Assembly: GCA_013288345.1 (NCBI GenBank)
Contig: JABDCA010000011.1
Location: forward strand, 1-64,000
Origin: Bacteroidota bacterium
GTDB taxonomy: Bacteria; Bacteroidota; Bacteroidia; JABEUT01
Direction: 5' to 3'
DNA length: 64,000 bases
Of the stretch, positions 1 through 64,000 are shown piece after piece. A program made the translations under genes and the position numbers. The notes under the pieces are model-generated. The model saw nothing but the letters and a program-made list of their open reading frames with translations, was not told the DNA's origin and did not search any database. Numbering within the stretch: the first letter of the stretch is position 1; the number at the start of each line of letters is the position of its first letter.

Positions 1-178
1 GTCGGAATTAAATATGATTCAATTGCTCCATGAAATCTGCGTATATTTTCTCTGCGTACTCTGCGGTGGAAGTATTTCAATACAGAAAAAAAGTTCAGTA
101 CCGCCAAAAACCGCCAGTTTACTCATGGCATATTTAATATTTATGGAATTCGTGAGTGCTTCGCAATTCCGCCATATA

Positions 179-270
179 GGGGGTATCAAAATGACAAAAA
201 TATTTATGAGTATTTGTTTTGAAAATCAAGCATTTAATGGTGTAACAGGGGGTATCAAGTGGGTACCCCC
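179..270 (-). repeat. ~90-bp dispersed element with GGGGGTA/TACCCCC ends, copy A
   Basis: Reverse complement aligns with 22647-22736; contains AGGGGGTATCAA twice (178-189, 247-258). Confidence 0.65.
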
Positions 271-374
271 TAATTTTATTATGTTAATCAGGAGAATAGC
301 GCACGAAATTGCGGAGTGTGTGCCAAAGTGTGCCATTTCCTTTGCGGGCTTTGCGCGAAAGCAATTGGAATTCA

Positions 375-395
375 CTTCGACAAGCTCAGTGTGAC
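375..395. repeat. Half-element of the TTCGACAAGCTCA REP-like family
   Basis: cttcgacaagctcagtgtgac, identical to the right arm at 1854-1874. Confidence 0.7.
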
Positions 396-448
396 TATAA
401 ATTAGTGGAATTCGTGTCAAAAACAAAAAAAATGACCACTTTTGTAAG

Positions 449-1771
449 ATGAGCAGAAGTAAATACTTTTTAGTTCTAATTGCTATTAGTAGCTGCATTA
501 TTGCCAATGCACAATCCAAGGTTGTACCATCAGAAAAGAACTATGCACGCAAAGTGGTCGATACCCTTGCTTCGCCCTATATGGCTGGCAGGGGCTATGA
601 ATTTGAGGGAGATAAAAAAGCGGCTACCTATATAAGCAACCAGATGAGCAGCTTCGGGCTGTTACACTTTGGCACCGATTATATGCAGCACCTGGGCTTT
701 GATGTAAATACATTTGATAAAATAGATGTGAGTGTGGTAATAGCTGATGCCGGAATGAAAATTACCATGAAGCAAATGCCCGGGGCAGACTATATTGTAA
801 TACCTAACAGTTGTTCGTTAAAAGGGACTTTTCCGGTTGTGAAACTGAATAATAAAATATACGCTGATAAGAATAAAATGGATGAGTTTTTAAAGGCCGA
901 CCACCGCAAGCAGTTTGTATTGGTGAATGATGCCGACCCAACTATAATGGAGCAAAAGGATTTGTATGCTTATGCCATAAAGAACCCTTTTAAAGCGAAG
1001 GGAGTAATTATGTTATGCAATAAACTTACCGAAGAAACATCGGATACCGTTGCCGATTATGTATTGATAAGCGCTTTGGCAAATACTAAATTCGATAGTG
1101 CTGCAGGCATTACTGTCGATATACAAAACAAGTTTGCAAAGAATTACATTTCGCAAAACCTGATTGGCTATATAAAAGGTAGAGTGCAGCCCGATTCATT
1201 TATTGTGTTCTCTGCTCACTACGACCATTTAGGCAAAATGGGCGATATCTATTTCCCCGGCGCAAACGATAATGCAAGTGGAACAGCCATGCTACTGAGC
1301 CTAGCTAAATATTACTCTGCACATAAGGAAAACCTGCGGTACTCTATTGCCTTTATTGCTTTTACCGGCGAAGAGATGGGCCTTTTTGGTTCACACTATT
1401 ATGTGGAGCATCCCTTATTTCCACTCAGCAATATTCGTTTCGAAGTGAACATGGATATTATGGGTACGGGCGAAGAAGGTATTACAGTGGTTAATGCCAC
1501 TACCTACGACGGCGCTTTTCACGACCTGTTGAAAATAAACGATAGCCTTCATTATCTGAAACTGATAAAACCGCGTGGGGCCACATCAAATAGTGACCAC
1601 TACTTTTTTTATGCCCACCATGTGCCCGACTTCTTTATTTATACCATGGGTGGTATAAAGGCATATCACGATATATACGACCGCAGGGAAACATTGCCAT
1701 TAACTGAGTTTGATAATGTTTTTAACCTGTTGCTTCACTTTACAGACGACATTTGTAACCGGAAATTTTAA
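449..1771 (+). CDS. M28-family zinc metallopeptidase, secreted
   Basis: Signal-like N-terminus; FSAHYDHLG, GANDNASGTAMLLSLA, FTGEEMGLFGS motifs typical of M28 aminopeptidases. Confidence 0.9.
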   Translation: MSRSKYFLVLIAISSCIIANAQSKVVPSEKNYARKVVDTLASPYMAGRGYEFEGDKKAATYISNQMSSFGLLHFGTDYMQHLGFDVNTFDKIDVSVVIADAGMKITMKQMPGADYIVIPNSCSLKGTFPVVKLNNKIYADKNKMDEFLKADHRKQFVLVNDADPTIMEQKDLYAYAIKNPFKAKGVIMLCNKLTEETSDTVADYVLISALANTKFDSAAGITVDIQNKFAKNYISQNLIGYIKGRVQPDSFIVFSAHYDHLGKMGDIYFPGANDNASGTAMLLSLAKYYSAHKENLRYSIAFIAFTGEEMGLFGSHYYVEHPLFPLSNIRFEVNMDIMGTGEEGITVVNATTYDGAFHDLLKINDSLHYLKLIKPRGATSNSDHYFFYAHHVPDFFIYTMGGIKAYHDIYDRRETLPLTEFDNVFNLLLHFTDDICNRKF

Positions 1772-1775
1772 TTAT

Positions 1776-1810
1776 GAATACACCCCAAACCCCTAAAGGG
1801 GCTTTAAATA
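1776..1810. repeat. Short palindromic intergenic element (CCCCTaaAGGGG followed by CTTT)
   Basis: acaccccaaacccctaaaggggctttaaa directly downstream of the peptidase stop; may act as terminator. Confidence 0.5.
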
Positions 1811-1817
1811 AATTGAT

Positions 1818-1874
1818 GTCATGTTGAGCCTGTCGAAACATATTCAATTGACACTTCGACAAGCTCAGTGTGAC
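1818..1874. repeat. REP-like imperfect inverted repeat, TTCGACAAGCTCA family
   Basis: gtcatgttgagcctgtcgaa ... cttcgacaagctcagtgtgac; related copies at 375-395 and 3626-3672. Confidence 0.75.
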
Positions 1875-1931
1875 GAGCGCCACTTCAAAGCACCTCAAAA
1901 ACTCAAATGATTAGTGAAATGAATTTTATTT

Positions 1932-1967
1932 GGACATTCGATATTCCTTGTTCGATATTCGTTATTT
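1932..1967. repeat. AATATCGAA-family intergenic repeat, single arm
   Basis: ggacattcgatattccttgttcgatattcgttattt; reverse complement resembles 23641-23678. Confidence 0.6.
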
Positions 1968-1997
1968 GTAATACTTTTATCTTGATTTCGCAATAAT

Positions 1998-2672
1998 ATG
2001 GCTAAATTATACCTGGTACCAACACCAATAGGCAACCTTGAAGATATTACCCTCAGGGCCATTCGGATATTAAAAGAAGTACGCTTGATATTAGCGGAGG
2101 ATTCCCGTAAAACATCCATCTTGCTAAACAAGTACGATATAAAAGTACCGGCCATACCTTACCACCAGCACAACGAACACCATCTTACTCCGCAAATAGT
2201 AGACCGCATAGCCAATGGCGAAGATATTGCCATTGTTACTGATGCCGGTACACCGGGAATATCAGATCCGGGTTTTTTTCTGGCCCGTGCATGTATTGCA
2301 GCAGGCGTTCAGGTAGAGTGCCTTCCGGGGGCAACTGCTTTTGTCCCTGCCTTGGTAAATTCGGGCATACCTTGTAATAGCTTTTGTTTTGAAGGATTTT
2401 TGCCACCAAAAAAAGGCAGGGCATCGAAACTGGAAGAATTGAAAAGCGAAACGCGTACCATGATATTTTATGAATCTCCTTTCCGCATGTGGAAGACGTT
2501 GGAGAAGTTTTGCGAGGTGTTTGGCCCCGACAGAAAGGTATCAGTGTCAAGAGAACTTACCAAAATACACGAGGAAAATGCAAGGGGAACACTTGCTGAA
2601 GTAACTGAATTTTTTAAACATAAAACTATAAAAGGAGAGATAGTGATAGTGGTTGCAGGCAAAGAGGATTAA
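1998..2672 (+). CDS. rsmI: 16S rRNA (cytidine-2'-O)-methyltransferase RsmI
   Basis: MAKLYLVPTPIGNLEDITLRAIRILKEV, AEDSRKT, TDAGTPGISDPG, FEGFLPPKKGRA motifs. Confidence 0.95.
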   Translation: MAKLYLVPTPIGNLEDITLRAIRILKEVRLILAEDSRKTSILLNKYDIKVPAIPYHQHNEHHLTPQIVDRIANGEDIAIVTDAGTPGISDPGFFLARACIAAGVQVECLPGATAFVPALVNSGIPCNSFCFEGFLPPKKGRASKLEELKSETRTMIFYESPFRMWKTLEKFCEVFGPDRKVSVSRELTKIHEENARGTLAEVTEFFKHKTIKGEIVIVVAGKED

Positions 2673-2756
2673 CAATTTTTAACCGTTCAGATTTATACCG
2701 CTGTCTTAAACTTTTGCATATTTGTATCCATTACATTAACCTTAAAATCAATTGTT

Positions 2757-3614
2757 ATGAACATAAAAACAACATTCCTTTCCGTTACATTAATTGCAGC
2801 ATCATTGGTTACAACCCAGGCTATTGCTCAAACCGATACCAATAAAGTAGATGCCCAGGGCAAAAAGCAAGGTATTTGGGTTGAGAACCTTGGTCCGACA
2901 AAATGGCAAGGTTATTATGTAGATGGCCAGAAGCAAGGCGTTTGGATCAGCCACCACTACAATGGTATTATGGATGAACTTACCGTATACAAGGATAATA
3001 AGAGGAATGGCATGGACGTGATGGTTGATGTGAACGGTTATTTTAAAAGTGAAAAATCATACAAGAACGATACCATTGACGGTATGGCAACTGAATATTC
3101 GCCGGGTGGAAAAGTATCATCGCAGATAATGTATAAAGTAGGCCAGTACAATGGTGTTCGTAAAGTATATTACAACGGCGGCGGAATTGAAGAAGATGGA
3201 ATATACAAGAATGGTGTAAGAGATGGTGTTACCCAATGGTATTACCAGGATGCCAAGCCTGCAACCAAATATATTTATGTGAATGGTGTGCTTACCGGCC
3301 CTTTTGATAGCTATTTCGAGAATGGCAATATATTAAGCAAGGGAAGTTTTAAGAACAGCAACTACGATGGTGAGTACACTGAGTTTTATGATAATGGAAA
3401 TGCAAAAGCAATAGGTAATTATAAAGATGGCAAGAAAGTAGGGGAGTGGAAAGAATATAACGATGACGGATCGGAATTGACCATTACCAAGTACGATAAA
3501 GAAGGCAAGCAAGTAGGCGAACCTAAGAAAGAAAAGATAAAGGTTATTGAAAAACCTAAGGACAGCCAAGGTACGCCAATGGGTACCGAAACCAAGACAG
3601 AGGATAAGAAATAA
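2757..3614 (+). CDS. Secreted MORN-variant repeat protein
   Basis: Signal peptide; repeated G-x-Y/W-K-(D/N)-G-K-x-G motifs (YYVDGQKQGVW, GNYKDGKKVGEWKEY). Confidence 0.75.
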   Translation: MNIKTTFLSVTLIAASLVTTQAIAQTDTNKVDAQGKKQGIWVENLGPTKWQGYYVDGQKQGVWISHHYNGIMDELTVYKDNKRNGMDVMVDVNGYFKSEKSYKNDTIDGMATEYSPGGKVSSQIMYKVGQYNGVRKVYYNGGGIEEDGIYKNGVRDGVTQWYYQDAKPATKYIYVNGVLTGPFDSYFENGNILSKGSFKNSNYDGEYTEFYDNGNAKAIGNYKDGKKVGEWKEYNDDGSELTITKYDKEGKQVGEPKKEKIKVIEKPKDSQGTPMGTETKTEDKK

Positions 3615-3625
3615 TAAGGAAGATG

Positions 3626-3672
3626 TTTCGACAAGCTCAACACGACTTATAGTCAGTCTGAGCTTGTCGAAG
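3626..3672. repeat. REP-like hairpin, TTCGACAAGCTCA family, between convergent genes
   Basis: tttcgacaagctcaacacgac ... gtcagtctgagcttgtcgaag; perfect TTCGACAAGCTCA/TGAGCTTGTCGAA arms. Confidence 0.8.
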
Positions 3673-3704
3673 ACTTTCTATATTAATTCAACAAGTAATT
3701 AGTA

Positions 3705-4718
3705 TTACTTACTCAGTACAGCGTTTTCCTTTAAGAGCTTGTGAGCCACTAAGTATTCTGCTATCTGAACAGCATTAGTAGCGGCTCCTTTGCGGAGGTT
3801 GTCGGCTACAACCCACATGTTTAGTGTGTTTGCCTGCGATTCATCTCTGCGAATACGGCCCACAAATACTTCATCCTTGCCTTCAACGTCCTTAGGCATA
3901 GGGTATTCGTTGTTTTTTGGGTTGTCTATCAATATTATTCCTTCGCTCTTTGACAGTATTTTGTTCACTTCATCAATGGTAAAGTCCTTTGCAAACTCTA
4001 CATTCACCGCTTCCGAATGGCCGCCTGTAACAGGCACACGCACAGTGGTTGCAGTAACTTGTATGGTATCAGTGCCCATTATTTTCTTGGTTTCATTCAC
4101 CATCTTCATTTCTTCTTTGGTGTAACCATTATCTAAAAACACATCAATATGCGGTAATATGTTCATATCAATACTATGCGGATAAGCTTTGTCGCCTGCC
4201 TTGCCATCGCGTTCATTCATCAACTGTGCCACTCCCTTTTGCCCTGTACCCGATACCGATTGGTAAGTGGAAACCACGATGCGTTTTATATGGTACTTTA
4301 TATGCAGGGGGTTAAGCGCTACCACCATTTGTATGGTAGAGCAGTTAGGGTTGGCAATTATCTTATCGCTTGCTGTAAGCACATGGGCATTCACTTCGGG
4401 TACTACAAGCTTTTTGGTTTTGTCCATCCTCCACGCGGAAGAGTTATCAATCACTGTGGTTCCTGCTTCAGCAAACTTAGGCGCCCACTCTAATGATGTT
4501 GTGCCACCGGCAGAGAATAGTGCAATATCAGGCTTTAATGCAACAGCTTCGGCAGGTGTAATTACTTTATATGCTTTACCCTTAAAAACAACTTCCATAC
4601 CCTTCGACCTTTCTGATGCTACCGGGATAAACTCATCTACTTTAAAGTTGCGTTCTTCCAACACCTTTATTATGGTGCGGCCTACTAATCCTGTTGCGCC
4701 TACTACTGCTACTCTCAT
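3705..4718 (-). CDS. asd: Aspartate-semialdehyde dehydrogenase
   Basis: MRVAVVGATGLVGRTIIKVLEERNF, NPNCSTIQMVVAL, VSTYQSVSGTGQKG. Confidence 0.95.
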   Translation of the reverse strand: MRVAVVGATGLVGRTIIKVLEERNFKVDEFIPVASERSKGMEVVFKGKAYKVITPAEAVALKPDIALFSAGGTTSLEWAPKFAEAGTTVIDNSSAWRMDKTKKLVVPEVNAHVLTASDKIIANPNCSTIQMVVALNPLHIKYHIKRIVVSTYQSVSGTGQKGVAQLMNERDGKAGDKAYPHSIDMNILPHIDVFLDNGYTKEEMKMVNETKKIMGTDTIQVTATTVRVPVTGGHSEAVNVEFAKDFTIDEVNKILSKSEGIILIDNPKNNEYPMPKDVEGKDEVFVGRIRRDESQANTLNMWVVADNLRKGAATNAVQIAEYLVAHKLLKENAVLSK

Positions 4719-4962
4719 GTTTTATTTGATTAACCCTGCAAAAGTATTACATAGTTACCAAAGCCCGCAGGAAATTATATAGATAAGATGCTAACATGAG
4801 GAAAAGAAAGGCGTAAGGATTCATTATTACATAAAACTGGGGTAATGATTTGATAATGTTATTGTGTTGGTTTTCAGGTATGTTATACCCTATTTTTGTA
4901 AAACCTAAAACATTTAGATAAAAGGCACGTATAACAAATTTCAATGCTCAACCAGTTTTAAT

Positions 4963-5532
4963 ATGAGTACACGTGAACTTATAGAAGGTTGCCTCCATAA
5001 CGATACTACTGCACAACGTCATTTTTATGTGAACTATTCGCCACGCATAATGGGCATTTGTATGCGCTATGCTTCTGGTGTAAAGGATACCGAGTTAATG
5101 GCTGCATACGTATTTAAAAACCTATATAAAGAACTCGTAAAGTGTCCCAATGATATAGAGATGGATCAATGGATTGATGAAAGGGCTATATGGAATGCCA
5201 TAGCTTACCTGCATCAGGATAAGCAACGGTATTTCATTGCCAAGACCACCAGGTACATGGAGAATAAGAACAGTACCGGCGAACCGGTTGATGAGGCAGT
5301 GCTTAATACTGAAGAATCACGTAAGATATACTTAGCTGCATTGCATGCACTCACCCCTAGCTACCGTATACTTTACAACTTGACCTATGTAGATGGAATG
5401 ACCCCGGATAAGATCATAGAGAACCTTGAAATTGCGCGCGAAACATATAAAGCGGAACTTGAACAGGCAAGATTCCAGTTTAAACAACACCTAAATACTT
5501 ACCTGCATGAAAATGGATTACGCAAGCAATAA
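4963..5532 (+). CDS. ECF sigma-like protein, degenerate
   Basis: Overall sigma2/sigma4 layout (AQRHFYVNYSPRIMGICMRYASGVKDTELMAAYVFKNLYKEL; LTPSYRILYNLTYVDGMTPDKIIENLEIARETYKAELEQAR) with weak canonical motifs. Confidence 0.65.
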   Translation: MSTRELIEGCLHNDTTAQRHFYVNYSPRIMGICMRYASGVKDTELMAAYVFKNLYKELVKCPNDIEMDQWIDERAIWNAIAYLHQDKQRYFIAKTTRYMENKNSTGEPVDEAVLNTEESRKIYLAALHALTPSYRILYNLTYVDGMTPDKIIENLEIARETYKAELEQARFQFKQHLNTYLHENGLRKQ

Positions 5533-6193
5533 TTGTGAAAAAAGAGCGCATGAACTTCTTGCTCCTTTGGCAGGAATTTGTCCTGATTCCGTTTGGGAAA
5601 GTGTATGTGTTGAACTGGAAACAAAAAGGGCAGAGGCGAATAGTAAATGGTTAAACAAGCTAAGCAGTTCACCCAAAATACCTTTAGTTGCTGCAGGGTC
5701 TTTAGCCCTTGTGATCATTAGTAGCTGGATGTTCCTTACACATAAAAGCGTGCAATCTAATAGTTCGATTGCGAGCAGTGTGCCTGTTAAGAGTACTGTA
5801 GCTCCGACTCCGAAACCTTCTGTAAATTCAAGTGCTTCAATAGTGCCGGCTGTTCCGGTTAAAAAAGATAGTGTACCTGTGGTAATCAGCCCGGTGCAAG
5901 CAACTATACCAATCAGTAATCAGCCATTGGTTAAAAATGATAGGCACCTTAAACAAAATGATTCGTTAAAGAATAGACCGGTGATACCGCAGACTTCAGG
6001 TGTTAAAGAAGATACAGGGCCTATGGTAATACATACAAGTGATGATGGTGTATCTCAGGTTACGACTGTTATGCCTACCAGCAAAGGAGTTGCAATAGAC
6101 CTTAATAAAAAGGATGCTGATGTAGGTACACAAAATATACTTAGCCAACCTTCTGCTGAAAGGGTTACCACTGTTGCAGATAGCGCCCAATAA
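5507..6193 (+). CDS. Single-TM protein, possible anti-sigma-like partner
   Basis: Overlaps the upstream sigma-like ORF by 26 nt; ~60-aa cytoplasmic part, one TM (IPLVAAGSLALVIISSWMFL), then P/V/S-rich tail. Confidence 0.5.
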   Translation: MKMDYASNNCEKRAHELLAPLAGICPDSVWESVCVELETKRAEANSKWLNKLSSSPKIPLVAAGSLALVIISSWMFLTHKSVQSNSSIASSVPVKSTVAPTPKPSVNSSASIVPAVPVKKDSVPVVISPVQATIPISNQPLVKNDRHLKQNDSLKNRPVIPQTSGVKEDTGPMVIHTSDDGVSQVTTVMPTSKGVAIDLNKKDADVGTQNILSQPSAERVTTVADSAQ

Positions 6194-6195
6194 TA

Positions 6196-6789
6196 CTAAA
6201 TACCAAAATCCAGGCCTGCTTCAATTACAGGGTTCGACAAGTAAGGGGCGAGAGGTGTGTTATTGAAATTCCAGGAACAGAGAAAGTAGTAACACGATTT
6301 ATCGGATAGTTGCCTTCTTATGCCTAGGCCTGCTAATGGGAAGCTAAGTGTTACGCGGGTAAGGTTGGTGAAAACACTATAAAAATCGGGTACATTCATT
6401 ACGTCATATTCACCATGTATAAACAGGTTTGACAACCTTCCCGGCAAAAAGTACGAGGCTGATATTCTTCCCCCGTAAGAAACGGAAGTAAAGTTATCTC
6501 CAGCCTGATCATATAAATTAAGGTATTGGTACATAGGGCCTATACCAAATACAAAGTTGTCGGTAGGATGATAGTTAAATAATGGAGATAAGCCAATAAA
6601 GGTACCACCTGTGAAAAACTGCAGGCCAAAGCCTCCGCCTATGGAAACTTTATCCCAGAAACTGCCTTGTATTGGGGCTTTGGAAATACCTTGTGTTGCT
6701 TGTGGTGGTGGTGCATCTTCCCTAACATATTGTGCTTGCATTGTAAGTGCAGCCAGTAATAAGCTTAAGGTAAATACTATACGTTTCAT
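6196..6789 (-). CDS. Outer-membrane beta-barrel-like secreted protein
   Basis: Signal peptide MKRIVFTLSLLLAALTMQAQ; alternating aromatic strands, GGRISASYFLPGRLSNLFIHGEYD. Confidence 0.5.
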   Translation of the reverse strand: MKRIVFTLSLLLAALTMQAQYVREDAPPPQATQGISKAPIQGSFWDKVSIGGGFGLQFFTGGTFIGLSPLFNYHPTDNFVFGIGPMYQYLNLYDQAGDNFTSVSYGGRISASYFLPGRLSNLFIHGEYDVMNVPDFYSVFTNLTRVTLSFPLAGLGIRRQLSDKSCYYFLCSWNFNNTPLAPYLSNPVIEAGLDFGI

Positions 6790-6791
6790 GG

Positions 6792-7838
6792 CTACATGTG
6801 CCTGTTTCTATACAGTATTAACGTATCATCCCCTATTTTTATTTCACCCTTTGATGGAAAAGGGAAACTTGGGGCCGAAACGCCTTCGCCTAGTGCTTTT
6901 GCTGAGTAGAATACTTTTGCTTCGTCCCACAGGTCTTTCTCAATAAAAGACTTTAGCAGCTTCTCACCGCCTTCTATAATAACCGATTGTAAGTTTCTAT
7001 TATATAACTCGGTAAGCATGTTTTGTAAAAGCTTAGCATCAAAGGCTATGTGCAGATACTCTACACCGTTATTAGCAGGTGCAGGTTGTTCAGTAAAAAT
7101 AAGGGTAGGGGCATCTTTATTAAATACATGAGCATCAGAAGGTATCTTAAGGCTCTTGTCTAAAACTATCCTTGTAGGAGAACGGCCACTTACTTTACGC
7201 GCAGTCAAATTTGGGTTATCCATGATAATGGTATGTGTACCCACCATTATTGCTTGTTCCTGACTTCTCCAAAGGTGAACCATTATTTGGACTTCGTCCT
7301 GTGTTATTTTAGCAGGAGCTTCTTCTTTAGTACGTTTTCTGTCGATAAAACCATCACTGCTTTGTGCCCATTTCAATATAATAAATGGCCTTTTACGTTC
7401 ATGAAAAGTAAAGAAGCGTTTGTTTACTTCCATGCAATCTCTCTCTAAAGGACCAACCTCCACTGAAATGCCTGCTTCTTTAAGTTTTTCAATGCCTTTG
7501 CCTTTTACCAATGGGTTAGGGTCAGAGCAACCTATAACGACGTTCTTTATTCCGCTTGCAATAATAGCATCAGTACAAGGTGGTGTTTTGCCATGATGTG
7601 CACATGGTTCAAGGTTTACATATAAGGTACCTGTACTTAAAGCAGCTTTGTTTTCTACAGAGTTTATAGCGTTTACTTCAGCATGAGCTCCCCCAAAAGT
7701 GTCATGATGGCCTTCACCTAAAATGCCGTTATCGCCTACAATAACACAGCCCACCATTGGGTTTGGTGCTACTTTACCGAGGCCCCTAACCGCTAGTTCT
7801 AAACAGCGGTGCATGTATTTGTCATGCTGATTCATCAT
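6792..7838 (-). CDS. ribD: Bifunctional diaminohydroxyphosphoribosylaminopyrimidine deaminase/reductase
   Basis: HAEVNAI, NLEPCAHHGKTPPCTDAII zinc motif; C-terminal reductase domain VIIEGGEKLL. Confidence 0.95.
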   Translation of the reverse strand: MMNQHDKYMHRCLELAVRGLGKVAPNPMVGCVIVGDNGILGEGHHDTFGGAHAEVNAINSVENKAALSTGTLYVNLEPCAHHGKTPPCTDAIIASGIKNVVIGCSDPNPLVKGKGIEKLKEAGISVEVGPLERDCMEVNKRFFTFHERKRPFIILKWAQSSDGFIDRKRTKEEAPAKITQDEVQIMVHLWRSQEQAIMVGTHTIIMDNPNLTARKVSGRSPTRIVLDKSLKIPSDAHVFNKDAPTLIFTEQPAPANNGVEYLHIAFDAKLLQNMLTELYNRNLQSVIIEGGEKLLKSFIEKDLWDEAKVFYSAKALGEGVSAPSFPFPSKGEIKIGDDTLILYRNRHM

Positions 7839-7884
7839 GATTGTTTATTTTCGTTAAATAAAAACCTGTTATTTATTATTGGGG

Positions 7885-8733
7885 ATGACATACGAGGACT
7901 TACGACTTGTTTTTGAAAAAGAATTAAATGATTTTTATTCATTAAATGAAATAAAAAGCTTGTTCTATTATACCCTTAATGGTATATTACAAATACCAAA
8001 AATAACAATCCTTTCAAATCCTCACAATCAAATAGATAAAAATAATTCACAAACGATTCTTAATATCTTAAAGGGGCTAAAAAAGAAGATACCAATACAG
8101 TATTTAATAGGGTGGGCTCCTTTTTACGGCTTAGAGCTTGATGTAAACCCTTCTGTACTTATACCAAGACCTGAAACGGAGGAGCTTGTAGAATGGGTAA
8201 TAAAGGACAATAAAGGCAAAAAACTACGAATACTGGATGTTTGCACCGGTAGTGGCTGTATTGCCCTTGCTTTGAAGAAGAATCTGCCAAAATGCAGTGT
8301 TTCCGCCCTTGATGTATCTGAAGGCGCCCTTGAAACAGCTGCCCATAATGCTGAAAAATTGGGCATAGAGATAGAATTGATGGAGGAAGATGCCTTAAGC
8401 CTGTCTGAAGGGTTAAATGCAGCAGATTTTGATGTAATAGTAAGTAACCCGCCCTATATTAAAAATGCAGAGAAGCATCAAGTACAGGAAAATGTGCTTA
8501 TGTATGAACCTCACATGGCACTTTTTGTGCCAGATAAGGACCCTCTTAAATTTTATGAGGCCATTGCTGGTTTTGCAAAAGGTAATAAGCATATTACTCT
8601 TTATTTTGAAATACAAGAAGACAGGGCTAAGTCTTTATCCGATCTTTTGAAGAAAATGGGCTTTACAGATATTGTGGTATGTAAGGATATGAATGGGAAG
8701 GATAGGATGTTAAAATGTATATATATTTGTTAG
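7885..8733 (+). CDS. prmC: Release factor glutamine methyltransferase
   Basis: LIPRPETEELVEW, VCTGSGCIALALKK, VSNPPYI; ORF track begins 6 nt earlier at TTG, ATG is at 7885. Confidence 0.92.
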   Translation: MTYEDLRLVFEKELNDFYSLNEIKSLFYYTLNGILQIPKITILSNPHNQIDKNNSQTILNILKGLKKKIPIQYLIGWAPFYGLELDVNPSVLIPRPETEELVEWVIKDNKGKKLRILDVCTGSGCIALALKKNLPKCSVSALDVSEGALETAAHNAEKLGIEIELMEEDALSLSEGLNAADFDVIVSNPPYIKNAEKHQVQENVLMYEPHMALFVPDKDPLKFYEAIAGFAKGNKHITLYFEIQEDRAKSLSDLLKKMGFTDIVVCKDMNGKDRMLKCIYIC

Positions 8734-10755
<2,022 letters not shown>

Positions 10756-10790
10756 TGGATTTTATAAAATATGTACCACTTAAAGGCTAA

Positions 10791-11903
10791 ATGAAAAACG
10801 CAAAATTCCTTCTATACCCATTTTCCTTCTTCTACCAGATGATTGTTTTTGTTCGCAATATAATGTTCGATTCGGGCATTCTGCGTTCGCAAAAATTTCC
10901 GATATGGACTATTTCAGTAGGTAACTTATCGGTTGGTGGAACAGGGAAATCTCCACATATAGAATACCTGATACGTTTACTGGGTAGTTTATCATCGTAT
11001 AAAAACTTGCATATTACTCCCGAACATACTGCTATACTCAGCAGAGGATATGGACGTAATACATCAGGCTATTTATTGGCAAGCGAGAATTCTACTGCAC
11101 AGGAAATTGGCGACGAGCCTATGCAAATGCGTATGAAATTCAAGGATGTGCATATTGCCGTTGATGAAAAGCGTGCACATGGTATTAAGAAGCTACTGGA
11201 GATGAACAAGGATATTAACCTTGTGCTTTTAGATGATGCTTACCAGCATCGTTATGTAAAGCCATCTTTGTCTATTCTACTTACCAACTTCTACCAGCCG
11301 TTCTACGAAGATAGCATGATGCCTTTCGGCACTTTGAGAGAACCGGTAGGTGGGTATAGGCGTGCTGATATAATAATTGTTACCCGGACACCGCATGATA
11401 TTCTGGATGTGGAGAGGAAGATGATAATGAAGAAAATAAACCCTTTCCCGCATCAAAAAGTATTTTTCTCTAGTGTGGTTTACCATGATATGACCCCTGT
11501 TTATGATGTTGCATTGCTTGATAGGAAGGTGACTAAGGATACTTCAATTGTTCTATTGACAGGTATTGCCAATGCCAATGACTTTAGAAAACATTTGCAA
11601 AAGAATGCGAAGGAAGTTGTACATATCAGTTACCCCGATCATCACTGGTATTCATTGGTGGAGATAATGAAAATGGTAGATATATTTAATAATCTATCGA
11701 ACCCAGATAAGATTATAGTTACTACCGAGAAAGATGCTGCACGCCTTCATCAATCATCTATACGTGAGCAACTTGAAAAATTGCCAGTATTCTATACTCC
11801 CATACAAGTAAAGGTAAAAGACGAAGATGCATTTGAGGCAGATATTGTAAGGCAATTGGGTTCTTACCAATTGTATAAGCCAATTCAAAAAATAAAAGTC
11901 TAG
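10791..11903 (+). CDS. lpxK: Tetraacyldisaccharide 4'-kinase
   Basis: ISVGNLSVGGTGKSPHIEYLIRLL, ILSRGYGR, LLDDAYQHR. Confidence 0.93.
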   Translation: MKNAKFLLYPFSFFYQMIVFVRNIMFDSGILRSQKFPIWTISVGNLSVGGTGKSPHIEYLIRLLGSLSSYKNLHITPEHTAILSRGYGRNTSGYLLASENSTAQEIGDEPMQMRMKFKDVHIAVDEKRAHGIKKLLEMNKDINLVLLDDAYQHRYVKPSLSILLTNFYQPFYEDSMMPFGTLREPVGGYRRADIIIVTRTPHDILDVERKMIMKKINPFPHQKVFFSSVVYHDMTPVYDVALLDRKVTKDTSIVLLTGIANANDFRKHLQKNAKEVVHISYPDHHWYSLVEIMKMVDIFNNLSNPDKIIVTTEKDAARLHQSSIREQLEKLPVFYTPIQVKVKDEDAFEADIVRQLGSYQLYKPIQKIKV

Positions 11904-11909
11904 GACGAT

Positions 11910-12788
11910 TTAAAGATATCTTCGCTTATACCCGTTAAGGGTATTCATAAGCAGAGAAGCAATGGTCATAGGTCCGACACCACCGGGAACAGGAGTAATA
12001 AAACTGCATTTAGGAGCCACTTCATCAAACTTTACATCACCGGCGATTCTGTAACCGTTTTTCTTTGTTGCATCAGGTACACGGGTAATACCAACATCTA
12101 TAACCACTGCTCCATCCTTAACCATGTCAGCAGTAACACTTTCTACCTGGCCCGTAGCTACAATAAGTATATCTGCTTGTAGGGTATGTTTTTTTGTGTC
12201 TACTGTTTTGCTATGGCATATAGTTACAGTGCAGTTGCCCGGCTGTGTATTGCGCAACATTAATAGGCTCATAGGCAAGCCAACAATATGACTTCGGCCT
12301 AAAACCACACAATGTTTACCCACAGTAAGTATTTTGTATCTGTCTAATAATTGTATAACGCCATACGGGGTTGCTGGCAGATAAGCTGGCATGTTCAACG
12401 CCATTCTGCCTACATTCTCCGGATGAAAGCCGTCCACATCTTTATCTGGAGAAATAGCATTGATCACATTACTATCTGAAATATGTTTTGGCAAAGGAGA
12501 CTGGACAATAAACCCATCAAGGCTTGTATCGTCATTCAGTTTTTTAATCTCTTTAAGTAATGCCGTCTCATCAATGGTATCTGGCAATTTAACAAGTGAA
12601 GATTTGAATCCAACCCTTTCACATGCTTTTATTTTGCTACCCACATACGTTTCACTCGCAGGATTATTTCCAACTAAAACCACAGCAAGGTGTGGAGCAC
12701 GTTTTCCTTGTGCAATAATCTTATCGACCTCAACTTTTATCTCGTCTAATATTTCTTCGGAAACCTTTTTCCCTTCCAGTAATTGCAT
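11910..12788 (-). CDS. folD: Methylenetetrahydrofolate dehydrogenase/cyclohydrolase
   Basis: YVGSKIKACERVGF, DGFIVQSPLPKHI, GRSHIVGLPMSLLM, PVPGGVGPMTIA. Confidence 0.96.
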   Translation of the reverse strand: MQLLEGKKVSEEILDEIKVEVDKIIAQGKRAPHLAVVLVGNNPASETYVGSKIKACERVGFKSSLVKLPDTIDETALLKEIKKLNDDTSLDGFIVQSPLPKHISDSNVINAISPDKDVDGFHPENVGRMALNMPAYLPATPYGVIQLLDRYKILTVGKHCVVLGRSHIVGLPMSLLMLRNTQPGNCTVTICHSKTVDTKKHTLQADILIVATGQVESVTADMVKDGAVVIDVGITRVPDATKKNGYRIAGDVKFDEVAPKCSFITPVPGGVGPMTIASLLMNTLNGYKRRYL

Positions 12789-12802
12789 GTGTACTTTATG
12801 TT

Positions 12803-14146
12803 TTATCTTCCGCCGCCCGGCATTTTACCCATCATTTTCATCATTCCTGCCATGGCGCTCTTGTTATTCATAAGCTTCATCATCTTATGCATATCTTCAA
12901 ATTGCTTAATAAGGCGATTCACTTCCTGTATATTGGTGCCACTGCCTATGGCAATTCTTTTTTTACGGTTACCGTTCAATACTTCAGGATGTGATCTTTC
13001 CTGTGGCGTCATGGACTGTATAATAGCCTCAATATGCTTAAACGATTTCTCATCAATATCGGCATCTTTTACAGCGTTTCCCATCCCAGGCAACATTGAT
13101 GCAATGTCTTTTATGTTTCCCATCTTCTTTATCTGTTGAAGTTGGCTAAGGAAATCGTTATAGTCGAATTGGTTTTTAGCAAGTTTGCGTTGTAGCTTTT
13201 TAGTCTCTACCTCATCAAATTGCTCCTGGGCCTTTTCTACAAGCGATACAATATCGCCCATACCCAGTATCCTGTCGGCCATACGTGTAGGGTAAAACAC
13301 ATCCATTGCATCAGCCTTTTCGCCTGTACCTACAAACTTAATTGGCTTATTTACAACAGAACGGATAGATAAAGCAGCACCACCTCGTGTATCGCCATCC
13401 ATTTTGGTAAGCACTACGCCATCAAAGTCAAGTTTGTCGTTAAAGGCTTTTGCCGTATTCACAGCATCTTGCCCTGTCATAGCATCTACAACGAACAATA
13501 TCTCCTGAGGATTGAGTGCCTTTTTTAGTTCAGCAATCTCATTCATCATCTGCTCATCAACAGCAAGGCGGCCCGCAGTATCTATAATTACTACTGTATT
13601 TTCGTTTATCTGAGCTTGTTTAAGTGCAGCCCTGGCAATATTAACAGGCTTCTTTTCATTTTCATCCGAGAATACTTCAACTCCTAATTGTTCGCCAAGT
13701 GTTCTTAATTGCTGTATAGCAGCAGGGCGATAAACGTCGCAGGCTACAAGCAATGGTTTTTTACCCTTTTTGTTTTTAAAATAATTGGCAAGCTTGGCCG
13801 AAAAAGTTGTTTTACCAGAACCTTGCAACCCCGACATTAATATAATGGTTGGATTTGCAGTAAGTGGTATAGTGCTTTCGCCACCTCCCATAAGTGCTGT
13901 AAGCTCTTCATGGGTGATCTTTACCATTAGTTGTCCTGGCGATACTGCTGTTAGTACGCTTCTGCCTAGGGCTTTTTCCTTTACTGTGTCGGTAAATTCC
14001 TTGGCTATTTTGTAGTTAACGTCAGCATCAATAAGTGCTTTACGTATTTCTTTAAGGGTTTCAGATACGTTTACCTCGGTAATCGTTCCTTGTCCTTTGA
14101 GCATTTTAAATGCCCGGTCTAATTTCTCTGTAAGACTGTCAAACAT
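12803..14146 (-). CDS. ffh: Signal recognition particle protein
   Basis: MFDSLTEKLDRAFKMLKGQG..., SGLQGSGKTTFSAKLA, DTAGRL, M-rich C-terminus. Start set at Met21 of the ORF because the first 20 aa are encoded partly by an intergenic repeat. Confidence 0.95.
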   Translation of the reverse strand: MFDSLTEKLDRAFKMLKGQGTITEVNVSETLKEIRKALIDADVNYKIAKEFTDTVKEKALGRSVLTAVSPGQLMVKITHEELTALMGGGESTIPLTANPTIILMSGLQGSGKTTFSAKLANYFKNKKGKKPLLVACDVYRPAAIQQLRTLGEQLGVEVFSDENEKKPVNIARAALKQAQINENTVVIIDTAGRLAVDEQMMNEIAELKKALNPQEILFVVDAMTGQDAVNTAKAFNDKLDFDGVVLTKMDGDTRGGAALSIRSVVNKPIKFVGTGEKADAMDVFYPTRMADRILGMGDIVSLVEKAQEQFDEVETKKLQRKLAKNQFDYNDFLSQLQQIKKMGNIKDIASMLPGMGNAVKDADIDEKSFKHIEAIIQSMTPQERSHPEVLNGNRKKRIAIGSGTNIQEVNRLIKQFEDMHKMMKLMNNKSAMAGMMKMMGKMPGGGR

Positions 14147-14180
14147 AGGTGATAAAATAGAGATGCAAAGGTAATAAAAA

Positions 14181-14280
14181 AGCAGCCCCATCCCAGCCTT
14201 CCCCATTAGGGAAGGAGAGTATAAAAGTGTTAATAGTTAAGTCCTCCCTTATGGGGAGGATTTAGGTGGGGCTTGGGTTT
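14181..14280. repeat. Long imperfect inverted repeat between ffh and pyrB
   Basis: agcagccccatcccagccttccccattagggaagga ... tcctcccttatggggaggatttaggtggggcttggg, ~35-nt arms. Confidence 0.75.
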
Positions 14281-15209
14281 TACTCCTGCTTTGCAGCAAG
14301 CAGGTAAAGCACCGCCATACGAATAGCCACGCCATTTTCAACCTGGTCGAGGATGATTGACTGTGATGAATCAGCTACATCGCTTGTTATTTCCACACCA
14401 CGATTTATTGGGCCTGGGTGCATTATTGTTATTTGTTTATCCAGTGAATCGAGGCGTTCTTTGTTCAGGCCATATTGCATGGTATACTCTCGCAAAGAAG
14501 GGAAGTATTTTATATCCTGGCGTTCCATTTGTATGCGTAGCATATTAGCAACATCGCACCAGGCAAGAGCTTTCATTAGGTCGTATTCAACTTTTACACC
14601 AAGCGATTCAATATGCTTGGGTATTAGAGTAGGTGGACCGCAAACAACCACTTCAGCTCCTAGTTTTTGAAGGCAGAAAATGTTTGAAAGTGCTACACGT
14701 GAGTGTAGGATGTCTCCGACGATGGCGACTTTCTTCCCTTTTACTTCCCCGTACTTTTCGCGTATAGAGTAGGCATCGAGTAAAGCTTGTGTAGGATGTT
14801 CATGAGTACCATCCCCTGCATTTACTATAATAGAGTCCACGTGTTTAGCCAGAAAGCTGCATGCACCCGGGCTTGGATGGCGCATCACAATCATATCTAC
14901 CTTCATGGCAAGTATATTGCTAACCGTATCTATAAGTGTTTCGCCTTTTTTAACTGAGGAAGAGGATGCTGAAAAATTCAGGGTATCTGCACTCAAGCGG
15001 CGTTCTGCCAATTCGAAGGATATACGTGTGCGGGTAGAGTTTTCGAAGAATACGTTGGCAATAGTTACATCGCGGAGTGATGGAACTTTTTTAATGGGCC
15101 GGTTAATGATTTGTTTGAAATTATCGGCAGTAGAAAAAATGAGTTCAATGTCGTTGGCCGTTATATCCTTTATTCCTATTAAGTGTTTTACGCTTAGCGA
15201 CTGATTCAT
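14280..15209 (-). CDS. pyrB: Aspartate carbamoyltransferase catalytic subunit
   Basis: FFENSTRTRISFELAERRL, HPTQALLDAYSI, MHPGPINRGVEI. Confidence 0.96.
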   Translation of the reverse strand: MNQSLSVKHLIGIKDITANDIELIFSTADNFKQIINRPIKKVPSLRDVTIANVFFENSTRTRISFELAERRLSADTLNFSASSSSVKKGETLIDTVSNILAMKVDMIVMRHPSPGACSFLAKHVDSIIVNAGDGTHEHPTQALLDAYSIREKYGEVKGKKVAIVGDILHSRVALSNIFCLQKLGAEVVVCGPPTLIPKHIESLGVKVEYDLMKALAWCDVANMLRIQMERQDIKYFPSLREYTMQYGLNKERLDSLDKQITIMHPGPINRGVEITSDVADSSQSIILDQVENGVAIRMAVLYLLAAKQE

Positions 15210-15221
15210 ATCTGTTTTTTT

Positions 15222-15764
15222 CTAATCGTTCATTATAAGCCAAACTCTGTCATTGCCATCTGTTTCTTTCCATTCAGCTTTCACATTCTGCGATACCCTT
15301 GTATCTATCCTTTTCCCAACATAATCCGGCTGTATTGGCAGGTGACGGCTAAAGCGCCTGTCTATAAGTACCAGCAGTTCTACCTTACGTGGTCTGCCAA
15401 AATCGAGCAGAGCATCTAAGCCTGCGCGTATGGTGCGGCCTGTATAAAGCACATCGTCTATTAATATTACGTTCTTATCTTCTATAATAAAGTTCATGTT
15501 CATTGCGCTGGGCAATACCGGCTGGCGCTTACGGAAGTCATCACGATAAAAAGTAGCATCCAATTCTCCGAAAGGAATGTTTTTGTTTTTGGTAAGGGCG
15601 CTTATTTTTTTGTGAAGCCTGCGGGCAAGATATATACCGCGTGGTTGAAGGCCTATAATAACAGTATCCTTAAAATCGGTATGGTTCTCTAATAGTTGGT
15701 GGCAGAGGCGGTCGAGGGTTATTTCCAGGTCCTGACTCGAAAAGAGTTCTTTTTTCTTCATCAA
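15222..15764 (-). CDS. pyrR: PyrR bifunctional regulator/uracil phosphoribosyltransferase
   Basis: VIGLQPRGIYLARRLH, VILIDDVLYTGRTIRAGLDAL, LIDRRFSRHLPIQPDYVGKRIDT. Confidence 0.93.
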   Translation of the reverse strand: MMKKKELFSSQDLEITLDRLCHQLLENHTDFKDTVIIGLQPRGIYLARRLHKKISALTKNKNIPFGELDATFYRDDFRKRQPVLPSAMNMNFIIEDKNVILIDDVLYTGRTIRAGLDALLDFGRPRKVELLVLIDRRFSRHLPIQPDYVGKRIDTRVSQNVKAEWKETDGNDRVWLIMND

Positions 15765-15783
15765 GGGTTCAAAGATATAAAAA

Positions 15784-15813
15784 AAACGGGTACGTTTTTG
15801 TTCGTACCCGTTT
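15784..15813 (-). terminator. Rho-independent terminator for rpsA
   Basis: AAACGGGTACG-tttttgtt-CGTACCCGTTT, 11-bp stem just downstream of rpsA on the minus strand, U-rich 3' side on the minus strand. Confidence 0.75.
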
Positions 15814-15840
15814 CTTATTTATTGATTGTCTCAATTTAGC

Positions 15841-17679
15841 TTACTTGTTCTCTTCGTCTTCTTTCGCTTTCTTCTCAGATTTTTCCATATCCGATTTCAG
15901 GTTAGCCAACTCTCCTAAGTCTCCTAAGGTGGTCTTTTCCATAGAACTCCTTATTTTCTTAACTGAGCTGCGTGCATCCTGAGCGTCAGCCCTTCTGCCA
16001 GCAGATTTTTGGTTCTTATCTTCGGTAATGGTATCTTCTTTGATTCTTGAATGAGAAACAATGATCTTCTTCGATTCTTTGTTGAACTCGATCACTTTAA
16101 AGTCTAATACCTCTTCTAACTTAGCTGGAGTACCATTTTCCTTAATAAGGTGCTTTGCAGGTGCAAAACCTTCAACACCATAAGGAAGCATAATGGTAGC
16201 GCCCTTGTCTGTCATATTGGTAATAGTTCCTTTGTGAATAGAATCGAGTGTAAAGATAGTTTCGAATGTATCCCATGGATTTTCTTCCAGTTGTTTGTGG
16301 CCGAGGCTCAATCTCCTGCTTTCCACATTCACTTCCAATACCGATACGTCCACTTTATCTCCAATCTTGGTAAATTCAGAAGGATGCTTGATCTTCTTGG
16401 TCCATGAAAGGTCGCTGATGTGGATAAGTCCGTCAATACCTTCAGCCAATTCAACAAATACGCCGAAGTTGGTAAAGTTGCGAACGGTTCCTACATGCTT
16501 AGAACCCTTAGGGAACCTGTCAAGAATATTAGCCCAAGGATCCGGAGCAGCTTGCTTGATACCAAGTGTCATTTTCCTTTCTTCCCTGTTAAGTGTAAGT
16601 ACTACAGCTTCTGCTTCGTCGCCTACTTTAAAGAAGTCGTGTGCGGTACGCAGGTGCTGGCTCCATGACATTTCAGATACGTGAATAAGGCCTTCTACAC
16701 CAGGAGCAATTTCAATAAATGCACCGTAGTCAGCTACAACCACAATCTTGCCTTTTACTTTGTCGCCCACTTTAAGGTCGGCGCTAAGTGAATCCCAAGG
16801 ATGTGCGCTAAGCTGTTTCAAGCCAAGTTGAATACGTTTCTTTTCGTTGTCAAAGTCAAGAATTACAACATGTATCTTGTCTCCTAATTTCACAACCTCT
16901 TCAGGGTGTGTAATACGGAACCACGAAAGGTCGGTAATGTGTATAAGTCCATCTACGCCGCCAAGGTCAATAAACACACCGTATGAGGTAATGTTCTTAA
17001 CGGTACCTTCCAGTACCTGACCTTTTTCAAGCTTAGATATGATCTCTTGTTTTTGTTGTTCAATTTCAGCTTCGATAAGCGCTTTATGAGATACAACCAC
17101 GTTTTTAAATTCAGGGTTGATCTTAACAACCTTAAATTCCATGGTCTTGTTTACATAAGCATCGTAATCCCTAACAGGCTTAACATCAATTTGTGAGCCT
17201 GGTAAGAAAGCTTCCATTCCAAATACGTCAACAATAAGTCCGCCTTTGGTACGGCATTTAACAAAGCCTTTAATAATTTCGTTGGTAGCAAGGGCTTCGT
17301 TAACTCTTTCCCAAGCGCGTACGAAACGTGCTTTCTTATGAGAAAGAACGAGCTGGCCATTCTTGTCTTCTTGTTTTTCTACGTATACTTCTACCTTATC
17401 ACCAATTTTCAGGTCAGGATTGTACCTGAACTCTGTAATAGGTATAGCGCCTTCCGACTTGTAGTTGATGTTTACAACTATGTCTTTAATGGTTTTGTCA
17501 ACCACAACACCCTCCAATACCTGGTGTTCGCTAATAGAGGTTAATGTTTTTTCGTAAGCAGATGATAATCTGTCGCGTTCAGCGGCAGAGTAGTTGTCTT
17601 GCTTTTTTCCAATGGTGTCCCAGTTAATTTCCTGGATTTCAGGAGCGGGAGCAATAGGGACTTCAGTTTCTGTTGTCAT
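15841..17679 (-). CDS. rpsA: 30S ribosomal protein S1
   Basis: Multiple S1 domains: GTVKNITSYGVFIDLGGVDGLIHITDLSW, GKIVVVADYGAFIEIAPGVEGLIHVSEMSW. Confidence 0.96.
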   Translation of the reverse strand: MTTETEVPIAPAPEIQEINWDTIGKKQDNYSAAERDRLSSAYEKTLTSISEHQVLEGVVVDKTIKDIVVNINYKSEGAIPITEFRYNPDLKIGDKVEVYVEKQEDKNGQLVLSHKKARFVRAWERVNEALATNEIIKGFVKCRTKGGLIVDVFGMEAFLPGSQIDVKPVRDYDAYVNKTMEFKVVKINPEFKNVVVSHKALIEAEIEQQKQEIISKLEKGQVLEGTVKNITSYGVFIDLGGVDGLIHITDLSWFRITHPEEVVKLGDKIHVVILDFDNEKKRIQLGLKQLSAHPWDSLSADLKVGDKVKGKIVVVADYGAFIEIAPGVEGLIHVSEMSWSQHLRTAHDFFKVGDEAEAVVLTLNREERKMTLGIKQAAPDPWANILDRFPKGSKHVGTVRNFTNFGVFVELAEGIDGLIHISDLSWTKKIKHPSEFTKIGDKVDVSVLEVNVESRRLSLGHKQLEENPWDTFETIFTLDSIHKGTITNMTDKGATIMLPYGVEGFAPAKHLIKENGTPAKLEEVLDFKVIEFNKESKKIIVSHSRIKEDTITEDKNQKSAGRRADAQDARSSVKKIRSSMEKTTLGDLGELANLKSDMEKSEKKAKEDEENK

Positions 17680-17850
17680 TTTGTTTAGTCGCGAAGCGTA
17701 CTCGGTACTGCTTCAACGGTTGTTCCTGAGTTTCGGCTCATCAGGATGGTTAGTATTAACTGCTGCCGTGCAGTTTCCTTTTTTATAAGGGGTGCAAAGG
17801 TAGTAAATAATTCGAAACACAATACAAATGGGAGTAAAATGCTTAAGGTA

Positions 17851-17957
17851 GCCACAGATTCACAGATTATTACTATTGATAAATAGCATAGCTATTTATC
17901 ATCTGTGACCTTGAAAGTTCGTTAATTATATGAATAAATCATCTGTGAATCTGTGGC
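17851..17957. repeat. Nested palindromic element: 17-bp outer inverted repeat with an inner 10-bp hairpin
   Basis: gccacagattcacagat (17851-17867) / atctgtgaatctgtggc (17941-17957); GATAAATAGC-ATA-GCTATTTATC (17878-17900). Confidence 0.8.
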
Positions 17958-18118
17958 AAATGTCTCCACTTGTTAGGTAAAGGCAAAATAACACCATTTA
18001 CTCAATAGGGGATGTTAAGTACTCATTATGGTTAGTAAATATCAGCTCTGTTTCGGTAATTCGTATGCAGATTATCAGCGCATAAGCGCATGAAAGATAA
18101 AGTCCCGCCACGTCAGAA

Positions 18119-18150
18119 AAAGGCCCCGCATTTTAGCGGGGCTTTTTTAT
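18119..18150. terminator. Strong, potentially bidirectional intrinsic terminator without an assigned upstream gene
   Basis: aaaaaggccccgcattttagcggggctttttta in the divergent rpsA/AONS-family spacer. Confidence 0.7.
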
Positions 18151-18180
18151 TTAGTGTGGCTAAATATTAATCCATTTTCA

Positions 18181-18188
18181 TACATTTG
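18181..18188 (+). promoter_or_regulatory. Bacteroidota -7 element TACATTTG upstream of the SPT-like gene
   Basis: Exact TAnnTTTG match 25 nt before the ATG; no clear -33 TTTG seen. Confidence 0.35.
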
Positions 18189-18213
18189 CGCCTTACTAAA
18201 TTCATAATAAAGC

Positions 18214-19461
18214 ATGAAAGACCTATTTGACAAGCTTAAAGAACGTCGCGGCCCCTTAGGGCAATACTCAAAACAAACACATGGCTATTTTATGTTCCCG
18301 AAACTGGAAGGTGAAATAGGCAGTCATATGAACTTTAGGGGTAAAAGAGTACTTACCTGGAGTTTGAATAACTACTTGGGGTTGGCTAACCATCCTGAGG
18401 TAAGGAAGACCGATGCTGAAGCTGCTGCCAAATATGGTATGGCGCTGCCAATGGGTGCACGTATGATGTCTGGCGATTCAAACTTTCACCAGCAATTAGA
18501 GACTGAGCTTGCTGCATTTGTTAAAAAGGAAGATGCTGTATTGGTAAATTTTGGTTATCAGGGTATGGTTTCGGCTATCGATTGCCTGGTTGACCGCCAT
18601 GATGTAATAGTATACGATGCTGAATCGCATGCATGTATTGTAGATGGCGTAAGATTGCATATGGGCAAGCGTTTTGCATACAACCATAACGATATGGAAA
18701 GCCTCGAAAAGCAATTGCAACGTGCTGAGGTTTTAGTAAAAGATACCGATGGTTCTATACTTGTTATTACTGAGGGTGTATTTGGTATGTCGGGCAAAAT
18801 GGGTAAGATTAAAGAGATAGTAGAGTTAAAGAAGAAATATACATTCCGTTTGTTTGTTGACGATGCACATGGTATTGGTACTATGGGCAAAACCGGCGGT
18901 GGAACAGGTGAAGAACAAGATTGCCAGGATGGTATTGATATATACTTTGGCACTTTTGCCAAATCGTTTGCACTTATTGGCGGGTTTTTAGCCGGTACCG
19001 AGAACATGGTTGAATACCTCCGCTACAATATGCGCTCGCAGATATTTGCCAAGTCAATGCCAATGCCAATAGTAATAGGTGCTTTAAAGCGCCTTGAGCT
19101 TATGCGCAAATCACCTGAACTAAAGACCAAGCTTTGGACCATTGTAAAAGCATTGGGTAAAGGCCTTGCCGATGTGGGTATAAACACAGGCGGTACACAA
19201 AGCCCGGTTACTCCTGTATATCTTAATGGTACAGTGCCTGAGGCTACCAACATTACTTTCGACCTGCGTGAGAACTATGGTATATTCTGCTCTATAGTAG
19301 TGTACCCTGTGGTACCTAAGGGTATTATATTGTTAAGGCTTATACCTACTGCAGAGCATACTTTAGAAGATGTAACTTATACTGTTAAGGCCTTCGCTGA
19401 AGTAAATAAAAAACTGAAAGAGGGACAATATTCGGCCGAAAAAATGGCTGTAATTAACTGA
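18214..19461 (+). CDS. Alpha-oxoamine synthase family PLP acyltransferase (serine palmitoyltransferase/cysteate acyltransferase-like)
   Basis: LTWSLNNYLGLANHPEVRK, FVDDAHGIGTMGKTGGGTGE, FGTFAKSFALIGGF with PLP lysine; family clear, substrate not resolvable by eye. Confidence 0.85.
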   Translation: MKDLFDKLKERRGPLGQYSKQTHGYFMFPKLEGEIGSHMNFRGKRVLTWSLNNYLGLANHPEVRKTDAEAAAKYGMALPMGARMMSGDSNFHQQLETELAAFVKKEDAVLVNFGYQGMVSAIDCLVDRHDVIVYDAESHACIVDGVRLHMGKRFAYNHNDMESLEKQLQRAEVLVKDTDGSILVITEGVFGMSGKMGKIKEIVELKKKYTFRLFVDDAHGIGTMGKTGGGTGEEQDCQDGIDIYFGTFAKSFALIGGFLAGTENMVEYLRYNMRSQIFAKSMPMPIVIGALKRLELMRKSPELKTKLWTIVKALGKGLADVGINTGGTQSPVTPVYLNGTVPEATNITFDLRENYGIFCSIVVYPVVPKGIILLRLIPTAEHTLEDVTYTVKAFAEVNKKLKEGQYSAEKMAVIN

Positions 19462-19481
19462 TAATTAGTTTGTTATGAATA

Positions 19482-19515
19482 AGCCCTGTAGCGCATGCTA
19501 CAGGGCTTTTCCTTT
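19482..19515 (+). terminator. Intrinsic terminator after the SPT-like gene
   Basis: AGCCCTGTAGC-gcat-GCTACAGGGCT followed by TTTTCCTTTTT. Confidence 0.85.
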
Positions 19516-19559
19516 TTAACCCATCAACCAACGAACAATAGGGGATCATAAAGGAATTA

Positions 19560-19829
19560 TTATCTCCAGTATCCGCCAAACCACATACGGCGGTGCCACC
19601 TGTTCCACCCCCAATAGCCGGGTACCCATACACGGCCGTAGTAATAAGGATTATATGCTACACATGGCCTTGGAGGGCAGTAGTATGCATGCGGGCCGCA
19701 ATATCCACCGCGGTAAGCATATCCACCATGGTATCCATATCCGCCTCGGTAATATCCACCCCGGGCATCCGATCTTCCTGCAAAGCCTACCAGGAAGCCG
19801 ATAGCTAATATTACAATGTACTTTTTCAT
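19560..19829 (-). CDS. Small secreted Gly/Tyr-rich protein
   Basis: Signal peptide then GGYYRGGYGYHGGYAYRGGYCGPHAYYCPP...VWVPGYWGWNRWHRRMWFGGYWR. Confidence 0.6.
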   Translation of the reverse strand: MKKYIVILAIGFLVGFAGRSDARGGYYRGGYGYHGGYAYRGGYCGPHAYYCPPRPCVAYNPYYYGRVWVPGYWGWNRWHRRMWFGGYWR

Positions 19830-19923
19830 GACAGTTTTGTTTTGGTTACAACTTTAAGACTGTATGAGGTGGAATGGGTTTAAAGAACTGTAAAAATGAA
19901 TGGTTAAAATTTGTTAACAGGTA

Positions 19924-21885
19924 CTATCCTTTTGAGGTTGGCGAATTGCCCAGGTTTCTAATTCCTTTCCAAATTATTTTAAGGTCGGTAAATACATGAT
20001 AATCGCGGGCATAAACAGAGTTGATGCTATGTACAGATTCTGAATCTTTAACAGGCGTATCGAGCGAGTCGATAGGAGAAAGCACACCATCTTTAATTTT
20101 AGGAAGCCTTTGTGATATACTGTCTGGTGCATAACCTACCAACGATTTTAGGCCAAGGCCAACGCTTATTATGTTTTTAAAATAACCAATCGGATTCCGC
20201 TGAATCAGTATTAATAGTGGGCTTAATAAGAAGAAAAGCAAACTGCCTATAATATCAAGTATGCGTTTATCGCGAATATTAGGAGTAGTATTTATAGCAT
20301 GTACGTCAATAACATAAAGCTCGCCACTTGTATGTATTGAGTTGCTGCCAATAATAGCCCAGCTTTCGGGCGGCGCTATTTTAAATTCCAATTCTGTTTT
20401 AGGTATAGATGACATGGCATCCATTATTAATTGTGTAGACAGATCTTTAGCGCAAAAAATAACTTCGTTAATGTCGTAAATGGTAATAAGTTCACTCCAT
20501 TTATTAAATCGTGTACCATTGCCGTTGGCTGGTTGTACCTGCTCCGGATTAGCATAGTGTATCTCTTCAAATTTCACTCCGGTCTTATCTAATAGGTCGT
20601 GTACGCGTTTGCATTCATCATCGGTCCCAATAATAAGTGGCCTGCGTGTATTTTTGCCAAATCCGGGTACTTTAATTATTCTGAGTAGTTGGCGTATTCC
20701 TGTAAGTGCAAGAAGCACCCAGGTGCTACCTATAAATATAAGGGCCCTCGAAAAGCGATAGTTTTCCGGTAGCAAAGCATATAGTATAAGTATCAATCCT
20801 GTTCCCCACAATATGCCTCTAATGGTTTTCCAGTGGCGCATTGGCTTATCATAACCACCACTAAACAGTATGCAGAGTATCCAGGTAATAATATAAAAGG
20901 GCAAGATCAGCAACAGAAAGTTACGTGAGTAATAATCGGATGATGAGAACTTTAACTGCCCGTAAAACAATGATATAAAGTAGTAACCTATATAGATGAA
21001 TACAAAATCGGCGATGGGCAAAGCAACCTTATTAATAAAACGCCTGGTTATAGAAATTGATGCTCTGAAAAATATAGCTGCATTAATAAGCGTTGAAAAA
21101 AGTTTTGCATTCTGTTTCGAAAAATGCTTTATGGCAAATATGCGCATGGCATTGTAAAACATAATAACATAGTTTACGCTTCCCTTGCGTGTGCTTTCTC
21201 CTTTGTAGTGTATTATTCGTGTTTCAGAAAAGTAGTAGTTTTTGTAGCCTGCCTTGGTAATACGGTACGACATATCAATATCTTCTCCGTACATAAAGAA
21301 TGTCTCATCCAATAGGCCTGCTTTATCTAAAGCCGCTTTACGCATAAGCATAAAGGCACCCGAAAGCACATCAACCTCATTTGTTTCATCTTTTGATAGG
21401 TAGGTGAGGTGATACTTGCCAAACCTTTTTGAACCGGGAAACAATGATGCTAAACCGAATATTTTATAAAAAGCTACTTCAGGAGTTGGCAGCGCCCGCT
21501 TCGATTCCGGAAGGAAATGCCCTTTGCCATCTATCATTTTCACACCCAGTGCACCTGCATCAGGGTGCGCATCCATAAAGGCTGTTGTCTTTGTAAAGGT
21601 CTCTTCTTCAACTACTGTATCTGGGTTTAGTAATAATATATATTCGCCCGAAGCTTGTTTAATGGCTTGGTTATTGGCGGCCGAAAAACCTACGTTCTTT
21701 TTATTCTCAATAAGCTTCACTTCAGGGAATTTTTCCCGTAGCATTTCTATGGAGCCGTCAACTGAGTTATTGTCTACTATCCAAACTTCAGCTGCAATGT
21801 TCTTAGTAGCCTTCCTTACCGAATAAAGGCATTGTTCGAGAAAGTGCTTAACGTTGTAATTGACAATAACTATAGATAACTTCAT
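19924..21885 (-). CDS. GT2 glycosyltransferase fused to a degenerate bacterial sugar-transferase (polyprenyl phosphoglycosyltransferase-like) module
   Basis: N-term SIVIVNYNVKHFLEQCLYSV, VDNNSVDGS, LLLNPDTVV; TM helices; nucleotide-binding-like domain; C-term RDKRILDIIGSLLFFLLSPLLILI, KSLVGYAP, YARDYHVFTDLKIIWKGI. Confidence 0.8.
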   Translation of the reverse strand: MKLSIVIVNYNVKHFLEQCLYSVRKATKNIAAEVWIVDNNSVDGSIEMLREKFPEVKLIENKKNVGFSAANNQAIKQASGEYILLLNPDTVVEEETFTKTTAFMDAHPDAGALGVKMIDGKGHFLPESKRALPTPEVAFYKIFGLASLFPGSKRFGKYHLTYLSKDETNEVDVLSGAFMLMRKAALDKAGLLDETFFMYGEDIDMSYRITKAGYKNYYFSETRIIHYKGESTRKGSVNYVIMFYNAMRIFAIKHFSKQNAKLFSTLINAAIFFRASISITRRFINKVALPIADFVFIYIGYYFISLFYGQLKFSSSDYYSRNFLLLILPFYIITWILCILFSGGYDKPMRHWKTIRGILWGTGLILILYALLPENYRFSRALIFIGSTWVLLALTGIRQLLRIIKVPGFGKNTRRPLIIGTDDECKRVHDLLDKTGVKFEEIHYANPEQVQPANGNGTRFNKWSELITIYDINEVIFCAKDLSTQLIMDAMSSIPKTELEFKIAPPESWAIIGSNSIHTSGELYVIDVHAINTTPNIRDKRILDIIGSLLFFLLSPLLILIQRNPIGYFKNIISVGLGLKSLVGYAPDSISQRLPKIKDGVLSPIDSLDTPVKDSESVHSINSVYARDYHVFTDLKIIWKGIRNLGNSPTSKG

Positions 21886-21899
21886 ACAACCTGGGGTAG

Positions 21900-22520
21900 T
21901 TATTTACGCGATAAGGAGGATTCGTAAGAAACGCGTAGTAATATAGATTGCCCCAGGGTAACTTCATCGGTGTATTCAAGTTCATCACCTACCGATACCC
22001 CACGTGAGAGCGTGCTGAGGGTAACACGCAGTGCGCCCAGTTTTTTATAAAGGTAAAAATTGGTGGTATCACCTTCCATTGTTGAGGGTAGTGCCATAAT
22101 AACTTCCTTTACACCACCGGCTTCAACACGTTTTATAAAGGGGTCAATATGCAGATCCATAGGTCCTATTCCGTTCATGGGTGAAATAATACCTCCTAAA
22201 ACGTGATAAGTGCCATGATATTGCCCTGTATTTTCAATTGCTATAAGGTCGCGAATATCTTCTACCACGCAAATGGTTGAATGATCGCGGGTAGGGTTAG
22301 AGCATATTTCGCATTTCTGGTTCTCAGCTATGGCAAAACATATTTCGCAATACTTTATTTCTTCCGAAAGCCTGGCCACAATAGCCGACCATTGTTTCAG
22401 GTCTGCTGGTTCCTGCCTTAGCAGGTATAATACATAGCGTAGTGCGGTCTTTTTTCCTACTCCGGGTAGTTTGGCAAATTCGGCTACGGCTTTTTCTAAA
22501 AGTTGAGAAGGCAGATTCAT
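21900..22520 (-). CDS. recR: Recombination protein RecR
   Basis: LPGVGKKTALRYVLYLL, zinc motif CEICFAIAENQKCEICSNPTRD, Toprim CVVEDIRDLIAIE. Confidence 0.96.
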   Translation of the reverse strand: MNLPSQLLEKAVAEFAKLPGVGKKTALRYVLYLLRQEPADLKQWSAIVARLSEEIKYCEICFAIAENQKCEICSNPTRDHSTICVVEDIRDLIAIENTGQYHGTYHVLGGIISPMNGIGPMDLHIDPFIKRVEAGGVKEVIMALPSTMEGDTTNFYLYKKLGALRVTLSTLSRGVSVGDELEYTDEVTLGQSILLRVSYESSLSRK

Positions 22521-22550
22521 TGTTCAAAAATAGGAATTAAATTTAGCATG

Positions 22551-22598
22551 TCGTCACTGCGAGCCCTGACGCTTTGGGCAGGCGTGGCAGTCTCAGTA
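22551..22598. repeat. Putative REP-like element (GTCACTGCGAG type)
   Basis: tcgtcactgcgagccctgacgctttgggcaggcgtggcagtctcag, intergenic. Confidence 0.45.
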
Positions 22599-22646
22599 TT
22601 TTTACCACTCCCATAGGGATGCCTCTGACATAATTCTTAATTAAAG

Positions 22647-22736
22647 GGGGGTAGCAACTGATACCTCCCTATTACACCTTAACTCAATGATTTTCAGCTA
22701 AAACGGTTGAAATATTTTTTACACTTTGTTACCCCC
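22647..22736 (+). repeat. ~90-bp dispersed element with GGGGGTA/TACCCCC ends, copy B
   Basis: Aligns with reverse complement of 179-270, sharing GATACC(T)CCCT, TTACACC, TGATTTTCA, AATATTTTT and TTTG(A/T)TACCCCC blocks in the same order. Confidence 0.65.
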
Positions 22737-22744
22737 CCCCTCCA

Positions 22745-22774
22745 TGTCGTTTCGTGTCGTTCTGTGTCGTACTG
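22745..22774. repeat. Three tandem 10-bp units TGTCGTnnnG
   Basis: tgtcgtttcg tgtcgttctg tgtcgtactg immediately after a C9 run. Confidence 0.7.
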
Positions 22775-22988
22775 CAACATTTTTTTGCTTGTCAAACCAA
22801 TTAAATAGCAATTGTATATCAAAGAACATTCTATCCCTCTCCTAGAGTCTGAATAGGAGCAGGGGTAATATCATGGCAATACAAATTTAAACTATAAATT
22901 AACTATATGTAATAAAATGGTTTATTTGTTTTCAACAACCCGATCGGTGGATATTAATAACCTGAAAACGCAGTATGGATTAAAGGCA

Positions 22989-22996
22989 TACCTTTG
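22989..22996 (+). promoter_or_regulatory. -7 element TACCTTTG upstream of the Nfu-like gene
   Basis: Exact TAnnTTTG; ATG at 23018. Confidence 0.35.
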
Positions 22997-23017
22997 CCTC
23001 TTATTACACAAGTAGAA

Positions 23018-23635
23018 ATGGATACCCCAAAAATATTTTCGATATACGCTGAAATGACTCCCAACCCAATGGCTATGAAATTTGTGGCCGACAGGATGTT
23101 ATTACCCGAAGGCGCTCAGCTAGAGTTTTTGAAAAAAGAAGATGCCGTTTCTTCTCCGGTAGCATTAAAATTATTCGACCTGCCTTTTGTAAAAGGGGTT
23201 TATATCACATCTAACTTTATTACGGTACTGAAGAATGATAAGGCCATGTGGGATGATGTAGTATTTGATGTACGCGATTATATAAAGGAATTTATGCAGA
23301 ATGGCGGCAAGGTTTGGATAAAACCTGCTATTGATGTAAACATTCCGAAGGGTGTTGAAGCACCTGCACCGGTTGCAGTAGTTTCTCATACCCAGCCAAC
23401 TAACGACATTGAAAATAAAATTATAGAAGTACTCGATTCATATGTAAAGCCTGCTGTTGAAAACGATGGAGGGATGATATTATTCCAATCGTTTAAAGAT
23501 GGCATTGTCACACTTCAGTTAAAAGGCGCTTGCAGTGGTTGCCCTTCCTCTTCCAAAACCCTTAAATCGGCAGTTGAGCAAATGCTTATACGCATGGTGC
23601 CTGAGGTGAAAGAAGTTCAGCAAGAAATGGCATAA
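23018..23635 (+). CDS. NifU/Nfu-type Fe-S scaffold protein
   Basis: AEMTPNPMAMKFVADRMLL (Nfu N domain), KGACSGCPSSSKTLKSAVEQML (CxxC NifU domain); start revised from TTG 22994. Confidence 0.93.
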   Translation: MDTPKIFSIYAEMTPNPMAMKFVADRMLLPEGAQLEFLKKEDAVSSPVALKLFDLPFVKGVYITSNFITVLKNDKAMWDDVVFDVRDYIKEFMQNGGKVWIKPAIDVNIPKGVEAPAPVAVVSHTQPTNDIENKIIEVLDSYVKPAVENDGGMILFQSFKDGIVTLQLKGACSGCPSSSKTLKSAVEQMLIRMVPEVKEVQQEMA

Positions 23636-23640
23636 GAACG

Positions 23641-23748
23641 GAATATCTAATATCCAACAAGGAATATCGAATTCCGAAATTTTAAAAACCAAGACGGATT
23701 TTGTTTTTTACTTCAATATTCAATATTGGGTGTTCAATATTCGATATT
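23641..23748. repeat. AATATCGAA-family long imperfect inverted repeat between convergent genes
   Basis: gaatatctaatatccaacaaggaatatcgaattccgaa ... ttcaatattcaatattgggtgttcaatattcgatatt. Confidence 0.75.
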
Positions 23749-23754
23749 TACTTT

Positions 23755-25089
23755 CTAGTGTTTTACGTATATCGAATGTGGCATAAAGTACTTTGATATA
23801 AGAAAGGAAAACGAAGACACTATCATTAACGGTACAAGCAGGGCATAGCCGCCTGTTGCTTCAGCAATTAAAAATATAGCAGTCAACGGTGTATGCATTA
23901 CACCACTCATTAGTCCTGCCATGGCAACGGCTATAAAATTGGGTTCGTTTAGTTTATTAATACCCAGTATTTTGTAAATGTTGAAGTAGTTGACGCTGTA
24001 TACAAAAAAGAAGCCCACCATAGAACCCATAAAGAGGGAAGGTGCAAAAAAACCACCATTGCCACCGGCGCTTATAGTAAGCTGTGTTGCCACAATCTTT
24101 ACCAGCAATATACCCACAGTAAATACCAAAAGCGCAACCTCACTTGTTTGATAGTTGGAAAAAATACTGCCGTTAAATAAGCTTGTATAATCGGTATTTA
24201 AAAGTAGCTGAACTGTATGATAACCCTCGCCATATAATGGAGGGAATAAGAAGATAAGCGCACCTAAAACGGCGCCACCAATTGCTGCCTTTTTATAAGG
24301 ATTCAATGTGGGTTTTATTAGTTTCTCGGAAAAGGCAATGCCCTTCATTACATAAACTGAATAAAAACCCAAGAGAATACTCATGGCAATATAAAATGGC
24401 AGGGCTTTTAAATCCCAGCCCATTGTGCGTATATAGAATATTTGTTCGGTGCCGTTTATCAATTGAGCTATTACCGATGCAAGTGCGGAAGAGATAAGTA
24501 AGGGTACAAAGTTTACAGTAGAAAACTCACCAAGCAATACTTCTATGGCAAACAACACACCTGCTATTGGTGCGCCAAATATGGCAGATATGCCTGCCGC
24601 CGCCCCGCATGCAAGTAATAGGGTGCGTTCTTTATACTCTAAATTAAAAAGAGCTGCAATATTCGAACCAAAGGCAGAGCCTGTAACAACAATGGGAGCC
24701 TCTAAACCCATAGAACCGCCAAAGCCTACCGTTAACGAAGATGTGATCATGTGCGAATACATCTTGTCTTTTTCCATGTAGCTCGATTTGTGGTATATGT
24801 TATTTACCACATTGCTAATGCCCCTGCCTAATTTGCCTTTTTGTACTATAAAAGTATATGCGGTAGCAAGTAATATGCCTATAACGGGGAAAACAAGCAG
24901 CCAGTAATTAGTTCCTTTTTGGTGAATATCTAATAGCGCTTCAAGTCCGTGTGTTGCCTGCTTAAGCACTACAGCCGCCAGCCCGGCCAATACTCCAACC
25001 ACAATACTTAACAATAAAAAAAAGTTCCGGTGGCTTAAGTGGAATCTAGTATGAACTATTTTCTGGATTAATGGGGGTAACTTCATCAA
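23755..25089 (-). CDS. CLC-family chloride channel/antiporter
   Basis: GFGGSMGLEAPIVVTGSAFGSN, GAAAGISAIFGAPIAGVLFAIEVLLG, GGNGGFFAPSLFMGSMVG. Confidence 0.93.
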   Translation of the reverse strand: MMKLPPLIQKIVHTRFHLSHRNFFLLLSIVVGVLAGLAAVVLKQATHGLEALLDIHQKGTNYWLLVFPVIGILLATAYTFIVQKGKLGRGISNVVNNIYHKSSYMEKDKMYSHMITSSLTVGFGGSMGLEAPIVVTGSAFGSNIAALFNLEYKERTLLLACGAAAGISAIFGAPIAGVLFAIEVLLGEFSTVNFVPLLISSALASVIAQLINGTEQIFYIRTMGWDLKALPFYIAMSILLGFYSVYVMKGIAFSEKLIKPTLNPYKKAAIGGAVLGALIFLFPPLYGEGYHTVQLLLNTDYTSLFNGSIFSNYQTSEVALLVFTVGILLVKIVATQLTISAGGNGGFFAPSLFMGSMVGFFFVYSVNYFNIYKILGINKLNEPNFIAVAMAGLMSGVMHTPLTAIFLIAEATGGYALLVPLMIVSSFSFLISKYFMPHSIYVKH

Positions 25090-25149
25090 GCAAAGGTATA
25101 AAAACCAAAGGATGAAGGATATTCAATAAACTGCATTTTGATAAATCCT

Positions 25150-25440
25150 TTAATTTTTATCAAGAGCCTTTCTTACTTTCCTTGTAAACTTTTTAGAAGG
25201 CTTAAATGCAGGAATAACATCCGAGGCTATTTTTATTGGAATGTTTTTAGGGATGTTCCTGCCCATTTTTGCAGCCCGTTTCTTTAAGCCAAAACGGCCA
25301 AAACCACTTAGGGCAACATGTTCTCTGTTTAATAAGTGCTCTTCAACCGATAACATAAAGGTCTCAAGTATTTTTCCTACCACAGCTTTTTCAATGGAGG
25401 TTTGTTCTGCAACTTCTTTTACAATTTCTGCTTTTTTCAT
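25150..25440 (-). CDS. HU/IHF-family DNA-binding protein
   Basis: MKKAEIVKEVAEQTSIEKAVVGKILETFMLSVEEHL...LSGFGRFGLKKRAAKMGRNIPKN; start revised from 25524 to the conserved Met. Confidence 0.92.
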   Translation of the reverse strand: MKKAEIVKEVAEQTSIEKAVVGKILETFMLSVEEHLLNREHVALSGFGRFGLKKRAAKMGRNIPKNIPIKIASDVIPAFKPSKKFTRKVRKALDKN

Positions 25441-25539
25441 AATGATGATATTTAATTGTTTAATTTCTGAAACCACGAAGGGGCCGGGAAGGCTGACGTG
25501 CCCAATGCCTTTCCCATGCTCCAACGTGTTTCAACCAAC

Positions 25540-26385
25540 TTATTTTACTTCTATTACTAAGTATTTTGATTCGCTCCAAAAAGCCATTGGGTCAGTAATG
25601 TGCAATGTGTCTGAATTGCCAGTGCCTAATATTTTATAAGAATCTAAAGGATGAGTGGTTATCAGCTTAGCGAACTTATGTTGTAATAAAATATCATGGA
25701 GTTTTGTCATATCCGCCCTGGCGAATGACGTATTATTAAATCCGGGTTTAAGTTCTGAAGCACCACCAATTCCAATAATACTTCCTTCTTTGGTAATTAT
25801 GCCGTGTTTTTTCAGATCCTTAAAGGTCCCCAGCATATAATACACTGCATTTACTGCCGACCGCATTGCACTAATTTCCTCCCTTTGTCTGTGTATTACA
25901 GCAATACTATCGTTAAATTGTGCTGTGATCTTTTGGAGTGAAGCATTGCTTTCTGCTAATTTGGTTTGTAACTCAGCTATTTGAGAGTCTTTTTCAACAA
26001 GTTCTTTGGTCAAATGCTGTATTACTTTTTCAAGGTCCGCATCTTTTTTATCTTCTTTTTTAAGCTTCTTTTCAAGCTGAAATACCTTTTTGTTTTCGAA
26101 TACTATCCTGCCATCCAGCGTTTTTATATCTTCAATTATGCTTTTGGGTGGTTCACTTCCTTTGACAGATAATATTTTCTCCTTCACTTTTATGCTATCA
26201 ATATTATTCTGTATTTCATCCAGTGTTTTAACGTATGATACAATGGCCGAATCTTTTTGCTTCGCAAGTTGTACCATTATAGAATCCTGAGCGCTTAGAG
26301 CCAGAATTTGTTGCATCTGCTTTGAATTATCAGAACATGCTGTAAAAAAAACAGATGCAATTAATATATACTTAAGTGTATTCAT
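25540..26385 (-). CDS. Coiled-coil lipoprotein of unknown function
   Basis: Lipobox ASVFFTACSDN; long K/E heptad region. Confidence 0.6.
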   Translation of the reverse strand: MNTLKYILIASVFFTACSDNSKQMQQILALSAQDSIMVQLAKQKDSAIVSYVKTLDEIQNNIDSIKVKEKILSVKGSEPPKSIIEDIKTLDGRIVFENKKVFQLEKKLKKEDKKDADLEKVIQHLTKELVEKDSQIAELQTKLAESNASLQKITAQFNDSIAVIHRQREEISAMRSAVNAVYYMLGTFKDLKKHGIITKEGSIIGIGGASELKPGFNNTSFARADMTKLHDILLQHKFAKLITTHPLDSYKILGTGNSDTLHITDPMAFWSESKYLVIEVK

Positions 26386-26530
26386 GGTTTATCTTTTTGA
26401 ATTAGTATCAATCTCTGATCCATTTATTCTATAAATGGAAATACTGAGTTTAATAAAGCACTATAAATAAGGCAACTTGTTTCACTTCTGTAAATACAAT
26501 GCCATAGTAAGCCGGAATAGTAGTAAAGCC

Positions 26531-26935
26531 TTAGCTTTTATACTTGAGAGGAGGTGGAGGTGCGTGGTAAGAATAGGAGGAAAGAAATTCCTGTTGCTGT
26601 ACATGAAGGTGCGAAAAGGATAAAATGTGTTTTACCCTTCCCGGATTTATGGAGGCTGCATCTGTAATTACAACTGGCAAAAGTGAGGAACTCTTGTAAA
26701 CAGCATAAGAGTGTATAGTGCTTTTTTGATCTACTCCATTACGGAAAAGTAAAAATTGATGAGTGCTGGTTGGTTTATTGCCATTCATGCTTGAAGCGGA
26801 GCATGCAACAGAAAAATGAACTCGATTACATATATAATGTGAGCCTGAAACTGGAGGGATTGCAATGCTTTTAGCAACACCGGCTGCGAATAGTAAGGGG
26901 AGAATAAGGAAAAATATTTTGGAATATCTTTTCAT
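26531..26935 (-). CDS. Secreted small hypothetical protein
   Basis: Signal-like MKRYSKIFFLILPLLFAAGVAKS; start revised to internal Met. Confidence 0.4.
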   Translation of the reverse strand: MKRYSKIFFLILPLLFAAGVAKSIAIPPVSGSHYICNRVHFSVACSASSMNGNKPTSTHQFLLFRNGVDQKSTIHSYAVYKSSSLLPVVITDAASINPGRVKHILSFSHLHVQQQEFLSSYSYHAPPPPLKYKS

Positions 26936-27182
26936 AAAACTACCACTGGTTTGATTTATAGAAATCAAATGTATTATAATTGCCAATTAAATAATCACTA
27001 TTTAACTTTTTTTAAGGTTACCCGGTTCCAATACCTTGTTAGTATTTTAGCGTATCAATTGTTCCCGATAAAGCCTATAGCATAGCAAAGGGCTCTCGAA
27101 AGTGCTTATTATCAGTGCAAAATAATAACCGCCATGGTTTAAATTCTTCTTAGTTCTACAAGATTGCTATAGAATCAATCGT

Positions 27183-27190
27183 TATTTTTG
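27183..27190 (+). promoter_or_regulatory. -7 element TATTTTTG immediately before a response-regulator ATG
   Basis: Exact TAnnTTTG ending 4 nt before ATG at 27195; implies a leaderless or near-leaderless transcript if used. Confidence 0.35.
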
Positions 27191-27194
27191 AAAG

Positions 27195-27872
27195 ATGAAA
27201 GTATTGCTCATAGAAGATGAAAAGCAGCTTGCTGATTCTATTTCGGCATACTTGGCCAAGGAGGGCTATGCCTGTGAAGTTGCTGCAAACTTTACTACAG
27301 GTGATGAAAAGATACAGGTATATGATTACGACTGCATATTGCTTGATATAACGTTACCGGGCGGTAATGGGCTCGACATACTGAATAGCTTAAAAAAGAG
27401 AAAGCCTAATGCTGCAGTTATTATTATTTCGGCAAAAAACTCACTCGACGACAAGATAAAAGGCCTTGATCTGGGTGCAGACGATTACCTGCCGAAGCCC
27501 TTTCACTTATCGGAACTTAATGCGAGGCTGAAATCAGTAATACGTCGCAGAAGCTTTGGAGGAAGTAACGAAATTGTGTTCAACGAAATTATAGTTAACC
27601 CATCGGCCCTGAGTGTAATCGTAAAGGGCGAGCCTGTTGTGCTTACAAAAAAGGAATATGATTTACTGCTGTTTTTTTTGGCGAATAACGACCGTGTAAT
27701 TACACGAGAATCTATTGCAGAGCATTTGTGGGGTGAAGAGATGGATGGTATGGACTCGTTTGATTTTATTTATTCGCATATTAAAAACCTCCGTAAAAAA
27801 ATAGTGGAAAAAGGTGGTGCCGATTATATTCAAACCGTATATGGCATGGGTTATAAATTTGTAAAGAAATGA
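27195..27872 (+). CDS. OmpR-family response regulator
   Basis: MKVLLIEDEKQLADSI, DCILLDITLPGGNGLDI, winged-helix DFIYSHIKNLRKKI...YIQTVYGMGYKF. Confidence 0.95.
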   Translation: MKVLLIEDEKQLADSISAYLAKEGYACEVAANFTTGDEKIQVYDYDCILLDITLPGGNGLDILNSLKKRKPNAAVIIISAKNSLDDKIKGLDLGADDYLPKPFHLSELNARLKSVIRRRSFGGSNEIVFNEIIVNPSALSVIVKGEPVVLTKKEYDLLLFFLANNDRVITRESIAEHLWGEEMDGMDSFDFIYSHIKNLRKKIVEKGGADYIQTVYGMGYKFVKK

Positions 27873-29119
27873 AGCTACTTACCCGCACTAATATTTACTT
27901 TCTTATTCTTACGCTTATTGTTTTCGCTTTAGGCGGAATGGTGTTTTACGAGCGGATTCATTCCATCTTGAGGGAAGATGCATTAGAAAGACTAGAGCAG
28001 GAACAGGAAAAAATATCGGATTATGTAAGTATAAATCATGCTTTGCCCCAAAATGCAATATCGCTGGGCGATTCTGTTGCCTTCTCTGCAGGGACCTCTA
28101 ACGAAGAACGTAAAATTGGGCATATAAGATTGTTTAATAAAACCGAAAAAGAATTTGAGCCATATCAAACCCTAACGTTTTCAATAAGTATAGGGAGCCA
28201 ACCGTATAAGGCTATAATCTATCGCCCCTTAATTGAATCAGATGATCTAACAGCAGCAGTTGCGGAAGCAATAGCTATTATAGCTTGTTGCCTTTTGTTT
28301 GTATTGCTGGTGTCAAATTTCTTTATCTCGAAAATGGTGTGGAAACCTTTTTATCGTACGTTAGAAAAAATAAAATCATTTGACCTGATTAAAGAAAGTA
28401 AAGTAGAATTTGATAAAACTAACATTCAAGAATTTAAAGAGCTCAATGAAGTAATTGGTTCTATGACCCAAAAAATAGCATCTGACTATCATAATTTGAA
28501 ACAGTTTACTGAAAATGCATCGCACGAATTACAAACCCCACTTGCTATTATACAGTCGAAATTAGAATTGCTTATACAGTCAGAAAACCTTTCGGCCAAG
28601 CAGATGGAAGAAGTGCAGGTAGTGTATGAAGCAGCAGGAAGACTATCGCGTTTAAACCAGGCCTTGCTGCTATTGACTAAAATTGAAAATAAGCAGTTTG
28701 GCGAGACTATACCAATTGCATTAAATGATAGTATTAAAGATAAACTCGAAGCTTTTTCCGCTCTCATAGAACATAAAAATATTGCAATTGAGAAACACTT
28801 AATACCACTTTCTGTGAATATGAATCCTGTCCTTGCCGACATGCTTATCAATAACCTAATAGGCAACGCCATTAAGCACAATATACCCGGCGGAAAACTA
28901 TCGGTGATCCTTTCAGAAAAAAGCTTTACAATTGAGAATACCGGAAAGCCACTTACAGCCATTCCCGAAGATCTTTTTCAGCGTTTTCGTAAAAACGATA
29001 ACTCTTCAGAATCATTGGGGTTGGGCCTTGCTATTGTTAAACAGATATGCGATGAATATGGGTTTCAGGTATACTATAAATATACTGATGGCTTGCATAC
29101 CATTGATGTGAAATTCTGA
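27869..29119 (+). CDS. Membrane sensor histidine kinase
   Basis: Two TM segments, HAMP-like, FTENASHELQTPLAIIQSKLE H-box, N/G boxes; 4-nt ATGA overlap with regulator. Confidence 0.94.
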   Translation: MKLLTRTNIYFLILTLIVFALGGMVFYERIHSILREDALERLEQEQEKISDYVSINHALPQNAISLGDSVAFSAGTSNEERKIGHIRLFNKTEKEFEPYQTLTFSISIGSQPYKAIIYRPLIESDDLTAAVAEAIAIIACCLLFVLLVSNFFISKMVWKPFYRTLEKIKSFDLIKESKVEFDKTNIQEFKELNEVIGSMTQKIASDYHNLKQFTENASHELQTPLAIIQSKLELLIQSENLSAKQMEEVQVVYEAAGRLSRLNQALLLLTKIENKQFGETIPIALNDSIKDKLEAFSALIEHKNIAIEKHLIPLSVNMNPVLADMLINNLIGNAIKHNIPGGKLSVILSEKSFTIENTGKPLTAIPEDLFQRFRKNDNSSESLGLGLAIVKQICDEYGFQVYYKYTDGLHTIDVKF

Positions 29120-29179
29120 AGCACAGAAAATCTCCAAAATCGGGTTTTATGTTTGTGTAAACAAAGTAAAATCTACTCC

Positions 29180-29614
29180 ATGAAAAAGGTAATAATAACT
29201 GTTGCACTCCTTACAGGTGTAATTTGTGTTAACGCGCGAAAGGTAACCGAAGCAGATGTTCCTGCTGCTGTTAAAACAGAATTTAAATCGCTTTATGCAG
29301 ATGTGAAAGAAGTGAAGTGGGAAAAAGAAAAAAGCAACTACGAAGCTAACTTTAACCAGGGTAAAACTGGAATGTCGGTAACCATAACTACTGCCGGAAA
29401 GCTTATGGAAACAGAAACAACCATTGATGCAATCGCATTACCTAAAGCTGCTACAGATTATTTGACTAAGAACCTGCCGGGAAAGAAGATAAAGGAAGCA
29501 TCGAGTATTAAAGATGCATCGGGCAAAACTACATATGAGGCAGAGGTAGATGAGGTAGACTATACTTTTGACGATAAGGGTAATTTTCTTAAAAAAGAAA
29601 AAGATAACGACTAA
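29180..29614 (+). CDS. PepSY-like periplasmic protein
   Basis: Signal peptide; two related EVKWEKEKSNYEANF / TYEAEVDEVDYTFDDKGNFL units; start revised to Met10. Confidence 0.7.
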   Translation: MKKVIITVALLTGVICVNARKVTEADVPAAVKTEFKSLYADVKEVKWEKEKSNYEANFNQGKTGMSVTITTAGKLMETETTIDAIALPKAATDYLTKNLPGKKIKEASSIKDASGKTTYEAEVDEVDYTFDDKGNFLKKEKDND

Positions 29615-29630
29615 GTAACAATTGTAAGTT

Positions 29631-29659
29631 AAAAAGCCTCGCGCAAGCGGGGCTTTTTT
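29631..29659 (+). terminator. Intrinsic terminator
   Basis: aaaaaGCCTCGC-gcaa-GCGGGGCtttttt. Confidence 0.8.
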
Positions 29660-29700
29660 GGCATAGGTAAGGGATATATTTGATAGGTTTTACAGAATAA

Positions 29701-30954
29701 ATGAATAGGAGAAAGAAATACTATGTGTGGCTATTTGCAGGCATGTTAATGCTTGCGGGGCCATTATATTCTCAAAATGGAAAGACCTTAAATGATTACA
29801 TTAATGCTGCGCTTGCAAACTCTCCTGTATTAAAGGAAGATTATGCAAAGATCGAGCAAAGCAAGATCGATAGCAGCATAACGGGCGCTGCTTATAAGCC
29901 GCAATTGAATCTTACAGGGCAGGCATTGGTTGCCCCATCATACGGCGAGTTCGGTTACGATAAAGCAATAACAAACGGAGGGAATTATGAAGCAATAGTA
30001 AGTGCCACACAGATAATTGCTCCCCGTAAAGAAATAAAACTTAACCGCACCATCAGCTCATATACGCGCCAATCGTTAGCAAATGAAGCCAGGAAAACAG
30101 AGAACGAAATAAGAAAAGATGTAACCGATAAATACCTTAATACCTGTTTACTTCAGCAGCAACTGCAATTTTATTTAGGCAGCGATAAGTTTTTACAGAA
30201 CGAAAAAAATACGCTCAAAACATTAACAGATAAAGGTATTTACCGTATGTCTGATTATTACCAGTTTGCAGTCGAGGAACAATCAGAGAGAACGCAAGTG
30301 GTGCAATTGTACACACAGGTATCGCAATCGTTAAGCCAGTTGAATGAAGCATGTGGTATAACTGATACTGCTACGTACACATTTGTTGTCCCTCAGCTAG
30401 ATAACTACAGGCAGGCAGATATGAAGCAATTATCATGGTATGTCAAATTCCAGTTTGATAGTCTGCAACTTGCAAGCCAGCAGGCTTTATTAGATGCTCA
30501 GTATTATCCGCATTTGTCGTGGTACGCCGATGCAGGCATAGAGGCATCTCAACCTGATTTAATTTACAAGAGCTTTGGTAATAGCCTGGGTTTAAACCTT
30601 GCTTTCCCTTTGTTCGATGGGCATAAAAAAGAGTTGAAACATAAATCGCTCACTATTTCAGAGAGTATAAGGTCCAACTACGAACTGTCGTATTCTAAAA
30701 CCTATTCTACGCATACTATCTTTTTGGTAAAACAAATTCAGGATGCCGGAAAACTTATTGTACAACTTACATCTGAGGAGCAGCAAGTGCAGGAATGGAT
30801 GAAAGTAGATGAGGCGCAATTGGCAGCAGGTAATATTTCCATCACCGACTTTTTGATAGGCTTAAAAAAAGAATTAGAAGTGAAAAATGATATGGCACAA
30901 GCCATCATAAACCAACAACTTTTACAAAATGAATTTAACTTTTGGAATCATTAA
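29701..30954 (+). CDS. TolC-family outer-membrane efflux protein
   Basis: LNDYINAALANSPVLKEDYAKIEQSKID, heptad-rich coiled coils, followed by HlyD and RND genes. Confidence 0.85.
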   Translation: MNRRKKYYVWLFAGMLMLAGPLYSQNGKTLNDYINAALANSPVLKEDYAKIEQSKIDSSITGAAYKPQLNLTGQALVAPSYGEFGYDKAITNGGNYEAIVSATQIIAPRKEIKLNRTISSYTRQSLANEARKTENEIRKDVTDKYLNTCLLQQQLQFYLGSDKFLQNEKNTLKTLTDKGIYRMSDYYQFAVEEQSERTQVVQLYTQVSQSLSQLNEACGITDTATYTFVVPQLDNYRQADMKQLSWYVKFQFDSLQLASQQALLDAQYYPHLSWYADAGIEASQPDLIYKSFGNSLGLNLAFPLFDGHKKELKHKSLTISESIRSNYELSYSKTYSTHTIFLVKQIQDAGKLIVQLTSEEQQVQEWMKVDEAQLAAGNISITDFLIGLKKELEVKNDMAQAIINQQLLQNEFNFWNH

Positions 30955-30958
30955 ACCT

Positions 30959-31894
30959 ATGAAGGGTTTAGTACTTAAATACATATTGGCTGCATTTGCC
31001 ATTGTGCTTATGTTTACAGCCTGTAAGCATGATGCGGGCGACAAAGGTGATGATGGCGAATCAACTGAAACAGGAAAGATCGATGTTACAATTACATCAC
31101 CAAGAATCGGGACTATATCACAAAATGAAAACTTGAATGCCACAACTGTTTATCAACTTAACGATGCAGTAAGGGCACCAATTGCAGGGTATATACGGAA
31201 GATAAATATTGTACCTGGACAAGCAGTGAAGGCTGGCGATATATTGTTTACTATGCAAACAAAAGAAGCTGCAGCAATGGGTTCCGTAAAGGATAGTTTG
31301 TTCCCTTCAATGGGGGCAATATTGGTTAAGGCTACAGAAGGCGGAATTGTAAAAACGATCAGCCGCCAGGTGGGCGATTATATGCAGGACGGCGATGAAC
31401 TGGCTACCATTGCAAATAATGCAAGCCTTGTATTTATGCTGGATGTGCCTTATGAAATGCGCAAGTATATAAAACAAGGTGGAACATATAAAATTACCTT
31501 GCCCGATGGAGAATCAATACAGGCAGAAATTACATCGCAGGTTCCGGGAATGGATAAAGCAGTGCAAATGGAACGCTATATACTTCGTTCATCTTCTTCA
31601 CTCAACCTGCCCGAAGGATTGATTGGAACGGTAACCATTCCAACATCAGCACAAACAAAGACTACCATTCTGCCTAAGAGCGCAGTATTAAGCAATGAAA
31701 CGCAGACTCAATTCTGGGTAATGAAACTGGCGAACGATTCTACTGCTGTAAAGGTTGCTATTGAAAAGGGCATTGAAACAAAAGACAGTGTACAAGTGAA
31801 GAAACCTGATTTTAAAGAAAGTGATAAAATACTTATTTCAGGTAACTATGGCCTGGCAGATACGGTGGCAGTAAAAACGGGCAAGGATAAATAA
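30959..31894 (+). CDS. RND periplasmic adaptor (HlyD/MFP family) lipoprotein
   Basis: Lipobox VLMFTACKHD; VRAPIAGYIRKINIVPGQAVKAGDILFTMQTKE; start revised to Met11. Confidence 0.88.
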   Translation: MKGLVLKYILAAFAIVLMFTACKHDAGDKGDDGESTETGKIDVTITSPRIGTISQNENLNATTVYQLNDAVRAPIAGYIRKINIVPGQAVKAGDILFTMQTKEAAAMGSVKDSLFPSMGAILVKATEGGIVKTISRQVGDYMQDGDELATIANNASLVFMLDVPYEMRKYIKQGGTYKITLPDGESIQAEITSQVPGMDKAVQMERYILRSSSSLNLPEGLIGTVTIPTSAQTKTTILPKSAVLSNETQTQFWVMKLANDSTAVKVAIEKGIETKDSVQVKKPDFKESDKILISGNYGLADTVAVKTGKDK

Positions 31895-34800
31895 TGAAGG
31901 ATAAGTTCTATATAAAGTTTAAAAACCCGCTGATAGCAATAGTTGTCTTTTCGCTTATTGGCGGCTATTTTGCTTTTAAAAGGACAGAGACTGCTTTATT
32001 GCCCAATGTTGTTTTTCCTAAGGTGAAAATAATCGCCGAAAACGGCGAACAACCTGTGGACAAGATGATGATAACGGTTACAAAGCCTTTAGAGGAAGCC
32101 ATTAAGCAAGTACCATTTTTACAACGTGTATATAGCACTACCAGCCGTGGCGAATGCGAAATAAACGTTTACCTGAACTGGGATGCCAATATTGATATAA
32201 GCGAACAGCAGATAGAGTCGCGCATTAATCAGATACGTAATGAATTACCTGCCGATGTGCAGGTGAAGGTTGAAAAGATGAGTATGTATTCGGTTACTGC
32301 TGTAATGGGTTATGAACTAACCAGCGCCGATAAAACACCAATAGATCTTAACTGGGTGGCGCAATACACTGTAAAGCCTTTCTTCTCACAGGTGGATGGG
32401 GTATCGAAGGTTGAAATTACCGGAGGTAAGAACAAAGAATATTGGGTAGAACTAAATACTAGCAAAATGAGCAGCCTTGGTATAACACCTGCTATGGTGA
32501 AAGATGCTATGCAAAAAAGTGATTTTATTGAAGCCAACGGTTATTCATCCGATTACAGACGGATGTACCTGTCATTGACCGATGCCAGTATTTATAATAT
32601 GTCGCAACTGGAAGACATTATCATTAATTCTGATTCTTCCGGCTATGTAAGGTTGAAAGATATAGGGCGCGTGCAGGTTCATGAAGAGATTGCTTTTACA
32701 CGCATAAGCGCTGATGGTAAGCCTGCATTGCTGGTAGATGTATTGCAACAACCTAATACCAACCTTGTTGGCCTTTCTGCACGCATGGAAGAGAAAGTAA
32801 AGGAGTTAAAAAAATTACTCCCTTCGGATGTGCATATTTCAAATTATTACGACCAAGCATCGTTTGTAAATGATGCAATGCGAAGCGTGAAAGATGCATT
32901 ACTTATTGGGCTTGCATTGGCTATAATAATGGTGGTTATTTTCCTACGCTCGCTTAGAGCATCGTTTGCAGTGTTGCTTACAATACCTGTTACATTATCA
33001 TTAACGGTAATGGTGCTTTATGCTTGTGGGGACACATTCAATATTATGACATTGGGTGCTATTGCGGCAGCCATTGGTTTAATAATAGATGATGCTATTG
33101 TTGTGGTGGAGCAAATACACCGCATAAGAGAAGAGTCCCCTGAGATAAAAGCATTTGAAGCGGCACAAAAAGCGATACATAAATTATTGCCCTCAATGAT
33201 AGGTTCATCGTTAAGTACTATTGTCATTTTTATACCATTTATGTTTTTATTAAGTGGTGTATCGGGGGCATATTTTAAAGTTCTTACGGCAACTATGCTT
33301 ATTGCATTGGTATGTTCGTTCTTTGCCACATGGCTCATCTTACCTGTTATCTATTCCTATTTTTCAAAAGGTATTGTTGCCACTAAAACATCTCACCATG
33401 TAAAAAAGCAGAAGTGGGTAATATTTTTTGTCGAAAATCCCTGGACCAGCCTTATTGTAATTGCCGTTATGGTCGTGGCTTTTATTTGTATTTATCCGAA
33501 ACTCGAAACAGGCTTTTTGCCCGATATGGATGAAGGCACTATAGTAATGGATTACTTTACCCCGCCCGGAACATCGCTTGAAGAAACCGATAGTATTTTG
33601 CATAAAGTAGAAAAAGCTGTGATGTCAATTCCTGAAGTAAGAACGTATGTGAGGCGCACGGGTACCGAAATGGGCTTTTTTATTACTGAACAGAACCGTG
33701 GCGATTTTCTTATTCAATTAAAAAGCGGCATAAAAAAAACCACCGATGAGGTTATAGATAATATACGCGATGCAGTTGTGGAAACGGGTCAGCCGGTACA
33801 TTTAGAATTCGGCCAACGTATAGAAGATATTTTAGGCGATTTGATGGGCGAGACTGAACCCATACAGGTAAAAGTATATGGCAACGACCCTGATGTATTG
33901 CACACTATTGCATATAAAGTTGCAGATGCTATAAAGGATGTAAATGGCGTTACCGACGTGTTTAATGGAGTAACTATTGCTGGCCCCGATATTAGTATAA
34001 GGCCCGACCTTACCCAATTAAAAAAGTTTGGCATTACTCCCGACGATTTTCAGTTTCAGTTGCAAACCCGGTTAAATGGTTCTGTGGTTGGTACTGTATT
34101 TGAAAAACAACAGCTCACTAATATTCGGATTCTGCAAGGCAATTCAGATTATCACCAGAGTATTGATGAATTGAAAAACAGTAGTGTGTTCTTCCCTGAT
34201 GGCAGATTGCAACCTATTACCCACCTTGCCACCATAACACCTACAGAAGGTGTTGCCGAAATTAACCGTGAGAACCTACAGCCTGTAGTAATGATCACTA
34301 CACGACTTAGTAATCGGGACTTAGGCAGTACCATGAAAGATGTTAAGAAAGTAATACAACAAAAAATTGTTCTGCCACAAGGCTATCATATTGAATATGG
34401 AGGAGCATATGAAGAACAGCAACAATCTTTTCATGAACTGATGATGATACTTATTACCTCGTGCCTGCTGGTGTTTAGTATTGTACTTTTTCTGTTCAAA
34501 GATTTCAGGCCTGCATTTATTGTATTACTTATTGCAGTGTTAGGCGTAACCGGAAGTTGTATAGCACTATACTTAACAGGCACACCACTCAATGTAGGCA
34601 GCTATACCGGGCTTATTATGATTGTGGGTATAATAGGAGAGAATGCCATATTCACCTTTCAGCAGTTTGCCGAAAACCATTTAACAACCGGCACTAACGA
34701 GGCACTTGTATTTGCTATATCTACGCGCTTAAGGCCAAAAATAATGACTGCCCTTAGTGCAATTATTGCACTTATGCCATTGGCGTTGGGTATTGGTGCA

Positions 34801-34917
34801 GGTGCCACTTTGCATAAACCACTTGCCATTGCAGTAATTGGTGGCTTAATTGCAGCACTGCCATTACTGCTTATTATTTACCCGGCATTGTTGGCAATGG
34901 CTTATAAGGAGAAATAA
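31894..34917 (+). CDS. RND-superfamily efflux transporter, inner-membrane subunit
   Basis: 1007 aa; GAIAAAIGLIIDDAIVVVEQI, TMs, AcrB-like repeats; TAATG coupling with the adaptor. Confidence 0.95.
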   Translation: MKDKFYIKFKNPLIAIVVFSLIGGYFAFKRTETALLPNVVFPKVKIIAENGEQPVDKMMITVTKPLEEAIKQVPFLQRVYSTTSRGECEINVYLNWDANIDISEQQIESRINQIRNELPADVQVKVEKMSMYSVTAVMGYELTSADKTPIDLNWVAQYTVKPFFSQVDGVSKVEITGGKNKEYWVELNTSKMSSLGITPAMVKDAMQKSDFIEANGYSSDYRRMYLSLTDASIYNMSQLEDIIINSDSSGYVRLKDIGRVQVHEEIAFTRISADGKPALLVDVLQQPNTNLVGLSARMEEKVKELKKLLPSDVHISNYYDQASFVNDAMRSVKDALLIGLALAIIMVVIFLRSLRASFAVLLTIPVTLSLTVMVLYACGDTFNIMTLGAIAAAIGLIIDDAIVVVEQIHRIREESPEIKAFEAAQKAIHKLLPSMIGSSLSTIVIFIPFMFLLSGVSGAYFKVLTATMLIALVCSFFATWLILPVIYSYFSKGIVATKTSHHVKKQKWVIFFVENPWTSLIVIAVMVVAFICIYPKLETGFLPDMDEGTIVMDYFTPPGTSLEETDSILHKVEKAVMSIPEVRTYVRRTGTEMGFFITEQNRGDFLIQLKSGIKKTTDEVIDNIRDAVVETGQPVHLEFGQRIEDILGDLMGETEPIQVKVYGNDPDVLHTIAYKVADAIKDVNGVTDVFNGVTIAGPDISIRPDLTQLKKFGITPDDFQFQLQTRLNGSVVGTVFEKQQLTNIRILQGNSDYHQSIDELKNSSVFFPDGRLQPITHLATITPTEGVAEINRENLQPVVMITTRLSNRDLGSTMKDVKKVIQQKIVLPQGYHIEYGGAYEEQQQSFHELMMILITSCLLVFSIVLFLFKDFRPAFIVLLIAVLGVTGSCIALYLTGTPLNVGSYTGLIMIVGIIGENAIFTFQQFAENHLTTGTNEALVFAISTRLRPKIMTALSAIIALMPLALGIGAGATLHKPLAIAVIGGLIAALPLLLIIYPALLAMAYKEK

Positions 34918-34919
34918 AA

Positions 34920-36845
34920 TTATTTGATCTGCATCAAGTTTGATTGCAAAGAATCGACCAATTTTTTCTCATCGCGCCTGTAAACTTTAATTACATAGCG
35001 GAACCCAATAGTCGAGTAACAAGAATCGGGGTTGATAAATGCTTTTGCATTCATTCCTTCTGTGTTCTTTCCTGCTTTGCTACCTTGTCGGTCATCATAC
35101 CAATTAGCTCCTCTTACTAGCGAAGCCGAGCCTGAAGATGAGGCGGTATCGTTCATTGCATTAAAGTAATCTTCATTGGCAAGTATTAGTTTAGAATCTT
35201 TACCGCCTAATTGTTCCAATAATTTATGCCTGTAATCATAAATGGTCTTCCAATTGTCCTTATAAGTTTCCTGCATCCATTCCGATACATTGCCGCCCAT
35301 AAATGAAATGCCATTACAATCGTAATTGGCATCCATTGATGGATACTTTTGCAGGCTTTTGCCATATTTCTGTAAATCGGACCTTAGTAAAACATCATTA
35401 GCTATGTTTGAATATCCTGATAGTCTTCTCATACTCCTGCCTAAAGAATAAGTACTTGCTGAAATAAAAAGCCTTGTCCATACAGCAGTATCTATTTCTT
35501 TTGTTGGTGTTAGGTTTTTCTTGTGATCGCTTAGAAATGGAGTAATTGCATTATTCCATTTAAATGACAGGTCGGTTCTATATGAATAATCGCACATCAT
35601 TTTTTCATAGGTCGGGTAAATTTCAGCCTGCCCATCTTTTTTGCCTGCTGTTTCTGCTATCTCCCATTCATATTCTGTCGGTAGTTCATAAGTAACTATC
35701 CATTCATTTTTTCCTTCTTTAAATAACTTCTCTCTTTCTTGTTCCGTTTTCCAGGCTAAAAAGGCCTGGGCCTGTTCTTTTGAGATTCCTACTACAGGAT
35801 AATCATCGAATGCAGGATGCCAGAAATACATATTTGTCATTGGTTCCATAGATGAATATTGGAAATTATTTATCCATGCAAGCGTATCTGGGTAACAGTT
35901 TACTATGTGTCTGGTGAATTTTGCTTTTTCAATATTTTTATCTACTGTACAATAGAGGTAATTTAATTTTCGCGTATCAATTTCAGGTCTCTGGTAAAAC
36001 CTTTCATCTGCTGGTTTATATAAACCTCCATCAGTTAACTTTTCTAAAACATAATGATCAGAATAGTTTACCTTCGTTTTCCAGTTAATTGGTGGAGGAT
36101 CAATCTCTGGTCCAGTTGTATTATAAATGGTCATAGTGGGGTCATTCTCTGCTAATATTCGATGTGCAAGCGAATCTCTTACCCAATCTACAAATTCACG
36201 ATATTCTTTATTGGTAATGGTTGTTTTACTGAAATAAAAAGGTTGCATCATTTCGTACAATGGCTTATTTAAGTGTAGTTTTATAGTGTACACATTTCCA
36301 TCATAAATAGTATCGCAAATAGGGGTAGCGTAAAACCGGAAAGCTTCGGGAAGCGACGAAGAATATCGCCCGGTTATTTTTTGCATAATATAATCGAGAG
36401 CAGTAAGTGAAGGATTGAAATACACACATTCCTTAAATGGTATTATCGGCTTTTGATAGTATTTCCTATAGTACGTAATACGCGCTATAAACTCCTTTTG
36501 CTTATTCGTTAGTTGGTTTAACGAATTTCCTTTTATGAGCTCAGCGTAGTCTTCAAAACTCCTTGGTATATAAAACTCATTGCCCGCATTAACAATATCG
36601 GTGTCTATTCCACTAGTTGACGGCCTATAAGGGAGGAACTTCTCCTTTGTAAGGAATATATCATCGATAACATAGTAAGCGTGTTCAAGGTCAACCTTAA
36701 TATTTGTTATACGATTGGGCGCGTTTTCTTTTATATATGACTCATCACGTTTTGCAGGAGCTAATACACCTTGTGTTTTACCTTCTTTTATAAGAAGGAG
36801 TATGCTAGATATGACAAGTGTTCTGTAAAGAGTGATTTTGAACAT
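34920..36845 (-). CDS. GldK paralogue (SUMF1/FGE-fold) with GldN-like N-terminal leader
   Basis: Extensive similarity to GldK at 59527 (NKEYREFVDWVRDSL, ERFYQRPEIDTRKLNYLY, EPMTNMYFWHPAFDDYPVVGIS, LPTEYEWE) and N-terminal GVLAPAKRDESYIKENAPNR matching GldN GVLSPGQMQDQLYLKENAPNR. Confidence 0.85.
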   Translation of the reverse strand: MFKITLYRTLVISSILLLIKEGKTQGVLAPAKRDESYIKENAPNRITNIKVDLEHAYYVIDDIFLTKEKFLPYRPSTSGIDTDIVNAGNEFYIPRSFEDYAELIKGNSLNQLTNKQKEFIARITYYRKYYQKPIIPFKECVYFNPSLTALDYIMQKITGRYSSSLPEAFRFYATPICDTIYDGNVYTIKLHLNKPLYEMMQPFYFSKTTITNKEYREFVDWVRDSLAHRILAENDPTMTIYNTTGPEIDPPPINWKTKVNYSDHYVLEKLTDGGLYKPADERFYQRPEIDTRKLNYLYCTVDKNIEKAKFTRHIVNCYPDTLAWINNFQYSSMEPMTNMYFWHPAFDDYPVVGISKEQAQAFLAWKTEQEREKLFKEGKNEWIVTYELPTEYEWEIAETAGKKDGQAEIYPTYEKMMCDYSYRTDLSFKWNNAITPFLSDHKKNLTPTKEIDTAVWTRLFISASTYSLGRSMRRLSGYSNIANDVLLRSDLQKYGKSLQKYPSMDANYDCNGISFMGGNVSEWMQETYKDNWKTIYDYRHKLLEQLGGKDSKLILANEDYFNAMNDTASSSGSASLVRGANWYDDRQGSKAGKNTEGMNAKAFINPDSCYSTIGFRYVIKVYRRDEKKLVDSLQSNLMQIK

Positions 36846-36880
36846 GGTAACGTATCTTCTATCAAAGATATGAAAAGATA

Positions 36881-37474
36881 CTAATTCTTACAAGGGCAGG
36901 CCGGCGACATCTCTATCTGGCAATTGGGCAGGTAAGATTTTATGGTGTGCTGTGTTTCTTCGTTAATTAAAATATCACGCAAATCGAAAAACCGGAGGTT
37001 TACCAGCTTGCTTAATGAAGCAGGATAGTAGCCAATATTATCGCCCCACATATCGAGGTACCGTAATTTGGTAAGGTCGCCAAAGGCATCAGGTATAGCA
37101 TCTAAGGGGTCGCGGCTCATTATAAACCATTGCAGATTGCTGAGTAGGCCAATTTCATGGGGTAGGGTATCAATACTATTATGCGAAAGAATAAGCATTT
37201 GCAGATTAGTAAGTTCCCCAATCCACGACGGTAATTTTTTAAGCTTGTTTTTACTCAGGTCGAGGCACTGCAAGTTTTTAAACTGCCTTATATCTTCGGG
37301 TACTTCGGTAAGTTTTTTCTTTATAAGAACCAGCTTAAGTACTTTATCGGGGTTAAGTTTGGCTTCATCTAATGATGTATAGCCCTTCATGGTATCGAGC
37401 GATAATGAATCAAGCATTTGGGCATGCCCAAGGTTAAAAGTCAATAATAAAATAAACAATACGACCCCTTTCAT
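36881..37474 (-). CDS. Secreted leucine-rich repeat protein
   Basis: Repeats LQCLDLSKNKLKKLPSWIGELTNLQMLILSHNSIDTLPHEIGLLSNLQWFIM. Confidence 0.85.
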   Translation of the reverse strand: MKGVVLFILLLTFNLGHAQMLDSLSLDTMKGYTSLDEAKLNPDKVLKLVLIKKKLTEVPEDIRQFKNLQCLDLSKNKLKKLPSWIGELTNLQMLILSHNSIDTLPHEIGLLSNLQWFIMSRDPLDAIPDAFGDLTKLRYLDMWGDNIGYYPASLSKLVNLRFFDLRDILINEETQHTIKSYLPNCQIEMSPACPCKN

Positions 37475-37486
37475 TCAATACAGTTT

Positions 37487-37537
37487 AACGCAAAGTTCGC
37501 AAAGAAAAGGCACGCAAAGAGCGCAAAGAAAAGAAAC
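37487..37537. repeat. Short CGCAAAG-type direct repeats, intergenic
   Basis: aacgcaaagttcgcaaagaaaaggcacgcaaagagcgcaaagaaaagaaac. Confidence 0.6.
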
Positions 37538-37571
37538 TTCTTAATGTATAGCTGTTAATTTTTAGAAGGTA

Positions 37572-37588
37572 ATCTGTGAATCTGTGGC
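37572..37588. repeat. Third copy of ATCTGTGAATCTGTGGC
   Basis: Identical to 17941-17957. Confidence 0.8.
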
Positions 37589-37596
37589 AATGTACT

Positions 37597-38556
37597 TTAC
37601 TCTTTTCCTTCAAATACCCCCATAGCGCAGAACTTGTTGATTCTTTTCTGCACTAGTTTATCAGGCTCAAGTTTACTGAGTTTTTCAACCTGTTTTATGA
37701 TCTCTTCCTTCACATATTGGAAGGCTTCTTTAGGGTCTACATGGGCTCCGCCAAGGGGTTCTTTAATAATACCGTCAATAAGTTTGTTGGCAAGCATATC
37801 TTCAGCGGTAAGCTTCAATGCTTCAGCTGCTTTTTCTTTAAAATCCCAGCTGCGCCATAATATAGATGAACACGATTCAGGAGATATTACCGAGTACCAA
37901 GTGTTTTCCAGCATCAATACTTTATCGCCAATGCCAATGCCTAAGGCACCACCAGATGCTCCTTCGCCAATAATAATACATATAACGGGCACGCGCAGGC
38001 GCATCATTTCAAATATGTTACGGGCAATAGCTTCTGCCTGCCCGCGTTCTTCCGCTTCAAGGCCGGGGTAAGCACCGGGGGTATCAATAAGGCAAACAAT
38101 GGGCATGTTAAATTTTTCGGCAAGCTTAAACAGGCGTAATGCTTTGCGGTACCCTTCCGGGTTGGGCATACCAAAGTTTCTGTACTGGCGCTGTTTGGTA
38201 GTATTACCTTTTTGCTGGCCCACGAACATAATGCTTTGGTCGTCTATCCTGCCTATGCCGCCTACCATAGCTTTATCATCGTTTACTCCACGGTCGCCGT
38301 GCAGTTCGAAAAAATTGCTGTTGGTAATATATTGTATATAGTCGAGGGTATAGGGCCTGTCGGGGTGGCGAGATAACTGCACACGTTGCCATGGGGTAAG
38401 CTTCTCTGCTATCTGTTTACGGGTAACCTTTATCTTTTCTTCGAGTTCTTTAGAGGTAGCTGAGGTATCTATCTTACTTTTTTCCTTTACCTGCTTTAAC
38501 GTCTCAAGCTGCTCTATAAGTTCCTCTACCGGTTTTTCAAAATCTAAAAAGTTCAT
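37597..38556 (-). CDS. accA: Acetyl-CoA carboxylase carboxyltransferase subunit alpha
   Basis: [73 protein letters not shown]. Confidence 0.97.
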
Positions 38557-38627
38557 CCAAATTCTTTTTGAGGCTGCGAATTTATGAAAATAGTGGGGCT
38601 ATAGTGTTAAATAAGGCTAAATCGTTG

Positions 38628-39563
38628 TTATACAAGTAGTTTCAAGCTTACTTCCTTGTCGTTATCCAGTTGTTTCCTAAGTGCGGCCATACTCTCGAAT
38701 TTTTCTTCGTTACGAATCTTCTTATAAAAGAACACACTCAGTTCCTTATCATATATGTTGGTATCAAAGTCGAAAATATGCACTTCCATGCTTCTGCCTT
38801 TACCTTCTACCGTAGGGTTAAGGCCTATACTCATCATGCCTTTATATCTTTTTCCTTCATGAGCCACGTAAACGGCATATATGCCATCGCCGGGTATAAT
38901 TTTGTTCGTATCGGTAACCTCTAAATTGGCTGTAGGGTAGCCCAGTTCTTTTCCGCCCAGGTTAAGCCCATGTACCACTTTAGCATGTATAGAGTAGGTA
39001 TAACCCAGAAAAGCATTGGCTGTTTCCATATCTCCTTCGGCAATGGCCCTGCGTATTTTACTTGAACTTATGGTTATACCACTTGACTGAAAAGGAGTGA
39101 TTTCTTCCACCCCAAAGCCCAATACCGGCGCCCATTCCTTTAATTCTTTAATAGATCCTTCTCTGTTACGGCCAAAACGGTGGTCGTGGCCAATAACCAG
39201 GGTTTGTACATGCAGTTTGCCAACCAAAATATCTCGCACATAATTATAAGCCGATACCTTAGCTAGCTCTCTGGTAAAGGGATGTATGATGAGATGCTGT
39301 ATGCCTGCCTCCTTTAATAGTGCCTCTTTTTCGTGAAAAGAGGATAGGAAGCGCATCGGTTCTCCATCTGGGAAGAGCACTGTTCGGGGATGTGGATTAA
39401 AGGTAAGCAATACACTCTCGGCTTGCTGTGCCAGCGATAGGCCATGAAGCCTTTTCAATATGCTTTGATGGCCCAGGTGTACCCCATCAAAAGTGCCGGT
39501 TGTAACTATAGTTTTTTTAACCCCTGCAGCCGCAAACTCGTCTATTGAATTATATATCTTCAT
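38628..39563 (-). CDS. ribF: Bifunctional riboflavin kinase/FAD synthetase
   Basis: TGTFDGVHLGHQSILK, FGRNREGSIKEL, ISSSKIRRAIAEGD, GYPTANLEV. Confidence 0.95.
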   Translation of the reverse strand: MKIYNSIDEFAAAGVKKTIVTTGTFDGVHLGHQSILKRLHGLSLAQQAESVLLTFNPHPRTVLFPDGEPMRFLSSFHEKEALLKEAGIQHLIIHPFTRELAKVSAYNYVRDILVGKLHVQTLVIGHDHRFGRNREGSIKELKEWAPVLGFGVEEITPFQSSGITISSSKIRRAIAEGDMETANAFLGYTYSIHAKVVHGLNLGGKELGYPTANLEVTDTNKIIPGDGIYAVYVAHEGKRYKGMMSIGLNPTVEGKGRSMEVHIFDFDTNIYDKELSVFFYKKIRNEEKFESMAALRKQLDNDKEVSLKLLV

Positions 39564-39675
39564 CGTATATTTTTAGCCTATAAAATTTACTAACCGGCTG
39601 TGCAAAATTAAAAATTTGATAAAGCTATTGTAAGCATAAAAAATATTATATCTTCGCACCACTTTTTAAAAATAA

Positions 39676-41199
<1,524 letters not shown>

Positions 41200-41263
41200 G
41201 TTTATAAAGTAAAAAGTTCATAAAGCAAAAAGTCAAAGACTTTAAAAGCTTTACGAGCTCTAA

Positions 41264-41299
41264 AACTTTACAAACTTTAAGAACTTTATAAACTTTAAG
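41264..41299. repeat. Four tandem 9-bp units AACTTTAnn before atpC
   Basis: aactttaca aactttaag aactttata aactttaag, then aactgATG containing the atpC start. Confidence 0.8.
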
Positions 41300-41304
41300 A
41301 ACTG

Positions 41305-41541
41305 ATGCATTTAGAAATTTTAACACCCGATAAAAAACTTTTCAGTGGAGACGCTGAATATGTTGACGTACCCGGTGAAGCAGGCAGGACAGGCGTATTG
41401 AGAAATCATGCTCCTATGATCAGTGCGCTTAAGGCCGGAAAAGTTAAGGTACGCGATATCGCAAAAAAAGAACATTTCTTTGATATTAAAGGCGGTATTA
41501 TGGAGGTGCTTAACGATAAGGTTGTTGTGCTTGCAGAATAG
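41305..41541 (+). CDS. atpC: ATP synthase F1 subunit epsilon
   Basis: MHLEILTPDKKLFSGDAEYVDVPGEAGRTGVLRNHAPMISAL; short form. Confidence 0.95.
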   Translation: MHLEILTPDKKLFSGDAEYVDVPGEAGRTGVLRNHAPMISALKAGKVKVRDIAKKEHFFDIKGGIMEVLNDKVVVLAE

Positions 41542-41563
41542 TATTTAGTTTAAAGTATTAAGA

Positions 41564-41595
41564 GAGTCCTGCAGAAATGCGGGACTTTTTTATTT
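41564..41595 (+). terminator. Intrinsic terminator after atpC
   Basis: GTCCTGCA-gaaa-TGCGGGAC-TTTTTTATTTT. Confidence 0.85.
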
Positions 41596-41709
41596 TATAT
41601 AATTCTTAAATCTAAATGGATGTAGCCAGATATGTTTTCATTTGATTAACACCTACTTCTAACTAAAAGAATATATTTGCCGAAAATTGTTTAACTCCAA
41701 ATAAAAATC

Positions 41710-42213
41710 ATGAAAAAAATCTATTTATTAGCTCTTTTATGCTGTTGCAGCATATTATTTACCGGATGTCCTTATAACTCCGATGTGACTATTGACGACG
41801 CGAAAGCTGTAAAAATTGACGCGAAATTGTTGGGCAAGTTCCAGCAACGTAGTTCTGATGACGTTACTTATGTTGTAAAGCAAAAGGACGACAACACCTA
41901 TTCAATCCTTGAAAAGCATAAAAAGACCGAAGGATCAACCCCGCAGGATGACAAAACCTACGAAGGCTTTTTGTCAATCGTTGATGGTACTAAGTTCCTG
42001 AACCTTTATGCTACCGACCAGGATACCAAATCGTACTACTTCTATAAAGTAGAACTTGATACCGAAACAGATGGATTTACACTTTTCCCTGTAACTGATT
42101 ACATTACCGAAAAATTCACTGCTTCTGCTGATCTGAAGAAGTTTGTACAGCAATATAAGAACCTGAGCTTCTTTTATGGAAGTAAGGAGGAGTATATTAA
42201 GGTTGGCAAGTAA
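41710..42213 (+). CDS. Small lipoprotein of unknown function
   Basis: Lipobox CCCSILFTGCPYNSD. Confidence 0.6.
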   Translation: MKKIYLLALLCCCSILFTGCPYNSDVTIDDAKAVKIDAKLLGKFQQRSSDDVTYVVKQKDDNTYSILEKHKKTEGSTPQDDKTYEGFLSIVDGTKFLNLYATDQDTKSYYFYKVELDTETDGFTLFPVTDYITEKFTASADLKKFVQQYKNLSFFYGSKEEYIKVGK

Positions 42214-42233
42214 TAGCTTGTTAACTATTGAAA

Positions 42234-42262
42234 AGCCCTGCATTTCTGCAGGGCTTTTTTTA
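42234..42262 (+). terminator. Intrinsic terminator
   Basis: AGCCCTGCA-tttc-TGCAGGGCT-TTTTTTT. Confidence 0.9.
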
Positions 42263-42331
42263 TGTATTCAATTAAGCATAGGTTGTTAGTAACGTTAGCA
42301 AGCCCCTCTTCCAAACCTGTCTTTTCATTCC

Positions 42332-42339
42332 TAATTTTG
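42332..42339 (+). promoter_or_regulatory. -7 element TAATTTTG just before the GlcD-like ATG
   Basis: Exact TAnnTTTG ending 5 nt before ATG at 42345. Confidence 0.35.
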
Positions 42340-42344
42340 CTTGA

Positions 42345-43748
42345 ATGAAGTTCAACAGCGTTACATCAGAAATTAAAGAATCTCTCCGCAAAATTGTTGG
42401 TAAGGAATATGTATTTACCGATAATGAAAGCCTGAAGCATTATGGGCATGATGAGACCGAAGACCTGAGTTTTTTGCCCTCAGTAGTTGTTAAACCCCGA
42501 AAGGCAGAGGAGATTGCTGAGATACTTAAAATATGTAACAAGGAACATATACCACTTACTCCACGTGGAGCTGGTACAGGTCTTAGTGGAGGGGCATTGC
42601 CTGTATATGGCGGCGTAGTGCTCTCAATGGAACGGTTCAACCAGATACTCCAAATTGATGAACGCAATTTGCAGGCAACTGTCGAGCCTGGGGTTATCAA
42701 TCAGGTGTTTCAGGAAACAGTGGCAGAAAAAGGATTGTTTTATCCACCAGACCCTGCCAGCAAAGGCAGTTGCTTTTTGGGTGGCAATGTGGCTGAACGG
42801 GCCGGTGGGCCAAAGGCTGTAAAATATGGTGTTACAAAGGATTATGTATTGAATCTGGAAGTGGTATTGCCTACAGGAGAAACAATATGGACAGGCGCTA
42901 ATGTGCTGAAGAACTCTACCGGATATAATATTACGCAACTGATGACCGGTAGTGAAGGCACATTGGGTATTATTACCAAAATAGTGTTCAGGTTAACACC
43001 TATGCCTAAGCACACTCTCCTTATGTTGGTTCCATTCTTTTCTGCTATAAAAGCCTGCGAAGCGGTGTCTGCTATCTTCAGGGCAGGCATTACACCGTCG
43101 GCTTTGGAGTTTTTAGAACGCGACGCTATAGATTGGGCTTTGAAATATGTAGATGGGCTTTCAGTTAATGTAAAAGATGATATACAGGCGCACTTGATCA
43201 TTGAGGTGGATGGTAACGATACTGATGTGTTAATGAAAGAGTGCGAAAAAATATCTGAAGTAGTTCAGCAGTTTGAATGTGATGAAGTATTGTTTGCTGA
43301 TACAGCCGAGCAAAAGAACGCCCTTTGGAAAATGCGCCGAAGTGTTGCCGAGGCAGTAAAGTCCCATTCGGTTTATAAGGAAGAAGATACGGTTGTACCC
43401 CGTGCAGAATTGCCAACACTATTATCGGGAGTAAAAAATATTGGAAAGAAGTATGGATTCAATTCTGTTTGCTATGGACATGCAGGCGATGGTAACTTGC
43501 ACGTGAATATTATAAAAGGCAACATGACCGATGAGCAATGGAAAAACGATTTGCCTAATGGTATCCGCGAAATATTCCAGCTTTGTGTTGAACTGGGCGG
43601 CACAATATCTGGTGAACATGGAATAGGGTGGGTGCAAAAGGATTACATGGATATTGCTTTTAGTGAAAAAGCCCGAGAACTACAGAAACAGATTAAATCG
43701 GTATTCGACCCCAATGGAATTTTAAACCCCGGTAAAATATGGCTCTAA
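42345..43748 (+). CDS. FAD-linked oxidase, glycolate oxidase subunit GlcD/D-lactate dehydrogenase family
   Basis: PLTPRGAGTGLSGGALP, FYPPDPASKGSCFLGGNVAERAGGPKAVKYG, GHAGDGNLHVNI, SGEHGIGWVQKDYM. Confidence 0.93.
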   Translation: MKFNSVTSEIKESLRKIVGKEYVFTDNESLKHYGHDETEDLSFLPSVVVKPRKAEEIAEILKICNKEHIPLTPRGAGTGLSGGALPVYGGVVLSMERFNQILQIDERNLQATVEPGVINQVFQETVAEKGLFYPPDPASKGSCFLGGNVAERAGGPKAVKYGVTKDYVLNLEVVLPTGETIWTGANVLKNSTGYNITQLMTGSEGTLGIITKIVFRLTPMPKHTLLMLVPFFSAIKACEAVSAIFRAGITPSALEFLERDAIDWALKYVDGLSVNVKDDIQAHLIIEVDGNDTDVLMKECEKISEVVQQFECDEVLFADTAEQKNALWKMRRSVAEAVKSHSVYKEEDTVVPRAELPTLLSGVKNIGKKYGFNSVCYGHAGDGNLHVNIIKGNMTDEQWKNDLPNGIREIFQLCVELGGTISGEHGIGWVQKDYMDIAFSEKARELQKQIKSVFDPNGILNPGKIWL

Positions 43749-44344
43749 AAGGATTTTCGCAATCGCACGCAGTAAAGAATTTTATTGGCCACATCATACA
43801 AGGCCTCTTGGTAATAGCTCCTGTTGCTATAACCGCTTTTGTTATTTACAAAATTGTTGAATTTGTACGTTCAACATTTGGGTTCATTGGCCATATCGTA
43901 CATCCTTTTCTGGACCCATTTATAATATTTGCTGCAATTGTTTTTGTTATATATATAGTCGGAAGGGTATCTGCTTCTTTCCTCTTTACTCCTATGTACG
44001 ATCGTTTTGAAAAAGATATTGAAAAGGTCCCGTTGATCCGTATTGTCTATTCTTCGGTAAAAGATATTATGTCGGCATTTGTAGGCAGCAAAAAGAAGTT
44101 TAATAAACCGGTACTTGTAACCATAGATAAAATAAATGGCATAAAACAAATTGGGTTTGTAACGCAGGACGATTTGAGTAACATGGCCATAGGCAATGAA
44201 TATACTGCTGTGTATACGCCTTTTTCTTATGGCTTTTCTGGTAAATTACTCATAGTAAAAAAAGAAAATATTGAATCCCTTGATGCCACTGCAGCAGAGG
44301 CAATGAAGTTTGTAGTATCGGGCGGTGTAACACATGTTGATTAG
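43739..44344 (+). CDS. DUF502 family membrane protein
   Basis: GLLVIAPVAITAFVIYKIVEFV, VPLIRIVYSSVKDIMSAF; overlaps upstream gene by 10 nt. Confidence 0.8.
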   Translation: MALKGFSQSHAVKNFIGHIIQGLLVIAPVAITAFVIYKIVEFVRSTFGFIGHIVHPFLDPFIIFAAIVFVIYIVGRVSASFLFTPMYDRFEKDIEKVPLIRIVYSSVKDIMSAFVGSKKKFNKPVLVTIDKINGIKQIGFVTQDDLSNMAIGNEYTAVYTPFSYGFSGKLLIVKKENIESLDATAAEAMKFVVSGGVTHVD

Positions 44345-44353
44345 AATAACCTG

Positions 44354-46009
44354 ATGACTGATAGTTCGAAAAAGAGTTTTCTTATTCCTGTTCTCCTGGT
44401 TTTAGCAGGAGCAATACTATTCTTTCCATTTTTGGGCAGAGTGCATCTTTTCGATTGGGATGAGATAAACTTTGCTGAATGTGCCCGCGAAATGGTCGCT
44501 GCCAAGCAATACTTTCTTGTAACTATAAACTATCTGCCTTTTTGGGAAAAGCCACCCTTGTTTATTTGGATGCAGGCCCTGAGCATGAAACTATTTGGTG
44601 TAAGCGATTATGCCGCCCGCCTGCCAAATGCAATATGTGGTATTGCTACAATGCTAATGTTATTCAATGTCGGCAAGCTATTAAAAGACAAACGCTTTGG
44701 CTTGATGTGGGTATTAGTATACCTTGGCTCTTTGCTGCCGCATTTTTATTTTAAATCTGGCATTATCGATCCCTGGTTCAACCTCTTTATTTTTTCAGGG
44801 GTTTACTTTTTTATGCGTTTTCAAATGTATAAAAAGGGAACTATGCAGGGTAGTAACTGGCATCTTATTCTCTCAGCTTTTTGCATAGGGCTTGCTATGC
44901 TCACAAAGGGCCCTGTGGCTTTCCTGGTCTTCTCTATTACTACTGTTATTTACTGGATTTATGAAAAAAGATGGAACCTTATCAATTTTCCACAAGCAAT
45001 AACTTATTTGGTAGTTGTGCTGGCTGCAGGCGGTGCATGGTTTGCAATTGAAGCAGCTACTGGTCATTGGGATATTATAATGCAATTTATACAATATCAG
45101 GTAAGGCTTTTCAACACACAAGATTCAGGCCATGGTGGCCCGTTTTACTACCATTTTATAGTGTTGCTAATTGGTTGTTTCCCGGCATCTATATTTGCTA
45201 TCAGAGGCATGATGCTAAAACCACAAGATGAGAAAATGCGTGAAGCATCGCGTTGGATGAGCATTTTGTTTTGGGTGGTGCTGATATTGTTCTCAGTGGT
45301 TAAAACAAAAATCCTGCACTATTCTTCCCTGTGTTATTATCCGCTTACTTTCTTTGCTGCATACGCACTTTACGAGTTATGGAATAATGCCGCAATATGG
45401 AAGAAATGGATGGGCTGGATGATTGGCATAATAGGCGGATTATTGGGCATTGCACTTTCTCTTTTGCCTGTTGCAGGTATGAATAAACAAGCGCTTATAC
45501 CGCTTATAAATGATCCGTTTGTAGTTGCAAATATGGACGCAGTTGTAAACTGGAGCTATACCGATAGTGTTGTTGGTTTTATACTTCTCACTTCTTTGCT
45601 AAGCGGATTCATATTTATCTCTCGTGGTAAAAAGGCTAATGGAGCTTTAGCCTTTTTTGTAGGTACACTCATTACTACCAATATGGCCCTGTTTATCATT
45701 GCTCCAAAAATCGAGCAAATAACACAGGAAAGCGCCGTTGAATTCTATCAGGGCTTGCAGGGGAAAGATGTGTATGTAACTACACTCGATTTTAAGAGTT
45801 ATGCTCAGTTCTTTTATTCAGATGAGCAGCCCTGGAAAGATAAAAGATGCACCGAAAATGATTGGCTACTGAACGGAAATATTGACAAACCAGCTTATTT
45901 TGTGTGTAAAATAAACCGAGCCACTGACGTTGAAAAGGAGCATCCTCAGCTTAAAGAATTATACCGCAAAAATGGTTTTGTGTTTTTGGAAAGAAACCTA
46001 TTACCATAA
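44354..46009 (+). CDS. ArnT/PMT-like membrane glycosyltransferase
   Basis: HLFDWDEINFAECAREMV, PPLFIWMQALSMKLFGVSDYAARLPNAI, multiple TMs. Confidence 0.88.
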   Translation: MTDSSKKSFLIPVLLVLAGAILFFPFLGRVHLFDWDEINFAECAREMVAAKQYFLVTINYLPFWEKPPLFIWMQALSMKLFGVSDYAARLPNAICGIATMLMLFNVGKLLKDKRFGLMWVLVYLGSLLPHFYFKSGIIDPWFNLFIFSGVYFFMRFQMYKKGTMQGSNWHLILSAFCIGLAMLTKGPVAFLVFSITTVIYWIYEKRWNLINFPQAITYLVVVLAAGGAWFAIEAATGHWDIIMQFIQYQVRLFNTQDSGHGGPFYYHFIVLLIGCFPASIFAIRGMMLKPQDEKMREASRWMSILFWVVLILFSVVKTKILHYSSLCYYPLTFFAAYALYELWNNAAIWKKWMGWMIGIIGGLLGIALSLLPVAGMNKQALIPLINDPFVVANMDAVVNWSYTDSVVGFILLTSLLSGFIFISRGKKANGALAFFVGTLITTNMALFIIAPKIEQITQESAVEFYQGLQGKDVYVTTLDFKSYAQFFYSDEQPWKDKRCTENDWLLNGNIDKPAYFVCKINRATDVEKEHPQLKELYRKNGFVFLERNLLP

Positions 46010-46188
46010 ATAGGATTAGGAAAATAAGGTGATTTATGCTTTCTTCACCTTTCCTTCATATTGGGGCTATACCCTTGTGGTTTATTTCTCATAAACCGAC
46101 CAATTCAGTATCTGCAGTAGTTAAATTATAGAAATTGAAAAACCAGTTTTCGAACAATCAATAGAACATAATCTTTTATCTAACAATC

Positions 46189-47853
46189 ATGAAAAACATT
46201 ACAAAAGCTAAATTATCTATCGTACTGGTATTCCTGTATAGCATTTGTGCTGTTGCACAAGAAAAACTTCAGGAAATTAAGGCGCCTATTTCCTCAGTTA
46301 AGGTTTACCTGAATGCAGCTATAATAGGCCATACCCAGAAGGTGAAATTAAAAACCGGGGTTAACAAGCTTGCTTTTGTGGGGCTCGCAATGAATATTGA
46401 TAAAAGGAATATCAGCCTAAAAAATATCGGGAAGGGTGAACTTATATCGCTTCAATTGGTTAAACTAAGCGACACAAGTAATATTATGAACCTTAGGCCC
46501 GACCTGCTTTATTTTATCAGAAGTTCGAAAGATTCACTCATCTCAATAGAAAGGAATATTCAAAAGGCAACATTTGAATTAGACGGGCTTGAGCTAGAAA
46601 AGGATATGCTTTTGAAAAATGATAATATCATTCCCAACAGTAAGCTTATTTCGTTAGCAGAATTAAAGCTTACAACAGAATATTACCGCGAACGCTATGC
46701 CTCGGTAAGCATGGAGATATATGACAAGCAATATATGCTCACACAATTGAAGAAAAATAAAGTAAAGGCGCTGAAAGCAGCATTTGATGTAGAGAATGGG
46801 GAGGAAGACAATATGGACATATGCATTGTTATTGCTGAAATAAGTAATGCCGGCGAAGAATACACTACCGACATGAATCTGTCATACATAACAGGAGGTT
46901 CGGGCTGGATACCGGTGTACGAAGTATTTGCGAACGATAATAAAACACTGAAAATAAACTACCGGGCAAAAATTCTGAATAACACCGGTATTGACTGGAA
47001 CAATCAGAATATAACTCTTTCAACAGCTGATCCATCACAGTATTATGCAGCACCAGATCTTGAACCATACATTGTTACCCCGGCAGATGGCTATAAGTAT
47101 CAGAATAATTATAACAATGAAAACAATGAAGATAATGAGGAACAGGCTCAGCAAAAACAAGCGTTAAAGTATCAGGGTAACACAGATGAAGAGGAGATAT
47201 ATACCCCGGATAGGGAGATCACCTTCGATATAGCAAAACGTTACTCGTTTCCGGCAGGGTTGACTCCTATGCTTGTTGATGTTACTGCTTACGACCTTAA
47301 CCCTGATTTTTTATACCGCTGCGCGCCTAAAAAAGATGAACAGGTATATTCTATTGCTCGAATAAAAGATTGGGAAAAACTAAACCTGATAGATGGAGAA
47401 GCAAGCATTTATAACAATGGAAATTTTCTGGGTAAATCCTATTTAAGGCCAAGCGATTTTGAAGATTATATGGAGCTTCCGCTGGGCGTGGTGAACAACA
47501 TTTTTGTGAAACATAAACAAGTTAGCGAACTATCGAGCAAAAAGGTACTTGCCGGTGGGGTAAATGCAGCTTTTACATACGAGATAAAAATAAAGAACAA
47601 CAGCACCGAGAGTGTAAATGTTGAAATTATTGACCAAGTGCCTGTTTCTCAGCGCTCAAATGTAAAGGTGGAAGATATTGAGATGACAGATGGAGGAGAA
47701 CAGGACCCGCTTACAGGTAAAATTGTATGGAAGCTGAACATTGATAAGTCTTCAGAAAAAACCTTATCGTTAAAGTATTCGGTTAGCTATCCTAAAGGCT
47801 CTCATGTTTCAAGTGGGTTTTACAAAAGCCGCAGAATGAGGGCTAAATTCTAA
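46189..47853 (+). CDS. DUF4139/mucoidy-inhibitor-like secreted protein
   Basis: Signal peptide; SSVKVYLNAAIIGHTQKVKLKTGVNKLAFVGL; C-terminal YEIKIKNNSTESVNVEIIDQVPVSQ. Confidence 0.75.
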   Translation: MKNITKAKLSIVLVFLYSICAVAQEKLQEIKAPISSVKVYLNAAIIGHTQKVKLKTGVNKLAFVGLAMNIDKRNISLKNIGKGELISLQLVKLSDTSNIMNLRPDLLYFIRSSKDSLISIERNIQKATFELDGLELEKDMLLKNDNIIPNSKLISLAELKLTTEYYRERYASVSMEIYDKQYMLTQLKKNKVKALKAAFDVENGEEDNMDICIVIAEISNAGEEYTTDMNLSYITGGSGWIPVYEVFANDNKTLKINYRAKILNNTGIDWNNQNITLSTADPSQYYAAPDLEPYIVTPADGYKYQNNYNNENNEDNEEQAQQKQALKYQGNTDEEEIYTPDREITFDIAKRYSFPAGLTPMLVDVTAYDLNPDFLYRCAPKKDEQVYSIARIKDWEKLNLIDGEASIYNNGNFLGKSYLRPSDFEDYMELPLGVVNNIFVKHKQVSELSSKKVLAGGVNAAFTYEIKIKNNSTESVNVEIIDQVPVSQRSNVKVEDIEMTDGGEQDPLTGKIVWKLNIDKSSEKTLSLKYSVSYPKGSHVSSGFYKSRRMRAKF

Positions 47854-47857
47854 GTTT

Positions 47858-49678
47858 CTAATTCAAGGTTAAATCGTACATCTTTTTGAAAAGCATGTCT
47901 GCATTTATGGGTTTTGATATGTAATCGTTCATACCTAAACTCAGGCACTTTTCCTTTTCACCGGCCATTGCATGCGCCGTCATTGCAATAATGTAAGTAT
48001 TGTTCTTCATCTCATTACGTATAATGGTTGTTGCTTCGTACCCATTCATAACAGGCATTTCCATATCCATTAGTATAATATCGAAATGGGTTTCTTTGAG
48101 TTTCTCAATACCTGTACTTCCATTCCCTGCCACCTGTACTTTCAGTTTATGTTCTGAAAACAAGCTTAATATCAGTTGTACATTTAAGGGGTTGTCTTCT
48201 ACCAGCAGTATGTTTAATTTACCCAGAGCCTCTATGCTATAATTCTCATCTTTTTTGGTTTTTACAACCGGGCCTTCAGGTGATTTTTTGTATGGGATGC
48301 TGAAAGAAAACACGGAGCCCGTATTTAATTCACTCTTAACCGACAAAGCGCCACCCTGAAGTTCGACCAATTGTTTTGCAATACTTAATCCAAGGCCAGA
48401 GCCACCATATTTCCGGGTGGTTTGTGATTCTGCCTGGCGGAACCGTTCAAAAATATGCTCAAGCTTTTCCTGTGGTATTCCTATACCGGTATCTTTTATT
48501 GAAAACTCTACAGCCATCTTCCCGTTTTCATCGTTAACGGAATTGGCAATCACTTTTACGCTTCCGTCTTGAGTAAACTTAATTGCATTGCCAACAATAT
48601 TAATAAGTACCTGAGTTAAACGGGTTGGATCGCCAAGGAGATTATCAGGAACATCATCACTACATGTAAATGATAACTCAAGGTTCTTTTCTTTAGCTTT
48701 TACCATCAGCATAACCTCTAATGATTTGAATAGTTCTTTAATGCTGAAAGAACATTCCTCAAAGGTCATCATTCCCGCTTCTATCTTCGATATGTCCAGG
48801 ATATCATTGATAATGATCAATAGGTTTTCACCTGCCGATTTTATGGTTTTAACATATCCCTTTTCTTTTTCTTCCAATTTTCCTTTCACCAGAATATTTG
48901 AAAACCCGATAATCGCATTCATCGGAGTGCGTATCTCATGGCTCATATTCGCTAAAAAAGCTTCTTTTAATTTGTTCGATTCTTCAGCTTTTTGTGTGGC
49001 ACTTTCTGCCTTTAATATCGATATTTCAAGCTCTTCGGCAATTTTGCTTTTTGCTTTCTGCTCTTTTATGATGGCAACTATTAATCCGAGTATTACAAAA
49101 ACTAAAATGGCAAGCAATAGAAACAGTAATTCGGAATTTTTGCTGTTATTTTCATTTTCTGTTTTCCGTTGCTGGAGTAACTTAAATTCTTCTGAATTAA
49201 TATCTGTAAGGATCTCCCTGATATTGTCAATGCTGGCTTTCGCATTTTCAATGGTCACTATTTTTTCGGGTTCGTTTAAGCCATCCTGGCCAATTACTTC
49301 AATTATTTTTTTTGTTGAAACCAATCTTTCATCCGATGCTTTTTTTAATAAACCAATTCGAATTTGTTGGTCCGAATTATCTTTGGTAAGCTCTGTCAAT
49401 GCTGCAAGGTCCTTGTTCCTTGTGGTTATGGCAGAATAGTAAGGCTCTAAAAATGTTTTGTTTCCGGTTAGTATGTATCCGCGTAAACCACTTTCTGTAT
49501 TTAAAACATCTAATAATACAACGTCACTCTTACTTATTACTTCCTGTGTATGCTGTACCAGGTCGCCGGTTGATTTTATTTTTTTAGTGTTGTAAAAAAA
49601 AATTACCAATACAGATAACAGAGCAAAAGTTACAATCGAAATAAGGAATGTTATTGTTTTTTCCGTTGTAATCTTCAT
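47858..49678 (-). CDS. Hybrid histidine kinase (CHASE3-like sensor, HisKA, HATPase, receiver)
   Basis: Two TMs bracketing helical domain with ESGLRGYILTGNKTFLEPY; FLANMSHEIRTPMNAIIGFSNIL; ILLVEDNPLNVQLILSLF...ILMDMEMPVMNGYEA. Confidence 0.93.
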   Translation of the reverse strand: MKITTEKTITFLISIVTFALLSVLVIFFYNTKKIKSTGDLVQHTQEVISKSDVVLLDVLNTESGLRGYILTGNKTFLEPYYSAITTRNKDLAALTELTKDNSDQQIRIGLLKKASDERLVSTKKIIEVIGQDGLNEPEKIVTIENAKASIDNIREILTDINSEEFKLLQQRKTENENNSKNSELLFLLLAILVFVILGLIVAIIKEQKAKSKIAEELEISILKAESATQKAEESNKLKEAFLANMSHEIRTPMNAIIGFSNILVKGKLEEKEKGYVKTIKSAGENLLIIINDILDISKIEAGMMTFEECSFSIKELFKSLEVMLMVKAKEKNLELSFTCSDDVPDNLLGDPTRLTQVLINIVGNAIKFTQDGSVKVIANSVNDENGKMAVEFSIKDTGIGIPQEKLEHIFERFRQAESQTTRKYGGSGLGLSIAKQLVELQGGALSVKSELNTGSVFSFSIPYKKSPEGPVVKTKKDENYSIEALGKLNILLVEDNPLNVQLILSLFSEHKLKVQVAGNGSTGIEKLKETHFDIILMDMEMPVMNGYEATTIIRNEMKNNTYIIAMTAHAMAGEKEKCLSLGMNDYISKPINADMLFKKMYDLTLN

Positions 49679-49721
49679 GGCTAAGTAATAAAAATATAAG
49701 GTGCCCTGAAGGGCTTGGTTT

Positions 49722-51254
49722 TTAGTTAGCCGGAATATAAATATCGAACGTAGCGCCCTTATTCAGTTCGCTTGTTGCGGTTATAATACCATTGTGGTTT
49801 TCGACGATCTTTTTTACAATAGCAAGCCCTATGCCTGTTCCGGCATATACATCTTTGCCATGAAGTTTTTGAAATACTTCAAAAATGCGTTCGCTGAATT
49901 GTGGTTCGAAGCCTATACCATTGTCCTTAACACTTATATGGCAGTAGTTTCTTTCGGGTGACAGGTTTTCGTTATTTAATTTACTTCCTTTTACAATATT
50001 GCACTTTATCACAATGTGTGATGCAATATCGGGTTTCGAGAACTTAAGCGCATTACTTATAAGGTTATACATAAGCTGGCGAATCTGGAAAACAATAATA
50101 TTGGCCGCACATGTTTCAGTAGCTTCAATAGTTGCGTGTTTATCCTGAATAGTGTCTTTCAGTTCAGTTTTTACTTCCTCTATAATTGAACCAAGTTCAG
50201 TTTTTTCGAATTTGTGATCGGTTGTGTTAATGCGCGAAAAGGCAAGCAGATCGTCGATAAGTTGTTGCATTCTCCCTGCTGCCAATTGCATCCGCTGAAA
50301 ATTGTATTTACCCTTCTCTGAAAGATTTTGATTTTCATTTTCGAGTATAATAGTTACGAATGTTTGAATTTTGCGGAGTGGTTCCTGTAAATCGTGACTT
50401 GATATGTAAGTGAAGGCCAGCAACTCTTTATTCGCAATTACTAACTCTGCCGCACGTTTTTCTTTTTCTTCATTTTGAAAGGCCAGTTCTTTATTGGCTA
50501 TAACCAACTCTGCGGCTCTTTTTTCTTTCTCTTCATTCTGAAAAGCTAACTCTTTGTTTGCAATGATCAATTCTGCGGCCCTTTTCTCTTTTTCTTCGTT
50601 CTGAAAGGCTAGCTCTTTATTGGCAATGATCAGCTCAGCGGCCCTTTTCTCTTTTTCTTCTGCTCGTTTTTCTTTCTCCTCATTTTGAAAAACCAGTTCT
50701 TTATTTGCAACACCTAACTCCGCGGCTCTTTTTTCTTTTTCTTCGTTTTGAAAGGCCAGTTCTTTATTGGCAATAATTAACTCAGCTGCTCTTTTTTCTT
50801 TTTCTTCGTTCTGAAATATCAATTCCTTATTGGCAATAATTAATTCAGCTGCCCTTTTTTCCTTCTCTTCCACTTGAAAAGCCAGCTCTATATTAGCAAT
50901 ACCCAACTCGGCTGCACGCTTTTCTTTTTCTTCATCCTGAAATACTAATTCTTTATTAGCAATGCCTAATTCGGCCGCCCTTTTTCCTTTTTCGCCCGAC
51001 TGAAAAGCTAATTCCTTATTGGCAATACCTAATTCGGCTGCTCTCTTTCCTTTTTCATCATCCTGAAAAGCTAATTCTATATTGGCAATACCTAACTCGG
51101 CTGCCCTTTTCCCTTTTTCTTCTTTCTGAAAGGCTAGTTCTTTGGTGGCAATACCAAGTTCCATTAACAGTTTTTCCTTTTCCTCTTTTTGAAAAGCCAG
51201 TTCTTTCCTGACAATGATCAATTCCTCTTCATCTGTTCCGGCTTTTGTTATCAT
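49722..51254 (-). CDS. Soluble histidine kinase with N-terminal array of twelve 21-aa coiled-coil repeats
   Basis: Repeats ELAFQNEEKEKRAAELIIANK running directly into ELLAFTYISSHDLQEPLRKIQTF; HATPase motifs DNGIGFEPQFSERIFEVFQKLH. Confidence 0.92.
   Translation of the reverse strand: MITKAGTDEEELIIVRKELAFQKEEKEKLLMELGIATKELAFQKEEKGKRAAELGIANIELAFQDDEKGKRAAELGIANKELAFQSGEKGKRAAELGIANKELVFQDEEKEKRAAELGIANIELAFQVEEKEKRAAELIIANKELIFQNEEKEKRAAELIIANKELAFQNEEKEKRAAELGVANKELVFQNEEKEKRAEEKEKRAAELIIANKELAFQNEEKEKRAAELIIANKELAFQNEEKEKRAAELVIANKELAFQNEEKEKRAAELVIANKELLAFTYISSHDLQEPLRKIQTFVTIILENENQNLSEKGKYNFQRMQLAAGRMQQLIDDLLAFSRINTTDHKFEKTELGSIIEEVKTELKDTIQDKHATIEATETCAANIIVFQIRQLMYNLISNALKFSKPDIASHIVIKCNIVKGSKLNNENLSPERNYCHISVKDNGIGFEPQFSERIFEVFQKLHGKDVYAGTGIGLAIVKKIVENHNGIITATSELNKGATFDIYIPAN
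50427..51203 (-). repeat. 63-bp-period coding tandem repeat (12 units, one with an extra 21-bp heptad)
   Basis: Direct reading of translated units 1-12. Confidence 0.95.
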
Positions 51255-51274
51255 GGGGTAACGTATTAAATAGT

Positions 51275-51742
51275 TTAGATGGGGTGAAGGTTGCTTTGCA
51301 GGGTAAGTACAAAATTTTCCTGTGTAGTTTGCATAATACTGCCCTGTGCAATAAGCATAAGCGATTGTTGAATTATTTTTTTGAATTGTGAGAATTCAGA
51401 AGGCTTGCGGATGAAATGCTGTGCTCCGTTTTTAAAAAGCAGGTTCACCACCTCTTGTTCGAATGATGTAGAGAATATAATTACCGGTAGTTGTTGTAGC
51501 TTTTCACTTAGCTTTATTTCTGTTAAGCATTCAAAGCCATTTTTACGTGGCATGTTCAGGTCGAGGAAAAGCACATGCGGAAGTTCATTTGTTTCATTTG
51601 TAAGTAATTGCATCAGTTGTTCACCGTCGTGCACTGCAGTAAGCCCTGTGGCTATAGTAAGTTCTTCAAGTGCTTCTTTAAAGAAAATGCAATCGTCGGT
51701 GTCATCATCGGCAAGTAATATGTTCAGTTGTTTTAAACTCAT
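51275..51742 (-). CDS. Single-domain response regulator (Rcp-like)
   Basis: LNILLADDDTDDCIFFKEALEEL, VLFLDLNMPRKNGFECL, no output domain. Confidence 0.93.
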   Translation of the reverse strand: MSLKQLNILLADDDTDDCIFFKEALEELTIATGLTAVHDGEQLMQLLTNETNELPHVLFLDLNMPRKNGFECLTEIKLSEKLQQLPVIIFSTSFEQEVVNLLFKNGAQHFIRKPSEFSQFKKIIQQSLMLIAQGSIMQTTQENFVLTLQSNLHPI

Positions 51743-52182
51743 GCGTTAAGAATATACTTCAACCTGTTCTTTGCAGACATCTCTTCTGTTGCTATTGGCA
51801 GCGCATGATAAATAACCTCCTTAAGCTGGGCGAAATCGCCCGGTTTATGAATATATACATGAGCCCCGGCCTTGAAGACTGTATTGATATTATCGAGGGA
51901 GTTAGATGTTGAGAACATAACGACCGGTATAACTTTGAGTTTTTTATTATGTTTTATCTCCGATAAGCATTCGTAGCCATTTTTACGTGGCATATTTATA
52001 TCGAGAAAGAGAACATCAGGAAGCTCCTTGGTTTCATTTGTCAGTAGCTGCATCAGTTCTTCACCATCGCGAACGACTGTGAGATGTGTAGGTAATTCTA
52101 GCTCTCCTAATGCTTCCTTAAAAAAATTGCAATCGTCCGTATCATCGTCAGCAAGTATAATATTTAATGTTTTTAAATTCAT
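51739..52182 (-). CDS. Single-domain response regulator (Rcp-like)
   Basis: LNIILADDDTDDCNFFKEALGEL, VLFLDINMPRKNGYECL; ATGA overlap with downstream regulator. Confidence 0.93.
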   Translation of the reverse strand: MNLKTLNIILADDDTDDCNFFKEALGELELPTHLTVVRDGEELMQLLTNETKELPDVLFLDINMPRKNGYECLSEIKHNKKLKVIPVVMFSTSNSLDNINTVFKAGAHVYIHKPGDFAQLKEVIYHALPIATEEMSAKNRLKYILNA

Positions 52183-52229
52183 GGGGGGAGTTTTTAGTGT
52201 TTAAAATATATTCCTTCTTCTTATAGGTT

Positions 52230-52694
52230 TTATTGTTTTTTTTCCACCTGCTCTGCAGGAGGTAATTTTTCTGTTAATAATATAAGGGCATGATGAATAG
52301 CTTGTTTAAGTTTTGTGAGATCGGAATTCTTTTTTATATAATTCTGGGCTCCCATACTTGCAAGGGTCTTTGCAATTTCTGCTTCAAATTCGGGGTTATG
52401 CGGATAGGATATAGTAAACACAACAACGGGTATATGCTTTAGGTTTTCAGTGTCATGTATTTCAGCCAGGCATTCAAAGCCTGTTTTGCGAGGCATGCTA
52501 AGGTCGAGAAAGAGGACATCTGGAAGATTCTCCGGGTTTTTGCAGAGATACTTAATGAGTTGTTCTCCATCATGAATGATGGTAAGATTTGTTGCAATAG
52601 GCAATTCCTTTAATGCTTTGCTAAAGAACAAGCAATCATCATCATCATCATCTGCTAGCAATATGTTAATAGGAGCAACCTGTAGTTTGGTCAT
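52230..52694 (-). CDS. Single-domain response regulator (Rcp-like)
   Basis: INILLADDDDDDCLFFSKALKEL, VLFLDLSMPRKTGFECL. Confidence 0.93.
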   Translation of the reverse strand: MTKLQVAPINILLADDDDDDCLFFSKALKELPIATNLTIIHDGEQLIKYLCKNPENLPDVLFLDLSMPRKTGFECLAEIHDTENLKHIPVVVFTISYPHNPEFEAEIAKTLASMGAQNYIKKNSDLTKLKQAIHHALILLTEKLPPAEQVEKKQ

Positions 52695-52912
52695 AGGAAC
52701 AAATAAGAGTAATTATTCGAATAAGCAAAGGTCGAAATATGTAGTCCTTAATGAGTTACATGTTTGCAGTGGATTATTACATAATTCACTGATTTAGCTT
52801 AAAATAAAAGGTAGAAAGTGGATGTACCTGGTGCTTAATAAATAGCAATAAGTACAGCTATGGATTAAATAGCCTTTACTGCAATGGTAATATGCAGGTA
52901 TAGTTCTTTTGC

Positions 52913-52920
52913 TATTTTTG
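52913..52920 (+). promoter_or_regulatory. -7 element TATTTTTG upstream of rimK
   Basis: Exact TAnnTTTG 22 nt before ATG at 52943. Confidence 0.35.
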
Positions 52921-52942
52921 TGAAAGTTAGTATATAAATCCC

Positions 52943-53827
52943 ATGAAAATAGTAATACTGTCCAGGAGCCCCAATGCATATTCTACTAAGAAATTGGTAG
53001 ATGCCGGAAAAACCCGCGGCCACGAAACAATTGTTGTTGACCACTTGAAGTGTGTTTTGATGATTGAGAAAGGACGCCCTCACATATATTATAAAGACGA
53101 AGAGATAAAAGATGTGGATGCTGTAATACCTCGTATTGGGGCATCGGTTACATTCTATGGCGCTGCCGTAGTACGTCAGTTCGAAATGATGAAAATTTTT
53201 ACTGCGGTTGAATCGCAAGCATTGGTTCGTTCAAGAGATAAACTGAGAAGCTTGCAAATAATGGCTAAATCGGGTATTCCAATTCCTAAATCGGCATTTG
53301 TATCTACACCAAAGCATGTAGAAAATGTAATTAAGTTGGTTGGCGGTGCACCGGTAGTTATTAAACTATTGGAAGGAACACAGGGTATCGGCGTTATTTT
53401 GGCGGAAACAAAAAACTCAGCCAAATCGGTTGTAGAAGCATTTTTAGATGTAGAGGTAGATATATTGGTACAGGAATTTATAAAGGAAGCCGGAGGACAG
53501 GATGTACGTGCATTTGTAGTAGATGGACAGGTGGTAGGCGCAATGAAACGTACAGGAGCCAAAGGCGATTTCAGGTCGAACTTACACCGTGGTGGTACCG
53601 CCGAAATAGTGCAATTAACCGCAGCCGAAAAAAAGATGGCTATACGTGCCGCTAAAATATTGGGACTTGGTATTGCCGGGGTAGATATGCTGCCAACTGC
53701 AAACGGACTTATTGTAAACGAAGTAAATTCATCGCCGGGCCTTGAAGGAATTGAAAAGGCTACCGGTGTTGATATAGCCGGAAAGATCATAGAGTACGTA
53801 GAAAGGAACGAAGTTGCAAACGATTAG
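52943..53827 (+). CDS. rimK: RimK-type ATP-grasp ligase (ribosomal protein S6 modification)
   Basis: [87 protein letters not shown]. Confidence 0.94.
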
Positions 53828-53855
53828 TACAAGTCAAAACATACAGGATAAGTCT

Positions 53856-54728
53856 ATGGAGTTACTCCATCCAACCCATTTTACCGATTACGAGCTTATA
53901 GATTGTGGCGATTTTGAAAAGCTGGAACGCTTTGGCGAATATATAACCATTCGCCCGGAGCCACAGGCTGTGTGGGATAAAGCCATGAGTAATAAAGATT
54001 GGGAAGCAAAGGCTCATGTGCGTTTTATGCCAAATTCGAGCTATGCAGGTAACTGGCAAAAACTTAAACCCATGCCCGATAAGTGGGATATAGCTTATGC
54101 ATTGCCCAATGGCCCCAAAATACGTTTTCAGTTATCGCTTACAGCATTTAAGCATGTGGGTGTTTTTCCTGAACAGGCATCGCATTGGGATTATATATAT
54201 GAAAGCGTAAGTAGTTTTAAATTAGAAAAACCAAAGTTTTTAAACCTGTTTGCCTATACCGGTGGCGCATCGTTAGCGGCTAAGGCAGCGGGTGCCGATG
54301 TTATTCACCTTGATTCTATACGGCAGGTAGTTGGCTGGGCCAAGCAAAATATGGAATTATCGGGCCTGTCGGATATACGCTGGATGGTAGAAGACGCTAT
54401 GAAGTTTGTAAGGCGCGAACTAAAACGCGGAAGCAAATACAATGGCATTATTCTCGACCCGCCTGCATACGGACATGGCCCGAATAAAGAACAATGGAAA
54501 TTGGAAGAGAATATTAATGAAATGGTGCATAGTGTTTTAGATATGCTTGATGAAGAAAAGCACATACTTATATTGAACACTTATTCACTTGGTTTTTCCT
54601 CGCTGATAATTGAAAATTTGATGGCAAAAAGGAAAAAAGAATTGAAATACGGAGAATTATACCTCCAGGCAACCTCCGGTTATAAACTCCCCCTTGGCGT
54701 ATTTGGCAAGGCTTACAGGGGTATTTAG
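53856..54728 (+). CDS. Class I SAM-dependent methyltransferase (RlmI/RlmK-like)
   Basis: FLNLFAYTGGASLAAKAAGADVIHLDSIRQVVGWAKQN, GIILDPPAYGHGPN; start revised to internal Met. Confidence 0.85.
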   Translation: MELLHPTHFTDYELIDCGDFEKLERFGEYITIRPEPQAVWDKAMSNKDWEAKAHVRFMPNSSYAGNWQKLKPMPDKWDIAYALPNGPKIRFQLSLTAFKHVGVFPEQASHWDYIYESVSSFKLEKPKFLNLFAYTGGASLAAKAAGADVIHLDSIRQVVGWAKQNMELSGLSDIRWMVEDAMKFVRRELKRGSKYNGIILDPPAYGHGPNKEQWKLEENINEMVHSVLDMLDEEKHILILNTYSLGFSSLIIENLMAKRKKELKYGELYLQATSGYKLPLGVFGKAYRGI

Positions 54729-54823
54729 GATGGAGCATTTTTAATAAAAGTTTGTTTATTAACAAATAGATACAGACTTTTGCCGACTCAATTTTATAGA
54801 GAAGGTATCCCATAAATTAAAGC

Positions 54824-57151
54824 ATGGCTAAAAATTTACTGATAGTAGAGTCGCCCGCAAAGGCTAAAACAATAGAAAAGTATTTAGGCAAAGATTTCAT
54901 TGTTAAGTCGAGCATTGGCCACATAGTCGACCTGCCTGAAAAGGGCCTGGGAGTGGATATAAAGAACAACTTTAAACCCGACTATCAGGTTTCGAGCGAT
55001 AAGAAGAAAGTGGTAGCCGAACTGAAAAAATTAGCCAAAGCCGCTGAAATGGTTTGGTTAGCAACTGATGAGGACCGAGAAGGAGAAGCTATTGCATGGC
55101 ATTTGTTCAACGAATTGGGTTTAACTGAAAAGAAGACCAAGCGCGTTTTATATCACGAAATTACCAAGTCGGCAATTGAAGCCGCAATTAAGAACCCAAG
55201 AGAAATTAATAAGGACCTGGTAGATGCACAGCAAGCCAGGCGTATATTAGACAGGTTAGTAGGTTACGAGCTTTCACCTATATTATGGAGAAAGATAAAG
55301 CCATCGCTTTCAGCAGGCCGTGTGCAATCAGTCGCAGTACGTTTAATAGTAGAACGCGAAAGAGAAATAACAACTTTTGGCGTAACATCATTTTTTAAAG
55401 TAGTAGGATATTTTGCTTCAGGCAATATAAGTTTCAAAGCAGACCTTGATAAGAAATTCGATACAGAAGCCGAAGCCAACGATTTCTTAAAGAAATTAAA
55501 AGGCGCAGATTTTTCTGTAAAGAGCTTAGAAAAGAAACCATCAAAACGTACACCATCCGCACCGTTTACAACCTCTACCTTACAACAAGAGGCGAGCAGG
55601 AAATTAAGTTTCTCGGTATTGCAAACCATGCGCGTGGCACAAACGCTTTACGAACGTGGAGATATTACCTATATGCGTACTGACTCGGTAAACCTTTCAC
55701 AATTGGCAATTGATGCTGCTAAGGAAGAGATAGTAAAAATGTATGGCGATAAGTATGCACAAACACGCCAGTTCAAAACAAAATCATCTTCTGCGCAAGA
55801 GGCCCACGAAGCCATAAGGCCATCTAATTTTTCGGCTAAGGAAACTACCAGCGAAGATTATAACGAAAAGCGTTTATATGAACTGATATGGAAGCGCACC
55901 GTTGCATCGCAAATGGCTGATGCAGAAATTGAAAAGACAGTTATTACAATTGGTAACAATAAAGCGGATAATAATTTTATTGCAACAGGTGAGGTTATAA
56001 AGTTCGACGGATTTTTGAAGGTATATATTGAGTCGGAAGATGAGGGCGAAGAAGAAGAAAAGGAAGGATTATTGCCAGCAGTTAAAGCAAATGATAAAAT
56101 AAACCTTTCGCATATTGATGCGGTTCAACGTTTTACACAACCGCCATCGCGTTATACTGAAGCAAGTCTTGTTAAAAAGCTCGAAGGCCTTGGTATTGGA
56201 CGACCTTCAACTTTTGCACCAACCATATCTACCGTACAAAAAAGAGGATATGTGGTAAAAGAAATGCGCGAAGGAACAGAAAGAAAATACAATGTACTCA
56301 CGCTGCAGAACGATGAAATTACTTCGGTAGTTAAAACAGAAATTACAGGCGCTGAGAAATCAAAGCTATTTCCTACCGATGTGGGAATGGTGGTTAATGA
56401 TTTTTTGGTTGCAAATTTTGGTGAAATATTAGATTACAATTTTACAGCTCATGTAGAAGAAGAGTTTGACATAATTGCAGATGGCAAGCTTGCATGGCAA
56501 AAAATGCTCAAGACTTTTTATAAGCCATTCCACTTAACGGTTGAACAAACTTCTGAGAAGAAAGAAAGGGCATCAGGCGAAAAATTATTGGGACAAGACC
56601 CTAACGGTAAAAATGTATTTGTAAAAATAGGCCGCTATGGGCCAATGGTGCAGATAGGTGATACCGAATCGGAGGAGAAACCACGCTTTGCAAAATTGCG
56701 CGGCGAACAACGATTAGACAGTATAACACTTGCTGAAGCGCTTGACTTGTTCAGGTTGCCAAGGAAGGTTGGCTTATACGAAGACAAAGATCTGGATGTA
56801 TCGGTAGGTAGATTTGGCCCTTACATCAGGCACGATGGTAAATTTTATTCGTTACCGAAAGAAGATGACCCGTATACTGTTTTGGAAGCAAGGGCAATTG
56901 AGGTAATTGAAGACAAGCGCAAAAAAGAAAGAGAGAAGGTTATACAAATATTAAAGCGTGACCCGGAGCCTGAGATACAAGTATTGAATGGCAGGTATGG
57001 CCCGTACATTACAACCGATAAAGAAATTTTCAAGATACCAAAGGATAAAGAACCTGCTAAGCTTACATTGGCGGAATGCATAGCTATTATTGCAGCTGAT
57101 AAAGCCTCAGGTAAAAAGAAAAGAAAGTTTTTCCCGAAAAAGAAAGCCTAA
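54824..57151 (+). CDS. topA: DNA topoisomerase I
   Basis: LLIVESPAKAKTIEKYLG, ATDEDREGEAIAWHL, GDITYMRTDSVNLS; C-terminal topo repeats. Confidence 0.97.
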   Translation: MAKNLLIVESPAKAKTIEKYLGKDFIVKSSIGHIVDLPEKGLGVDIKNNFKPDYQVSSDKKKVVAELKKLAKAAEMVWLATDEDREGEAIAWHLFNELGLTEKKTKRVLYHEITKSAIEAAIKNPREINKDLVDAQQARRILDRLVGYELSPILWRKIKPSLSAGRVQSVAVRLIVEREREITTFGVTSFFKVVGYFASGNISFKADLDKKFDTEAEANDFLKKLKGADFSVKSLEKKPSKRTPSAPFTTSTLQQEASRKLSFSVLQTMRVAQTLYERGDITYMRTDSVNLSQLAIDAAKEEIVKMYGDKYAQTRQFKTKSSSAQEAHEAIRPSNFSAKETTSEDYNEKRLYELIWKRTVASQMADAEIEKTVITIGNNKADNNFIATGEVIKFDGFLKVYIESEDEGEEEEKEGLLPAVKANDKINLSHIDAVQRFTQPPSRYTEASLVKKLEGLGIGRPSTFAPTISTVQKRGYVVKEMREGTERKYNVLTLQNDEITSVVKTEITGAEKSKLFPTDVGMVVNDFLVANFGEILDYNFTAHVEEEFDIIADGKLAWQKMLKTFYKPFHLTVEQTSEKKERASGEKLLGQDPNGKNVFVKIGRYGPMVQIGDTESEEKPRFAKLRGEQRLDSITLAEALDLFRLPRKVGLYEDKDLDVSVGRFGPYIRHDGKFYSLPKEDDPYTVLEARAIEVIEDKRKKEREKVIQILKRDPEPEIQVLNGRYGPYITTDKEIFKIPKDKEPAKLTLAECIAIIAADKASGKKKRKFFPKKKA

Positions 57152-57168
57152 GCATATAAGTTTACTGC

Positions 57169-58326
57169 ATGGAAATTGAGCAATACCTAACACCATCATC
57201 AATTAGTGCAAAAGAGCATGCTCCTTTTATGTGGGGCAGCCACATCCTCAAAAATGCTCCGGGTAGTTTCCCTGATATTGAAAATGTAAAAATTGCTATT
57301 GTTGGAGTAGGCGAGGCCCGCAATTCATGTGGTAACGATGGCTGTGCCGCTGCACCCGATAAAGTGCGCGAGAATTTTTATATGCTTTCTTATATTCCAA
57401 CACTTACCGTTGCCGACTTAGGCAATATTAAACCGGGTAATAGCGTAAAAGATACTTACAGCGCACTCGAATTTGTTTGTGCTGAATTGCTCGACAGAAA
57501 AATTATCCCGGTGATAATTGGCGGCAGTCAGGATCTGACCTATGCAAATTATGCAGCTTACCAACGCTTGCAACAAACAGTAAACATAGTTTCGGTAGAT
57601 AGTAAAATTGACTTGGGTGAAATAGATAGCGAGATCAGCGCTGCAACATACATGAGTAAGATTTTGCAGTATCAGCCAAGCTTACTATTTAATTTCAGCC
57701 TTATGGGTTATCAAACTCATTTTGTAAACCCCGAGGAAGTAGAGGCGATTAAAAAAATGTATTTCGATTTGTATCGCCTGGGGCAAATACAAACAAATAT
57801 GGAAGAGGCAGAACCTGTGGTCCGCAATGCTGATATTTTAAGTTTCGATATTTCTGCAATCAGAAGATCTGATGCACCGGGCACATTACAATCTACCCCC
57901 AACGGCTTATATGGCGAAGAAGCCTGCCAGATATTTAAATATGCAGGCATGAGCGATAAACTTTCGTCGATTGGCATTTATGAAATAAATACCTTGTTTG
58001 ATGAGCGTGAACAAACAACATTGCTTGCCGCTCAAATGATTTGGTATTTTTTAGAAGGCTTTTTAAACCGGAAGAGTGATTTTCCGGCCAGCGAGGAAAA
58101 AGATTATTTGAAGTACAGAGTAACAATGAAGTCCGCTGACCATGAAATAGTTTTTTTTAAGAGCTTAAAAACAAACCGGTGGTGGATGGAAGTGCCTTAT
58201 CGCATAGGAGCCAAGTCGAAATACGAACGCCACCACATGGTGCCCTGTTCATACGAAGATTATCAGCTTGCCTGCACCGAAGAAATGCCCGACAGGTGGT
58301 GGCAGGCTTATCAGAAGCTAAGTTAA
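57169..58326 (+). CDS. Ureohydrolase (arginase/formimidoylglutamase)-fold protein with substituted metal ligands
   Basis: IPVIIGGSQDLTYANY (cf. GGDHS), VSVDSKIDLGE (cf. DAHxD), LSFDISAIRRSDAPG (cf. SxDxDxxDP). Confidence 0.8.
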   Translation: MEIEQYLTPSSISAKEHAPFMWGSHILKNAPGSFPDIENVKIAIVGVGEARNSCGNDGCAAAPDKVRENFYMLSYIPTLTVADLGNIKPGNSVKDTYSALEFVCAELLDRKIIPVIIGGSQDLTYANYAAYQRLQQTVNIVSVDSKIDLGEIDSEISAATYMSKILQYQPSLLFNFSLMGYQTHFVNPEEVEAIKKMYFDLYRLGQIQTNMEEAEPVVRNADILSFDISAIRRSDAPGTLQSTPNGLYGEEACQIFKYAGMSDKLSSIGIYEINTLFDEREQTTLLAAQMIWYFLEGFLNRKSDFPASEEKDYLKYRVTMKSADHEIVFFKSLKTNRWWMEVPYRIGAKSKYERHHMVPCSYEDYQLACTEEMPDRWWQAYQKLS

Positions 58327-58459
58327 TGGTAAAATGCTGATAATCAGTATATTTAATGCTTTTAGCTCAAATATATTTGTTTGCTAATTGAAAAATGATT
58401 AGTTTAGCATTCTCTTTCCATGTAAAGAGGAGATGTTTTTTTAACTAAATACTCGAAGA

Positions 58460-59416
58460 ATGAAAAAAATAATTACATCTATTATGCTAGTGGGACTGGG
58501 CCTTGCAGCTCATGCACAGCAAGACGCGCAATTCAGTCAGGAATTTTTTACCAAGCTAAATACTAATCCGGCTTATGCGGGTATTAGTCAGGCATATTGC
58601 GGTAGCTTAATATATAGGGACCAATGGTTATCACTCCCGGGCAACCCAACAACACTGAATTTTAACGGTGATGCATACCTTCCTATGATTGGTGGTGGTG
58701 CAGGCCTTACCGTATATGATGATAAGCTTGGTTTTGAAAGTACCTTGACTTTTAAATTATCATACTCTTACCATATTATTTTAGGCCCAGGTGTATTAGG
58801 CATCGGTCCATCAATTGGTTTCTTCCAAAAAGCGCTTAACGGTGCTTGGATGACTCCTGATGGAAAGTCGCAAGCTGCTGGTAATATTGTTGACCCACTT
58901 GTACCTGTTGGCGGTAACTCAGTTACAACCTACGATATAGGCTTAGGTTTATACTATGCTACACCGCAAGGTTTGTACGTAGGTATTTCTACATCTCACT
59001 TACCACAACAAACTATCAGTGGTTCATACAAGCAATATCAGTACGACATAGCAAGACACTATTATGTATTGGCAGGCTATACCTACAATGCAAGTGCTAC
59101 CTGGGATTTGAAACCAGACCTGTATGTTGAGTCTGATGCGTCTTCTACCCAGTTTCAATTGAACCTTAGGGCTGACTGGAACAAAACAATTTGGTTTGGT
59201 GTTGGCTATAGGATGAACGATGCTTTTGTTGCATTGGTTGGTTTTGAAAAAACATTTACTGGTGGCGGAGGTTTAAAAATTGGTTATTCGTTTGATTTTA
59301 CAACATCAGACTTACATACCTATAGCACAGGTTCGCATGAACTTGCAATACAATATTGCTTTACACCAAAACCGCCTTCAAAAATCGAATATCACCAAAA
59401 TCCAAGGTTCTTGTAA
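58460..59416 (+). CDS. Type IX secretion system membrane protein, PorP/SprF family
   Basis: AQQDAQFSQEFFTKLNTNPAYAGISQAYCGSLIYRDQWLSLPGNPTTLNFNGDA; directly upstream of gldK. Confidence 0.93.
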   Translation: MKKIITSIMLVGLGLAAHAQQDAQFSQEFFTKLNTNPAYAGISQAYCGSLIYRDQWLSLPGNPTTLNFNGDAYLPMIGGGAGLTVYDDKLGFESTLTFKLSYSYHIILGPGVLGIGPSIGFFQKALNGAWMTPDGKSQAAGNIVDPLVPVGGNSVTTYDIGLGLYYATPQGLYVGISTSHLPQQTISGSYKQYQYDIARHYYVLAGYTYNASATWDLKPDLYVESDASSTQFQLNLRADWNKTIWFGVGYRMNDAFVALVGFEKTFTGGGGLKIGYSFDFTTSDLHTYSTGSHELAIQYCFTPKPPSKIEYHQNPRFL

Positions 59417-59526
59417 TAGCTATATGAGAATTAATTGTAACTATTTATTAATACAAGCGTAAAAGAACTTTCGTACTATTCAAATGCTGCTCCGTACTAT
59501 GTATAATTTAAATTCAAGAGGTTAAT

Positions 59527-60969
59527 ATGAAAAGAATCTTGTTGCTCGCGTGCTTCGTTGCCCTTATTGTAGGTTGTAATAAGAACGGAGGCCAGTTGAT
59601 AGGTGTGCAGGACAGACCATCATGGTACCAGGCAAACCCTTACGGAATGGTTTACATTCCTATGGGCAGTTATATGATGGGCCCTGATGATCAGGAAGTG
59701 CCTTATGCATATACAACTAAATCAAGGATGGTGTCTGTTCAGGCATTCTACATGGATGATTCAGAAATTTCTAATAACGAATACAGACAGTTTGTATTTT
59801 GGGTTAGAGATTCGCTGATGCACTTAATGTTGGCTGAAAACGATCCTACACAAACAATTACCCAGGATAAGGATGGTAATGATATTGATCCGCCTGCTAT
59901 TAACTGGAATGCAAAAATAAGGTTAGATGACCATGCTACTATGGAAGCATTGACTGATGCAGGTTTATATTTACCGGCTGCAGAAAGATTTTACCAAAGG
60001 GTGGAAATTGATACCCGCAGACTGAACTTTTTGTTTTATACTTTAAATGTACGTTTGGCTGCTGTAAAAAACAGCGAACAAGGAAACCGTTTTATACCGG
60101 ATAAAGATCCTGCTGATAAAAAAGGCCAGCAATTTGTTAATGGAAAAGGTCACTACGATGTAGTTGATCAGACATACGATCCGAACCTTGGCTACAAAAC
60201 AAGATCGAGGACCAAAGTTGACCGTAGCGTATTTATAGATAAGCAAGTTATTAATGTGTACCCTGATACATTGGCTTGGGTGCATGATTTTACGTACTCA
60301 TTTAATGAGCCAATGACCAACATGTATTTCTGGCATCCGGCTTACGATAACTACCCTGTAGTTGGTGTATCATGGAAGCAAGCTACCGCATTTTGCGTAT
60401 GGCGTACCCAGTTAATGGATAGCTATTTAATAGGCCTTGGACAATCTATTGTGAACGATTTCCGTCTTCCTACGGAAGCAGAATGGGAATATGCTGCCCG
60501 TGGCGGTTTAGCATTAAGCCCGTACCCTTGGGGTGGTCCGTATATCAGAAACTCAAGAGGTTGTTTTTTGTGTAACTTTAAACCAATGCGTGGTAGCTAT
60601 ATGGATGATGGCGGTTTCCATACCGTTGGTATATATTCATATAACCCTAACGATTATGGTTTATATTGCATGGCTGGTAACGCAGCCGAATGGACCAGTA
60701 ATGCTTATGATGAAGCAGCCGGCGATTTTTCGCATGACCTGAATCCTAACTATGTATATGATGCTGATGATAAAGAAGCTAATGTATTGAAGAGGAAAGT
60801 TATCAGAGGCGGTTCATGGAAAGATGTTGGCTACTATTGCCAAACCAGTTCAAGAACTTATGAATACCAGGATACAGCAAAATGTTATGTTGGTTTCCGT
60901 TGTGTTGAAACATACCTCGGACGTGCGCAAGGCGATAATATAGATAATGTATCATCTGCACACAATTAA
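59527..60969 (+). CDS. gldK: T9SS lipoprotein GldK/PorK
   Basis: Lipobox VALIVGCNKNG; YGMVYIPMGSYMMGPDDQEVPY; FGE-like C-terminus; gldKLMN context. Confidence 0.96.
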   Translation: MKRILLLACFVALIVGCNKNGGQLIGVQDRPSWYQANPYGMVYIPMGSYMMGPDDQEVPYAYTTKSRMVSVQAFYMDDSEISNNEYRQFVFWVRDSLMHLMLAENDPTQTITQDKDGNDIDPPAINWNAKIRLDDHATMEALTDAGLYLPAAERFYQRVEIDTRRLNFLFYTLNVRLAAVKNSEQGNRFIPDKDPADKKGQQFVNGKGHYDVVDQTYDPNLGYKTRSRTKVDRSVFIDKQVINVYPDTLAWVHDFTYSFNEPMTNMYFWHPAYDNYPVVGVSWKQATAFCVWRTQLMDSYLIGLGQSIVNDFRLPTEAEWEYAARGGLALSPYPWGGPYIRNSRGCFLCNFKPMRGSYMDDGGFHTVGIYSYNPNDYGLYCMAGNAAEWTSNAYDEAAGDFSHDLNPNYVYDADDKEANVLKRKVIRGGSWKDVGYYCQTSSRTYEYQDTAKCYVGFRCVETYLGRAQGDNIDNVSSAHN

Positions 60970-61016
60970 ATATTAATTAATAAAACGCAATAATTAACCC
61001 TTTAAAATAAACAATT

Positions 61017-61934
61017 ATGGGAATCGTTCATTGGCTAAGTGCTACTAAAACAGGAAAGAGTACTATGAATAAGATAGTATGTTGGGGTGCTTCTGTAGTT
61101 ATTACAGGCGCACTTTTTAAGATCCAACACTATCCTGGTGCGTCAGTCATGCTTATTATAGGACTTTCTACAGAGTCGTTGATCTTTATATTTTATGGTA
61201 TCTTGCCTGAACACGAAGAAGTTGATTGGAGCTTGGTATACCCTGAATTAGCTGGTATGCATGGTGGAGAGGAGCATGGAGAAGTTGAGGAAAAGAAAGG
61301 AAGCATTACAGAGCAATTGGATGACTTGCTGGAAGAAGCTAAGATTGGCCCCGAACTGATTGAAAGTTTAGGAAGCGGCTTAAGAAGCCTTAGCGATAAC
61401 ACTGCTAAAATGAGCAATATTGCTGATGCAAGTGTTGCAACCAGCGATTATGCTAATAACATTAAGAATGCATCTAAGAACATTAATGATTTGTCTAACA
61501 ACTCATCAAAAGCTTCTGAATCATTAAGCTCAATTGCAGGTAGCGATATTTCTGCTACTACAAAGGACTATGTGAGCAAAATTCAATCAGTTGCTGATTC
61601 TATGAGCGATTTGAACAGCTCATCAAGCAAGGCTGCTGAAACACTTAAGGGATTAAGCGTTGGTAACCCTGCTGCTTATGTTCAGCACATGGAGAAAATG
61701 GCAGATAACGTTGCAGCTTTAAATACAGTTTACGAAATGCAATTGAAATCTTCTAACGACCAGGTTAGAGCTTCAGGTGCATTATACGATAGCATTTCTA
61801 AGCTTGTTGAAAACGTTAGTGAGTCTGTTGAAGATACACGCCGTTACAAGACTGAAATGGGTCAATTGGTGCAACACCTTGAGTCGTTGAACACTGTTTA
61901 TGGCGGTATGCTTACTGCAATGAACAGGAAGTAA
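61017..61934 (+). CDS. gldL: T9SS inner-membrane motor protein GldL/PorL
   Basis: Two N-terminal TM helices (VVITGALFKIQHYPGASVMLIIGLSTESLIFIFYGI), long coiled coil. Confidence 0.96.
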   Translation: MGIVHWLSATKTGKSTMNKIVCWGASVVITGALFKIQHYPGASVMLIIGLSTESLIFIFYGILPEHEEVDWSLVYPELAGMHGGEEHGEVEEKKGSITEQLDDLLEEAKIGPELIESLGSGLRSLSDNTAKMSNIADASVATSDYANNIKNASKNINDLSNNSSKASESLSSIAGSDISATTKDYVSKIQSVADSMSDLNSSSSKAAETLKGLSVGNPAAYVQHMEKMADNVAALNTVYEMQLKSSNDQVRASGALYDSISKLVENVSESVEDTRRYKTEMGQLVQHLESLNTVYGGMLTAMNRK

Positions 61935-61973
61935 GAAGTAATTAATGGTATTAAATGTTGAATGTTTAATTTT

Positions 61974-62008
61974 AAATAGTTAATGTAGGTTTTCTACATT
62001 AACTATTT
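61974..62008. promoter_or_regulatory. Perfect 15-bp hairpin between gldL and gldM
   Basis: AAATAGTTAATGTAG-GTTTT-CTACATTAACTATTT. Confidence 0.8.
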
Positions 62009-62010
62009 AG

Positions 62011-62031
62011 AATAAAAAATAAAAAATAAAA
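62011..62031. repeat. Three tandem AATAAAA heptamers ending 3 nt before gldM ATG
   Basis: AATAAAA x3 then ATT ATG. Confidence 0.8.
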
Positions 62032-62034
62032 ATT

Positions 62035-63681
62035 ATGTCACTTCCCAAAGAGCCCAGACAAAAGATGATCAATATTATGTACCTGGTACTTACAGCGCTT
62101 TTAGCGCTTAACGTATCAAGACAGATTGTGCATGCTTTTGTGGTGGTAAACACTGGTTTGGTAAAAACAAACCAGAATACTGTTAGTCAAAATTCCGCAC
62201 TTCATGATAAGTTTAATACAGCCTACGAGAAGGATAGAGTTGGAACCAAAAAGTACAAAGATGCTGCCGATAATGTAACTAAATTATCGAATGAGTTGGT
62301 TGACTATATACAGAAAATGAAGTCGGATTTAATTGCTGCTGTAGATAAACCAAAATGGACACTAGATAAGGGTGATACCTTATTAAACTACGTTGATGCA
62401 AAAGAGGATTTTACAACTCCTACAGGTATTTTACTTGGCGATGGTGAAGACCCTACGGGGAAACCTGCTAACCTTTTGAAAAGGAAGATTGGCGAATACA
62501 GAAAAAATCTTATTACCATGTTTGGTGATAAAGACATTTGTGTTGGCGGTTATAAGGATACTCAAAAAATAAACCTGGGATTAATAACTGCTTCTGTTTT
62601 TGATATAGAAGAAGGCAGACAAACATGGGAGTATTATTATTTTGGTGAGGCTCCTTTAGTATCAGACATTGTAACATTTACCAAATTACAGGCTGACGTG
62701 CGTAATGCTGAGTCTGCCATGTTAAACTACTTCTATACCGGTATTGGTGCAAAGGATGTTAAGGTAAGTTCGTTTGTGGGAAAAATTCTTCCTGCTTCTA
62801 CATACGTTTTACTTAATGATAGTTTTAAAGCAGATATTTTCCCTACTGCAATTATGAAAACATTACCTCCTCAAATTGAGGTGGGTGATTCTAATATTAA
62901 TGCAGCAGATCCTACCAAAGAAGGTGTTCAGGTAAAAGTAAATTCAAATGGTGTTGGTAGGTATGCTGTAAGGGCAGACCATGAGGGCCCTAATAAAGTA
63001 TATGGTATAATTCGTATTCCTGACCCTGTTTCGGGTAAACCGGTTGCGTATCCTTTCTCTACATCTTACATCGTAGCAAAGGCTTCTGTAACTATCTCGC
63101 CTTCTCAAATGAATGTGTTCTACGCCGGTATTCCTAACCCTGTAGATATTTCTGCAGCAGGTTTCGATAATTCTGCATTGCATCCATCAATGACGCACGG
63201 TTCAATTTCTCCTTCGGGCCCTAAAGGCCACTATATGGTAAATGCAAGTGCTGATGCTATTGGCCAACTTGCCAACGTAACAGTAAGTGCAACTATGCCT
63301 GACGGATCACACAGGAACCTTCCTCCGCAGCCTTTCCATATTAAGCGTATACCTGATCCTACCTGCTTTACAGGTGGTAAATCGGGTGATGCTTCAATGA
63401 GTAAGCTTCAAATTAAGGCTGTACCTAAAGTAGAAGCCAGGATGCCTGCCGATTTTGATTTTCAAGGTGTGAACTTCACTGTTATATCGTTTACTATGTC
63501 AATAGGTGTTAATGGTGTATTTGTTGAGAAAAACGTTAATGGTGGAAGAATACCTGCTGATATTTTGGGACTTGTAGATCAGGCTCCTAAAGGTGGGTAT
63601 ATAATTGTGAAAAATGTTCAGGTAAAGGGCCCTGATGGAAGAGGACGTACCATACAAGGTATGGCTATTAAACTCAACTAA
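62035..63681 (+). CDS. gldM: T9SS protein GldM/PorM
   Basis: SLPKEPRQKMINIMYLVLTALLALNVS N-terminal anchor; gldKLMN context. Confidence 0.97.
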   Translation: MSLPKEPRQKMINIMYLVLTALLALNVSRQIVHAFVVVNTGLVKTNQNTVSQNSALHDKFNTAYEKDRVGTKKYKDAADNVTKLSNELVDYIQKMKSDLIAAVDKPKWTLDKGDTLLNYVDAKEDFTTPTGILLGDGEDPTGKPANLLKRKIGEYRKNLITMFGDKDICVGGYKDTQKINLGLITASVFDIEEGRQTWEYYYFGEAPLVSDIVTFTKLQADVRNAESAMLNYFYTGIGAKDVKVSSFVGKILPASTYVLLNDSFKADIFPTAIMKTLPPQIEVGDSNINAADPTKEGVQVKVNSNGVGRYAVRADHEGPNKVYGIIRIPDPVSGKPVAYPFSTSYIVAKASVTISPSQMNVFYAGIPNPVDISAAGFDNSALHPSMTHGSISPSGPKGHYMVNASADAIGQLANVTVSATMPDGSHRNLPPQPFHIKRIPDPTCFTGGKSGDASMSKLQIKAVPKVEARMPADFDFQGVNFTVISFTMSIGVNGVFVEKNVNGGRIPADILGLVDQAPKGGYIIVKNVQVKGPDGRGRTIQGMAIKLN

Positions 63682-63709
63682 AGGTATAACTGTATAAAAA
63701 TTGACGACC

Positions 63710-64000
63710 ATGAGAAATACATTGAAATTAGCCGGGGCAATTGCATTACTGTTTTTAGGCAGCGATTTGTTTGCACAGGGTGGTGGCGTACTTAGCCCGG
63801 GACAAATGCAGGATCAGCTGTATCTTAAAGAAAATGCACCTAACCGCAGGGTAATACCTTATACCTACTTGCGCGAAGCCGATGTTATTTGGTCAAAGAG
63901 GATATGGAGGATATTAGATTTAAGGGAAAAAATGAACTTAGATATGTATTATCCTGTTACTCCAAATGCAAACAGAAGAAGCTTATGGGATATTGTTGTA
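63710..64000 (+). CDS. gldN: T9SS protein GldN/PorN, 5' part, truncated by window end
   Basis: My translation from ATG 63710: MRNTLKLAGAIALLFLGSDLFAQGGGVLSPGQMQDQLYLKENAPNRRVIPYTYLREADVIWSKRIWRILDLREKMNLDMYYPVTPNANRRSLWDIVV; not in the ORF track. Confidence 0.93.
   Translation, partial: MRNTLKLAGAIALLFLGSDLFAQGGGVLSPGQMQDQLYLKENAPNRRVIPYTYLREADVIWSKRIWRILDLREKMNLDMYYPVTPNANRRSLWDIVV

Follow-up and report, generated by a model that had tools for sequence, protein, structure and literature searches.

Intergenic 94-bp repeats of a Bacteroidota genome share their ends with rarer units that encode a terminase-small-subunit-like protein

Two related intergenic sequences, copies A and B, lie in the stretch of DNA analyzed here (the window, positions 1 to 64,000 of one contig). 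On balance, they are probably gene-less members of a dispersed family whose gene-bearing members encode a terminase-small-subunit (TerS)-like helix-turn-helix (HTH) protein, which would act on them in trans. The window belongs to contig C11 of genome G000 (2.99 Mb, 90 contigs). The initial annotation had aligned the reverse complement of positions 179 to 270 with positions 22647 to 22736, and this match was recovered with 75.5% identity over 94 columns (blastn, E of ~1e-8 in the 64-kb window), while the next best match to copy A in the same search had an E-value of 0.037. The 12-bp direct repeat AGGGGGTATCAA of copy A was likewise confirmed, at positions 178 to 189 and 247 to 258. The length of ~90 bp given for the element was corrected to ~94 bp, and this sequence is one end of a longer unit rather than a complete element (Table 1). 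When copy A was used as the query, 16 places in its own genome were found at E ≤ 5e-4, and a covariance model built from 19 copies found 35 copies at E < 0.01. These copies were intergenic and their alignment was nearly gap-free. The initial annotation had considered that only two copies might exist, alike by chance as AT-rich DNA is; because of the 16 genome places and the 35 model copies, the match in the window is not such a chance.

Each copy showed the same layout, namely a left arm (L), an internal arm (I), a central dyad TTGRTTWTCAA, and a right arm (R), with L inverted relative to I and R, which are direct. Two main classes were found, one of GGGGGTATC or GGGGGTGGAC types and the other of AACACGG[TTGAC/GTTAC/TTTAC]ACTTTTG types, and both window copies belong to the first class. 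Arm sequences varied between copies and between genomes, and several arm classes coexisted in one genome, but the left and right ends mostly matched inside a single copy. The L-R duplex of a copy's own arms had an energy of −17.9 kcal/mol versus −14.5 kcal/mol for swapped arms (0 of 20,000 permutations), and for 94 copies from six genomes the values were −15.8 and −10.0 (0 of 5,000 permutations); in both tests the swaps ignore relatedness. In a 14-copy subfamily in the GTATC register, own L-R pairing showed no excess over swapped arms. Matches of L with I and of I with R within a copy were present in G000 and absent in G004 and G009. The matching of arms within copies is compatible both with ends that pair and with a single protein that binds at several places.

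The unit consists of the 94-bp repeat as its conserved end, a three-box array, and an AT-rich motif ending in TTTTCAACAACCC. Most copies had three TGGCGG or TGTCGT boxes with a 10-bp period downstream on the same strand, often followed by a T-run and, farther on, by the 43-bp AT-rich motif. We found 31 distinct box arrays in the own genome (32 pattern matches, compared with 1 in a reversed control). Twenty-five of them were directly downstream of a copy; among the other six, three were flanked by a copy on the opposite side and one was at a contig end. The right motif of the copy B unit agreed with the consensus at 40 of 43 positions (22 in a shuffled control), and that of copy A would fall beyond the contig start. 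The array of copy A is split by an insertion that is common to the copies at C15:32.6k and C2:147k, and thus whole units were duplicated. The GGCACAC...GTGCGC module left of copy A was also seen by eye next to several other copies.

Table 1. Positions in the window of the features of copies A and B
Feature	Position	Strand	Basis
Copy A, 94-bp repeat	177..272	-	Genome and covariance-model searches, sequence
Copy A arms and central dyad	L 260-270; I 248-257; R 179-188; dyad 219-229	-	Sequence
Copy A TGGCGG boxes (+ strand CCGCCA)	101-106, 111-116, 169-174 (span 101..174)	-	Sequence
Insertion splitting the copy A boxes	117-168		Two other copies have the same insertion
Hairpin-like module GGCACAC...GTGCGC left of copy A	299..334	-	By eye; presumed part of the unit
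Copy B, 94-bp repeat	22645..22738	+	Alignment and covariance-model search
Copy B arms and centre	L ~22646-22656; centre 22688-22696; R 22727-22736	+	
Three TGTCGT boxes, 10-bp period, behind copy B	22745..22770	+	
AT-rich right motif of the copy B unit, ending in TTTTCAACAACCC	22899..22941	+	Consensus match

Behind many copies, for example at loci L044, L047, L049, and L060, the dispersed repeats GTCATACTGAGCCTGTCGAAGTATCTC and TCCGCCATAGCTTTAGCGAAG separate the 94-bp repeat from the array, and the intergenic regions are therefore mosaics of several repeat families. In G007, a tandem repeat of ~86 bp (TTGGACAGTTTTGCACAGGTTC...AAAAAGTGTCC) of varying number stands left of each copy (L098 to L108). 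The tandem GGGTTNACAC pattern was found only in G007 and G009 among 395 genomes of the class; its one match in viral contigs, in a GC-rich phage contig, was judged to be chance, and the core pattern of the second repeat class had no match in viral contigs. The right motif was considered as a canonical Bacteroidetes promoter, but no such claim is made because the spacing does not fit. Copy B is unlikely to be the recR promoter, since a TATTTTTG box was seen by eye directly at the recR start.

A few long copies (0.6 to 0.9 kb) contained one gene, here called gene X, between the same ends as the short copies, and short and long members agreed in the arms of the 94-bp repeat and in the motif at the right end. 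The own genome has 35 repeats versus two gene X copies (C64 and C4), and gene X also stands beside a repeat in G001, G004, G005, and G007. The gene runs on the strand opposite to the copy and terminates within the 94-bp repeat or at its edge, and a right-motif-like GGGGTTGTTGAAAAC stretch lies 5' of it in the G000, G001, and G005 copies that were read. The gene-bearing members have no TGNCGN array, and therefore the short units are not simply deleted forms of them: the ends are common and the interior is different. At the C4 copy (L067, 1501-1567), the last codons of gene X cross the R arm and central dyad of the repeat, and the G004 orthologue of this gene has the same C-terminal residues, DNQHVDG. 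A second, more diverged paralogue of gene X occurs in G001, G007, G004, and G005 (L124 to L127), with an in-frame stop codon in three of the four.

We examined the distribution of the repeat and of gene X among 11 congeners. The repeat was present in G000, G001, G004, G005, G007, and G009 (5 to 26 copies in each of the five besides G000) and absent from the other five. Gene X was found in five of the six repeat-bearing genomes and in none of the rest (Fisher's test, P = 0.015); it was not found in G009, a genome 57% complete that has 10 copies. In distant Bacteroidota, homologues of gene X occurred in two settings. In the first, they came last among the genes of small elements that also had HTH_17 and AAA or BT4734-type genes. 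One such region (L132, 1-4620), with a tyrosine recombinase gene, an HTH_17 gene, and a gene X homologue 57 bp before a tRNA-Arg gene, resembles satellite-type integrative elements. In the second, the homologue was a lone gene next to an inverted repeat whose centre is similar; this repeat was behind the gene at L135 and L142 to L144 and in front of it at L134, where it was found by the repeat model (E of 3.4e-9).

The gene X protein has about 175 to 190 amino acids and a helix-turn-helix, and no catalytic motif was found in it. Its gene was intact, with dN/dS values of 0.12 to 0.25 at dS near saturation, and is under purifying selection. Terminase small subunit profiles of PHROG matched 11 of 16 homologues (best E of 2.6e-8), and PF13022 of Pfam matched 7 of 16 (9.7e-8). 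A structure model (pLDDT 65) contained the HTH, a helical hairpin, and a beta hairpin, and its nine best fold matches in the PDB were all chains of 2AO9, with E-values of 0.24 and above, which are not significant. The structure 2AO9 is given as a small terminase (PMC4737164). From these profiles and this model, the protein appears to resemble phage terminase small subunits, with a weak fold match to 2AO9.

This likeness leads to the main rival explanation, an origin from pac/cos sites. Gene X would then encode a small terminase that still works and recognizes the repeat as its pac/cos-like site, both deriving from a phage satellite as a relic or by domestication; the copies dispersed over the chromosome would be places where packaging starts, or what decay has left of them. 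The profile matches are in its favor, as are the distant homologues located at the end of small integrative elements that contain replication genes, and the pac site of SPP1 likewise has repeats next to its small terminase gene (PMC4737164). The consistent top fold hits on a small terminase also point this way, but at nonsignificant E-values. No relative of gene X was found in 50,697 phage records, plasmids, and viral contigs, a large terminase gene was not seen in the vicinity, and the different arm classes would require different specificities. We regard this explanation as unlikely.

Whether the copies move or stay in place bears on the next alternative, that they are stationary regulatory or chromosome-organizing sites, conserved for binding a protein and changing their arms with it by concerted evolution. 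The empty-site comparison suggested in the initial annotation found one such site: the recR-nifU gap is ~60 bp in G008, where it is empty, but at least 400 bp in both G000 and G009, where it contains a unit. G007 has 11 copies that are 96% alike and lie mostly at places other than the orthologous ones. About a dozen copies, on the other hand, are at orthologous places in G000 and G009 or G004, usually in the same orientation despite differing sequences. Under an assumed 2,600 genes, ~0.1 to 0.3 would be expected, and a dozen is more than free movement predicts. The orthologous copies were generally no more alike than random pairs, with the exception of the gene X-bearing pair L067/L191 (similarity 0.75, rank 1); they therefore indicate reinsertion or conversion at favored places, or concerted evolution with a trans factor. 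A relic family that converts in place is a further rival. In 58 of 84 loci, the L end was directed toward the start of a gene (P = 0.0006, with orthologous loci counted separately). This orientation fits stationary sites and does not favor a simple terminator role. The empty G008 site, the G007 copies, the units duplicated with a common insertion, and the several arm classes in one genome all argue against stationary sites, and we consider this explanation improbable, somewhat more so than the packaging origin.

The initial annotation had also named a small non-autonomous mobile element, a recombinase attachment site, and a structured RNA. Of the first, a small non-autonomous dispersed element with matching inverted ends is supported, by a related gene-bearing version, an empty recR-nifU site, and near-identical copies in G007; no clear target duplication was seen at recR-nifU or in G007, where the boundaries are blurred by neighboring repeats. 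The attachment site was not borne out, since the repeat model found no copy in the 1.5 to 2 kb around three of four integrase genes, and one copy lies ~2 kb away from the fourth, a XerC/D-like gene, without any particular arrangement. It is very improbable that the unit is transcribed with the 94 bases as a leader or small RNA structure: the ends pair and partly covary and several copies have stable predicted folds, but the consensus fold has five pairs with a covariation term near zero, the copies stand in both orientations relative to neighboring genes and duplicate as DNA units, and the reading is not favored because Rfam gave no match at either threshold and matching ends are equally expected for the binding sites of one protein.

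Action of the gene X protein in trans is the most likely explanation, supported by the 35 copies, the shared ends, the position of gene X beside the repeat, co-occurrence, L-R pairing, duplicated units, the filled and empty site, the near-identical G007 copies, dN/dS, and the TerS likeness. As an oligomer, the protein would recognize the three arm motifs, of which L is inverted while I and R are direct. It may keep the repeat population either by assisting the movement of copies or because some function depends on the sites. Against this explanation are the orthologous copies, the failure to find gene X in the incomplete genome G009, the swap test that failed in one subfamily, and the lack of a clear target duplication or a catalytic motif; also, this type of protein is not known for any transposition chemistry. 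More tentatively, the family could be a second, independently evolved REPIN/RAYT-like system, in which a TerS-like protein keeps and spreads gene-less inverted-repeat sites in chromosomes of Bacteroidota, with arms that co-evolve with the protein species by species. If so, arrangements of a repeat population with a low-copy protein would evolve repeatedly, here on an unrelated DNA-binding protein, and phage-type packaging proteins would be tied to chromosomal repeats. The orthologous copies with genome-specific arms would offer a direct comparative test of protein-site co-evolution.

Finally, we compared the family with known systems. Like MITEs, the copies are short, gene-less, and intergenic, with ends in common with gene-bearing relatives. 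Unlike MITEs, they have no recognized transposase family between the same ends, where a TerS-like HTH gene is found instead, and they show no clear target duplication and arms that vary between copies while mostly matching within one. The TerS-like gene beside repeated, binding-site-like motifs recalls small terminases with pac/cos sites and phage satellites (PICI, PICMI), and distant gene X homologues occur in small integrative elements as in those satellites. In contrast to PICI and PICMI, the solo unit has no integrase, replication, or capsid gene, gene-less copies are many, and gene X was absent from the phage and viral collections searched.

REPIN/RAYT is the known example in which a low-copy domesticated transposase has kept repeats in a genome for a long time. 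It combines a low-copy protein gene that has its own repeat with many extragenic, gene-less inverted repeats of ~100 bp (PMC3116915, PMC8049555). The present family is not a member, as it has neither a Y1 gene nor a tetranucleotide foot. The two Y1 (PF01797) transposase genes of the own genome had no repeat copy in flanks of about 1.5 to 2.3 kb, and Y1/RAYT was rejected as the mobilizer; no conserved GTAG/CGTC foot of REP palindromes was seen by eye in the aligned copies. One of these genes (L088, at G000:C3:42.9k) is RAYT-like, with its own palindromes CCACGACCTAAAGGTCGTGG seen around it by eye, and is a separate REP-type system in this genome. The present family differs further in its partner, a TerS-like HTH protein instead of a Y1 transposase, in arms that are not REP palindromes, and in its only ~35 copies. 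Nevertheless, it shares with REPIN/RAYT the many extragenic, gene-less inverted-repeat units of ~100 bp, with tandem pairs, and a protein gene that is present once or twice in a genome, has its own repeat copy, and is kept by selection. Altogether, the family resembles REPIN/RAYT because its gene-less copies share their ends with a rarer gene-bearing version.
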